From IMG/VR virus record IMGVR_UViG_3300046819_000212, positions 1 to 38,984 of that record: a stretch of DNA of 38,984 nucleotides; one strand, written 5' to 3'. This document shows, in pieces, positions 1 to 38,984 of this stretch (the first letter of the stretch is position 1; the number at the start of each line of letters is the position of its first letter). The notes beneath the pieces are model-generated. The model was given only the letters and a program-made list of their open reading frames with translations, was not told where the DNA came from and searched no databases. The stretch is from a virus. Position numbers and translations under genes: made by a program.

Positions 1-150
1 ATCAACGATCTACGCAAAGAGCTTCAAGACGCGGTGAAGCGGATGGAGGCGGTTTCAATCGATGATCTTTGGGATTGTTTTGATCAGCACAATCAAAGTT
101 TAATTTTTGTCCGCTCCCGTCTAATCTCAGCCGCGAAAGGAGAGTCATGA
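1..150 (+). CDS. C-terminal part of a small hypothetical phage protein
   Basis: The reading frame is open from the first base and ends in TGA at 148-150. Its 49 residues are the same as the C-terminal half of the protein at 38053-38331 except for one change (VRSR against VRAR). The start is missing because the window begins inside the gene; in a circular genome the 5' part is at 38053-38181. The sequence is charged and helical and ends AAKGES. The stop overlaps the next start as ATGA. Function unknown. Confidence 0.8.
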   Translation: MNDLRKELQDAVKRMEAVSIDDLWDCFDQHNQSLIFVRSRLISAAKGES

Positions 151-404
151 GCTTTTTTATCGTCAAACAAATCAAGTCCGTGCGTAAGGAGTGCCGCTGT
201 TATTGGTGCGGAGAAAGGATCAAAATTGGAGACGCTAAGACCACGACAGCAATGGTTTTTGAAGGAGATTTCCAATCTTCTAACTTTCACCCTGAATGCT
301 ACGAAGCCTTGAAAAAATGGCAAAATCAAACTCCCGAAGAAGAGTATTGGCCCGATGGTTGGGAGATGCAGCGCGGCAAAATTAAGGCGAAAGGAGAATC
401 ATGA
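147..404 (+). CDS. Small zinc-ribbon-like phage protein (85 aa)
   Basis: The start follows a good Shine-Dalgarno (AAAGGAGAG) and overlaps the previous stop as ATGA. Near residue 19 there is a CYWCGERI knuckle, and near residue 50 an HPEC segment. Together these give C-x2-C and H-x2-C ligands for one zinc ion. That pattern is seen in small phage proteins of unknown role. The gene is absent from the right copy of the duplication, so it behaves as an optional cassette inserted between two conserved neighbours. Its 3' end (GCGAAAGGAGAATCATGA) repeats the translational-coupling sequence of the gene before it, as if the cassette had been added at that junction. Confidence 0.75.
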   Translation: MSFFIVKQIKSVRKECRCYWCGERIKIGDAKTTTAMVFEGDFQSSNFHPECYEALKKWQNQTPEEEYWPDGWEMQRGKIKAKGES

Positions 405-664
405 GCGATACACCAAGAACTGACGCCGCATATACCGCATCCTTTGGATCGGGCATTTATGAGCTGTTTCAAGAGTCTAAAGGGCTAGAACGCGAACTCA
501 ACGCCGCGAAGGCTGAAAACGACAGCAAACTGGCGCTAATCAAACGCCTTCACCGAGCCATCACTGCGCGCATGTCCGCCGATGAGCCGACTGGCGAGGA
601 AAGGCTGGATCTAAGTCTTGCATGGAAAGAGGCACAGGAAACAATCGACAAAGCGAAGCTATGA
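401..664 (+). CDS. Small phage protein beginning MSDTPRTDA (87 aa)
   Basis: The MSDTPRTDA opening followed by an LERELNAAK coiled-coil segment is common in accessory regions of tailed phages; no function is known. The start is coupled to the preceding gene by ATGA and served by GGAGAA. The C-terminal two thirds (from LERELNAAK) is nearly identical to the protein at 38328-38663, while the N-terminal third is unrelated. The two copies are therefore domain-swapped variants at the same map position. Confidence 0.75.
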   Translation: MSDTPRTDAAYTASFGSGIYELFQESKGLERELNAAKAENDSKLALIKRLHRAITARMSADEPTGEERLDLSLAWKEAQETIDKAKL

Positions 665-882
665 CCGCCAACGACATCATTCACGACTTGCTAGCGAATC
701 CGTATCCTCATGACCTTATGGATATACGGCAAGCCGCAAACACCTACACCAGCGAGACTTCAGCCATGGCCGACATGGAAACTTACTGCACCGAGGCATT
801 CGCCATGAAGGCCCGTGCCGATTGGCAAGCCGCGCAAGATGCCGCTAAGGAGTGGCTGAAGAATAACCCGATTAAATCATGA
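661..882 (+). CDS. Hypothetical phage protein (73 aa)
   Basis: I chose the ATG at 661, which overlaps the previous stop (ATGA), over an upstream in-frame ATG at 622. The second copy of the gene (38660) conserves the junction but with GTG in place of ATG. The protein (MTANDIIHDLL... to ...NNPIKS) is acidic, alpha-helical and rich in Ala and Met. No motif is recognised. It is part of the coupled plus-strand accessory operon. Confidence 0.7.
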   Translation: MTANDIIHDLLANPYPHDLMDIRQAANTYTSETSAMADMETYCTEAFAMKARADWQAAQDAAKEWLKNNPIKS

Positions 883-1082
883 CCATCAATGAAGAGGATT
901 ACAAGCCAAGGCCTGCGGATGATTTCTGGGGCATACCATCTCACAATCTTTCTGAGGATCAAAGTGAGTCAGAGTCCAAGCGATATGGAAGTATTATAGA
1001 TGGAGCGATTTGCAGAGGATACTATCACGAGTCTGAATGCCACCAACTTGGTTGCAATTTTCAAGAGCTGCCGCACGGTTAA
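879..1082 (+). CDS. Hypothetical acidic phage protein (67 aa)
   Basis: ATGA coupling to the preceding stop fixes the start. The protein has an acidic, serine-rich middle and a C-terminal CRGYYHESECHQLGC stretch. Its cysteines and histidines could bind a metal, but the pattern matches no family I know. The 5' part recurs at 38878-38984, where it is cut by the window end. Its stop lies in the first copy of a 15-nt direct repeat (1078-1092). Confidence 0.65.
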   Translation: MTINEEDYKPRPADDFWGIPSHNLSEDQSESESKRYGSIIDGAICRGYYHESECHQLGCNFQELPHG

Positions 1083-1194
1083 TCACTCAGCCTTACCATG
1101 AGCTTGATTCTAATCTTCTTCATTTCATTCATCCTGTCAGTCTTGGTGAGTCATTGCATTATTTATGCGTTAACTAAGCGTTAATCACTCAGCC
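1078..1194. repeat. 15-nt direct repeat pair flanking a tiny ORF
   Basis: GTTAATCACTCAGCC occurs at 1078-1092 and exactly again at 1180-1194, 102 nt apart. The first copy holds the stop of the 879-1082 gene. The second holds both the stop of the 28-codon ORF on this strand and the last codons and stop of the giant gene on the other. This suggests slippage or recombination at the convergent ends. Confidence 0.85.
1098..1184 (+). CDS. Putative 28-aa single-pass membrane peptide
   Basis: ATG AGC TTG opens a 28-codon frame encoding MSLILIFFISFILSVLVSHC and a short tail ending in KR. This is a nearly uninterrupted hydrophobic helix followed by positive charge, as expected for a membrane peptide with its C-terminus in the cytoplasm. 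There is no clear ribosome site (CAGCCTTACC precedes it). It would be the last gene of the plus-strand operon and overlaps the opposing giant gene by 4 nt. Tiny membrane peptides are common in phages, but this one rests only on composition. Confidence 0.4.
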   Translation: MSLILIFFISFILSVLVSHCIIYALTKR

Positions 1195-4100
1195 GCTTCT
1201 GAACCTTGCGAGCTTCACGAACCACGTTAGCGCCCACATCGACAGCACCGCCGACTGGACCAATGGCAGCAGATAAGCCAGCGCCTAGAGCCGTTGATGC
1301 GGTGTCTAGTGCGTCCATGAACTCATCTGGATCATCGGGATTGAACAGCTCGTCCATATTCTTTCCGCCTCTGAGCAAATCGCTAGCTGCCTTGCTGGCA
1401 AGATCATCATTTGGGAATATGCGAAGACCAAGCAATCCGCGCCCGATCTTGTCAATCAATCGGCCAAAGACAAACAAGCCATTTACAGGACCGAGTGCCA
1501 AGGCGAGCGTCCACTGCTCAACACTCCACTCTCTATCCCTGTCTTCGTCGTCACCAAGCAGCGATGCAATCACGCCAGCCATAACCTGCGAAACGCTAGC
1601 CATGACAACATGCGCAACAATGGCGCGCTGAATATCCAGCGCCTTGTTCTTTGACTTGCCCGTTGCTAACCTGCGGATTGCCATCAATTCAATCGCCAGG
1701 GTTTTTCGTTGATCCGACACGAACATGGACATTGAGCGCATAAATGGGTTTCCGGACCGCTCAAATAGCGCCCTAGCGTAAATGTCCGAAGGTTGCGCCG
1801 AAGTGGCAATCATCTTCTCAACTCTGGCAATAGCCTTTGAATCGGCAATCTCAGGCGTCATTTGTGGATTGTCGCGCATGTAGCCGCGCCTGTAGTAGTC
1901 AAAGGAAATAGCAGCACCTAGCGCAGTCCACCCGCCGTCAACCATCTGCATTGGCATCATGCCTGTTTGCATTGCAAGAATAGCCTGCGATCCGGTCATG
2001 CTAGTGCCTTGCATTGCAACGCGAGATTCAGCGGAGAATCCCGACTCAATTCGGCGGCGGATGATGTCAGAACTCCACATTGCGGAAACTTCACTGGCAA
2101 ATGCCTTCGGCTCCATGAATGCGCGAGCCATGCCCATCATGTAGTTATGCGCCGGAACGTCAGCAAGCAAAGGGTTCAACATCGCCGGAGTCTGCTTGAT
2201 GATTGGCGAAATGCGGAAGGCCAAGCCTTTGTAGGCCCTAAACTGCATGAACCAGCGCCACATTCTAGAGATGTCCACCAACTCACGCGCCGTAGAGGTG
2301 CCGTTCGATTCAATCGTTTTAACGTCCTCTTTCAGCCGTTGTAGATAGCCTTCGCTCTTTTTCTGGCGGATGGCTACGGCGGTGTCCTTGTCCAGCAACA
2401 CGGCTTTCATATCGCGCATAAGCTCAGCATGTGAAACCCAGTGTGCTACGTTTTCCCAGTGTGCCAAGAATAGCGCCAGCGCATCTGTTTCAACGAGCGG
2501 AGCCGTGCTGTTAACGCGAGCTTTAACAAAGCTGGCAGCAAGTCCGCTGTTCATATCAGAGGCTTCCATATCCATGACATCGCCGCCCGTGTTTATGTTG
2601 CGGCGAATCATTGGTGAATAGTTCTTCGTTCGCGGTAACGGTGCGTTGAGAAGCTTGCGATAAACGGGATCAATGAGGGATGGCGCATCCACGCTGTAGC
2701 TGTTGGCCATCCATCGCGCCAAAGCTTTTGCCTCTGGCGATAAAAACTCCTCAAGCTGCTTAAAGCTATCCTCATCCCACCCATCAAGTTCCATCTGCTT
2801 ACGGCTGGCATCTTGCATTGACCACATCCACCAACCGATCCCCTGCGTCTCGCTCATCATGCGTTTGACTGGCGTTCCTGCGTCGGTGACTCTCTCGACG
2901 GTTACAGTGCTTTTGCGTCCGTTGTTAGCAAACTCTTCAAGCGCTGCATCCACTTCATCTTGTCGAAGTCCTGCCGCATCCGCCGTCATGGTTCCGTCAT
3001 TGAGCTTTGTCAGTGTCTCAAGGTCAAGCTTGATTTCCTCCTTGGTGACCTTGCGCGTCGTGATGCCTGATTGCTTCACCTTCTGCAATTCAGCGATGCC
3101 GCGAGCGTGGGCGTATTTGCTGTCTGAGTTGAAGATGATGGAAAGCGCTTCTTTCTTCTGCGCCTCGACTAGGCGTTTAATGTCCGTCGAAAGATTGGCG
3201 GCATTGATGATCCTTTCGGCAAAGTAATTCAGCGTCTTGGAATCTTCGCCAAAGATCAACTCTAGGCGTTGAAGTGTAGTCCAAAGTGAAGAACTCAGAA
3301 CGCCACGCATACCCAATAAAGCGCGCTTCATTACTTTCTTATCCAGATTCGTGATATTGTCAGCAACGCCAGGACTCAGCTTGTCACCTTGGAGAATGGA
3401 CGATTGCGCAGACTGGCGCATGTCCGTCAAGAATGCCTTGCGCTCTTCATCCAGAATCTTCTTTCCAAGCTTGCCTTGTTCGATGGTGTCGGCTAGCCAG
3501 TTAAAAGCAGACTCGCGGGCGGCTGAATCTTTGGTGTCCCAGACTTCAAACAAGCGAGCGATGCCAAGCTTTGTCAGTGCATCCTGAACCTCTTCTGCGG
3601 TGTCGGAAGTTTCAATTTTCTTCTCAAGCGCGGCCTCTCTATCGGCCTGATCCTCGACGCTAAGCTTGATGAACTCAGCAGCGTAATCGACTTGTTCGGT
3701 AGCTGTTGAAATGATCTTGCCTGTGATGCGTCCGCTTGCGTCTTTCTGCGACTGGTAGCGCTTCAGCAGCTTGTCGGTAGCCTCGCCGTATTGATCCTTC
3801 AAATGCTTCTCCAGCAGCACCTGCCCACGTTCAAGCTGCTTCTGCAATACCTTCAGCCGTGCCGATTCGCTAGCCTTACGAGCCAGCGCCACGAATCCGC
3901 CAATCTTTCCACGGATCTCTTGCGGGAACATGGCAACGATAGCCTCTAGCGTAATCAAGTCACGCACTAGCGATTCTTTCGGTGACCAGTCCTCTTTCTG
4001 CATTGCGTCGGTCTCGTCGCGCCATGCTTGAGCCTCTTGACGCGCCTGCTCAAATGCTGCTTTCTCGACGGCTTTAACTGCGGCCTCGGCTTTGGCGTAG

Positions 4101-7100
4101 CCTTCTTTTTTGTCTCGGTATGTTTTGATAATGGACTCAATTTCAGCCCACATATCTTTCGCATACCCAAACTTCAAATTGTCAGCCATAACGTCTGGCA
4201 TAATACCGCCGCTCTTAGCATACCACTGCGGAGGAATCCAAGGTGCATCATCATACTGATCTTTGATGTCTCGCCCTTCTTTCTGCGCCGTCTTTAACGA
4301 CATGAGTTTCCCATGCTTACCAAGCATCTCTTGAATCAATGGATGATCGTCCAGTGCGTCCATTCCTTCACTCCACGCCATCAGTGTTTCCGGCGTCAGC
4401 TTGTCCATGCCTTCATTTACAAGCTCAACCTCGCGTTGCGCCTGCCGCATCGCCTGTTCCTTATCCAAACTCTTCACCGTGCGCTTCTCACTAATCGGGC
4501 GGATCTTGTTTCCTTGCGGCGTCCATCGCTCGTTGCTCCACTTGTCGGCATACTTGGCAAACTGGCGAATCATCTTCGATTTCACCTCAAGCGCGCCCAC
4601 TGGGTTCTCTGCAAACTGGCGCTCTACTTGGTCACTTAGCTCGTTGAGGTTGCGGATGGGTGAGATGCTGAAAGTTGGCCCATTCATCACGCCTTCACGG
4701 ACCTGCAACGGTTCGCCACGTTCGCGAGCTGCAAGCCAGCGGTGATGTCCATCGAAAAGTTTAAGCCTGCCATCCTCGCCACGGTAAACGCCTACAGGTT
4801 GCGATAAATCAACTTTAGACGCCCAGTCTTTACCGCCTGCTTTCATGTCGGCTTCTGCGCGTGCTAGGTCTTCGGGAATCGTGTCGATGTCGGATGTTGG
4901 GATGGAGACGCTGAAGGACGGGCCTTCAACCCTTTGAATTTTATCATCCGTCACACGCTGAAATTTACTCAACAAAGGAACATCCTTGATGAGCTTATCC
5001 AGATTTTTAGCCGCTCCTGTAATGGATGTCACAGCATTAGCCAGAACCTTTTCAATAACAAACTCGCCAGAGTTAGAGCCAGCGCCAGAAAGAGTTTGAT
5101 TCTGCATACTCTTTGGCTTTATGCCATTTACAAGCGATGAATCCAGTTCAATCAAAACTCCCTTGCCTCCTTGTCCTAATGCTAAATCACGATCATTTGT
5201 GACGTAGAATCTAGACTTCATATTACGCCCCATGATGGCGCTCAGTAATTGACGAGCGCCAGAAATGCCAGTCTCATGAAATACGGTTTTGGTTTTTGTA
5301 ATTTCTCCAAGATTGGAGCGAGTTTTCTTCACTTCGCTGGCATAAGTAGCCCCAGTCTTTTTCTCGTAATCAACGTATGATTCAGACAGCCAGTTAACAG
5401 GCGAAATACTAAACGGCATCTTTCCGGCTTCCATGATGGCCTTTGCTTCATCTATCGCCTGCCCTTCCATCTGCTTCACCTCGTCAATGCCTACAACCTT
5501 ATTTACAAAAGCGTCCCAATCCTCGCCAATCGTGCCATTATCGCGAGCTTTAACCATGGCCTTAACGGTGCTGAATACGGCCTTCATGTGCGCCGAGAAT
5601 GCGCGGAACATAGCAATAATACGAACAAGCGCACTTGCCTCTTCATTGGTGTTAGCACCAACGACAGCAGCTTCAAGAGCGCGTGAAATCTGCATGGGTT
5701 TTAACCCTGTGTCCTTGCCTCTGCGATCCTTTGCGAAACGGTCGCGGACATACATCTCGCTGAATGTTTCTTGAAGCATGGTGTAATTGCCTTTGCCTTC
5801 AGCCAGCTCGCGGACATTCTCAATCCACTTATATTCAAGCTTTCTGTCTTCCAGTTCGCTTTCGTATTTCCTGCGCTGAGAATCTGACATCGCGCTGACC
5901 TCCTCCGCAGATTTGACGGGTGAAACCGTATTAGCAAACGCTGGAACAAGAGCGCGAAAGGCTGTTCTAGCGTCCTCCTCTGTCCATGTTTCATCCCTCA
6001 ATCCTTCGCGGAATTTAGATTCAATATCTTCATGCAGCAGCGTGAAAATTTGAGGATTGCCCTCTTTGCTGGATTTAAACAAGCTCAGCTTGCGCCATAC
6101 AGCCTTGGCCGTATCAGCCACGCGAAAACCAAAAAGCTCATTTGATCCGTTAATGCGACCAATCACACCGCCAGCGCCCGCTTTAATGCCTGCAACCTCC
6201 GCTTCCTTGCGGACGGTTTCAAGCGCCTGAGGGCCAAACGGGCGCTGCGATACTTCGACGTTATTGGCGTCTCTACGAATGGCAAACACACCGCCTCTAT
6301 TGGCTTCGACATCTTCGCCAGTCATTTCAACCATAGCCCCTCGACCCATGCCGCTTTCAAAGTAAGTGTCTAAAACTTCAGAAATGACATTTGCCTCCTG
6401 TTGGCTTCCAACTTGGCGAAGTTCGTTATAAATGCGATTTGCGCCTTCTGCTGTATCTGTGGGAATAATCGTGCCCTCGCCTGTCGTGACTTGCCAGCCT
6501 GTAGGCGTGCGGGTTACGCTTGCGGTGTAGTCGGGTGAGGTTGTCTCTGTCAGCGCCTCGATATTCTCTTGAGCTTTGAAGCGCGCTTTGAGTCGTTCGG
6601 TTGCCGCTTGAATATCTGGTTTTGAGGCTTTGGTGTCACTGACAAATTCAGCGCGGAAAAGGCTGTCAGCTTTGCGATAGTCGCCAGCATCTGACGCTTC
6701 CTTGATCTTGGTTGCCAACTCTGGCGCAATGCCTTTAGCAACCAGCATATCCAAATCAGCCGCCAGACTGCGCCCGTTCTTAATGTCATTGATCGACGCA
6801 ACGCCGCCGCCGACAAGCGAGAAAAGCAAAGCGGGTGCCCACACTTCCGCCGCGATGTCTGCAAACTTCGGCATGTTCTTTTCCCAATCGACGGAGGGCA
6901 TATCTTGCCCAAGCGCGCCCATTAATTGCTGAGCCTTCAAAGGAGCGTAGGCTTGCAGCCATTCCTCGCCAATTTCCGCAGTGGTCCCAGTAGCAGCACG
7001 AATACCGAGATTGCGAGCAGCCCCGCCGATGCTGGCAGTTTCAGTCATTAACCATTTTTGAAGAACGGGAAGCTTCACCTTGCCCCATGGAATCAAAGCC

Positions 7101-8218
7101 GTCACCGTTTCGATGGCCGCATTAACTGGAGCCGCCACGGCTGAAACCTTGTCCGACTGCTCTACAGTCATGCCAGGGTTTTGAGTCATTACATCTGCGC
7201 CGATTGTGTCGCGGAAATAAGCCAAGTTTGCGCCAAATGCAGCAATGGGACTAGCTATCGCAATGCTTGATTGAGTCGCCATCTCAGCAGCGGCCAATCC
7301 TTGATTCTGAAGCCAGCTATTGCCCTTTACTGGGTCTAGCTTTTCAGCGGCGGCAGTTCTGATTTGTTGCGCGAGAAGAGTTAATTCACGGCCTTTTAAT
7401 TCTTCGGCCATGATTCCAGCCACTTCTTCCGGCTTGTTCGCCAAGCCAGACGGAAAAGCCTCCAGAACCTTGCCAAATGTAAAAGCGTTAGATGCAACTG
7501 CCGCGCCCATTGTTTCAGCGATTCGATTCACCCTAGCACCCATCTTTGAAAGGTATGAACTACGCTCCTCTGCCGTAGTGCCGCCAGTGGCTGCAATGGC
7601 CTCAATGACTAAGCGCCGATCTTGTTCAGGGATACCGACCAGCTTTTCCGCAACGGCATTAAATGCGTCCGTCATTTCACCGAGCGGTTGCTCGTTAACC
7701 TTCATTGTCCCGCTTAGCATTCCAGCAGCCTCATTCACAATAGAGCGGTAAGGCGCAACCTTGGCCGCAATGTTGCCGTAAATGCTGGACGCTTCATTCA
7801 GGTATCGGTCACGAATGCCGCGAGTTTTAGACACTCCCGTAAGCGCGTGAAGTTCGCCCAATGCTTGCGGCAGCGGACGGCCAGACAGCGCCGATTCAAG
7901 CGCTAGATTTGTCGTGTTGTCGGATGTCTGGATGTGCGAGCGAATGAGATCATGGATTGATTCATCGGTAATATCTTTGGCCGTTGGAATCTTGAAAAAG
8001 CCTTGCGCTAAAGCATCCTTGTTTGCCTGCCAGTCTGCGCCAGTTGGCAGAACTTCACGACCTGACGCGCCCGTCATCCATGCCGCTACGGCTGCATTGC
8101 GTTCAAACTTAAGCCTGTTTTCTGGCGCTACGCTAAACGCCTGCTTTTCGTAGAACTCCTCAGCGTCTGGAAATTCGTCATTTAGCAGCGCCTTGCGAAG
8201 TTTTTCTTCATTGTCCAT
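1181..8218 (-). CDS. Giant polyvalent internal virion protein (2345 aa)
   Basis: It is the last and largest gene of the virion operon and is probably packaged and ejected with the DNA, as are the large internal proteins of T7-like phages. Residues 1-550 are mostly helical with hydrophobic Gly/Ala patches. An LLHEDIE segment near 729, followed by ETFSEMY near 820, resembles a degenerate zincin. A VFHETG...FYVTND stretch after 936 looks like an ADP-ribosyltransferase-type fold. DGHHRW at 1156-1161 is the ParB/Srx-like signature. The C-terminal third (RSMSMFVSDQRK, then paired hydrophobic helices) resembles LPD38-type domains of polyvalent proteins. FSISP/FSVSI motifs sit at 936, 1102 and 1183, between modules. 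Domain names are family inference; the length and position are clear. The start overlaps the upstream gene by 11 nt. Confidence 0.85.
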   Translation of the reverse strand: MDNEEKLRKALLNDEFPDAEEFYEKQAFSVAPENRLKFERNAAVAAWMTGASGREVLPTGADWQANKDALAQGFFKIPTAKDITDESIHDLIRSHIQTSDNTTNLALESALSGRPLPQALGELHALTGVSKTRGIRDRYLNEASSIYGNIAAKVAPYRSIVNEAAGMLSGTMKVNEQPLGEMTDAFNAVAEKLVGIPEQDRRLVIEAIAATGGTTAEERSSYLSKMGARVNRIAETMGAAVASNAFTFGKVLEAFPSGLANKPEEVAGIMAEELKGRELTLLAQQIRTAAAEKLDPVKGNSWLQNQGLAAAEMATQSSIAIASPIAAFGANLAYFRDTIGADVMTQNPGMTVEQSDKVSAVAAPVNAAIETVTALIPWGKVKLPVLQKWLMTETASIGGAARNLGIRAATGTTAEIGEEWLQAYAPLKAQQLMGALGQDMPSVDWEKNMPKFADIAAEVWAPALLFSLVGGGVASINDIKNGRSLAADLDMLVAKGIAPELATKIKEASDAGDYRKADSLFRAEFVSDTKASKPDIQAATERLKARFKAQENIEALTETTSPDYTASVTRTPTGWQVTTGEGTIIPTDTAEGANRIYNELRQVGSQQEANVISEVLDTYFESGMGRGAMVEMTGEDVEANRGGVFAIRRDANNVEVSQRPFGPQALETVRKEAEVAGIKAGAGGVIGRINGSNELFGFRVADTAKAVWRKLSLFKSSKEGNPQIFTLLHEDIESKFREGLRDETWTEEDARTAFRALVPAFANTVSPVKSAEEVSAMSDSQRRKYESELEDRKLEYKWIENVRELAEGKGNYTMLQETFSEMYVRDRFAKDRRGKDTGLKPMQISRALEAAVVGANTNEEASALVRIIAMFRAFSAHMKAVFSTVKAMVKARDNGTIGEDWDAFVNKVVGIDEVKQMEGQAIDEAKAIMEAGKMPFSISPVNWLSESYVDYEKKTGATYASEVKKTRSNLGEITKTKTVFHETGISGARQLLSAIMGRNMKSRFYVTNDRDLALGQGGKGVLIELDSSLVNGIKPKSMQNQTLSGAGSNSGEFVIEKVLANAVTSITGAAKNLDKLIKDVPLLSKFQRVTDDKIQRVEGPSFSVSIPTSDIDTIPEDLARAEADMKAGGKDWASKVDLSQPVGVYRGEDGRLKLFDGHHRWLAARERGEPLQVREGVMNGPTFSISPIRNLNELSDQVERQFAENPVGALEVKSKMIRQFAKYADKWSNERWTPQGNKIRPISEKRTVKSLDKEQAMRQAQREVELVNEGMDKLTPETLMAWSEGMDALDDHPLIQEMLGKHGKLMSLKTAQKEGRDIKDQYDDAPWIPPQWYAKSGGIMPDVMADNLKFGYAKDMWAEIESIIKTYRDKKEGYAKAEAAVKAVEKAAFEQARQEAQAWRDETDAMQKEDWSPKESLVRDLITLEAIVAMFPQEIRGKIGGFVALARKASESARLKVLQKQLERGQVLLEKHLKDQYGEATDKLLKRYQSQKDASGRITGKIISTATEQVDYAAEFIKLSVEDQADREAALEKKIETSDTAEEVQDALTKLGIARLFEVWDTKDSAARESAFNWLADTIEQGKLGKKILDEERKAFLTDMRQSAQSSILQGDKLSPGVADNITNLDKKVMKRALLGMRGVLSSSLWTTLQRLELIFGEDSKTLNYFAERIINAANLSTDIKRLVEAQKKEALSIIFNSDSKYAHARGIAELQKVKQSGITTRKVTKEEIKLDLETLTKLNDGTMTADAAGLRQDEVDAALEEFANNGRKSTVTVERVTDAGTPVKRMMSETQGIGWWMWSMQDASRKQMELDGWDEDSFKQLEEFLSPEAKALARWMANSYSVDAPSLIDPVYRKLLNAPLPRTKNYSPMIRRNINTGGDVMDMEASDMNSGLAASFVKARVNSTAPLVETDALALFLAHWENVAHWVSHAELMRDMKAVLLDKDTAVAIRQKKSEGYLQRLKEDVKTIESNGTSTARELVDISRMWRWFMQFRAYKGLAFRISPIIKQTPAMLNPLLADVPAHNYMMGMARAFMEPKAFASEVSAMWSSDIIRRRIESGFSAESRVAMQGTSMTGSQAILAMQTGMMPMQMVDGGWTALGAAISFDYYRRGYMRDNPQMTPEIADSKAIARVEKMIATSAQPSDIYARALFERSGNPFMRSMSMFVSDQRKTLAIELMAIRRLATGKSKNKALDIQRAIVAHVVMASVSQVMAGVIASLLGDDEDRDREWSVEQWTLALALGPVNGLFVFGRLIDKIGRGLLGLRIFPNDDLASKAASDLLRGGKNMDELFNPDDPDEFMDALDTASTALGAGLSAAIGPVGGAVDVGANVVREARKVQKRLSD

Positions 8219-9848
8219 AATTGAAAAGAGGGTTTTGGTTTAAAATAGGAAACGCAAGCGATCCAGATCCAGGCATTGCAGGCTCTAGCCCTTGCGCTGG
8301 AATTGGTTGAAATCCGCTGGCTTGCGGCGTGACATAGTTCTTTACGCGTGATCTAGTCATGTCGCCTTGGAGTCGATTCAAGATAATCTTATCAGCCTGA
8401 TCCGGCGTCGGATTATCTGGCAAGTCTCGCTCAATCTCATTCTCCATGTTTAAAATGCGAGTTTGACGCTTTATCCATTCCTCTTTCTTTTCAGGCTTAA
8501 GCGTCCGCTTGCCGTTGGGGGCGGAGTTAAAGAAATCAGCCTCTTCGCTTTGTAGGATTTCTTGAAGCACAGAGCGAGCCGTTGAGACGTAGCTTTGTTT
8601 CGTGGATGGTTGATTGCCTGATAACCTGCCTTGCAGCGCATCGGCTAAACGGTTGCGAATATGTGGAGGCGCCTTGTTAACTTGTGCCGCCACTCTGGCA
8701 AATTTTACCGTCTGTTCAAAATCGCCATCTTCCAGCATGTTTCGATCAATGCCTTCAATCTCTCCCATCGTTTGCATATAGCTTTTAGCCACATCCTCAG
8801 GAGGAACCGGAATGGCCGCGTTGATTTCATCCCTTACTTTTTGGGTTTCAAACGGGCTAAGATATTGAGAGGTGAACTGATCCGCGTTTGTGATCTTGCC
8901 AGTGACAAGCCCATCCATTGCGTTAATGATGTCTTGATTACCGTATCTGCGCTTAGCTTGGGTAATCTCCGTTGTTAAATCATCCTTATCACGTTGAGAC
9001 AATAGGTCATATTGATCGACCATCTTTCCGGCAAGCGTTAAATCGACAGGTTCGCCGTTTCCTGAAATCTTGTTTCTGATGTCAGTGACAAGTTGGCCTT
9101 GAATTGTCTGCTTGCTGGCCAGCTCGTAGTTTTCCTTATCAATAGCGCCAAGCGTGAAAAGTTTATCATTCACTTCCGCCACCTGTTCCCACGCTCCCTT
9201 ATCGCCTGCGTTTGCGGACTGAATAAGCGTTGATCGTTGCTGCCTAAGGCTGTCAACGGTTTTAGCTTTTGCCGCATCTTTGACTTGAAGGTATTCAACA
9301 TCATCAGCTTCCTTGAGTCCAAAACCAGCATCTCTCCTTGTTTTTTGCGCTTGCTCAAAAATAGTCAAATCGCCGGAATCAATAGCGGCACGCTTAGCGA
9401 GTTCAACGGTTGCATCCATCCGCTTTCCAGTCTGCTTAAACGCCCCTGCCTGCACATTGATCGTGCCATTCGTTGACCACTCCGAAAACCGATTCGTGAG
9501 CTGTGCCCGTGCGTTCGGAGTCAGCGGCATCGAACCAATCTCGCTTTGCAGCTTGGTTTCTAGCTCCTTCCACTTCGGTAGCCATTGCGTTTCGTCCTGC
9601 CCTTCCGGCGATTGCTGAAACGTGGCAAACTCCTTCTGCGCTTCGTTCATCCTCAAGCTTGCCGTTGTGAGATTGGTCACGTCGTTCGCACGCCTAGACA
9701 TCTCTTGAATGTCCATCGCCACGCCTGCGACATCGCCAAGCGCCTTGCCAATGCTGGCATTTGTGACCGCTGGAAGCTGCGCAGTCTGCTGCGTTTGGTT
9801 ACCCGTTTGGAGTTGCGAGGAGTCGCGGAGGATTGGGATGCGTGCCAT
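8208..9848 (-). CDS. Internal virion protein, T7 gp15-like position (546 aa)
   Basis: This long helical, Gln/Ala-rich protein has no membrane segment and lies directly before the giant gene, where T7-like phages encode the second ejected core protein. The start (MARIPILRDSSQL) is typical of this class: a short basic segment, then a Gln/Thr-rich linker. The rest is predicted coiled coil, with repeated LA-x-R and DK-x-Y patterns. I assign it to the internal core by position and composition. It overlaps the start of the giant gene, which implies coupled expression. Confidence 0.65.
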   Translation of the reverse strand: MARIPILRDSSQLQTGNQTQQTAQLPAVTNASIGKALGDVAGVAMDIQEMSRRANDVTNLTTASLRMNEAQKEFATFQQSPEGQDETQWLPKWKELETKLQSEIGSMPLTPNARAQLTNRFSEWSTNGTINVQAGAFKQTGKRMDATVELAKRAAIDSGDLTIFEQAQKTRRDAGFGLKEADDVEYLQVKDAAKAKTVDSLRQQRSTLIQSANAGDKGAWEQVAEVNDKLFTLGAIDKENYELASKQTIQGQLVTDIRNKISGNGEPVDLTLAGKMVDQYDLLSQRDKDDLTTEITQAKRRYGNQDIINAMDGLVTGKITNADQFTSQYLSPFETQKVRDEINAAIPVPPEDVAKSYMQTMGEIEGIDRNMLEDGDFEQTVKFARVAAQVNKAPPHIRNRLADALQGRLSGNQPSTKQSYVSTARSVLQEILQSEEADFFNSAPNGKRTLKPEKKEEWIKRQTRILNMENEIERDLPDNPTPDQADKIILNRLQGDMTRSRVKNYVTPQASGFQPIPAQGLEPAMPGSGSLAFPILNQNPLFNYGQ

Positions 9849-9849
9849 A

Positions 9850-10038
9850 TTATGCGTGTAGTTTATACCATTTCACAAATGCCCTAGCGTCGCTGAGGGT
9901 CGGCCCCATCCATCCGGCGTAATAACACTCTTCACTCCATCGGCGGTAAAGCTCGCGGATTCTGGATTTAGTCATGAAGCGAAAGCGCCAAGAGACGCTA
10001 CGAATCAGGGCGATGGTTTCGGCTTCGTAGTTTTCCAT
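9850..10038 (-). CDS. Small hypothetical virion-operon protein (62 aa)
   Basis: I set the start at the MENYEAETIAL methionine, 4 nt after the stop of the upstream gene. A longer frame would run into that gene. The protein is basic and aromatic (WRFRFMTKSRIRELYRRW, then YAGWMGP and FVKWYKLHA). It resembles small proteins between gp14- and gp15-type genes in podophages. Function unknown; it may be a minor core component or chaperone. Confidence 0.6.
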   Translation of the reverse strand: MENYEAETIALIRSVSWRFRFMTKSRIRELYRRWSEECYYAGWMGPTLSDARAFVKWYKLHA

Positions 10039-10042
10039 GGTG

Positions 10043-10621
10043 TTAAGCTGCCTGTTGCGGACGCGTTGACCAAGACTTATAAGCACCGCCAGCCGTTGAA
10101 GCTAGCCCAGAGATTGCCGCGCCTGTGGCCTCTCGACGACCTGCGGCAGCTTGTTGCGCGCCCATTTGAAGCGTGTTCGTCCGCTGGTAGGCAAGGTTTG
10201 ATTGCGCTAGATCATTGACTCGTTGCTGGTCGGCTAGTTCGGTCTGCTGCTTCGCCCAGGTGTCAGCTTCAATCGCAAGGCTTGAGCCAGTGCCGAGCAT
10301 CGCGCCATTTCCAGCCATAGCCGCAAGTTGAGACGCGCGGAAACGACGTTGCTCTTGAACTGCGCGACGTTGATTCTCTTCGTTCTCCATTGCCTGCCGT
10401 CGTTGCTCTGCTGCCAGTGCATCGGACTGCGCCTGCGCGTTGTATTCGGTTTGTTTAGCGGCTGTCTGACTGGACTCGTAAGACATGTAAGTGCCAGCAA
10501 GAGACGCGCCCACAAGAAGCAGTGTTGAAACAACCTCATTGCACGGCGGACGAGTGGCAGAATAGCCACGCACAGGACCGCCTTCAATAAGCGGCAGATA
10601 GTCTAAATGTTCAGAGTTCAT
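10043..10621 (-). CDS. Internal core protein, T7 gp14-like (192 aa)
   Basis: One hydrophobic segment (VVSTLLLVGASLAGTYMSY, about residues 30-48) precedes a long Ala/Gln/Glu helix. The helix has the arrangement of podophage gp14-type ejection proteins (EYNAQAQSDALAAEQRRQAM). A Gly-rich C-terminal tract follows. Such proteins form a pore-like channel in the outer membrane during DNA ejection. Family assignment rests on architecture and on position between the tail nozzle and the other core genes. It overlaps the GNAT-like gene by 11 nt. Confidence 0.7.
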   Translation of the reverse strand: MNSEHLDYLPLIEGGPVRGYSATRPPCNEVVSTLLLVGASLAGTYMSYESSQTAAKQTEYNAQAQSDALAAEQRRQAMENEENQRRAVQEQRRFRASQLAAMAGNGAMLGTGSSLAIEADTWAKQQTELADQQRVNDLAQSNLAYQRTNTLQMGAQQAAAGRREATGAAISGLASTAGGAYKSWSTRPQQAA

Positions 10622-11021
10622 AAATGACTTGGAGGCTTGGCCTGTCCGCTATGTGCCAGCCGTCCTTTTTAATGAGACGAGCCAACTCAGGGCGGCAGAA
10701 ATTACGAACGAATTTATAACCGATTGGCTTTCCATTGCAATCTCTCAAATTTGATATGAACGCCTTTGATGTCCGCCAAATGATCGACCACGCTTTGAGG
10801 CTGGCTTTCAGTGACGAGTTTGGACGGCTAATCAGGTGGTCCATGAATACGAAGGGACAATCAAAAACGAGGTAAACAAAGCAGACCATCAACGGCCCGT
10901 CGTCATCCTCGACCAGGAAACCGTTTGGGCTGAGTAGCTGCGGAATCAGCGCCATATCGCGAGCTTTGGCCCATGCTGCCACGGTGTCGAAGTCTGCGGG
11001 AGTGTAGGCGCGTATGGTCAC
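10611..11021 (-). CDS. GNAT-fold acetyltransferase-like protein (136 aa)
   Basis: The N-terminus MTIRAYTPADFDTVAAW is the typical first strand and helix of GNAT folds. A PNGFLVEDDDGPLMVCFVYLV strand pair follows. The acetyl-CoA loop is not a clean Q/R-x-x-G-x-G/A. GNAT-like genes at this exact place, between tail tubular B and core proteins, recur in T7-like phages and may serve assembly rather than catalysis. Translation starts at GTG (11021-11019); no ATG is available near it. Confidence 0.65.
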   Translation of the reverse strand: MTIRAYTPADFDTVAAWAKARDMALIPQLLSPNGFLVEDDDGPLMVCFVYLVFDCPFVFMDHLISRPNSSLKASLKAWSIIWRTSKAFISNLRDCNGKPIGYKFVRNFCRPELARLIKKDGWHIADRPSLQVIYEL

Positions 11022-11061
11022 TTGTAATGATTTGCTATCAATTCATCACAATTTCATAAAA

Positions 11062-14000
11062 TCAAGCGCCGGAAATCCCGTCCACCTCGACATCTGCCAG
11101 CAGCGCCAGCACGTTAAACGGCCAAGGATGCCGTGAAGCAATGGTCACGTCAGCGCAATTGTCCCAGTCTCCGCCCATCGGCTGCACTTTGGTTTGCCCA
11201 GTCTTAACGATGATCGAGCTTGCACCAGCGCTGTAATTACGAAGCATGACGGAAGGCAAAGGAAACTCATTCATCCCATCATATTGAATCGCCGTCGCAT
11301 CGCTGAAATCAGCGTCAAGGAAAGATCCTGTCTGAGTAGCGCGAGAGAACACGTTGCCGTATTTTGACTGAAACAAGCGGAAGGCCACGCGTGCAATCTT
11401 CCATTTATTGAGCTGCGCGGTGCCTGTTTGAGTGGTGATCTCAAAACGGTTAGGAGTGGCGAAGGCTGAAAAGGGAACGCCGACGATGTAGAGAGAGCCG
11501 TAATTACCAACAATGCTAACCTCTCCGTTTATGACGGTGCCTTCAAACGCATCCCCTGTGCTTCTTAATATAGTTTCATGCGTTGCGATGTCTGTAAAAA
11601 CAACCTTTTCTCCATTAAGGTGAGTTCCCACCGTGAATTTTGTTATTCCAGCGGCAAAGGTTCCTGAAAGCATCTGCCACGAATCACAAAACGAACCAGG
11701 ACTAAGGAACGCGGTAGAGTTATAAGCCGGATCGTAAGATGTTAATGCCGTGACCATGGCAGTTCCGTGAATAGACTCCAACGAAAAAGTGTTGTTTGAT
11801 TCCATTAGCAAAATTAACGAGTCACCGGGAAGCCTGCCAGTCCCTCCATCATCCGACCACACCGCGCAAATGCTTTCGATCTCTCTATCTCCGCTGCCGA
11901 AGTTATGAGATGCCCACGCCGTAACGTTGTTTTCACGGTCATAGGTAAAGCTCGAAAGCTCGCCGCCAGAATGGACAAGCCACACCGTGGGATCAGGTGA
12001 CTGGGTGCATATCATGTCGATAACGCCGCCAGAAAGGCTGGGAATCTGTTCAGCAAGCAGCGACATTTCAGGCGCTGAATACCCATCACGCTCAAAGACG
12101 TAGGCGAACTCACGAAGGCGATTATCACGAGTCAACCAAAGTAGGCCATCGCCGGAAATAACGGGCTGAAGTGGTGACGATCCGTAGTGACTCCAACGCC
12201 TTAACCGAGCATTGGACGGAGTTAGGGCCGTGTCCGTGTCGCCGCTGTCCATGGTCCATTCTTCGGATGCTGTGCCAATTACGAGCGTGCGCTTAAACGA
12301 GCACAGCCACTGAATGTCATTTGATTGCGTGGAAGCTGGAGATGAATCAATGGCCGAGGTGTCAAACGATCCGGTCAAGAACGTATAGAAATCATCCGTC
12401 TGACTGCCCCAAATGCGCGTCGGTTCCGTTGTCGTGTTAGCAAAGAAGAACCTGCCATCATGATAAGCGCAAGTTTTGGGATAGCCGCGAGATACTGAGA
12501 ATGCGCCTTTGCGCCAGACCGGAAACGTAAAGCCAATGACTTCATTTGGGATGAGTGAATCGACGGCGAGCTTAGGAATGCCGCGAACTTGTGTCGTGGA
12601 ATCATAGCTTTCAATTTTGAATGGGATGTCAAGCTTTCCGCTGGATGGCTCAACGGTCATTGTTCCGCTGCCCGTTACGCTCGCCTTGATGGCAACCCAG
12701 CGATACCACGCGCCAGTATTTGGGGCCTCGCCTGTGTAGCTGATGGTTCCCTCTTGCGATCCGCTTGAATACCATTCGCGGATTGTGGTAAAGTTCATCC
12801 GGTCCAGCGACTCTTGAAGCTGGAGCGTGCATTGATTCGGAGATGCGCCAGACGCCCAGTTAGTCCTCGCAAGGTATGATCCTTGAATAAATACTGCTGC
12901 GCTTGTCGTCGTGGCTACGCTGGCTGGAATCGCTTCCGATGCAATTCGGCCGCTAGACCCAGGTGATAGCATCCAAACGCTTCCAACCTCGTCACTCGTA
13001 AACGTCGCAGCGCTTGCAATCAGTCGGTAGTCAGTGATTGAAATGATCACCCATTCAGACCCAACGCCAGGGCGATTCGCTGTTGATGCCGTGTGAGCGG
13101 TGATACAAGCGTAGTTGCTGCCAAAGTATTCAGCCACATCGCCCGCAGTGTATGCTTGCCCAATATTCCACGACGTTTTGTAAACAAACGGTTTCCATGA
13201 AGCATTCAAAACAATACCAGCAGTCGACGCGCCCGCTGCTGTGTAGAGGTAAGTCTTGATATAATCGTTTGTGGTAGTGACGTAAAAGACGCCAGTCCCA
13301 GCCGTATAAACCGCAGGTAATGAACTTGTCCCGTCCAACTGAAAAGTATTCGTTGCCACCGCGCTAATCACGAAAGTTCCATTAGCGTTTGTTGCGCCTC
13401 CGACTCCAAAAATAGTCACCGTTGCGCCATTACTCAAACCGTGTGCGTTAGCTGTAATTTGAATCTTTCCGCCCGACATCGCCGCGCCCGTAATAGCCTG
13501 CGTGAATGGCATCGTCACAATATTCCCTTGATTGTAAACGGTGGCAGCGCTCCAATCGCTGGCATCGTAAGACAGCCTCATCGTTACTGCATCTTTCGGC
13601 GGATCGAGTGCAGGCGCGAACTGAAAGGGAACGTCGATAAAGCTCCACGTTCCATCACTGGCACGAATGACTTGCTTTGGGTGCTGAGTGCTAACCGTTA
13701 AAGTCGTGATGTCATTGAGCGTAACCCAGTGCAAAGCGCGGATCTCCGCCGAGGTGTAAGTCGTCGTCAATGTCTGCACGAGTGAAAGCGTCGTGCCTGA
13801 GTAGGACCATACGTTGATCTTGTTGACGTGGAGCGCTAAGACAAAATTCGTTCCCACGGCGCGCTTAATTCCAATAGTCCGAATGCATCCAGTCACGTCA
13901 GAGCCGGAGGCGCCAAGCTTAGTGCCAGGCCTTTTAAAGATGCCGCCATAGGATCGAGGCAGGAAGTTCTCAAGCACTCGAAAGCCTGTCCCGTATTTCT

Positions 14001-14079
14001 CGGAATCTGTGCGCCCATCCATGATTGGCGTCATAATCCCGCCATTCATCACCGCCTTAATAGTCTGAAATTGTCCCAT
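11062..14079 (-). CDS. Tail tubular protein B / nozzle (1005 aa)
   Basis: The size, position after tail tubular A and opening (about the first 60 residues include ENFLPRSYGGIFKRPGTK) match the gp12-type nozzle of T7-like tails. The conserved core includes FKRTLVIGTASEEWTM and SDGDGLLWL-type strands of the beta-propeller. An inserted module near residues 200-265, with NAHGLSNGATVTIFGV and NANGTF, is related to the ubiquitin-activating-enzyme FCCH fold. A similar module occurs in the neighbouring tail tubular A. The start overlaps the previous stop by one base (TAATG). Confidence 0.88.
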   Translation of the reverse strand: MGQFQTIKAVMNGGIMTPIMDGRTDSEKYGTGFRVLENFLPRSYGGIFKRPGTKLGASGSDVTGCIRTIGIKRAVGTNFVLALHVNKINVWSYSGTTLSLVQTLTTTYTSAEIRALHWVTLNDITTLTVSTQHPKQVIRASDGTWSFIDVPFQFAPALDPPKDAVTMRLSYDASDWSAATVYNQGNIVTMPFTQAITGAAMSGGKIQITANAHGLSNGATVTIFGVGGATNANGTFVISAVATNTFQLDGTSSLPAVYTAGTGVFYVTTTNDYIKTYLYTAAGASTAGIVLNASWKPFVYKTSWNIGQAYTAGDVAEYFGSNYACITAHTASTANRPGVGSEWVIISITDYRLIASAATFTSDEVGSVWMLSPGSSGRIASEAIPASVATTTSAAVFIQGSYLARTNWASGASPNQCTLQLQESLDRMNFTTIREWYSSGSQEGTISYTGEAPNTGAWYRWVAIKASVTGSGTMTVEPSSGKLDIPFKIESYDSTTQVRGIPKLAVDSLIPNEVIGFTFPVWRKGAFSVSRGYPKTCAYHDGRFFFANTTTEPTRIWGSQTDDFYTFLTGSFDTSAIDSSPASTQSNDIQWLCSFKRTLVIGTASEEWTMDSGDTDTALTPSNARLRRWSHYGSSPLQPVISGDGLLWLTRDNRLREFAYVFERDGYSAPEMSLLAEQIPSLSGGVIDMICTQSPDPTVWLVHSGGELSSFTYDRENNVTAWASHNFGSGDREIESICAVWSDDGGTGRLPGDSLILLMESNNTFSLESIHGTAMVTALTSYDPAYNSTAFLSPGSFCDSWQMLSGTFAAGITKFTVGTHLNGEKVVFTDIATHETILRSTGDAFEGTVINGEVSIVGNYGSLYIVGVPFSAFATPNRFEITTQTGTAQLNKWKIARVAFRLFQSKYGNVFSRATQTGSFLDADFSDATAIQYDGMNEFPLPSVMLRNYSAGASSIIVKTGQTKVQPMGGDWDNCADVTIASRHPWPFNVLALLADVEVDGISGA

Positions 14080-14933
14080 TAGTAGCGCCCTCCGAATCGT
14101 GCTGTAACAAGTTGTGAATCCTCAAAAGGCAGGACTCTTCGGCCCTTGCCCTCGTTAGAATCGCGTGATTTCACGGCCGGCACGATGGCTTTTTCGTAGA
14201 ACTGCCGCATCTCCGAACCTCGACCCGTAGCGCCTGCGGTATCTTGCGCGATGTAGGAGGCTAGCAAGTAACTGAATGCCGTGACGAAATCAGATGGATA
14301 CTTGGTAACATCGGTAACGCGTGCGATGTATTTAAGGTTGATCGTCTCGGACTCGCAAAGGATTAGCCCCTGCTCAAACAAGAAATCGTTTCCGTCATCC
14401 TCATTCTGTCCACCGTCCGCGTTGATCGACAACGGGCGGAGACAATCACTCGGCGGAGTATGAGCGAAGGAATAAGCATACTGCGGGATGCCCACGACTT
14501 TACCCGTGCCGCTTGTGTAGGTGCCAGCAAACACGGAATCATCTAGCGTGAAGTTGTTGGAGTTAATGACGGTGACATACCACTGGCCATTCGCCACGGT
14601 AACGCCTTCAACGTCCTTGACGTAAACTCTATCACCTGTGCTGTATCCATGGCCTGCGTGAGTGATCTTGATTAAACCACTGGAATCAGTGACCGCCGAG
14701 CCTGTGAGCGTGTGATAGGTGATTGTTTGCCGCTTGCGCTTGGTGGCGAAGTTCCACGGATGAGCGCGCAGAATCTCATCAAGAGCCGTATAAACTGCCG
14801 TTCCTCCATCTGGGTTATACCATTTGCGGACGCTTTTAGCCTGCTGAGTCACGTCAGCGGTGAGCGATGTTAGCGCAGTTCCTCCAAGGTGGGAGATAGC
14901 AAGAGAGGCGATTTCAGTAGCGGTTGCAGCCAT
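14079..14933 (-). CDS. Tail tubular protein A / adaptor (284 aa)
   Basis: MAATATEIASLAISHLGG is the standard opening of the T7 gp11-type adaptor that joins the portal to the nozzle. ILRAHPWNFATKRKR is the conserved helix of the family. The usual family length is about 200. The extra residues (about 75-140) form an FCCH-like beta module with HAGHGYSTGDRVYVKDV and VANGQW. The C-terminal part (YLLASYIAQDTAG, then EMRQFYEKAIVPAVKSRDSNEG) is the helical bundle typical of adaptors. Confidence 0.88.
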   Translation of the reverse strand: MAATATEIASLAISHLGGTALTSLTADVTQQAKSVRKWYNPDGGTAVYTALDEILRAHPWNFATKRKRQTITYHTLTGSAVTDSSGLIKITHAGHGYSTGDRVYVKDVEGVTVANGQWYVTVINSNNFTLDDSVFAGTYTSGTGKVVGIPQYAYSFAHTPPSDCLRPLSINADGGQNEDDGNDFLFEQGLILCESETINLKYIARVTDVTKYPSDFVTAFSYLLASYIAQDTAGATGRGSEMRQFYEKAIVPAVKSRDSNEGKGRRVLPFEDSQLVTARFGGRY

Positions 14934-14944
14934 GGTATATGCAC

Positions 14945-14976
14945 AAAAGGCGGAGAGGATTCAAGCCCTCTCCGCC
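14945..14976 (-). terminator. Intrinsic terminator after decoration gene
   Basis: GGCGGAGAGG (14949-14958) pairs perfectly with CCTCTCCGCC (14967-14976), with an 8-nt loop. On the minus strand the stem is followed by TTTT. It lies between the 155-aa capsid-associated gene and the tail genes, so it should reduce tail-gene transcription relative to capsid genes. Confidence 0.85.
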
Positions 14977-14992
14977 CCTTGAGTTTTGAGGG

Positions 14993-15460
14993 TTAGTTCC
15001 AGTCGATGTATTCGATCTCGAAATACAAGACCACGGAGGCAGTGACGGTGCTTGCGGATGCAATAGTCACAATAACAGGAGTGTTATCAGTGGTGGTAGT
15101 GAATGCCAAGTCGCCAGCGGTGCCAGCAACGGTAGAACCGAAACCAACAGTGCCGCCAGCAGAAAGAACAATGCCATCAGCAAAGACATCGGGATTGGCG
15201 GAAGTGCCAATATCCAGCGTTAGTGTGGTGCCAGGGTCAACACAGCTCACAGCGGAGCCAGCACGCGAAACCGAAGCGCCCAAAGGAAGGTAGCAAAGGT
15301 TGAACGTGTCGTTTCCAGCCTCTGAGCCAGTGGTTGTGTAAGTAGCGCGAAGTTTCTTCACAGTCCCGCCAACGCTTTTAGTGCGTGAAGGACGTTCGGA
15401 GCCATCGAGAAGGGCAGCGGCTTGCGCTGTAAAAAGAGAAGAGTCAGTAAGTGCGGCCAT
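14993..15460 (-). CDS. Probable capsid decoration protein (155 aa)
   Basis: The protein is Thr/Ser/Ala/Gly-rich and predicted all-beta after a short helix (MAALTDSSLFTAQAAALLDG). It has no charged catalytic cluster and ends in FEIEYIDWN. It follows the major capsid gene and is isolated from it and from the tail genes by an intrinsic terminator on each side, which suits a protein needed in high and separate copy number. Head fibre or tail components are alternatives. The assignment rests on context and composition only. Confidence 0.6.
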   Translation of the reverse strand: MAALTDSSLFTAQAAALLDGSERPSRTKSVGGTVKKLRATYTTTGSEAGNDTFNLCYLPLGASVSRAGSAVSCVDPGTTLTLDIGTSANPDVFADGIVLSAGGTVGFGSTVAGTAGDLAFTTTTDNTPVIVTIASASTVTASVVLYFEIEYIDWN

Positions 15461-15489
15461 AAGAGTAGAGTCTTGAAGTTTGGGTTGAG

Positions 15490-15517
15490 AAAAGGGCGGC
15501 TTTTACACCGCCCCTTT
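15490..15517 (-). terminator. Intrinsic terminator after major capsid gene
   Basis: AAAGGGCGG (15491-15499) pairs with CCGCCCCTTT (15508-15517) with one bulged base. Read on the minus strand, the stem ends in CCGCCC followed by TTTT. It lies 10 nt beyond the capsid stop and probably limits transcription into the decoration and tail genes. Confidence 0.8.
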
Positions 15518-15526
15518 CAATTCAGG

Positions 15527-16423
15527 TTATGGAGTTTCGTCGGCGTAAATGCGAACAACCTTGGCGTTCTCAGTGCGAACCGCGCCCATCATGGCGATAG
15601 AGCGGATTTGGAGAGCGTGGCGGCGTTCTGGCAGGATGTCCATCTTGGTAGAAACACCTTGGAGCGAGAACTTGATTGCCGACTTGTGGAAGGCAAAGCA
15701 GGAACGAACGTCTGCGATGGTTGCAACGGTGCCGATTGGCAGGCGTTGGGAGTCGATGAACTTGAAGCCGAGGAAAGATCCAGGCTGGCCATCAACGAGA
15801 GCTTTGACTGTGTTATAGTCAGCACTTGTCAACTCGGTAGTGCGGAGCAAGTCGTTGACCTGCTGGGCACCGTAAACGAGGTAACGCTCGGAAGGCGGTA
15901 CCTCGGCCACGTCCATGAGGTATTTAGCGCGACGAAGCTTGGCAATTGTCAGGCCTGAGCTTGCACTTCCGCTTTCCGCGTAGGTGGAGGCGATGGACTG
16001 AGAGCTTGGGAAAGCGTCAGTAGTGACGCCATCCTCACCGATGTAGCGAGTAGCATCAAGGGCGGAGATGATGACATCATCTTGAGTGCGGTTCAGCGCC
16101 ATGGCGTGTGAACTCACGGTGTCCGAAGTTGGCAGGACAATCGAGCCGAGGTAATGCTCGTCCCACTCGTCAAAGACGGTGGCGAGTTCCCAAGGGCTTT
16201 GGGTCATCCAGTATTTCGATGCGTCGAACTCGCCATCTGGAGTATCGCCCTTACGGGTGATAATCTTGGAGAAGCTGCGAGCGGCGGCAAGGTTGAACCA
16301 CTTCTTTTTACCAGTGAAGTCAGCACGGGTAACAGCAGTAGCGAGGCGAGCGTCCATTTGCTGGAGCGCCATGTCGAAGTTCTTCTGGAACTCCACAGGA
16401 AAAAATGTATCAATGTCGGCCAT
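15527..16423 (-). CDS. Major capsid protein (298 aa)
   Basis: It is placed after the scaffold gene and before decoration and tail genes. Its sequence has the HK97-like pattern of small podophage capsids: an N-terminal arm (FFPVEFQKNFDMALQQMDAR), central MTQSPWELATVFDEWDEHY, and late ALQIRSIAMMGAVRTENAKVV. That last block corresponds to the conserved beta strand near the C-terminus. The ATG at 16423 lacks a Shine-Dalgarno (TTTGTAATTTTT precedes it), which is odd for the most abundant protein. A TTG at 16522 would add 33 residues unlike any capsid, so I did not use it. A long leader of about 130 nt precedes the gene. Confidence 0.85.
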   Translation of the reverse strand: MADIDTFFPVEFQKNFDMALQQMDARLATAVTRADFTGKKKWFNLAAARSFSKIITRKGDTPDGEFDASKYWMTQSPWELATVFDEWDEHYLGSIVLPTSDTVSSHAMALNRTQDDVIISALDATRYIGEDGVTTDAFPSSQSIASTYAESGSASSGLTIAKLRRAKYLMDVAEVPPSERYLVYGAQQVNDLLRTTELTSADYNTVKALVDGQPGSFLGFKFIDSQRLPIGTVATIADVRSCFAFHKSAIKFSLQGVSTKMDILPERRHALQIRSIAMMGAVRTENAKVVRIYADETP

Positions 16424-16563
16424 AAAAATTACAAATTGAGAGGTTTGGTTGTGCCAACCTTGAAGGTTAGCGGGAAGAGTCGTGTCTTCCGTCTTCTCGG
16501 TTGTCCACATTGTGGGCCTCAATTCCGGCTTGCAGCTTGTCCTTGCGGGGCTGACGTTTTCAG

Positions 16564-16589
16564 ATTCTCACAAATGATAATTGGTGCAA
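16564..16589 (-). promoter_or_regulatory. Candidate late promoter with palindrome, capsid unit
   Basis: On the minus strand TTGC (16589-16586) is followed after exactly 16 nt by GAGAAT (16569-16564). The same elements with the same spacing occur at 21801-21826 and 36509-36534. The right part is an imperfect palindrome ATTCTCA-CAAA-TGATAAT (16564-16581). Capsid translation starts about 140 nt downstream. Confidence 0.6.
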
Positions 16590-16596
16590 GTCCTTT

Positions 16597-16614
16597 TTTC
16601 TCAATTTTGAGAGG
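16597..16614. promoter_or_regulatory. Palindromic operator-like site upstream of capsid promoter
   Basis: TTTCTCA-ATTT-TGAGAGG is a 6-bp inverted repeat with a 4-nt centre. Its centre is 33 bp from that of the palindrome in the candidate promoter at 16564-16589. The minus-strand core TCTCAAAATTGAG is shared with the site at 21825-21840, which sits similarly upstream of its own promoter-like element. Confidence 0.6.
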
Positions 16615-16641
16615 ATAGGGTAAAAATTCCCTTGTTAATTC

Positions 16642-16670
16642 TTGCCGACGTTCTATTTTCAGGCAGATTC
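16642..16670 (+). promoter_or_regulatory. Candidate promoter for plus-strand structured RNA
   Basis: TTGCCG (16642-16647), a 17-nt spacer and AGATTC (16665-16670) precede the GG start of the hairpin RNA by 5 nt. The equivalent place at 36549-36577 has TTGACG, 17 nt and AGATTA. The -10 match to TATAAT is weak; the support is the parallel arrangement. Confidence 0.45.
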
Positions 16671-16675
16671 AAATA

Positions 16676-16756
16676 GGTTTCACCCGTTGCAGGAGTGATC
16701 CGACCACCGGAGTGAAACCCGCTTAGGCCGAACTGCTGCAACCAGTTCGGCCTTTT
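16676..16756 (+). ncRNA. Two-hairpin leader RNA with kissing loops, copy 1
   Basis: Hairpin 1 pairs GGTTTCAC (16676-16683) with GTGAAACC (16712-16719). Hairpin 2 is a terminator: AGGCCGAACTG (16725-16735) pairs with CAGTTCGGCCT (16743-16753), and the Ts run through 16756. The 7-nt terminator loop, CTGCAAC (16736-16742), is the exact complement of GTTGCAG (16686-16692) in the loop of hairpin 1. The same plan with different loop and stem sequences is found at 36589-36670. No peptide is evident inside. It may be a free small RNA or an attenuating leader for the nuclease gene at 17034. Confidence 0.7.
16725..16756 (+). terminator. Intrinsic terminator of leader RNA copy 1
   Basis: An 11-bp GC-rich stem with a 7-nt loop is followed by TTTT, GCG and another TTTT on the plus strand. 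There is no U-tract on the other strand, so it acts only on plus-strand transcription. Its loop is complementary to the preceding hairpin loop. Confidence 0.8.
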
Positions 16757-16780
16757 GCGTTTTGGCTATCTAGCGCCCGA

Positions 16781-17023
16781 AGTCGCCCCTGAGAAGGTGA
16801 GATAGGGCGGTGCCAGTTTGATTTTACGGATTCGCCGGACTGCAATTCAGGCGAAAGCAAATAATGATACTACCGATAAAACTCTGCTCTATGCCGTGGA
16901 AGGCCCGTAGCAGTTGCGGTCCCGCAAGGGGTGTCTAAAGCTCGAATCGGCTCCTTTATACCGAAGAAACTTTACGGCTCAGGTTCCTCGAAAGGGAACT
17001 CTGTGCCGTTGCTGAATCTCACC
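16781..17023 (+). ncRNA. Large structured RNA candidate upstream of nuclease gene
   Basis: This gene-free stretch holds many strong helices: CGCCC/GGGCG (16784-16788/16805-16809), TTCGCC/GGCGAA (16831-16836/16850-16855), CTGCT/AGCAG (16884-16888/16909-16913), TTGCG/CGCAA (16914-16918/16923-16927), and ACGGC/GCCGT (16974-16978/17005-17009) enclosing GTTCC/GGAAC. An 8-bp long-range pairing, GGTGAGAT (16796-16803) with ATCTCACC (17016-17023), closes the whole and crosses the first hairpin, making a pseudoknot. Strand is assigned from the adjacent plus-strand gene and terminator; Watson-Crick helices alone do not decide it. The size and nuclease-adjacent position recall HEARO/omega RNAs, but no IscB gene is present and I cannot assign a family. 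Confidence 0.6.
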
Positions 17024-17033
17024 ATTACCCGAA

Positions 17034-17372
17034 GTGAATGCTCTTATAAACCAACCAGTTAAACGGTCTGAATTTGAAATGCAGGCTGAATTGTATTTTT
17101 GCCTGAAAAAGCTTGGCTTTGATGTTCGCGGCGAAGTGCCGTCATTATTTGATGGTGAGAGAAGTTTTTTCGATCTTGTTATCTTTCGTGGTCATTATGG
17201 AGCCGTTATTATTGAAGTGAAAAACAATGATGCAAATGCGCTCAGGAACGGAAAGAAAACTCGCCAGAATCGCAAATATAAAGCCTATGATTTGCCGATT
17301 GTTTATTACACCACGGCAACGCCAATTGAGTCGGTAATTGCAGAAATACAAAAGCACGTTGAGCGATTGTGA
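17034..17372 (+). CDS. Lone PD-(D/E)XK nuclease-like protein (112 aa)
   Basis: It is the only plus-strand gene inside the minus-strand structural operons. Residues D47, E61 and K63 (FFDLVIF, then AVIIEVKNND) form the D-x13-E-x-K catalytic strand pair of PD-(D/E)XK endonucleases, with E19 in the preceding helix. YKAYDLPIVYYTT fits the later strand of VRR-NUC or Holliday-resolvase-like folds. The start is uncertain. GTG at 17034 gives the full domain but has no Shine-Dalgarno; an ATG at 17078 is possible. The gene looks AT-richer by eye than its neighbours, suggesting late acquisition. It follows a highly structured region and could be a mobile-element nuclease, a defence gene or a moron. Confidence 0.7.
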   Translation: MNALINQPVKRSEFEMQAELYFCLKKLGFDVRGEVPSLFDGERSFFDLVIFRGHYGAVIIEVKNNDANALRNGKKTRQNRKYKAYDLPIVYYTTATPIESVIAEIQKHVERL

Positions 17373-17380
17373 ATAAGCGC

Positions 17381-17410
17381 AAAAAAGCGGCCCCGATTAA
17401 AGGGCCGCTT
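17381..17410 (-). terminator. Intrinsic terminator after scaffold operon
   Basis: AAGCGGCCC (17385-17393) pairs with GGGCCGCTT (17402-17410) with an 8-nt loop. The minus-strand transcript ends in TTTTTT. It lies 72 nt past the scaffold stop and separates portal-scaffold transcription from the antisense nuclease gene. On the plus strand the stem is followed only by ATC, so it is weak there. Confidence 0.85.
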
Positions 17411-17481
17411 ATCATTTGCCTCAGGACTTTCATCCATACGGCCATCGCGTAATGTGCGCAGTTCCGTGCTACCGGAAATTG

Positions 17482-18324
17482 TTACGCTCTGCTAGCCTGA
17501 TAAAACTGCTGCATTTGCTTCATGGCTTCCTCTTGCTTAGCAGGTCCAAGCTTGCCTTGGTAAGCATCTGAAACGCGCAATTTATCCATGCGTTCTTCAT
17601 AAGTAGCCTGTGAAGATTCAGCGCCGATGAGTTTCGTATCCTCGCCAATGAGCTTATCGACAGCCAACGCGGCCTTGATGAACTCGGCATTGTTTGCCAG
17701 CTCACTTGAGTTGATGTCAATCCCTAGCGCAATGGCTCCACGGGCTGCACGTTGCCAGTTGTTTGAAGCTTGGTCTTTCCACTCGGCATTCAGGCCGGCA
17801 ATCATCTCGTCACGCTGAGCTTTCTGAGCCTCGGCAGATTTAGCCATTATTCCGCCCACGTTCTCGTTATTGAGTGCGATTAGCTCCTGTAATGCTTCCG
17901 GCGGCACGCTGTATTTGTGGGCGATGGTCGCGGCTTTTGTCGCAAGCTCGGCGTTCCATTCCACGCCTTCCGGCAGATTCTCGGGAGCTTTCAACCCGTA
18001 GCCTTCCGGCTTATCGGGAGCGCCTGTGATCTTCCTCAACTCGGACTGATAAGCGGCGATTTCTTCCGGCTTGGCATCAGTCCCAGGCTTCTTGACTTCG
18101 CGCTTGGAAGAGAAGGCCTTCTCAAGTGAGATGTAGCTTGCACCAAGCTGATCGAGCTTGGGTTCACCTTTGGACTCATCCCAGAACTTGGCTGGGATGT
18201 AATCAGGCCGAGGGTTAAGACTTGGCGTAGGCGGTGGCGCTGGAGTCGGATCGACTGGCGCTGGATTGGCTTGGCTTGCCAGAATTGAAGTATCTGGCGT
18301 TGGTGTTTCGTTGGTGTCGCTCAT
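17482..18324 (-). CDS. Capsid scaffolding protein (280 aa)
   Basis: A Pro/Thr-rich disordered N-terminus (PAPVDPTPAPPPTPSLNPRP) precedes conserved DYIPAKFWDESKGEPKLDQL. That block opens many T7-type scaffold proteins and is followed by the YISLEKAF helix. The C-terminal half is charged coiled coil ending in KQMQQFYQASRA, the part expected to contact capsid protein. Its position between portal and capsid supports the assignment. Scaffold works inside the prohead and is lost on packaging. Confidence 0.85.
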   Translation of the reverse strand: MSDTNETPTPDTSILASQANPAPVDPTPAPPPTPSLNPRPDYIPAKFWDESKGEPKLDQLGASYISLEKAFSSKREVKKPGTDAKPEEIAAYQSELRKITGAPDKPEGYGLKAPENLPEGVEWNAELATKAATIAHKYSVPPEALQELIALNNENVGGIMAKSAEAQKAQRDEMIAGLNAEWKDQASNNWQRAARGAIALGIDINSSELANNAEFIKAALAVDKLIGEDTKLIGAESSQATYEERMDKLRVSDAYQGKLGPAKQEEAMKQMQQFYQASRA

Positions 18325-18328
18325 GATA

Positions 18329-18772
18329 TTATTTCCCGTTCAATTTCAGCCATTCGCTATAGCCGTGAGCGCCATAGGTGTTCACAAAGCACTGGGCGAA
18401 AAGCTTTGGATTCTGCTCGTAAGTGCAGTCAAAGCTAGACGTGTCGAAGGCTGGAGAGACAGACTCTAGAATCTGGCTAGCCTTCGATCCTTCAAAAGCA
18501 ATGGCTGAGCCTGCGACATCACGCACAGACTCAGCCTCCGACGCGCTGGGAAAAGACAGTAAACCAGCGGCGGAAATTGGTTCAACCGTCAAGGATTCCT
18601 TGTCAGTTGGAAGCTCGGCAACCACATCAAAATCAAGCTCAATGCCAGCAGCCTTCTTGATTTGGCCGATAATGACTCCGCCTTGCTTCTTGAGCAGGTA
18701 AGCCTTGTTGCCGTCAATGGAGCCGATAAGCTCGCCATCGCGCAGGATTTGGTTTTGTTCGATTGCTATCAT
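18329..18772 (-). CDS. Hypothetical virion-region protein (147 aa)
   Basis: The sequence opens with a beta-rich part (MIAIEQNQILRDGELIGSID, then KKQGGVIIGQI). It continues with an acidic, low-complexity Ser/Ala/Glu middle and a C-terminal aromatic segment (FVNTYGAHGYSEWLKLNGK). I recognise no domain. It ends 4 nt before the scaffold start and overlaps the upstream gene by ATGA, so it is translated with head genes. It may be an assembly accessory protein. Confidence 0.6.
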   Translation of the reverse strand: MIAIEQNQILRDGELIGSIDGNKAYLLKKQGGVIIGQIKKAAGIELDFDVVAELPTDKESLTVEPISAAGLLSFPSASEAESVRDVAGSAIAFEGSKASQILESVSPAFDTSSFDCTYEQNPKLFAQCFVNTYGAHGYSEWLKLNGK

Positions 18773-19056
18773 GTCTCTTGCTCCTTCGGTTCTTGTTTCT
18801 CTTCGTGTTGGTGAATAAAACGATCAAGCAGCCATCTAACCGGACCTTTTGACCCGTCCACCGCACCAGCTTTTACGGTGTCACCGTTGTTCGCTGGCAG
18901 GAATACAGCGCCGAAAACGCCGCCGCAATCCATGTTGAGCTTCCTGAATACAAGCTGGAAATCGTCATTGCTGAACAAGCGAGCGGCTGCACGATCTACG
19001 TTTAGCCTTTCGCGCTCGTCTAAGGGCTGGAGAAGTTCGGAGATGGTCGGAGTCAT
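18769..19056 (-). CDS. Small head-region protein, possibly Bbp19-like (95 aa)
   Basis: RAAARLFSNDDFQLVFRKL, then a Gly-rich part with AGAVDGSKGPVRWLLDRF and a charged tail, recall the small Bbp19-type proteins found next to portal or scaffold genes. Those have a helix, a short loop and a second helix and are of unknown role. Similarity is by eye and weak. The first codons (ATGACTCCGACCATC) nearly repeat those of the upstream gene at 19274, an odd duplication of the initiation region. Confidence 0.5.
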   Translation of the reverse strand: MTPTISELLQPLDERERLNVDRAAARLFSNDDFQLVFRKLNMDCGGVFGAVFLPANNGDTVKAGAVDGSKGPVRWLLDRFIHQHEEKQEPKEQET

Positions 19057-19274
19057 TCTCTTGCGCCCTCCTCTAATTGAGATTCAAAGGCTTTCAATGA
19101 TTCAGATTCAAGGCTTTCAATTTTAGCAGCCATTGCTTCGGATAAATCACAAAGAGCAATAACCCCAAGCCTGTATTCTCGGTATTCCATTTCCATGCCG
19201 CCTGTTGCGGCCCTTAAATACTTGATGAGTCGTGATGTTTCCATTGCGTGATGTTCGGTGATGGTCGGGATCAT
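19053..19274 (-). CDS. Hypothetical coiled-coil protein (73 aa)
   Basis: The ATG at 19274 overlaps the preceding stop (ATGA), which favours it over the internal ATG at 19244. The C-terminal half (LSEAMAAKIESLESESLKAF) is a clear coiled coil. The first 27 nt contain CATCACCGAACATCAC, also found just before the gene at 19719. No function is recognised. Confidence 0.55.
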   Translation of the reverse strand: MIPTITEHHAMETSRLIKYLRAATGGMEMEYREYRLGVIALCDLSEAMAAKIESLESESLKAFESQLEEGARE

Positions 19275-19426
19275 TGCGCCCCCCTTTTAATTGCAAAAGA
19301 TATGCACATGGTAAAACCAATCACTCCGCAAATTGTGCAGAACCAATAAGCGCCGTCAGTTCTTGCGCCGTTAGCAGCAATAAACCAGCCAATGGCCAGC
19401 GCCTCAGAGATGTTTGATTTGTTCAC
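19271..19426 (-). CDS. Small membrane protein, GTG start (51 aa)
   Basis: A frame opens with GTG (19426-19424) after AAGGGGGCTTTCGC, which includes a usable GGGGG ribosome site. It is coupled at both ends by 4-nt overlaps (GTGA with the upstream stop, ATGA with the next start). The protein has two hydrophobic stretches, EALAIGWFIAANGA and YWFCTICGVIGFTMCISFAI, and a KRGAQ tail. It is therefore probably an inner-membrane protein with two passes. Perfect coupling is the main support. Confidence 0.6.
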   Translation of the reverse strand: MNKSNISEALAIGWFIAANGARTDGAYWFCTICGVIGFTMCISFAIKRGAQ

Positions 19427-19719
19427 GCGAAAGCCCCCTTAAATCCAGCGGCGTGGCGTTGACGGTTAAACTTCCGGCGTTGACGCTGGGAGAGCGAGAA
19501 ATGCTTGAAAATGCGCGAGCGATGAGGATTCTTTGGCGTTTGATAATTGAAGAAAGGCAGATGCCTGCGCGGCTGCTGAGTGTTTTTCAATGCCATTGAA
19601 CTAGCGGCAATAGATGCGGCTGGCGCTGCGTTGATCGGCATGATGACCGATGGCGAAGGCGCGGACATTCCCGCAAGTGCAGCTAATGCCGTGAAGATGT
19701 GACGTGGACGTGTTTTCAT
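19423..19719 (-). CDS. Basic protein with signal-like N-terminus (98 aa)
   Basis: MKTRPRHIFTALAALAGMSA looks like a signal sequence or membrane anchor. An Ala/Pro/Ser-rich stretch and a strongly basic C-terminus (RSRIFKHFSLSQRQRRKFNR) follow. No domain is recognised. The start is preceded by AACATCACCGAACATCACAA, with no Shine-Dalgarno, and contributes one copy of the ACATCACA motif. It lies between portal and small head genes, so it may be a virion or head-assembly factor. Confidence 0.5.
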   Translation of the reverse strand: MKTRPRHIFTALAALAGMSAPSPSVIMPINAAPAASIAASSMALKNTQQPRRHLPFFNYQTPKNPHRSRIFKHFSLSQRQRRKFNRQRHAAGFKGAFA

Positions 19720-19747
19720 TTGTGATGTTCGGTGATGTTGGGCTGAA

Positions 19748-21436
19748 TTACCCGCCTACTAATTCCCTAGCTTTATCGACTCCGCCAACATTTTTTACAG
19801 CTCCGGCCATTTCTTTGGCCATCATCGCGGCTTGCTGAGCCTGCGCGGCCTGCGCCCTAGCCTGCCGAAGTTGCGCGACTTCCTCCATGGGTCGGAGCAA
19901 ATGAGGATCACAGCCAGCCAAGCGAGCGCGTTCGGTGGAGTAGAAATCAAAGTTTACTGTGTCCACGATGTCGGGAACGACTGCAGCAATCGAAAGGACC
20001 GACTGGATGTGGTTATCAGCCGAACGCATGGAGAGAGCACGCAAGGCCAGCGCCAAGCGATTTGTCATGGTCACGGTTGGGTTAGGAACTTGGATCAAGC
20101 TAGGACCAACCTGGACAATAGCCTCTTCGGGTGGCGGCGGAAGCATCCCGTTCTCAGCCCAGCCTTCAAAGCAGCGAATGACGTGAGGGTTGATTGACTC
20201 GGTGGTGTCACGATCAAACGCGGGAGAGATGGCCTCAAGCTTTTCGCCTGCCAATTGAGACGCCTCATAAGCCGTCATCTCTCGGTTAGCTGCCGCGTTT
20301 TGGGCGAACATTTGGAACATGTCGAGGTGACAGACGCGCTTAATCATTTCTTGGCGCATCTTGAGCCGTTCCATCGCAACGGACCAATCGCCCGTTACTT
20401 GCAACGGGAAGATCGAATCAGCGCCGACGCCGGCGGGATAGTAATTCGTTGCGCGTGCGGAAGTCTTGAGCGTGCCCTCGTAGGTATCCGGCACCATGAG
20501 CGGAGGGAATACAGTCTTCTCACTGTAAACGTCCATCATTTTAGACATGAAATTGAGCTGCCGAGACTCAGGAAGCAGCGAGAAGCCAGGACCAAAGCCC
20601 CATTCTGTTTCGCCGTGCATGGCGTCCCACTTGAGGAATCTGCCAACGGTGAACGGGAACGAATCAAAGCCGCCCTCTTGGACGATCTTGCACGACGATT
20701 TCTCAACGTAGGCCGAGAGGAAAGCCTTTCGTTTGCCGACCTCGTAGCCTGTGCCATCGCCTCGATCTTTGGCCGGACGTGGCTCTACAATGTGAAGGAA
20801 AGTGAACTTCTTGCCCGTGTCGTTGGTCAACGCGTCCGTGATGCATTTCGGCAGATTCTCGCGGCCAAACTGCCCTTCAGCCTGCGATGCGGTGAGGTCA
20901 AACTCGCGGATCAAACCTTCAGCACGGCCCATCCAATCAGTCCAAAAGACGTAAGTTCCTACGCGAATCTTTTCAAATCGTGTCTGCCTGTCTGGCGTCA
21001 CCTGCGAAAATAGGCAGTCTGTCCCAAAGCCCCACTTGTCGAAAAGGCTTTCGTGCCGTTCAGCGTAGAAGTTAGAGTTAGCGACATACTCAGCGCCAAG
21101 CATGGAGCATTCACGTAACCAGTTCTTAACAGGTTCAGAGTTGCGATGCTGCAAGGTGGGCGTGAACTCGAACCACGGCTGTGATTTGTCAGTGGTCCAC
21201 GTCATGTAACCAGCAACGGCACGTTCTAGGCTGTCTTTCGCGGTGCCGTCGTAAAGGTAAGCATCACGCTGGTTATTGGGCGTGTAGTCTTTCTGAGTGA
21301 CGCCAGCTTTGCGCGGGAAAACGTGTTCGGCGATCTCTTGCCACATGGTTTCCCAGACTTCGCGCTCGCCCTTGAGCCTGTCATTTTTCTTGACCCAGGC
21401 TTTTGTCTGCTCGGTGCCTTCGTCTTGGTAATTCAT
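19748..21436 (-). CDS. Portal / head-to-tail connector protein (562 aa)
   Basis: It matches the T7 gp8-type connector family in length and layout. The N-terminal helix (REVWETMWQEIAEHVFPRKA) is followed by LYDGTAKDSLERAVAGYMTW. The stem region shows WGFGTDCLFSQVTP, and the wing has FLKWDAMHGETEWGFGPGFSLLPE. The late MTAYEASQLAGEKLEAISPAFDR helix is a family signature, and a Gln/Ala-rich barrel helix ends the protein. Twelve copies form the ring through which DNA is packaged. The start overlaps the upstream stop by ATGA. Confidence 0.92.
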   Translation of the reverse strand: MNYQDEGTEQTKAWVKKNDRLKGEREVWETMWQEIAEHVFPRKAGVTQKDYTPNNQRDAYLYDGTAKDSLERAVAGYMTWTTDKSQPWFEFTPTLQHRNSEPVKNWLRECSMLGAEYVANSNFYAERHESLFDKWGFGTDCLFSQVTPDRQTRFEKIRVGTYVFWTDWMGRAEGLIREFDLTASQAEGQFGRENLPKCITDALTNDTGKKFTFLHIVEPRPAKDRGDGTGYEVGKRKAFLSAYVEKSSCKIVQEGGFDSFPFTVGRFLKWDAMHGETEWGFGPGFSLLPESRQLNFMSKMMDVYSEKTVFPPLMVPDTYEGTLKTSARATNYYPAGVGADSIFPLQVTGDWSVAMERLKMRQEMIKRVCHLDMFQMFAQNAAANREMTAYEASQLAGEKLEAISPAFDRDTTESINPHVIRCFEGWAENGMLPPPPEEAIVQVGPSLIQVPNPTVTMTNRLALALRALSMRSADNHIQSVLSIAAVVPDIVDTVNFDFYSTERARLAGCDPHLLRPMEEVAQLRQARAQAAQAQQAAMMAKEMAGAVKNVGGVDKARELVGG

Positions 21437-21789
21437 TTCAAGCCTCCCATCGCTGCGGCGATTCCGGTGAGTTTGGGCTTGGCGGCTGCCGTTTTGGCGT
21501 TGTTAATCATCACGCCCTCACCGCCTACGCCAAGTTTACCCATGGCACCAAGGGCAGACGACGGCGCTAAAGGGTTAGCTGGATTGACTGTTGAGCGTAA
21601 CCCCTGCCTGCGACTTGCGGCGGTGTAAGCTTGTTCGCCAGCCGCTGAATCTGCACGCACTGGCGCGGGTTGCGCGGGTGGCGGTGTAGGTGCTTTGGCT
21701 TTTCCTCCGTTGCAAGGAGGTAGCGATTGCCAGCCAATGCGGCTGTAAACAGCAGGCGCGGGAATTAGTAGATCGAATACATCGGCCAT
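21433..21789 (-). CDS. Small Pro/Ala-rich virion-region protein (118 aa)
   Basis: The middle TPPPAQPAPVRADSAAGEQA and the segment SRRQGLRSTVNPANPL resemble short low-complexity proteins found directly before connector-type portal genes. Their function is unknown. It is the first gene of the portal-scaffold unit. Its ATG lies 11 nt after the GAGAAT of the candidate late promoter and has no Shine-Dalgarno, so the mRNA could be nearly leaderless. Confidence 0.65.
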   Translation of the reverse strand: MADVFDLLIPAPAVYSRIGWQSLPPCNGGKAKAPTPPPAQPAPVRADSAAGEQAYTAASRRQGLRSTVNPANPLAPSSALGAMGKLGVGGEGVMINNAKTAAAKPKLTGIAAAMGGLK

Positions 21790-21800
21790 AATGCCGCGAT

Positions 21801-21826
21801 ATTCTCACTTTTGAGAGATTAGGCAA
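21801..21826 (-). promoter_or_regulatory. Candidate late promoter with palindrome, portal unit
   Basis: On the minus strand TTGC (21826-21823), 16 nt and GAGAAT (21806-21801) match the elements at 16564-16589 and 36509-36534 in sequence and spacing. The inverted repeat ATTCTCA-CTTT-TGAGAGA (21801-21818) covers the right half. The next bases, ATCGCGGCAT, nearly repeat those at 36508-36499. Confidence 0.6.
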
Positions 21827-21840
21827 CTCAATTTTGAGAA
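21825..21840. promoter_or_regulatory. Second palindromic operator-like site
   Basis: AACTCA-ATTT-TGAGAA has perfect CTCA/TGAG arms around the same ATTT centre as the site at 16597-16614. Its centre is 23 bp from the centre of the palindrome at 21801-21818, which would put two dimers on one face region of the DNA. Confidence 0.5.
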
Positions 21841-21862
21841 ACTACGCCAAGCAAGTTTATTG

Positions 21863-22270
21863 TTACCGGATCTTTTGAAGATCAAGACACGCCTCAAAAG
21901 TCATTAAGGGATCTTTATTTGCCATTCTCCTAGCCCTTTGGTATTCGATCCAGTGGACCTCTCCGCCGTTAACTCTACAAAAACCAAGCCAAACGCGGGT
22001 TTCTCGCCTTGGGTCAATGTCCATAAATTCACGCATATTCCCACAAGCTAAAGTCACAAACACAGCTTCTTGCTGGCAGTCCTCGCCAAATTCCCTCACG
22101 GCATCCACAGCCAGAATAAAACAGTCAGGCGAGCTGTAAATGTAACTCGATTCGTCCAGATGCTCCAGAAGCGTCTTCGTGAAGTCCATGCCGAGTTCAG
22201 CGGCAACGATGGCGGCTCTTTTTTGTGGTGTCATTTGATCGTTATTTGATGGGTGTTGATAAAACTTCAC
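21863..22270 (-). CDS. Hypothetical protein (135 aa), GTG start
   Basis: GTG at 22270 overlaps the preceding stop (GTGA) and gives a 135-residue protein. An internal ATG at residue 13 is the alternative. It contains mixed alpha/beta sequence with SYIYSSPDCFILAVDAVREF and RETRVWLGFCRVNGGEVHWI, without a motif I can name. The gene sits in the packaging region after a helix-turn-helix protein and ends just before the late promoter at 21801. Confidence 0.6.
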   Translation of the reverse strand: MKFYQHPSNNDQMTPQKRAAIVAAELGMDFTKTLLEHLDESSYIYSSPDCFILAVDAVREFGEDCQQEAVFVTLACGNMREFMDIDPRRETRVWLGFCRVNGGEVHWIEYQRARRMANKDPLMTFEACLDLQKIR

Positions 22271-22575
22271 CTGCGAGTTAAAGCTGGCTTGCCGTTAGTC
22301 ACTCGAAACATTCGAACGGCAGTCACTGAACAATCTAGAATTCTAGCGATATGGTGATTGCCGTATTCCTTCCATGCTTCATCCCTGATTCGTGAAAGCC
22401 TTTCTTTCAATATTGAGCACTTAGCTTTATCTGGCGCTCTTGGCAGGCCTCTGGCTCTTCGGGCGGTTCGCACCGATTTTTCACAGCATCTCAACTGCTT
22501 AGCAATTGCCTCGTTTGTTTGGTTCCAGTCCGTAATGCCGCTGAAGTCGATTTTGGCTTGTTTTTGTGATGTCAT
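22267..22575 (-). CDS. Helix-turn-helix DNA-binding protein (102 aa)
   Basis: Two HTH-like units are visible: NQTNEAIAKQLRCCEKSVRTARRARGL near residues 18-44, and a second, NHHIARILDCSVTAVRMFRV, near residues 73-92. The layout suits a transcription factor or a DNA-recognition accessory to packaging. It could be the binder of the TTCTCA-N4-TGAGAA sites, but that is only inference from its place in the late region. ATG is followed immediately by ACATCACA, and the start is ATGA-coupled to the upstream gene. Confidence 0.65.
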   Translation of the reverse strand: MTSQKQAKIDFSGITDWNQTNEAIAKQLRCCEKSVRTARRARGLPRAPDKAKCSILKERLSRIRDEAWKEYGNHHIARILDCSVTAVRMFRVTNGKPALTRR

Positions 22576-22799
22576 ACTATTTCAAGTTTAACGACTCTTT
22601 TATTTAACACTCTAACGGGCGGACCGATCTTAACCTTAATGCGATCCGATTTCAAATCAATTGGATGCGATGCACCGCACGACGGGCAGCGTTCAGCGGT
22701 GTAAGTTGAAGCGCAATATGAGCATTTGTGGGAGCGGTTCATTTTGGCGCGATCAAGCACTTGATTCCATTCCTTGTCAGCAACGTAATGTGATGTCAT
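22572..22799 (-). CDS. Small zinc-ribbon protein (75 aa)
   Basis: CSYC (about residues 26-29) and CPSC (about 38-41) form a four-cysteine zinc ribbon, followed by a basic beta-rich tail (RIKVKIGPPVRVLNKRVVKLEI). Its translation start, ATGACATCACA, is the same as in the next gene. It comes 1 nt after the terminase stop. A role in nucleic-acid or protein binding is likely; nothing more specific can be said. Confidence 0.6.
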   Translation of the reverse strand: MTSHYVADKEWNQVLDRAKMNRSHKCSYCASTYTAERCPSCGASHPIDLKSDRIKVKIGPPVRVLNKRVVKLEIV

Positions 22800-22800
22800 G

Positions 22801-24123
22801 TCAATAACCTCCTGTATCCTGAGTGTCGTTTCGTCGTCTTGCTGGTGACTCTGGACCGTTATAGCCAGGAATCAAGCCAAGTCTATCAGCCTCCGCCATC
22901 GTTCGGACAGCATCGGCAACGTGTGACGCCCAAGTGCGAAGCGGCACATTGCGGACAATTCCAGAGCTTGAATCCGGCGCGGACTCGTAAGCTTTAAGCG
23001 CTTTGACGCCACGCTCGCAAGCTGGCAGGCGAAACTCAAACGTAGGCATAAGGCCCATAACGTAATCAATTCCCATCCAAACGTCAGGGATAACAGGCAC
23101 GACCTGAATGTTCTTGAAACCTGCCGTGATGGCATCGGCCTCAAACGTCACGCCGTTGCGTTGAGTCTGGCGCGCATCATGCGGCATGAAGTGCTTGCCG
23201 TATTTGTAGCCCTTCGCGTTCATGTGGGCGAACCTTGACAGAATCGTGTCATCAGCTCCAACAGGGCCAATATCAACGTCAATCCAACGCCAGCCACCAA
23301 ATGGCACGCGTTGACCATACCAAACGGCAGTGTTTCGAGGCCCTCCAAGATCCCAGAAAGTATGCACTGGCGAACGTCCATCAATCGGGAATGGTCCAAT
23401 TCTACCTTGTTCCGCCGCTTTCGTCATGTATCGCCCGTAGATAGCGTTCTCGTTGGCAATGTTGAAGTCGCAATAAAACTCTTGTCGAATCAGCGGCTCA
23501 GACATTCCCGATCGTCTTTCCTCGTCGATCTGTGCCAGCGTAATAGCTTTCGTGTCCTCAACGCTGAGCACCTGGGAGAACCACGACTCGTTCGCTGCCG
23601 CCATCTTGAGCATGTCGAAGAAGTGATTCTCTCCGCGAGGTGTGCCATTGAACCATGCAAAGCCGCCATTTTCTGCCAGAATCGGGCGCGTGTAGTCCCA
23701 AGCTAGAGGATTTTGATTCTGGAACTCGGAGAACACGACGCCGTAATAGTTGCCGCCCACAACGTCTAGGTTGTCAGTCCCTAGAATCTGGATCGTGCTG
23801 CCGTTGATGAGCTCAATCCGCATGTCCGTCTGATTCGGTGGCTTGGCTAGCAGCTCTTTCGGGATGTGGTCAATGACGCGCATTCCATTAGTCACGTCCA
23901 CGTTAGTCCATAAAGCCTTGCGGCCTAGTGCTGCCGTTGGAAAATAATAAGCTAGGTTGCACGGCTTTTCTACAGCTTTGGTAATGAGTCGGTTAAAGCA
24001 TAACTTGTCCTTACCTGCGCGGCGATGAAACACCATCAAGCACCGCTTTGATTCGTCCATGGCTCGCCACATTGGGAGCTGGTAATCACGAGGCGTGAAG
24101 CGGTGAGGTAGTTCAATGGTCAT
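22801..24123 (-). CDS. terL: Terminase large subunit (440 aa)
   Basis: It is the ATP-driven packaging motor and nuclease. The Walker A-like motif is in MVFHRRAGKDKLC (about residues 30-42), an HRRAGKD variant common in podophage terminases. Walker B is VVFSEF, with the family FNGTPRGENHFF coupling motif downstream. The nuclease half begins at HTFWDLGGPRNTAVW and contains the acidic metal-binding residues, with HVADAVRTMAEA near the end. I chose the ATG at 24123 because AGGAGG lies 8 nt upstream; longer frames overlap the upstream gene without a ribosome site. Confidence 0.92.
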   Translation of the reverse strand: MTIELPHRFTPRDYQLPMWRAMDESKRCLMVFHRRAGKDKLCFNRLITKAVEKPCNLAYYFPTAALGRKALWTNVDVTNGMRVIDHIPKELLAKPPNQTDMRIELINGSTIQILGTDNLDVVGGNYYGVVFSEFQNQNPLAWDYTRPILAENGGFAWFNGTPRGENHFFDMLKMAAANESWFSQVLSVEDTKAITLAQIDEERRSGMSEPLIRQEFYCDFNIANENAIYGRYMTKAAEQGRIGPFPIDGRSPVHTFWDLGGPRNTAVWYGQRVPFGGWRWIDVDIGPVGADDTILSRFAHMNAKGYKYGKHFMPHDARQTQRNGVTFEADAITAGFKNIQVVPVIPDVWMGIDYVMGLMPTFEFRLPACERGVKALKAYESAPDSSSGIVRNVPLRTWASHVADAVRTMAEADRLGLIPGYNGPESPARRRNDTQDTGGY

Positions 24124-24253
24124 TAGCTCTAGCCTCCTGCTTGCGGTGCTTATGCATTCGATTGCCGAGACAATACGAGCAACTGCCATGATTCCGGCAG
24201 GAGCGATCAAATCGCCTGCTCTTGCGGTATGGCTGCTTGATTGTGCGGCTCAT
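24113..24253 (-). CDS. Small Cys/His protein between terminase genes (46 aa)
   Basis: It begins MSRTIKQPYRKSRRFDRSCR and continues with NHGSCSYCLGNRMHKHRK. The C-x2-C and H-x-H groups could form one zinc finger, and the whole protein is very basic. Similar RFDKSCR-NHGSC-type micro-genes accompany terminase genes in other phages. The start is ATGA-coupled to the small terminase stop, and the 3' end overlaps terL by 11 nt. The coupling and the recognisable pattern make it real despite its size. Confidence 0.75.
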   Translation of the reverse strand: MSRTIKQPYRKSRRFDRSCRNHGSCSYCLGNRMHKHRKQEARANDH

Positions 24254-24636
24254 AACTTCCTGATTACGATTTCAGTAGCTCCAGAATGCTCGACCTTCTC
24301 AGGCGCGTAATGTCCCGCACCTTTGCCAATCTCTCGTAAAGCCCCCGTAGCTGCTGAAAAGTCGGCTACTTCCTCGGCACTTGCGGCAATTCTGGCGAGT
24401 CGTTCAAGCCATTTGTCCTTGGACATGTCGAACTTCTTTTCGGCCTTGTCTGCCACTTTTTCACGAAGCTCTGCAATCCTGAGCGTCACCTGAGCATCTC
24501 TTGCAAGTCTTGGGCCGTTCGTCTCAGCCGTTGCATCTGAGCAATTCCAGCCATCACGATAAGCCTGAGCCGCTGGCGTATTCAATGCTACAGCCTGAGC
24601 AAACTTCTCGTGCTTTTGATTCTTCAGTGCTGGCAT
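24250..24636 (-). CDS. terS: Terminase small subunit (128 aa)
   Basis: The N-terminal domain shows the HTH arrangement of the terminase_2 family: KNQKHEKFAQAV, then AAQAYRDGWNCSDATAETNG, then RLARDAQVTLRIAELRE. A central helical oligomerisation region and a short C-terminal tail that would contact the large subunit follow. It recognises the packaging site on concatemeric DNA. A strong ribosome site, AAAGGAGG, lies 7 nt before the ATG. It overlaps the 48-aa upstream gene by 13 nt. Confidence 0.88.
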   Translation of the reverse strand: MPALKNQKHEKFAQAVALNTPAAQAYRDGWNCSDATAETNGPRLARDAQVTLRIAELREKVADKAEKKFDMSKDKWLERLARIAASAEEVADFSAATGALREIGKGAGHYAPEKVEHSGATEIVIRKL

Positions 24637-24770
24637 TTCAATTCCTCCTTTTTCAGCATTTTATCAAGATAAGCATTCCATGCGTCCGCGAACTCTTTGC
24701 TAAACGCTTCATTATTAGCGTAAATCTGATCAGTAACGCTGAGAGGGAGTTCTTGTGATGTCGTTTCCAT
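24624..24770 (-). CDS. Small hypothetical protein before terS (48 aa)
   Basis: ATG at 24770 is preceded by GAGGGATAATCGAAAT and opens a 48-codon frame, METTSQELPLSVTDQIYANN and a helical tail with DAWNAYLDKMLKK. It is the first gene after a good sigma70-type promoter and its 3' part carries the ribosome site of terS. The octamer ACATCACA falls at codons 4-6. No function recognised. Confidence 0.6.
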   Translation of the reverse strand: METTSQELPLSVTDQIYANNEAFSKEFADAWNAYLDKMLKKEELKCQH

Positions 24771-24805
24771 ATTTCGATTATCCCTCAATTACTCCGCTTT
24801 TCAAG

Positions 24806-24835
24806 ATTTTACTCACTTTGTGGAAATTGTGTCAA
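24806..24835 (-). promoter_or_regulatory. Sigma70-like promoter for terminase operon
   Basis: On the minus strand, TTGACA (24835-24830) is followed after 18 nt by TAAAAT (24811-24806). Transcription would start near 24799, about 28 nt before the first ATG. It is the best consensus match I see in the window and sits in the 112-nt gap between early genes and terminase. Confidence 0.7.
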
Positions 24836-24882
24836 GCTTATTCGTTGGATGTAGCTTTTAAGCGGACGGGTGCTCAATATCA

Positions 24883-25113
24883 TCAATTTTGTTTCTGTTC
24901 GACAATGTTCAGCCTAGCTTCGGCGCGTGCTTCCAAGAGGTTGTCTTGACTCGCGAAGTATCCCTCAACGTAGTCTTGCGAGAACCCGCGTTCCTCGATC
25001 TTGTTTATCGAGAACCATGTTCCATTAACGGTCACGTCGTGGTGAGCGGCGTTCCATCCTGCTTGGTAGTCTTGGCTTTTCAGGCTTTCTGATCGTGCTT
25101 CTTCTAGTTTCAT
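24883..25113 (-). CDS. Hypothetical protein (76 aa)
   Basis: It is charged and aromatic: QDYQAGWNAAHHDV, then ERGFSQDYVEGYFASQDN, then a helical ARAEARLNIVE tail. The repeated aromatic-acidic pattern is seen in phage proteins of unknown role. It is the last gene of the early operon. The start is coupled to a 21-codon frame upstream by TGATG-type overlap. Confidence 0.6.
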   Translation of the reverse strand: MKLEEARSESLKSQDYQAGWNAAHHDVTVNGTWFSINKIEERGFSQDYVEGYFASQDNLLEARAEARLNIVEQKQN

Positions 25114-25175
25114 CGGTTTGCGTGGTTTCGGGCTGAACCCGGCAGTGCTGGCAACGGCGGGGAGTTGCCTGTCAT
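25110..25175 (-). CDS. Possible 21-aa coupling ORF
   Basis: ATG at 25175 overlaps the stop of the 101-aa gene (ATGA), and its TGA overlaps the ATG of the 76-aa gene. The product would be MTGNSPPLPALPGSARNHAN plus Arg. It is more plausible as a bridge for translational coupling than as a functional peptide. Confidence 0.3.
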   Translation of the reverse strand: MTGNSPPLPALPGSARNHANR

Positions 25176-25477
25176 GGTTTCGAGAGTCCAGCGCCCGCCG
25201 TCGCCAGACCTTGATCGTTCGGCTTCAGCGCACGGAGCGAGAACCACAGTTCGTCTCGGTAGTTCGTCGCTTGCCCGTCTCTGCCGTATCCGCAGTATGC
25301 GTCAGCTCTTTCGCCGCGCTTCAGTGCATCCACGAGAGCCTGAGCATCTTCGTTCACGTTTTGCTGGAGTTGCATCTGGTCACGCCATGCCCACGCCGAC
25401 AAACGCCGAACAAGGGCACTGCACATAACGCCTATGGCGTTGCTGTCCTGCGTGTTTTCAATCTCTGATTTCGCCAT
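25172..25477 (-). CDS. Hypothetical early protein (101 aa)
   Basis: I used the ATG at 25477 (MAKSEIENTQDSNAIG). Longer frames enter the helicase gene. The sequence has a helical, Gln-rich centre (WRDQMQLQQNVNEDAQALVD) and a C-terminal CGYGRDGQATNYRDELWFSL. No known motif. It follows the replicative helicase by 28 nt. Confidence 0.55.
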   Translation of the reverse strand: MAKSEIENTQDSNAIGVMCSALVRRLSAWAWRDQMQLQQNVNEDAQALVDALKRGERADAYCGYGRDGQATNYRDELWFSLRALKPNDQGLATAGAGLSKP

Positions 25478-25505
25478 AGTCTTGTGTGAGTTTAATCGTT
25501 CAATT

Positions 25506-26777
25506 TCATTCTGCAATTTCCTTAAACGTAAACGTAGGACCGTTAAAAGCAAGCGGCAGCGTCCAGTGACGTGATCCGCCTCGGTTCTTGTCGCACCAAA
25601 GATTCCTTAGCGTGTCATCAGTCCCTTCGCCATTCTCTTTTTCGACTTTGGAAATCATAAATACGCCATCCGCATCCTGACCAATGGCGCGGGATTCTCG
25701 AAGCTTGCCGGAATCATTCAACTGAGAAGCCGTCAAAATATGCGTTCCCGTCCGCTTGGCTACTTGTTTCATCCTGCGCGAAATACGGGCGATGATCTCC
25801 TCCCTTGTTGCACCCTTCCGGCCTTCATCTTCCATAAGTTGCAAGTAGTCCACAACGGCGATGTCATAGCCTCCGTGCTCAATGTCTGCCAGAATCTCCG
25901 ATGCGCTCGCGGTATCAGTATTCACCAAATCACAGCCCATATCCGAAAGCGACTGAATCGACCTTCTGAGCATGTCCTGCTGTCCTCGGCTCATAAGGCC
26001 ACTGTAAAGCGCTCCATTATCAACTCCGCTGTCCTCACACAAAAGCCGCAGTGTCTGCTCCGTATTGGGCATTTCTAACGAATACCAAGCCACTTTAGCG
26101 CCAGATACCAGCGCATTTCTCGCGCAATTCTGCATAATGGCGCTTTTCCCATCGCTTGGCAGTCCAGCGAATACCGTGACTCGACCCTTTTGCAATCCGC
26201 CGCATTTGGCGTCGATCATTGGAAAACCCGTCGTCCATCCCGGCAGCGCTCCACCTCGTTTCATTCGTTCTTCAATTTCATTCATCGTTTGGCCAATAGC
26301 CTCACGGATCGTGATTCTTGAGAGCTTGCGAACGACGGCATTTTCCACGGCATCCAGTGCGGCTTGAGCTTTTTCGATGGCGTCAGCGATGGGTAGAGAT
26401 TCGTTTTGAAACGCCTCAAGAGCAGCTTGATGAGCTTCAATGTTCCTTCTGGCGAGGTATTTGTCCTGAACTACCCGCTTGTATTCAAGGTAATGCGCCG
26501 GATTTGGAATGAAGCAAAACAACTCCGAGATGTAAGCAGCTCCACCAACGGCCTCCAATTCCCCTCTGTTTCGGAAGTGCTGAGTGATTAGCGGCGGGTC
26601 AATCGGCGCTCCTTTGTCGTAGAGTGCCACAAGGGCGGTAAAGATGCGTTTATGGGCATCGCTATGGAATGCGGAGACGTTGAGGGTGTTTCGGGCGTCT
26701 CCTATCCGGTTTGTGGGATCTTGGAGAAAGCAGGAAATCAGTGAGCTTTCTGCTTCGTTGGAGTGTGGTAAGGTCAT
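25506..26777 (-). CDS. dnaB: DnaB-family replicative helicase (423 aa)
   Basis: The N-terminal DnaB domain starts at SNEAESSLISCFLQD and includes FHSDAHKRIFTALVALYDKG. The RecA-like ATPase has Walker A GLPSDGKSAIMQ near residue 210, SLEMPNTEQTLRLL, Walker B IAVVDYLQLM near 300, and TASQLN followed by REIG-like SRAIGQDADGVFM. It unwinds the fork as a hexamer. ATG at 26777 overlaps the stop of the initiator-like gene (ATGA), which makes it better than the longer in-frame start at 26891. With no polymerase gene in the window, it probably recruits the host replisome. Confidence 0.9.
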   Translation of the reverse strand: MTLPHSNEAESSLISCFLQDPTNRIGDARNTLNVSAFHSDAHKRIFTALVALYDKGAPIDPPLITQHFRNRGELEAVGGAAYISELFCFIPNPAHYLEYKRVVQDKYLARRNIEAHQAALEAFQNESLPIADAIEKAQAALDAVENAVVRKLSRITIREAIGQTMNEIEERMKRGGALPGWTTGFPMIDAKCGGLQKGRVTVFAGLPSDGKSAIMQNCARNALVSGAKVAWYSLEMPNTEQTLRLLCEDSGVDNGALYSGLMSRGQQDMLRRSIQSLSDMGCDLVNTDTASASEILADIEHGGYDIAVVDYLQLMEDEGRKGATREEIIARISRRMKQVAKRTGTHILTASQLNDSGKLRESRAIGQDADGVFMISKVEKENGEGTDDTLRNLWCDKNRGGSRHWTLPLAFNGPTFTFKEIAE

Positions 26778-27412
26778 AAGCAGGATCTTGGTTGATTGAT
26801 CTTGGGTTTGATGGTCAAAGGTTTCTCGCATTTCGATAACCAGTTGAGAAAAAATCGCCGTGTGTTTTGTCGATTGTTTTTCAGGCACCATTGATGCGCT
26901 CGTTGAAATTCTGCGCTGATATTAATTCCGTTGTAAGCTGAATCGGCTTTGAGTTGATTCATCCATTCGTCATCTGGAATCGTGGAGGCTTTAGCCCGTT
27001 TTTCTTTTTTTTGCGGCTCTTTTTCCGTTTCCGTTTCCGTTTCTTTATCCTTTTCCTTTTCTTGTAGGGTATGGATACCCTTTGGATACCCTTTCAAACC
27101 ATGTTTTTCAAGACTTGAGAAAATTGGATTATGAGCCTTACACTCTCTCGAAAGATTGCCGTATTGAAACTCAATGAATTTAGGAATAAAGAACTTCCCG
27201 CACTGCAATTTGATAACCCTATGAGCAAATTCTGATAGAGTATCTATAGGGTATGAATACCCTATCTGAAATGATGCCAGCTCAATATCCAGGTCTATCA
27301 CTCCGGCGTTATCGCAGCTATCCAAAAGCCACGACCAGAGCAATTTCATTTCAGGCTTCAACTTCCTGAACCATGGATCTTCCCATTTGTTTGTTTCGGT
27401 AAAACGCTTCAT
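26774..27412 (-). CDS. Replication initiator / helicase-loader-like protein (212 aa)
   Basis: The N-terminal 110 residues (ETNKWEDPWFRKLKPEMKLL, then DNAGVIDLDIELASFQIG and GKFFIPKFIEFQYG) are the winged-helix region typical of phage replication proteins next to DnaB genes. A Lys/Glu/Thr linker, coded by tandem TTTCCG hexamers on the plus strand, leads to a C-terminal helical domain ending RRFFLNWLSKCEKP, as in DnaT/DnaD-like loaders. The ATG at 27412 shares a base with the HNH stop and is served by GGAGG. The likely role is origin binding and helicase loading. Confidence 0.75.
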   Translation of the reverse strand: MKRFTETNKWEDPWFRKLKPEMKLLWSWLLDSCDNAGVIDLDIELASFQIGYSYPIDTLSEFAHRVIKLQCGKFFIPKFIEFQYGNLSRECKAHNPIFSSLEKHGLKGYPKGIHTLQEKEKDKETETETEKEPQKKEKRAKASTIPDDEWMNQLKADSAYNGINISAEFQRAHQWCLKNNRQNTRRFFLNWLSKCEKPLTIKPKINQPRSCL

Positions 27413-27960
27413 TAATTTGATTCCTCCATTTTTCTTTTTCGAATTCCGCATACATACCGAGCCAGATCGTTGTCTTTCTTGTAAGCGCCAATTCGATCAA
27501 CGGCTATTTCAATCCAGTCCATGACGTCCTCTGGCCCGTGCTGCTCGGCAAAATTGACAAGCATGGTAGCAACTCGGCGGTCCATATTATCCCTGCCTAC
27601 TTCCGAGCACCACTTATTGACAAGCGTCTGGCGCAGCTTCTTTTTTGCCCTCTCAGCTCGTTTGGCAAGTTTGGCTATTTCAATAAGGTATTCACGTTCC
27701 TGATTAATCTTGGCGCGCTCAGTGTCACTCAGCCCCATAGGCAGGACATGCGCCGACTTGCCTTGATTGCACGGTTCGCAGGCTGTAATCAAATTGTCAG
27801 ACTCAGAGCTTCCGCCGACTTTTACTGGAATAATATGATCAATGACAAGCTTGACGCTATTGGCATCGGTTCCGCAATATCTGCATTTGAACTGATCTCG
27901 CGCAAATACAGCAAAGCGAATTGATTTACTAATGGGCTTTCGGGTTGGTTTCATAGACAT
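27412..27960 (-). CDS. HNH endonuclease with helical C-terminal domain (182 aa)
   Basis: The zinc/HNH module is clear: CRYCG (about residues 26-30), VIDHIIPVKVGG with the catalytic DH, then DNLITACEPCNQGKS with the second Cys pair. The remaining 100 residues are helical and end in DLARYVCGIRKRK, a pattern found in phage proteins next to replication initiators. So it is likely a standing replication-module component rather than a free homing enzyme. A structured leader with crossing helices (27988-28064) lies upstream. GAGGG precedes the ATG; a second Met two codons later is possible. Confidence 0.8.
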   Translation of the reverse strand: MSMKPTRKPISKSIRFAVFARDQFKCRYCGTDANSVKLVIDHIIPVKVGGSSESDNLITACEPCNQGKSAHVLPMGLSDTERAKINQEREYLIEIAKLAKRAERAKKKLRQTLVNKWCSEVGRDNMDRRVATMLVNFAEQHGPEDVMDWIEIAVDRIGAYKKDNDLARYVCGIRKRKMEESN

Positions 27961-27987
27961 AAAAAACCCTCAACTCTACTCGCCATG

Positions 27988-28064
27988 TGGACCCCGCCTA
28001 TGACGGCACGGTGAGCAGAATTGAAGGATTTTTGATTCATAGGATGTAATGCCGCAGGGGTCCA
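27988..28064 (-). ncRNA. Structured leader with crossing helices upstream of HNH gene
   Basis: TGGACCCC (27988-27995) pairs perfectly with GGGGTCCA (28057-28064). Inside this, CCTATGA (27997-28003) pairs with TCATAGG (28037-28043), and CGGCA (28004-28008) pairs with TGCCG (28050-28054). The two inner helices cross, so they form a pseudoknot or exclude each other. Strand is inferred from the gene 28 nt downstream on the minus strand; the helices alone would also allow plus. No peptide is apparent. Confidence 0.55.
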
Positions 28065-28119
28065 GTCCTGTTAATCGGCAAGTCTTTATTTACTCTCTAC
28101 CCGTTACCTTGTCCATAAC

Positions 28120-28137
28120 ATTCTCAGATTTGAGAGT
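28120..28137. promoter_or_regulatory. Palindromic operator-like site before HNH leader
   Basis: ATTCTCA-GATT-TGAGAGT belongs to the same palindrome family as sites at 16564, 16597, 21801, 21825 and 36509. It lies just past the stop of the 59-aa gene and about 55 bp ahead of the structured leader. TTGC is not found at the usual distance, so it may be an operator rather than a promoter. Confidence 0.55.
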
Positions 28138-28316
28138 CATGATTTAAACTCCAGGTTATAACCCTCCGCCCATCTCGTCATCTTTTCGACAGTGTAACCG
28201 ATGCGCTTTTCGGCTTTGGCTTTCGTGTAGCCTGAGTGGCGGATCGCGTGCCATCGCTGGATGAGTCGTTTGACTTGCTCTTTTGGCAGGGATTTGGTGA
28301 TGTTTCGGGCGATCAT
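28137..28316 (-). CDS. Small HTH-like early protein (59 aa)
   Basis: ATG at 28316 overlaps the previous stop (ATGA). The protein MIARNITKSLPKEQVKRLIQ continues into SGYTKAKAEKRIGYTVEKMT, which reads as a helix-turn-helix. Small DNA-binding regulators of this size are usual in early operons. The AACATCAC motif falls inside codons 5-7. Confidence 0.6.
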   Translation of the reverse strand: MIARNITKSLPKEQVKRLIQRWHAIRHSGYTKAKAEKRIGYTVEKMTRWAEGYNLEFKS

Positions 28317-28528
28317 GCGACTGGGACGATGTAGGTTGCCAATGGGTCGATGCCGTGGAGCCGAGCCTGCTGCCATTCGCCACGGCTGCTCCAAAATTTA
28401 AGATTCTGGTTTGTGGTTTTAGTCCGCATCTCGTTGGCATACCGGAATCTAAAGCCGTTTGGCACTAAACTTTCGTCGATGCCTTTAGGATTGTGGTATG
28501 GTCTCAGTGTGATGTTTTGAGTTTTCAT
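28313..28528 (-). CDS. Hypothetical early protein (71 aa)
   Basis: MKTQNITLRPYHNPKG opens a basic, aromatic protein with FRFRYANEMRTKTTNQNLKF and an ARLHGIDPLATYIVPVA end. No domain recognised. Codons 5-7 carry AACATCACA, as in several early genes here. It starts 1 nt after the SSB-like gene. Confidence 0.6.
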   Translation of the reverse strand: MKTQNITLRPYHNPKGIDESLVPNGFRFRYANEMRTKTTNQNLKFWSSRGEWQQARLHGIDPLATYIVPVA

Positions 28529-28529
28529 A

Positions 28530-28910
28530 TCAAAAGGGTATGGAGTCTTGATCTTCTAAATCAGTTTCAACCTGCGGCTGCGCCCTCGGAATCTGCCGAG
28601 TCGTGCGCGCTGGTTGCGTTTGCTGCCCTTCATTCGACCACTCCTTACCATTGCCAATGATTGGCAGTTTATCGGCCCCGTTTTCGCGCTCGTCCTTGGT
28701 TTGTGGCTCCACGACAAAATGCGTATTGCCGTAATCGTCCACGCCGTTCTTGTTGCTGACCGCCTCAAGATTCAGGTAAACCTTGCCGTTTTGATGCGGC
28801 TTAGCGCGTGATTTAGCGAGTCGAATGACAACGCACTCCTCACCTTTGATTGTGGCTTTGCAGGCTCCTTGAAGTTGGAGTAGATTGATTGATATGTTTA
28901 GTTTTTTCAT
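28530..28910 (-). CDS. ssb: Single-strand DNA-binding-like protein (126 aa)
   Basis: It ends in DLEDQDSIPF, the acidic tail with a C-terminal IPF that SSB proteins use to bind replication and repair partners. It is preceded by a disordered Gln/Pro/Thr/Arg linker. The N-terminal 80 residues are beta-rich (INLLQLQGACKATIKGEECV, then VYLNLEAVSN) and could form one OB fold, though they differ from standard SSB. The location between RecT/exonuclease and helicase fits. The start is ATGA-coupled to the nuclease gene upstream. Confidence 0.72.
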   Translation of the reverse strand: MKKLNISINLLQLQGACKATIKGEECVVIRLAKSRAKPHQNGKVYLNLEAVSNKNGVDDYGNTHFVVEPQTKDERENGADKLPIIGNGKEWSNEGQQTQPARTTRQIPRAQPQVETDLEDQDSIPF

Positions 28911-29272
28911 GATTTGAGATATTTGATAATTTCTTCCTTTGCGACATCGAAGCCGCGACAGACTACGACCTTATAGCCGTTCTCCGTCAACCTGCGATGC
29001 CATTCTTTCTGTGCTTCCGAGACAATGCCGCCCGTAATGCGTTTCATTTCGATAAACATTCCTGAGTAGCCACCGCGAGGAATCGCAAGGAACAGGTCAG
29101 GAACGCCAGCTTTTAAGCCTTCAGACTTGAGCTTGCCTGCTTGCGCTTTTGAAACGTGCGCCCCATTAGGCACCGAGAAGAGTGCGGCAAGCTCGTGAAT
29201 CGTTTTGCTTTGGATCGTGGCCCACGCCACAAGGGCGCGCTGCTCGATGTGCTCGGAGTAGTTGGAGGTCAT
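28907..29272 (-). CDS. VRR-NUC domain nuclease (121 aa)
   Basis: The VRR-NUC signature is complete: GVPDLFLAIPRGGYSGMFIEMKR gives the PD...ExK catalytic residues, SEAQKEWHRRL is the following helix, and GYKVVVCRGFDVA is the last strand. These small phage nucleases resemble Holliday junction resolvases and probably trim or resolve replication intermediates. The N-terminal SNYSEHIEQRALVAWA helix is standard. The start follows the previous stop directly (TAAATG). Confidence 0.88.
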   Translation of the reverse strand: MTSNYSEHIEQRALVAWATIQSKTIHELAALFSVPNGAHVSKAQAGKLKSEGLKAGVPDLFLAIPRGGYSGMFIEMKRITGGIVSEAQKEWHRRLTENGYKVVVCRGFDVAKEEIIKYLKS

Positions 29273-29890
29273 TTAATAAGTGTTCTTTTTGATTTTGCTA
29301 ATGGTCGTGCGATGAACTCCAAATTCAGCAGCAAGATTGATTACTTTCTCACCCTTGGCCGTGCGGCTCAGGATGTCGAGGCATTGCTCAGGCGTAAGCT
29401 TCTTGAGGGCTTCCGACAGTTTAGCGCCCCATGTAATCGCGCGGCCTTTCATCTTCTCGCGCATCACTTCCTTATGGTTGTCGGAATGCCACGGCCTGCC
29501 GTTGGCTTTCCTGTCCTGCATATTCTCGGTATGATTACCAAGCTTTAAATGCTGAGGGTTAACGCATGAAGGGTTATTGCACTTGTGAAGGATGTGAACG
29601 CCAGATGGAATCGGCCCATTGTGAAGCTCCCATGAAACGCGGTGGGCGCGCTTCATTTTTTGACCGTCACGAATATTGCCGTAGCCGTCAGGATCTTTAC
29701 TCCCGCTCCATATCCAGCATCCATTTTCATTTCGAGCTTGTGACCGAATGGAAAACTTTTTTTCAATGGAGCCGTGAATTGTAAGCCTGTCAGCAACAGG
29801 CTTTCCAATACGGTTAAAGCATTTGTAATGCGAACGGCAAAAGCCTTTTGCAAAAACAGATTCAGAGCAGGAATGAACTTGGCATTTCAT
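29273..29890 (-). CDS. HNH homing-type endonuclease with HTH (205 aa)
   Basis: An N-terminal Cys/His cluster (CQVHSCSESVFAKGFCRSHY) precedes the HNH core HRVSWELHNGPIPSGVHILH, then KCNNPSCVNPQHLKLGNHTE, typical of phage HNH-3/AP2-like enzymes. The C-terminus KVINLAAEFGVHRTTISKIK is a DNA-recognition HTH. This layout is that of free-standing homing endonucleases inserted between phage genes. I prefer ATG at 29890 over TTG at 29908; neither has a clear ribosome site. The gene sits neatly between the exonuclease and VRR-NUC genes and may be mobile. Confidence 0.82.
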   Translation of the reverse strand: MKCQVHSCSESVFAKGFCRSHYKCFNRIGKPVADRLTIHGSIEKKFSIRSQARNENGCWIWSGSKDPDGYGNIRDGQKMKRAHRVSWELHNGPIPSGVHILHKCNNPSCVNPQHLKLGNHTENMQDRKANGRPWHSDNHKEVMREKMKGRAITWGAKLSEALKKLTPEQCLDILSRTAKGEKVINLAAEFGVHRTTISKIKKNTY

Positions 29891-29946
29891 ATCTAATTGA
29901 TACGTCAAATTGCAGACCTTGGCAAATGTTTTGTGATGTTCCTACC

Positions 29947-31122
29947 CTATTCCAACTGTCCAACCTTGACAATTTCCAACGAACCCTTGCCAGTGTCAAC
30001 GCAGCCCGTCAAGACTTCGTCGCTCAATTTATCCAGCGCCTTGCCTTTTGCATGAGTCGCATTCTTGAGCAACTCCTTGACCGATCCGAGGCCAATTGAG
30101 CACTCAGCGGTGAAAGCATCCGCCGTAACCCCGTGAGAAGCACAAGCAGCAAACACCTTGCCCACGTCCGAGATTGAGCGCTTGCCCTTTTTCTCCCGCG
30201 TCGTATAGCCTGGGATTTCACCAGCTTCCACACGCGCCTTGAAACTCGCCTCGATTGCGTGAGCGTAGCGCTTGACCATCGCTAGACCATTGTAGGCCGC
30301 AATATGCTGCTCAGGCGTCAACTCGTTAGCTCGTGCCCACATTGCAGCGGACTGCGTTTTGTCGTCCATGCCTGCGATCGTCATTGGTTCAATGCGCTCG
30401 ATCTCTTGCAACTGGGCATCTCGGAAGGTTTGGCACCCAAAACGTGCCGCGCAATTGTGGCACCAGTCGCCCGACTTGCGATCATCCAGCGTTGAAACCC
30501 GCTCAGCTTCCAGTGTTGCAAGCAACCACGATTCAGCCAGTTCTAAGCCCGCGGTTGATAAATCCGCCGTCGTTGGCTTGCCTTTCCACGGCTGTACTAA
30601 CGCCACGCGAACGGACGCTAGCTTGTGTTTCTTCGCTACCAATACAGCCAAGCTCATCAACTGCGGGTTTTCAATAGCGCTAGGGTGTTTCCCATGCAGC
30701 GCCTTGAAGTCGATCAACAGCCCCGCACCGCCTTGGATGTATAACAAATCAAATTGCCCAGTAAAAAGGATCCGCGCCTTTGTTTGGTCATCAACTCGCA
30801 CGACTCCGCCGAGTTCGGTTAACCCGTAGCGAAGTTCTTTCAAGCCTAGCGGCGTGTCTAAACTGGCATCTTGCCACTTAGCCAGCAGCTTTTCGGCTTG
30901 GTCATTGCACATCTCCGCAGTCTGGACCGCATCGAATGGCGATTCATCTTCATCCACTTCACCCGCAAGGATGTCGTGAACTTGGTTGCCCTTGTTGGCA
31001 TCTTTCTTATCGCTGTAGTCTTTGGTGTGCCTTGCCATCTTTTTAGACGGTGGACAATTTGATACGCGATGCATTTCAGATGCGCTAGAGGCGTCTGGGA
31101 ATGGATTGTTGTAAGTGCTCAT
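29947..31122 (-). CDS. DUF2800-type Cas4/RecB-like exonuclease (391 aa)
   Basis: RVSNCPPSKKMARH near the N-terminus holds the first cluster cysteine, and KGNQVHDILAG the first catalytic His. GQFDLLYIQGG and GLLIDFKALHG provide the D and D-x-K of the PD-(D/E)XK site. WCHNCAARFGCQTF supplies three more cysteines for a likely 4Fe-4S cluster. A helical C-terminal half is typical of phage DUF2800 proteins. Next to recT it should be the 5'-3' exonuclease that makes single strands for annealing. The start overlaps the upstream stop by ATGA. Confidence 0.85.
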   Translation of the reverse strand: MSTYNNPFPDASSASEMHRVSNCPPSKKMARHTKDYSDKKDANKGNQVHDILAGEVDEDESPFDAVQTAEMCNDQAEKLLAKWQDASLDTPLGLKELRYGLTELGGVVRVDDQTKARILFTGQFDLLYIQGGAGLLIDFKALHGKHPSAIENPQLMSLAVLVAKKHKLASVRVALVQPWKGKPTTADLSTAGLELAESWLLATLEAERVSTLDDRKSGDWCHNCAARFGCQTFRDAQLQEIERIEPMTIAGMDDKTQSAAMWARANELTPEQHIAAYNGLAMVKRYAHAIEASFKARVEAGEIPGYTTREKKGKRSISDVGKVFAACASHGVTADAFTAECSIGLGSVKELLKNATHAKGKALDKLSDEVLTGCVDTGKGSLEIVKVGQLE

Positions 31123-31421
31123 TTAGCTTCTCCTTTCGCTTTGGCGATGGCTGATTGCGCCTTTTGCCAAGGCACGCATTTGTCTCCTACAATATAAGGC
31201 ATGACTGCCTCCAAAGCCTCTAGCAAATCAGGAGCGGCGGCGATTAAGTGGGCGTTTGCTGTGGCCTCCTCTAAAGTCCTACCGCGAACGCCGCCGTCAT
31301 CATCTTCTTCTGGGTATCCGATTACCACGATAGAAAAATTATCTGATTCAATGCCGGCGTAAAGATCACATGTATCACTTGTGATGATACTCCAAGGCCC
31401 AGGTGTATGTTGTGCGCTCAT
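31119..31421 (-). CDS. Small phage protein with HTPGPW motif (100 aa)
   Basis: The opening HTPGPWSIITSD and later ANAHLIAAAPDLLEALEAVM are the two conserved blocks of a very common phage protein family of unknown function. That family is frequently found in early operons near recombination genes. Here it lies between recT and its exonuclease, ATGA-coupled to the latter. It is likely cytoplasmic. Confidence 0.75.
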   Translation of the reverse strand: MSAQHTPGPWSIITSDTCDLYAGIESDNFSIVVIGYPEEDDDGGVRGRTLEEATANAHLIAAAPDLLEALEAVMPYIVGDKCVPWQKAQSAIAKAKGEAK

Positions 31422-31422
31422 A

Positions 31423-32325
31423 TTATTTACCTCCTTTCAGAATTTCAACGATCTTATCAAACTGCGCCAGTGCTGCCGAAATGACATCGCTAGGAGCCTC
31501 GCTCATCACGACGTATTCAGAGTCAGCCAAGCCTTGATCTGCCAAGACCCCGTAAACGTCCGGCCATGTCACGCGAGCAGCGGCCAAACGTCCGCGCAGT
31601 GTCTCGGATGGTGAGGCATCGCCGCCGTCTAGGGAAAGAGATTCCGACTCCGCATTAACCTGTTTGCACACATCGGAATGTTCAGGCGCGGAGTCGGTCG
31701 CTGGCGACGTTGCCAGAGATTTGTAAATAGGAGGATTTGGAATGTCCTTAACCTCCTTGAAAAGCTTGGATTCTGTGGCCTTTGGCGTCACGTCGCGAGC
31801 AGCTCCAATACGCTCAGCTTCATCTTCGTCAGTGATGCCGCTGAAACCAAACGCCACGCGAGCGCATTGAATCGTTGCTTTGTGACGCAACATGCGATGC
31901 TCCATCTTCCACGGGTCAGTGTTACGACGACATTCGCCCAGGTATTCAGTGACGCTAGTTGGATGCTTGCGATCTTTCCGGTAAATCATGGCCGTGCATG
32001 AAATAAGCTTGCCGTCAGACTCGCAGAACTCGAACTCAATGCCGTCGAACTGCGGATGGTCATTCATCATTCGTAGCCAGCCGTCGATGGAGACAACAGG
32101 AACGATGCCGCCTCCTTTAGCAGGGAAGGCATAAATTTCCTTTGTGAGCGGATTCAGGCCGTATTCATTAGCGACAATGACAAGGCTCATAAGCTCGTCG
32201 TCAGATGCGCCCTTAAACACGGTATTCTTGAGCGTGCTTAGAAGCTTGGCGGGATCGACGTTAAACTTGCCCGCCATAGTGGCAAGCGCGGATGGTTTGG
32301 CGGTAGTGGTAAGTTGTGATGACAT
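31423..32325 (-). CDS. recT: RecT-family single-strand annealing protein (300 aa)
   Basis: The RecT core is recognisable: LNPLTKEIYAFPAKGGGIVP, VSIDGWLRMMNDHPQFDGIE, then KHPTSVTEYLGECRRNTDPW and MLRHKATIQCARVAFGFSGI. It anneals the strands exposed by the DUF2800-like nuclease during recombination and concatemer formation. The C-terminal third is acidic and variable. ATGTCATCACAA at the start is one variant of the initiation-region motif. Confidence 0.92.
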   Translation of the reverse strand: MSSQLTTTAKPSALATMAGKFNVDPAKLLSTLKNTVFKGASDDELMSLVIVANEYGLNPLTKEIYAFPAKGGGIVPVVSIDGWLRMMNDHPQFDGIEFEFCESDGKLISCTAMIYRKDRKHPTSVTEYLGECRRNTDPWKMEHRMLRHKATIQCARVAFGFSGITDEDEAERIGAARDVTPKATESKLFKEVKDIPNPPIYKSLATSPATDSAPEHSDVCKQVNAESESLSLDGGDASPSETLRGRLAAARVTWPDVYGVLADQGLADSEYVVMSEAPSDVISAALAQFDKIVEILKGGK

Positions 32326-32337
32326 AATGATGCGATG

Positions 32338-32574
32338 TTATTTGTTGAGAAGGACGGTTGCGGTTTTGGTTGTAGTGTCGATTTGAAGGCGGACGTATTC
32401 GCTGTATTCAATCCATGGCTCTAACTCCTTGTCGATTTGAAAGTGACGCGACTGAATAAGCTGGCGTTTTTCGGAAGCAGTTACGTTTGTGATGGCGTTT
32501 ACCTGCTCTTCAGCAGCGTCTTGAATAGCATCGTAAACGCCGTCTGGATCTTTAAGTGTGATGTTAATAATCAT
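32338..32574 (-). CDS. Hypothetical early protein (78 aa)
   Basis: MIINITLKDPDGVYDAIQDA suggests a beta strand and helix; YVRLQIDTTTKTATVLL forms a C-terminal beta hairpin. Similar short proteins sit next to recT in other phages. No function recognised. ACATCACA covers codons 4-6. Confidence 0.65.
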   Translation of the reverse strand: MIINITLKDPDGVYDAIQDAAEEQVNAITNVTASEKRQLIQSRHFQIDKELEPWIEYSEYVRLQIDTTTKTATVLLNK

Positions 32575-32581
32575 GGTAATA

Positions 32582-32749
32582 TTAAAGGAATGAAAGGCAG
32601 ATAATAAGAAGCCCTAGCAAGATGCCGCCTGCGATGGCTGAAAGGATAATCTGGACTTGAGCGCGCTTGGCGTCACGTTGTGCAGCTAATCGGCGCATTC
32701 GCGGCGTTGTGTCGCGGCTTGAGTAGATCTTTTGTTGTTCGTAGCTCAT
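32582..32749 (-). CDS. Small tail-anchored membrane protein (55 aa)
   Basis: A very basic N-terminal half (SRDTTPRMRRLAAQRDAKR) leads into one C-terminal membrane helix (IILSAIAGGILLGLLIICLS). The start, ATG at 32749, overlaps the stop of the 22-aa peptide gene (ATGA). The basic N-terminus should stay inside. Possible roles are host membrane takeover or superinfection interference; nothing in the sequence decides. Confidence 0.6.
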   Translation of the reverse strand: MSYEQQKIYSSRDTTPRMRRLAAQRDAKRAQVQIILSAIAGGILLGLLIICLSFL

Positions 32750-32814
32750 GCTGTGAAGATGAAGAATAGGATGTGAAACAGAATGATAAGAAGGACGGCG
32801 CTTTTAGTCTTCAT
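32746..32814 (-). CDS. Putative 22-aa membrane peptide
   Basis: MKTKSAVLLIILFHILFFIF plus Thr-Ala is almost entirely one hydrophobic helix with basic N-terminus. It overlaps the stop region of the 109-aa gene upstream and couples to the 55-aa membrane gene downstream by ATGA. Coupling on both sides supports expression. Confidence 0.5.
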   Translation of the reverse strand: MKTKSAVLLIILFHILFFIFTA

Positions 32815-33133
32815 TGTGAAGGTATTTGACCGCGCAGAAAACGACTTCCAGCGGCGTGTTCACTGAGAGCTTAACCTCGTATGTCTCGGCCTCGTTCATG
32901 AGAACTAAGCCGGATCGGTGGCCGTATTCGGTGCGGCCGATGTCGCGGATTACTGTGATGTAGCAATCGTCTTTCTTGAACGTGATTGGCTTGCCGTCCC
33001 AGACTGTGACTTCGTTGGTTTCGTGAAGTTGATAGCCTTGAGAGACGATCCGCCCCAACGAATAAGCGAACCATTGACGATGGCCGTGGTTGAGATGGAT
33101 AATCCACGGTTTGAATAGGTCGAGGTCGATCAT
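32804..33133 (-). CDS. Hypothetical early protein (109 aa)
   Basis: It begins MIDLDLFKPWIIHLNHGHRQ and is beta-rich afterwards (EVTVWDGKPITFKKDDCYIT, then ETYEVKLSVNTPLEVVFCAV). I do not recognise the family. It is ATGA-coupled to the gene upstream and precedes the two membrane micro-genes. Confidence 0.6.
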   Translation of the reverse strand: MIDLDLFKPWIIHLNHGHRQWFAYSLGRIVSQGYQLHETNEVTVWDGKPITFKKDDCYITVIRDIGRTEYGHRSGLVLMNEAETYEVKLSVNTPLEVVFCAVKYLHNED

Positions 33134-33384
33134 GGCTTCACCTCCCGTGCTTTGATCATGGCGTCTGCGATTTGATAGGCAGCTTGAGCAGTGTCATAAT
33201 GGTCAAGATCTGCACCGCAGCCGCGATGAGGTAGAGCAATCAAAGCCTGCCCTGCGAACCAGTCGCGGAGAGTCATGCCGCCAAAGGAACCGTAGCAAGT
33301 GGTTGCCATCAACTCGCCTGTAGGTGTGACAACCATTGGAGTTGGGTGAATATAGCCTCCGTCGTTTATTTGTGGTGTGCTCAT
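33130..33384 (-). CDS. Small phage protein with GMTLRDWFAGQAL motif (84 aa)
   Basis: The central GGMTLRDWFAGQAL and C-terminal AQAAYQIADAMIKAR blocks define a frequent phage family of unknown role in early or accessory regions. The N-terminus INDGGYIHP fits that family too. Both ends are coupled by ATGA overlaps. Confidence 0.75.
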   Translation of the reverse strand: MSTPQINDGGYIHPTPMVVTPTGELMATTCYGSFGGMTLRDWFAGQALIALPHRGCGADLDHYDTAQAAYQIADAMIKAREVKP

Positions 33385-33548
33385 ACTCGCTCCCCCTTTC
33401 TGAGCCGCTTTGGAGTAGCTGGAAATTTACGCTTGAGCAATTCCGAAAGCCCTTCATTAACCAAAGCTTTAAGCGTGGTGCCGTTTTGTGCGGCGTATGT
33501 TTTGGCCTGCGTATGCAAGGCGTCGGGTATGTCTATTTGGGTTGTCAT
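33381..33548 (-). CDS. Ribbon-helix-helix-like regulator (55 aa)
   Basis: MTTQIDIPDALHTQAKTYAA then TTLKALVNEGLSELL reads as the beta strand, helix, helix of MetJ/Arc-type DNA-binding proteins. A basic tail (KRKFPATPKRLRKGE) follows. No toxin partner is next to it, so a transcriptional repressor is likelier than an antitoxin. It is the second gene after the early promoter and could bind the palindrome at 33848-33867. The stop overlaps the next start by ATGA. Confidence 0.68.
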   Translation of the reverse strand: MTTQIDIPDALHTQAKTYAAQNGTTLKALVNEGLSELLKRKFPATPKRLRKGERV

Positions 33549-33586
33549 AATAAAAGCGCGTGTAGGATGCGGCCCCCTAGAATTAA

Positions 33587-33790
33587 TTAAGCCAGCATTT
33601 CACCGCCAAGTTCTTGAACTACTTTTTCAGCCTCATCTTTTGAGCCTGTAAAAATGATCGGCATGTATTCGCGGCGAACCCAGTTTCGAATGGTGTTGCA
33701 GTCACCTCCGCCAGCGTAGCCAATGCTAACTTTTTTCGCCTTGCGTAGATTGCCTTTATTGTCTTGCCAGTATTTTGCGGTGATGTTCAT
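33587..33790 (-). CDS. First early gene, hypothetical (67 aa)
   Basis: ATG at 33790 lies about 22 nt after the predicted transcription start and is preceded by ACATCACATA. The basic, aromatic protein (KYWQDNKGNLRKAKKVSIGY, then RREYMPIIFTGSKDEAEKVV) resembles small phage proteins of unknown function. As the promoter-proximal gene it is expected to be made first after infection. Confidence 0.65.
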   Translation of the reverse strand: MNITAKYWQDNKGNLRKAKKVSIGYAGGGDCNTIRNWVRREYMPIIFTGSKDEAEKVVQELGGEMLA

Positions 33791-33817
33791 TATGTGATGT
33801 TGTCTTAATGACACGCC

Positions 33818-33847
33818 ACTATAATCACACGACTTTTAATCCGTCAA
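33818..33847 (-). promoter_or_regulatory. Sigma70-like early promoter
   Basis: On the minus strand TTGACG (33847-33842) and TATAGT (33823-33818) are 18 nt apart (17 if read as TTATAG). The start site would be near 33811. It drives the long early and replication operon. An inverted repeat directly abuts the upstream side of the -35 element. Confidence 0.7.
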
Positions 33848-33867
33848 ATACAAAAATACATTTGTAT
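33848..33867. promoter_or_regulatory. Operator-like inverted repeat beside early promoter
   Basis: ATACAAA (33848-33854) and TTTGTAT (33861-33867) are perfect 7-bp arms around AATACA. The site lies upstream of the -35 box, a usual place for an activator, or for a repressor that also covers the lysin end of the neighbouring unit. It is unlike the TTCTCA palindromes elsewhere. Confidence 0.55.
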
Positions 33868-33875
33868 CAACTTTT

Positions 33876-34376
33876 TTAAACCGTGAACCGAATGCGTGAC
33901 CGAATAGACGAAACATTGCGAACTTTGCGCAACACAGCCCCGCCTTCACGCGATCCTTTACCGTCCGTATTTCCCTCAATGGTAGAGACGTTGCCAGCCT
34001 TATCAGGTGCAGAAATAGCGATGCCGATATGGGAGAATTTAAAGATTACAATATCACCAGCCTGGATATCTCCACGGTGCGGCTTCTTTGTGCTTGTCTC
34101 GCTACCTTGCGCAAGACTCCAGTTTTCAAAATCCCATGCGCCAGCAGTTCGCGGACGTTTAAACGTGGCGGATTCGGTCACGCCAGTTGCTTGCATTGCC
34201 TCGCGGACGCACCAGCAAACAAAAGCCGCACACCACGCCCATCCTACACTACTATCAAGCCAAGTCGCGGCCTTGTATTCATTGACGCGAGGCCCGCAGT
34301 TAGTGCCGTTAACCTCGGATACGCCTATTTCTTTTGAGGCGATTTGGACTAATGCCGATGGAAGTTTAGCGCTCAT
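33876..34376 (-). CDS. CHAP-type endolysin (166 aa)
   Basis: The catalytic cysteine is C49 in GWAWCAAFVCWCV, the histidine H116 in FSHIGIAIS, and the third polar site lies in STIEGNTDGKG. This order is that of CHAP/NlpC-like amidohydrolases used as small endolysins. ALVQIASKEIGVSEVNGTNC is the standard N-terminal segment. There is no signal peptide or wall-binding repeat, fitting a Gram-negative-type lysin released by holin. I chose the ATG at 34376; longer frames lie over the membrane gene upstream. Confidence 0.85.
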   Translation of the reverse strand: MSAKLPSALVQIASKEIGVSEVNGTNCGPRVNEYKAATWLDSSVGWAWCAAFVCWCVREAMQATGVTESATFKRPRTAGAWDFENWSLAQGSETSTKKPHRGDIQAGDIVIFKFSHIGIAISAPDKAGNVSTIEGNTDGKGSREGGAVLRKVRNVSSIRSRIRFTV

Positions 34377-34497
34377 TTTTCTTTTTCGATTCAGCAAGTG
34401 CCGCCCTGTCGCACGAATAAAACAAAGCGATTGTTCCCAGCAACCCGACTGCAATAAAGGCGAAGATGATTCCTAGGATTGTAGTTAAAATGGTCAT
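34366..34497 (-). CDS. Small membrane protein, possible holin (43 aa)
   Basis: MTILTTILGIIFAFIAVGLL continues as one long membrane helix to about residue 27, ending YSCDRAALAESKKKNER with a charged cytoplasmic or periplasmic tail. It overlaps the endolysin start by 11 nt, the place of a pinholin or lysis regulator. The cysteine right after the helix is notable, but there is no proper lipobox. Spanin subunit is an alternative. Confidence 0.6.
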   Translation of the reverse strand: MTILTTILGIIFAFIAVGLLGTIALFYSCDRAALAESKKKNER

Positions 34498-34551
34498 GCG
34501 TCTTTTTATCCCCACGCTCAAAGCAATCAAGCTGTGAGAGTGGTTAACCCA

Positions 34552-34938
34552 TCATTTACTAGACAGCGCTACGGGTGGCCTTAGCGGCAGCACCTCATTG
34601 CCTAACAGCCGTATATCATCGGCGTCTTTCGGCGCAACATAGCCGCGAGATTCAAGAATGGCCAAGCCTACATCTGCCAAGGCTCGCGTGCGTTCTGGCG
34701 TCATGGTTTCGCAAGAGCACAGGCAGAAGAAGCAAAGCATCACTAAAGGAAGTTTCATGCCGCCATTGCCAGACTTTGGGTCAGGTAGGATAGCGCCGAT
34801 GCCTGCAATCAAAGCAGGAAGAATCCATTGTTTCCAGTTGGTAATGTCGCCGCCCGTTGAGGTGAAGGTTTGCACCGCCACGAATGCGGCTCCGGCAAAG
34901 CCTAAGATGGTCGTTTTCCAGTTGGTAATCGGATTCAT
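34552..34938 (-). CDS. Holin-like domain joined to lipoprotein-like domain (128 aa)
   Basis: Residues 1-60 look like a complete phage holin: NWKTTILGFAGAAFVAVQTF, a short polar turn, then WKQWILPALIAGIGAILPDP. Instead of stopping, the frame runs on from M61 into MKLPLVMLCFFCLCSCETM. That is a signal sequence with a lipobox-like C at the end of a Cys-rich h-region, as in outer-membrane spanins. A 45-residue helical part follows. The second half may be made separately from the internal ATG at 34758, although its ribosome site is poor. It lies in the lysis block after a spanin-like gene. Confidence 0.7.
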   Translation of the reverse strand: MNPITNWKTTILGFAGAAFVAVQTFTSTGGDITNWKQWILPALIAGIGAILPDPKSGNGGMKLPLVMLCFFCLCSCETMTPERTRALADVGLAILESRGYVAPKDADDIRLLGNEVLPLRPPVALSSK

Positions 34939-35210
34939 AGTTTCGGCTTCTTGTGTTCTTTGTTGGCTTCGATTGAATAAGTCGGATCAAGCTTGCCAGC
35001 AAACGGACAGGCTTTGATATGGCAAGAGTTGACCATTTCAGCAGCTCCTTGAGCTAGCCCCAAGCTCTTAGCCATGGCAAGAATCAGCGGTTCTTTTTCA
35101 GCTCGCCATTTCTCGCACTCCATGGACCGTGCCCAAATGATGCGAAAGAGGAAGCACAGACAGCCAGAGACCGCCGAGAGAGCTGCAAGGAGTAGTTGTT
35201 CAGGACTCAT
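34935..35210 (-). CDS. Membrane-anchored lysis-region protein, i-spanin-like (91 aa)
   Basis: One N-terminal membrane helix (LLLAALSAVSGCLCFLFRII) is followed by a charged segment (RSMECEKWRAEKEPLILAMA) and a C-terminal part with two more cysteines (NSCHIKACPFAG). An inner-membrane protein with a soluble periplasmic domain in a lysis cluster suggests the Rz side of a spanin pair. The coiled coil is shorter than usual. It is ATGA-coupled to the holin-like gene. Confidence 0.5.
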   Translation of the reverse strand: MSPEQLLLAALSAVSGCLCFLFRIIWARSMECEKWRAEKEPLILAMAKSLGLAQGAAEMVNSCHIKACPFAGKLDPTYSIEANKEHKKPKL

Positions 35211-35365
35211 GGCGTTTCTTCTGTTGGTTGTTCCGTTGTTGGTTCCGGCGTTGGTTCTGGATGTAAAGCCTCAACAATTGCGTTCAGCGCGCCAGCTTTG
35301 AATCCAGCGTTAAACTGCGCGTTCATTGACTCTTGAATTGCTTGAATTAATGCGGCTTTATTCAT
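35207..35365 (-). CDS. Small helical protein with Pro/Glu/Thr tail (52 aa)
   Basis: MNKAALIQAIQESMNAQFNA forms an amphipathic helix. The tail HPEPTPEPTTEQPTEETP is disordered and acidic. Both ends overlap neighbours by ATGA, giving strong support. It lies between the tail-fibre genes and lysis genes and may be a minor tail component or chaperone. Confidence 0.6.
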   Translation of the reverse strand: MNKAALIQAIQESMNAQFNAGFKAGALNAIVEALHPEPTPEPTTEQPTEETP

Positions 35366-35613
35366 GGCAATTGAGCTTGAATTTGAGCAATTAGCGCTTG
35401 CCTGTCAGCGTATGGCAAGGCGGCAGCAGCGGAGCCGATACTTGAAACGGTTTGATCGAACAGCGCCCTAACCTCGCCAGCATAAAAGCCCATGAGCACG
35501 GCGGCGTGATATTGCGGTTCGGTCAAGCTTTGGCCTGTGGCTGTGTTGTATCTTGCGCGGAGTCCATCGACTGCGCTTTGATATTCTGCGTCGAATGTGA
35601 TTGGAATGTTCAT
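35362..35613 (-). CDS. Hypothetical tail-region protein (83 aa)
   Basis: MNIPITFDAEYQSAVDGLRA, then SLTEPQYHAAVLMGFYAGEV and ADRQALIAQIQAQLP form a compact helical protein. It resembles short phage proteins that follow tail fibre genes, with no known activity. It is coupled to the 52-aa gene by ATGA. Confidence 0.6.
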   Translation of the reverse strand: MNIPITFDAEYQSAVDGLRARYNTATGQSLTEPQYHAAVLMGFYAGEVRALFDQTVSSIGSAAAALPYADRQALIAQIQAQLP

Positions 35614-35617
35614 GGTA

Positions 35618-36235
35618 TTATGAAACTACTGCGAGTTTGCGGACGGTTCCGGCTTCGTCCTTAATCGTGATAAAACCTGTGATCGTTTCCGCACCGATGG
35701 CAGAACGAACGCCGAAAGAGACAACACCATTCGCCACGCTTCCAGTTCCGCCTTTTAGGCATAGATCCGCGCCTGTGCCCGTGGTCACGTTGTGAGCTTT
35801 AATCGTCTGGTTCGTGGCAGTCGTGGCATGATTTGCCCCAAGCTGAAGCGCTGCGGCCGCGTTCCTGTTTAAGATCAAGTCTAAAGCACCGTCCGGCGAT
35901 CCCGCCGACCATCCAAAGTAGCCGCCACCACTCATGCGAATTTGCCGATTGGCTGCGGTAGAGCTGCCATAAAATGCACAAGTCGCATTCCCTTGCAGGC
36001 CAAGAGTCCAGCTATCCGCGACGCCGTAAGTCTGCGCGTTGAAATTATTGCCGAGCGACAGGACGCCGTCAGAGGTAACCTTGAATTTTTCAGAGCCTGA
36101 CAACTGGCCAACGATCAAGTTACCAGAGGCAACGTTAACCGTAAGCGCCCCCGTTAACGTCCCGCCAGTTAGTGGCAGTTTCGTGGCATCACTGCTACTA
36201 GGACTAAAAGCCGAGGATGAAAAAGCGTTCTTCAT
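35618..36235 (-). CDS. Tail fibre / receptor-binding protein (205 aa)
   Basis: KLPLTGGTLTGALTVNVASG is the repeated fibre-shaft motif (PLTGGTLTGAL) of phage tail fibres and spikes. A beta-rich, Gly/Ala/Asn-rich body (WTLGLQGNATCAFYGSSTAA, then ALDLILNRNAAAALQLGAN) and the tip-like FGVRSAIGAETITGFITIKD and VRKLAVVS follow. It is short for a podophage fibre. It may be a tip piece that attaches through the 89-aa protein encoded just before it. Start ATG 36235 overlaps the upstream stop. Confidence 0.78.
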   Translation of the reverse strand: MKNAFSSSAFSPSSSDATKLPLTGGTLTGALTVNVASGNLIVGQLSGSEKFKVTSDGVLSLGNNFNAQTYGVADSWTLGLQGNATCAFYGSSTAANRQIRMSGGGYFGWSAGSPDGALDLILNRNAAAALQLGANHATTATNQTIKAHNVTTGTGADLCLKGGTGSVANGVVSFGVRSAIGAETITGFITIKDEAGTVRKLAVVS

Positions 36236-36501
36236 GGTTGGTAGTCGATTGCAATGCACACGCCCGTTGTTCCGCTGGCCGATTTGATGCTAAGCTCGGA
36301 AGAGGAAGCGGCCACGCCTAGAGCCACCGATCCGCCTACAGGAATCGTGACTTCCTTGTTTGTCCCTGCGTCGCCGTTGTGCTGAATTACCAGTGTTCCA
36401 GACGTTCCGTTGAGGATGCTAACCTGCGTGGCAGGGATGGCCTCGAGCGCGACGTATGACGCGGTAGCCGTGACGGTTCTTAAAATTGTAGGAGAGGCCA
36501 T
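36232..36501 (-). CDS. Small beta-rich tail-associated protein (89 aa)
   Basis: SPTILRTVTATASYVALEAI, then VSILNGTSGTLVIQHNG and GGSVALGVAASSSELSIKSA give an all-beta protein similar to small phage proteins encoded with fibres. Its ATG at 36501 lies 7 nt after GAGAAT of the candidate late promoter with no Shine-Dalgarno, so the message may be leaderless. It is the first gene of the fibre and lysis unit. Confidence 0.65.
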   Translation of the reverse strand: MASPTILRTVTATASYVALEAIPATQVSILNGTSGTLVIQHNGDAGTNKEVTIPVGGSVALGVAASSSELSIKSASGTTGVCIAIDYQP

Positions 36502-36508
36502 GCGCGAT

Positions 36509-36534
36509 ATTCTCACAAATGAGAATGATGGCAA
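36509..36534 (-). promoter_or_regulatory. Candidate late promoter with perfect palindrome, fibre-lysis unit
   Basis: TTGC (36534-36531), 16 nt and GAGAAT (36514-36509) on the minus strand repeat the arrangement at 16564 and 21801. ATTCTCA-CAAA-TGAGAAT (36509-36526) is a perfect 7-bp inverted repeat, the best copy of the family. The next bases ATCGCGC run into the ATG. Confidence 0.65.
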
Positions 36535-36548
36535 GAAGTTAATTTAAT

Positions 36549-36577
36549 TTGACGGCACCAAATAGCCGTGAAGATTA
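36549..36577 (+). promoter_or_regulatory. Candidate promoter for plus-strand leader and operon
   Basis: TTGACG (36549-36554) and AGATTA (36572-36577) are 17 nt apart, as in the copy at 16642-16670. A small hairpin ACGGC/GCCGT occupies the spacer. The -35 context ATTTGACGG is also shared with the early promoter at 33842. The -10 element is weak. Confidence 0.5.
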
Positions 36578-36588
36578 GCGGTCTAATT

Positions 36589-36670
36589 GGTTGCGCTCTG
36601 CTAGGCGTGTCCTATCCGAAGCGACAGCCGCAACGGGCCGAGACATTCTAGCAGGTGTCTCGGCCTTTTT
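36589..36670 (+). ncRNA. Two-hairpin leader RNA with kissing loops, copy 2
   Basis: Hairpin 1 pairs GTTGCG (36590-36595) with CGCAAC (36629-36634). Hairpin 2, a terminator, pairs GGCCGAGACA (36636-36645) with TGTCTCGGCC (36656-36665) and ends in TTTTT. CTGCTAG (36598-36604), in the loop of hairpin 1, is the exact complement of CTAGCAG (36648-36654) in the terminator loop. All three helices differ in sequence from copy 1 at 16676-16756 while the plan is kept. The first gene of the plus-strand operon begins 20 nt after the T-run. Confidence 0.7.
36636..36670 (+). terminator. Intrinsic terminator of leader RNA copy 2
   Basis: A 10-bp perfect stem with a 10-nt loop is followed by TTTTT on the plus strand. 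It would stop plus-strand transcripts just before the gene at 36691. The downstream genes therefore need read-through, antitermination or another promoter. Confidence 0.85.
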
Positions 36671-36690
36671 GTTTAAACTCAACATCACAC

Positions 36691-37413
36691 ATGAAAACGA
36701 CATACACAGAACAACAGATTCAGGCAGCTATTGATGCCGCTTTCCCAATGGGAGTCCGAGGAGATGGATGCGACCTTGACACCACAATGGGAAGTAGTCA
36801 AATTTGGCGCGAAGAAGCGCCCAACCGCCTATCCATCGCCAAAGCCTTCCTCGAAAAGCTGGAGGCTGATCCGTATGCAGAATTGAAGAAGGCTCATGCG
36901 GAAGGGAAAGTGATTCAATGGCAAGGTAGCGCAGGCTGGCGGGACTATATTCAAGGAGTTCAAGAAATAGGGGAGCATCCAGAATATGGATGGCGCATCA
37001 AACCCAAACCCGACATTTTCGAGTCCCACGGCAAGACGTGGACAAAGCACACCCCAGGCGATCCGATGCCTTGTGATGGTGAGGCTGTGGTTGAAATAGT
37101 GCTTGGCGATAAAATGCTAGGTAAAATTGGAAAAGCTAAATTATGCCTTTGGGATGAAAAGCCAAGCCTTAGCAGTCAAATTATCGGCTGGCGCTATGCC
37201 GACGCACCGCAAACAAACCCAGTCCCAGACCAAACCCAAGTCGTTCGGACTCACGCAGTCGGTGACGTTGTTCGACTGAAGAGCGGAGGGCCGATGATGA
37301 CGATTGCCACCTTTACCCCAGAAAACGCAGCGATCTGCTACTGGTTTAACGAAAGCGAAAGAGACTCAGCGACACTTCCAACCGCTTGCCTTATCAAGGA
37401 GGACGTGCAATGA
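36691..37413 (+). CDS. Phage protein with C-terminal DUF2158/YodC-like domain (240 aa)
   Basis: ATG at 36691 follows ACATCACAC and gives MKTTYTEQQIQAAIDAAF. The middle repeats a common phage pattern, EGKVIQWQ, then EYGWRIKPKP. The C-terminal VGDVVRLKSGGPMMTIA with CYWFNESERDSATLPTACL matches the YodC/DUF2158 beta-barrel found in many phages. No enzymatic motif is seen. It opens the plus-strand accessory operon right after the terminator. An ATG at 36655 lies inside the terminator and was rejected. Confidence 0.75.
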   Translation: MKTTYTEQQIQAAIDAAFPMGVRGDGCDLDTTMGSSQIWREEAPNRLSIAKAFLEKLEADPYAELKKAHAEGKVIQWQGSAGWRDYIQGVQEIGEHPEYGWRIKPKPDIFESHGKTWTKHTPGDPMPCDGEAVVEIVLGDKMLGKIGKAKLCLWDEKPSLSSQIIGWRYADAPQTNPVPDQTQVVRTHAVGDVVRLKSGGPMMTIATFTPENAAICYWFNESERDSATLPTACLIKEDVQ

Positions 37414-37733
37414 AAGACCGAATCGAAAACTTGAAGCGAGAACTCCGCGAGTTCTTGGAACTGTCGAAGACGATCACACAGGGGCGATGGATTGTAACCC
37501 ACAACGACGTGATTTCTGACTTCATAGGTAACGCCTTCATATGTAACTCAGACAGAAGAATTGATGGTGTTTTCATCGCCCGATCCCACAACATCTCGCC
37601 AGCTTTGGCGGAGTGTTTGTTGGTGGTGGTGAAAGCTTTGGAGTTTCAAGCAACCTGCGATTCATTCTGTGCTCAAGATGACTCTAAAGATCTTCTCCAG
37701 CAAATCCTCACCCTCTGGGAGGCATCGAAATGA
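37410..37733 (+). CDS. Hypothetical accessory protein (107 aa)
   Basis: ATG at 37410 overlaps the preceding stop (ATGA) and has AAGGAGG 8 nt upstream. The start MKDRIENLKRELREFLELSK is helical. FIARSHNISPALAECLLVVV and DLLQQILTLWEASK resemble the HTPGPW-type family in which a residue pattern around ARSHN precedes a helical end. Function unknown. Confidence 0.65.
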   Translation: MKDRIENLKRELREFLELSKTITQGRWIVTHNDVISDFIGNAFICNSDRRIDGVFIARSHNISPALAECLLVVVKALEFQATCDSFCAQDDSKDLLQQILTLWEASK

Positions 37734-38062
37734 CCCAAGAACAAAAACGAATCAAACTGGCTGAGGCTGGTGGGTGGAAATGTGCTGAACATGTTGCGGA
37801 ATTTGACAAGCCTTTTGCTCTTATGTGCTGGCACCGCCCAGGCAATGCTGAATGGCAAACAGAGGAGCCTCCCGACTACTTCAACGACCTCAACGCGGTG
37901 CATGAGCTGGAGAAGGTGCTGACTAATGGACAGCGGCGAAGTTATTTTTACCACCTTTTCGGAACGCAAAGGCTCGATGATGCCGAGCTATGGAAAGCTG
38001 TTCACGCCACCGCAGCCCAACGCGCCGAAGCCCTCGGCTTAACCCTCAATCTATGGAAATAA
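37730..38062 (+). CDS. Phage ABA-sandwich-like protein (110 aa)
   Basis: PPDYFNDLNAVHELEKVL and HATAAQRAEALGLTLNLW are the two conserved helices of the short phage family often annotated as ABA sandwich domain proteins. AGGWKCAEHVAEFDKPFALM adds the N-terminal strand. The role is unknown but the family is widespread in early and accessory regions. ATGA couples it to the gene before. Confidence 0.7.
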   Translation: MTQEQKRIKLAEAGGWKCAEHVAEFDKPFALMCWHRPGNAEWQTEEPPDYFNDLNAVHELEKVLTNGQRRSYFYHLFGTQRLDDAELWKAVHATAAQRAEALGLTLNLWK

Positions 38063-38331
38063 AAACCTACCCTTACCAAGACGGCGACAAGCTTATCGAA
38101 CTCGTTGAGAAGCGAGAGTATGACGGCATGGAATTGCTCGCCCACGAATTAGCGACTTTACGCGCTGAGGACATGGCGACGATCAACGATCTACGCAAAG
38201 AGCTTCAAGACGCGGTGAAGCGGATGGAGGCGGTTTCAATCGATGATCTTTGGGATTGTTTTGATCAGCACAATCAAAGTTTAATTTTTGTCCGCGCCCG
38301 TCTAATCTCAGCCGCGAAAGGAGAGTCATGA
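38053..38331 (+). CDS. Hypothetical phage protein (92 aa), full-length copy
   Basis: The ATG at 38053 lies inside the last codons of the previous gene. The protein MEIKTYPYQDGDKLIELVEK is acidic and helical with DLWDCFDQHNQSLIFVRARL near its end. Its second half equals the partial frame at 1-150, so this copy shows what the missing 5' part of that gene looks like. ATGA joins it to the next gene. Confidence 0.65.
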   Translation: MEIKTYPYQDGDKLIELVEKREYDGMELLAHELATLRAEDMATINDLRKELQDAVKRMEAVSIDDLWDCFDQHNQSLIFVRARLISAAKGES

Positions 38332-38663
38332 GCGATACACCACCACCTCCACAATACATTCCTTTTGTTAACATCCCAGAAGAAGTTCACGCCGCCGCTT
38401 TAACTTTGCAGCACTACTTTGAACAACAAGGTTGCCAAGAATGGCAGTTTTCTGCCGTAGCGGACGGGCGACTTGTTGGTAAGCTAGAACGCGAACTCAA
38501 CGCGGCGAAGGCTGAAAACGACAGCAAGCTAGCGTTAATCAAACGCCTTCACCTTGCAATCACGGCGCGCATGTCCGCTGATGAGCCGACTGGCGATGAA
38601 AGGCTGGAGCTAAGCCTTGCGTGGAAAGAGGCGCAGGAGACAATCGACAAAGCGAAGCTGTGA
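38328..38663 (+). CDS. MSDTP-type phage protein, alternative N-terminus (111 aa)
   Basis: It shares LERELNAAKAENDSKLALIK and the following C-terminal part with the protein at 401-664 but begins MSDTPPPPQYIPFVNIPEEV. The N-terminal domain is thus exchangeable between alleles. ATGA coupling and GGAGAG mark the start. Function unknown. Confidence 0.72.
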   Translation: MSDTPPPPQYIPFVNIPEEVHAAALTLQHYFEQQGCQEWQFSAVADGRLVGKLERELNAAKAENDSKLALIKRLHLAITARMSADEPTGDERLELSLAWKEAQETIDKAKL

Positions 38664-38881
38664 CCGCAAACGACATCATTCACGACTTGCTAGCGAATCC
38701 GTATCCTCATGACCTTATGGATATACGGCGAGCCGCAAACACCTACACCAGCGAGACTTCAGCCATGGCCGACATGGAAACTTACTGCACCGAGGCATTC
38801 GCCATGAAGGCCCGTGCCGATTGGCAAGCCGCGCAAGATGCCGCTAGGGAGTGGCTGGAGAATAACCCGATTAAATCATGA
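38660..38881 (+). CDS. Hypothetical phage protein (73 aa), GTG-start copy
   Basis: It is the same gene as 661-882 with a few substitutions (Q to R, K to R and K to E). Here the start is GTG at 38660, overlapping the previous stop as GTGA, where the other copy has ATG. Conservation of the overlap with a changed start base supports the start choice in both. Confidence 0.7.
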   Translation: MTANDIIHDLLANPYPHDLMDIRRAANTYTSETSAMADMETYCTEAFAMKARADWQAAQDAAREWLENNPIKS

Positions 38882-38984
38882 CCATCAATGAAGAGGATTA
38901 CAAGCCAAGGCCTGCGGATGATTTCTGGGGCATACCATCTCACAATCTTTCTGAGGATCAAAGTGAGTCAGAGTCCAAGCGATA
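38878..38984 (+). CDS. 5' part of hypothetical protein, cut by window end
   Basis: MTINEEDYKPRPADDFWGIP and the following residues are identical to the protein at 879-1082 as far as the sequence goes, 35 codons. The frame is open at the last base. ATGA overlap with the gene before sets the start. Confidence 0.7.
   Translation, partial: MTINEEDYKPRPADDFWGIPSHNLSEDQSESESKR

Follow-up and report, generated by a model that had tools for sequence, protein, structure and literature searches.

The 38,984-nt window analyzed here, i.e., the whole stretch of DNA taken from virus record IMGVR_UViG_3300046819_000212, contains two copies of one two-hairpin RNA, each opening a predicted transcript. Judged from their sequences, both are members of a previously uncatalogued family of phage leader RNAs of ca. 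90 nt (hereafter the head), and there is very little doubt that this structured family exists and that its loops pair with each other. The family was found in about 20 further virus records; all the relatives are uncultured metagenomic contigs, gathered from the capsid relatives of the record and then by DNA pattern scans of IMG/VR, in which many heads stood among chance matches. Among the capsid relatives, copy 1 is present in some and missing from others.

Structure of the two copies

Each head consists of a promoter-like sequence, a first hairpin (the stem P1 and a kissing strand, K1) and a terminator-like second hairpin (P2), whose loop carries the other kissing strand, K2. By inspection, boxes resembling -35 and -10 elements lie just upstream of both copies and of nearly all relatives, the transcription starts being predicted ones. 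The first hairpin usually also carries a GG-N-GNRA-N-CC mini-hairpin. A candidate extended Shine-Dalgarno sequence, GGAGUGAUCC, was dropped by inspection, as its variants agree better with the GNRA mini-hairpin and the match is lost in copy 2 and in L155.

Copy 2 lies on the plus strand at 36583-36676, the extent of its covariance-model match. A preliminary description, made from the letters of the window, had listed its parts, and we read them all in the sequence at the same positions: the promoter TTGACG-N17-AGATTA at 36549-36577 (TTGACG 36549-36554, AGATTA 36572-36577); the P1 strands GTTGCG (36590-36595) and CGCAAC (36629-36634), which pair with each other; K1, CTGCTAG (36598-36604); the 5' strand of P2, GGCCGAGACA (36636-36645), also recovered by the fold and the terminator scan; K2, CTAGCAG (36648-36654), in the loop of P2 and perfectly complementary to K1; and, at 36656-36670, the 3' strand of P2, TGTCTCGGCC (36656-36665), with the tract TTTTT (36666-36670), again a scan match. 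The promoter was absent from the output of a stricter promoter scan; TTGACG-N17-AATAAA occupies the equivalent place in L155, L183, L184, L215, and L217. Only the 'GG start' formerly placed at 36580-36581 needs correcting: it lies just 3-4 nt past the -10 box, and the conserved 5' end of the family begins at 36583. This end reads CAAATAGG in the family and CTAATTGG in copy 2, and because the relatives place the conserved 5' end of the element there, transcription of copy 2 probably starts at ca. 36583-36585.

The same order of elements was found in copy 1 (16670-16762, plus strand), a head that is kept in relatives and scores 80.6 bits with the covariance model R1. Its K1 is GTTGCAG (16686-16692) and its K2, in the loop of P2, is the complementary CTGCAAC (16736-16742), flanked by the P2 arms at 16725-16735 and 16743-16753. 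A putative promoter, TTGTTA-N16-TATTTT (16632-16659, plus strand), is suggested by the sequence and by the promoter spacing in relatives. The loops of the two copies have no cross-match of 6 nt or more.

Conservation of the loop pairing

With R1, in whose training set it was included, copy 2 scored 58.3 bits. A leave-out model (R2), built without copy 2, L155, and L150, still recovered copy 2 (31.6 bits, E 5e-7, window searched with filters off; the E-values of these models are rough), as well as L155 (43.7 bits) and L150 (49.2 bits), which establishes that copies 1 and 2 belong to one family. L146 has a candidate head that is very diverged (14 bits, E 0.12) and was excluded from the counts.

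In all 15 distinct heads (copies 1 and 2 plus 13 others), K1 and K2 are perfect complements over 6-9 nt at nearly the same offset; they were taken as the best match, so that "all paired" in the stem/loop tally holds by construction. The 15 heads contain 12 different loop-pair sequences, which do not equal 12 fully independent events given that loop alleles are often shared by descent or exchange, and the stems also have double changes. As controls, a shuffled loop matched as long a stretch as the real one in 0.4-10% of cases, depending on the head, and the match between non-cognate loops was mostly 3-5 nt long, 183 of the 210 cross-comparisons staying below 6 nt. The window itself has 17 terminator-like sites, exactly two of them with a loop complement of at least 7 nt upstream, and among 250 dinucleotide shuffles (mean 0.21 such sites) two were reached in 4 (p about 0.02). 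The preliminary view that such pairing is hard to obtain by chance is thus suggestive from the window alone, and it is the 15/15 heads and the leave-out model that decide the matter; the same evidence, with the 12 loop pairs, bears out its description of paralogous RNAs of one plan with covariation. That two ordinary terminators happened to find complements in upstream sequence is scarcely credible: shuffling would produce one such site in about one window out of five, but the complement in 15/15 heads and the leave-out covariance model refute it.

Exchange of the head and its cargo

L121 shares 99.99% identity with the window over 9477 bp, an identity that ends at 16683, inside the first stem of the head, past which L121 has another head allele and another cargo (as we call what lies downstream). 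Compared with L003 and L117, where the backbone is about 80% identical, the similarity spans the head and ends at 16764, just past the U-tract; with L004, a cassette of head plus nuclease is 89% identical within a backbone of about 81%. A given head allele can be followed by different cargos, and a given cargo type can be preceded by different heads. Because similarity breaks at its edges and alleles and cargos recombine, the head is, as far as sequence comparison goes, a discrete unit exchanged between phages independently of what follows.

Each of the window's two plus-strand units does begin with a copy of the head, as had been noted. Copy 2 leads an operon of small genes, the first of which (36691-37413, plus strand) has a DUF2158 domain (Pfam). 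In the related 38.3-kb phage L155/G001 a head occupies the corresponding position. A small minus-strand gene diverges from it, an operator-like ATTCTCACAAATG and the promoter TTGACG-N17-AATAAA come before it, and a homolog of this first gene with 43% identity follows. The loops of this head (CGGGCAAG/CTTGCCCG) differ from those of copy 2 within the same plan, and they still match; loss of complementarity in relatives had been named beforehand as grounds for refutation, and complementarity is kept. The head of L155 recurs in four further records, three of them with different first genes. One leader thus precedes different first genes in G001/G008/G012, L215, and L217, and so stays constant while the cargo changes.

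Behind copy 1 come a non-coding stretch (16770-17033, plus strand), conserved in L004/L005 (98% over 236 nt), which folded no better than shuffles (z -0.9, one 250-nt test), and a small ORF (17034-17372, plus strand), conserved in L004, in which a PD-(D/E)XK-like motif can be seen by eye and which has a weak NERD match (E 0.11, below cut-off). Most relatives have, in place of a protein operon, a cargo of structured RNA, to which a nuclease ORF may be added. HNH-like ORFs follow the heads of L057, L063, and L084, with weak Pfam support in L057 only, and that of L044 is followed by an ORF with Vsr/DUF559-like sequence by eye and no Pfam match. A 210-nt structured domain, around TTTACTGAGACAGCCGA, follows many heads (L146-L153, L090, L042, L114, L117, L121); it shows double changes in 9 of its 49 predicted pairs and had no Rfam match. 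Within it, two direct repeats (GACGAATAAG/CTGAATAAGT) vary together from locus to locus. In L090 the chain of structured RNA after the head includes, as one module, a tRNA-Met(CAU) (4979-5052, plus strand) with its acceptor stem prolonged by a further helix, and by eye similar closed modules are present in L043, L044, and L220. No head was found in G002, G003, and G005, near-complete related phages without a plus-strand gene among the long ORFs that the gene caller reports for relatives.

Several other features of the surroundings deserve mention. A divergent minus-strand promoter, TTGCCA-N17-AATATC (36506-36534), with similar sites before the capsid gene of relatives, is overlapped by a TTCTCA-N4-TGAGAA palindrome. 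Such palindromes, exact at 36510-36525 and with one mismatch at 16565-16580, overlap promoter-like sequences of the minus strand that precede the capsid gene and the leftward unit; most relatives keep them, whether or not they carry the head, and they are probably operators of one repressor. In L004 and L006 a small gene of Xre-like helix-turn-helix type (by eye) is inserted beside the operator-like sites, in the interval that separates the capsid gene from the head site. The two ends of the record (38225-38984 and 1-960) are diverged near-duplicates, with proteins 92-98% identical; either the plus-strand operon contains a tandem duplication or the assembly was joined there. Finally, L017 (about 1958, minus strand) and L021 (7579, minus strand) have another terminator-like hairpin, outside the head family, whose loop GCAACAGC is complementary to upstream sequence; here the complement may be due to chance.

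Possible functions of the head

The reading that we place first, ahead of a small RNA, a domain of a large RNA and a put-like element, is a cargo-independent 5' leader that would attenuate transcription, and we hold it tentatively, at somewhat less than even chances. The nascent head would fold its first hairpin and then P2; through its tie to the loop of P2, the first hairpin would set how often RNA polymerase stops at P2 or enters the cargo, and a protein, the ribosome or the stage of infection may tune the outcome. This reading is supported because loop complements occur in 15/15 heads with 12 loop-pair sequences and promoter-like boxes upstream, because the leave-out model recovers copy 2, L155, and L150, because the same leader precedes different first genes with module edges at 16683 and 16764, and because most heads score as intrinsic terminators, while G002, G003, and G005, which have no long plus-strand gene, lack the head. 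Both copies have the G+C-rich hairpin and T-tract of an intrinsic terminator (scan matches); the scores d are high for L155 (about +36) and copy 2 (+31.7) and moderate for copy 1 (+8.9).

The reading is weakened because the U-tracts of L148, L043, and L090 are weak (d -6 to -14), because inspection of the heads by eye revealed no conserved alternative or antiterminator fold against P2, because the K1-K2 pairing is compatible with the P2 hairpin, so that both can coexist, and because much of the cargo is non-coding. On inspection, some heads repeat CCGA(C) from the 5' arm of P2 further upstream, but L155, L150, L002, and L148 do not. The conditional termination of plus-strand genes proposed at the outset is plausible: the strong terminators of copy 2 and L155 speak for it, and the scores below zero in several relatives and the lack of a noticed competing fold speak against it. 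Should the head indeed control termination, phages would have in it a small leader that does not depend on the cargo and whose terminator is tied by a loop-loop contact.

A stand-alone small RNA gene, in which a promoter, a pseudoknotted RNA of ~90 nt and its own terminator make a product acting in trans, is unlikely. It would suit the gene-like anatomy of the head, and its two self-complementary loops could perhaps serve recognition of its own kind (compare the C4/CI-type immunity RNAs of phages), which would account for the different loops of otherwise identical phages; the cargo would be transcribed by leaky read-through. The loop allele does differ between phages 99.99% identical over 9.5 kb, and the two copies of the window lack a cross-match of 6 nt or more; however, a conserved cargo on the same strand always lies behind the head wherever it is visible, and several heads are poor terminators.

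We would give little credit, too, to the idea that the head forms the 5' domain of some larger, modular RNA without coding function, in which the loop pairing would be architectural and possibly intermolecular, as in the GOLLD/ROOL cages. In many relatives chains of structured modules, including the tRNA-Met, come directly behind the head, and the kissing loops of ROOL/GOLLD, first seen by covariation, were proved to be intermolecular (PMC12286853). On the other hand, copy 2 and its orthologs have protein genes within about 30 nt, and the head is exchanged independently of downstream domains. Should it belong to the larger RNA chains of the relatives, these would form a new class of modular phage RNA.

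It is improbable that the head acts like put, i.e., as a two-hairpin RNA that would bind RNA polymerase and make it ignore later terminators. A pair of hairpins right where the transcript begins, in two copies per phage and whatever the cargo, would fit, and HK022 has two such elements (PMC9378689); but the head ends in a terminator-like hairpin with a T-tract, which put lacks, and has no sequence or Rfam link to put, an RNA that contacts the zinc-binding domain of RNA polymerase. Just as doubtful are mobile, allele-typed phage RNAs, with the kissing-loop head swapped as a cassette before exchangeable modules (tRNA-like domains, the 210-nt domain, nuclease ORFs, small-protein operons) and each loop allele matching mainly itself, so that head molecules would recognize their like in trans, whether by forming oligomers or by serving phages as an RNA-based means of excluding one another.

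Comparison with known systems

The elements had no match in Rfam 15 (including C4, GOLLD, ROOL, and group I introns), at gathering thresholds or at E <= 2-5, and the lack of an Rfam match led us to reject a group I intron for the downstream domain. By blastn, copy 1, copy 2, and the downstream domain had no homolog among the INPHARED phages, where short Klebsiella nrdB/primase matches were coding-sequence coincidences; in genome_contigs there was no match to the downstream domain, and three matches to the head pattern look like coding DNA and fail the covariance model. What we describe is thus a family of RNAs that Rfam 15 lacks and that covaries clearly among uncultured phages; its loops vary while their complementarity is kept, and it moves independently of its cargo.

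The literature on similar elements offered analogies only. Riboswitch and attenuator leaders, e.g., the purine riboswitches, are 5' leaders with a loop-loop contact between hairpins and an adjoining terminator; in the head, by contrast, the terminator loop is itself a partner, the cargo is unrelated between loci, and no conserved competing fold was noticed. The C4/CI antisense immunity RNAs of P1 and P4 are short, leader-derived phage RNAs whose constant frame carries pairing segments that vary, whereas the head does not match the C4 Rfam model and finds its complement within the same small RNA. The putL and putR elements of HK022, of about 70 nt with two hairpins, are found near the start of early phage transcripts (PMC9378689), and resemble the head in having two diverged copies per genome and a cargo-independent position; they have no terminator-like second hairpin and, in the sections of that source considered here, no reported loop-loop pairing. 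From GOLLD and ROOL the head differs in that no part of it has an Rfam match at E <= 2, that it measures 90 nt alone and that it can precede protein genes, and it shares with them a phage-borne location, kissing loops found by covariation, and tRNAs nearby or inside (PMC12286853).
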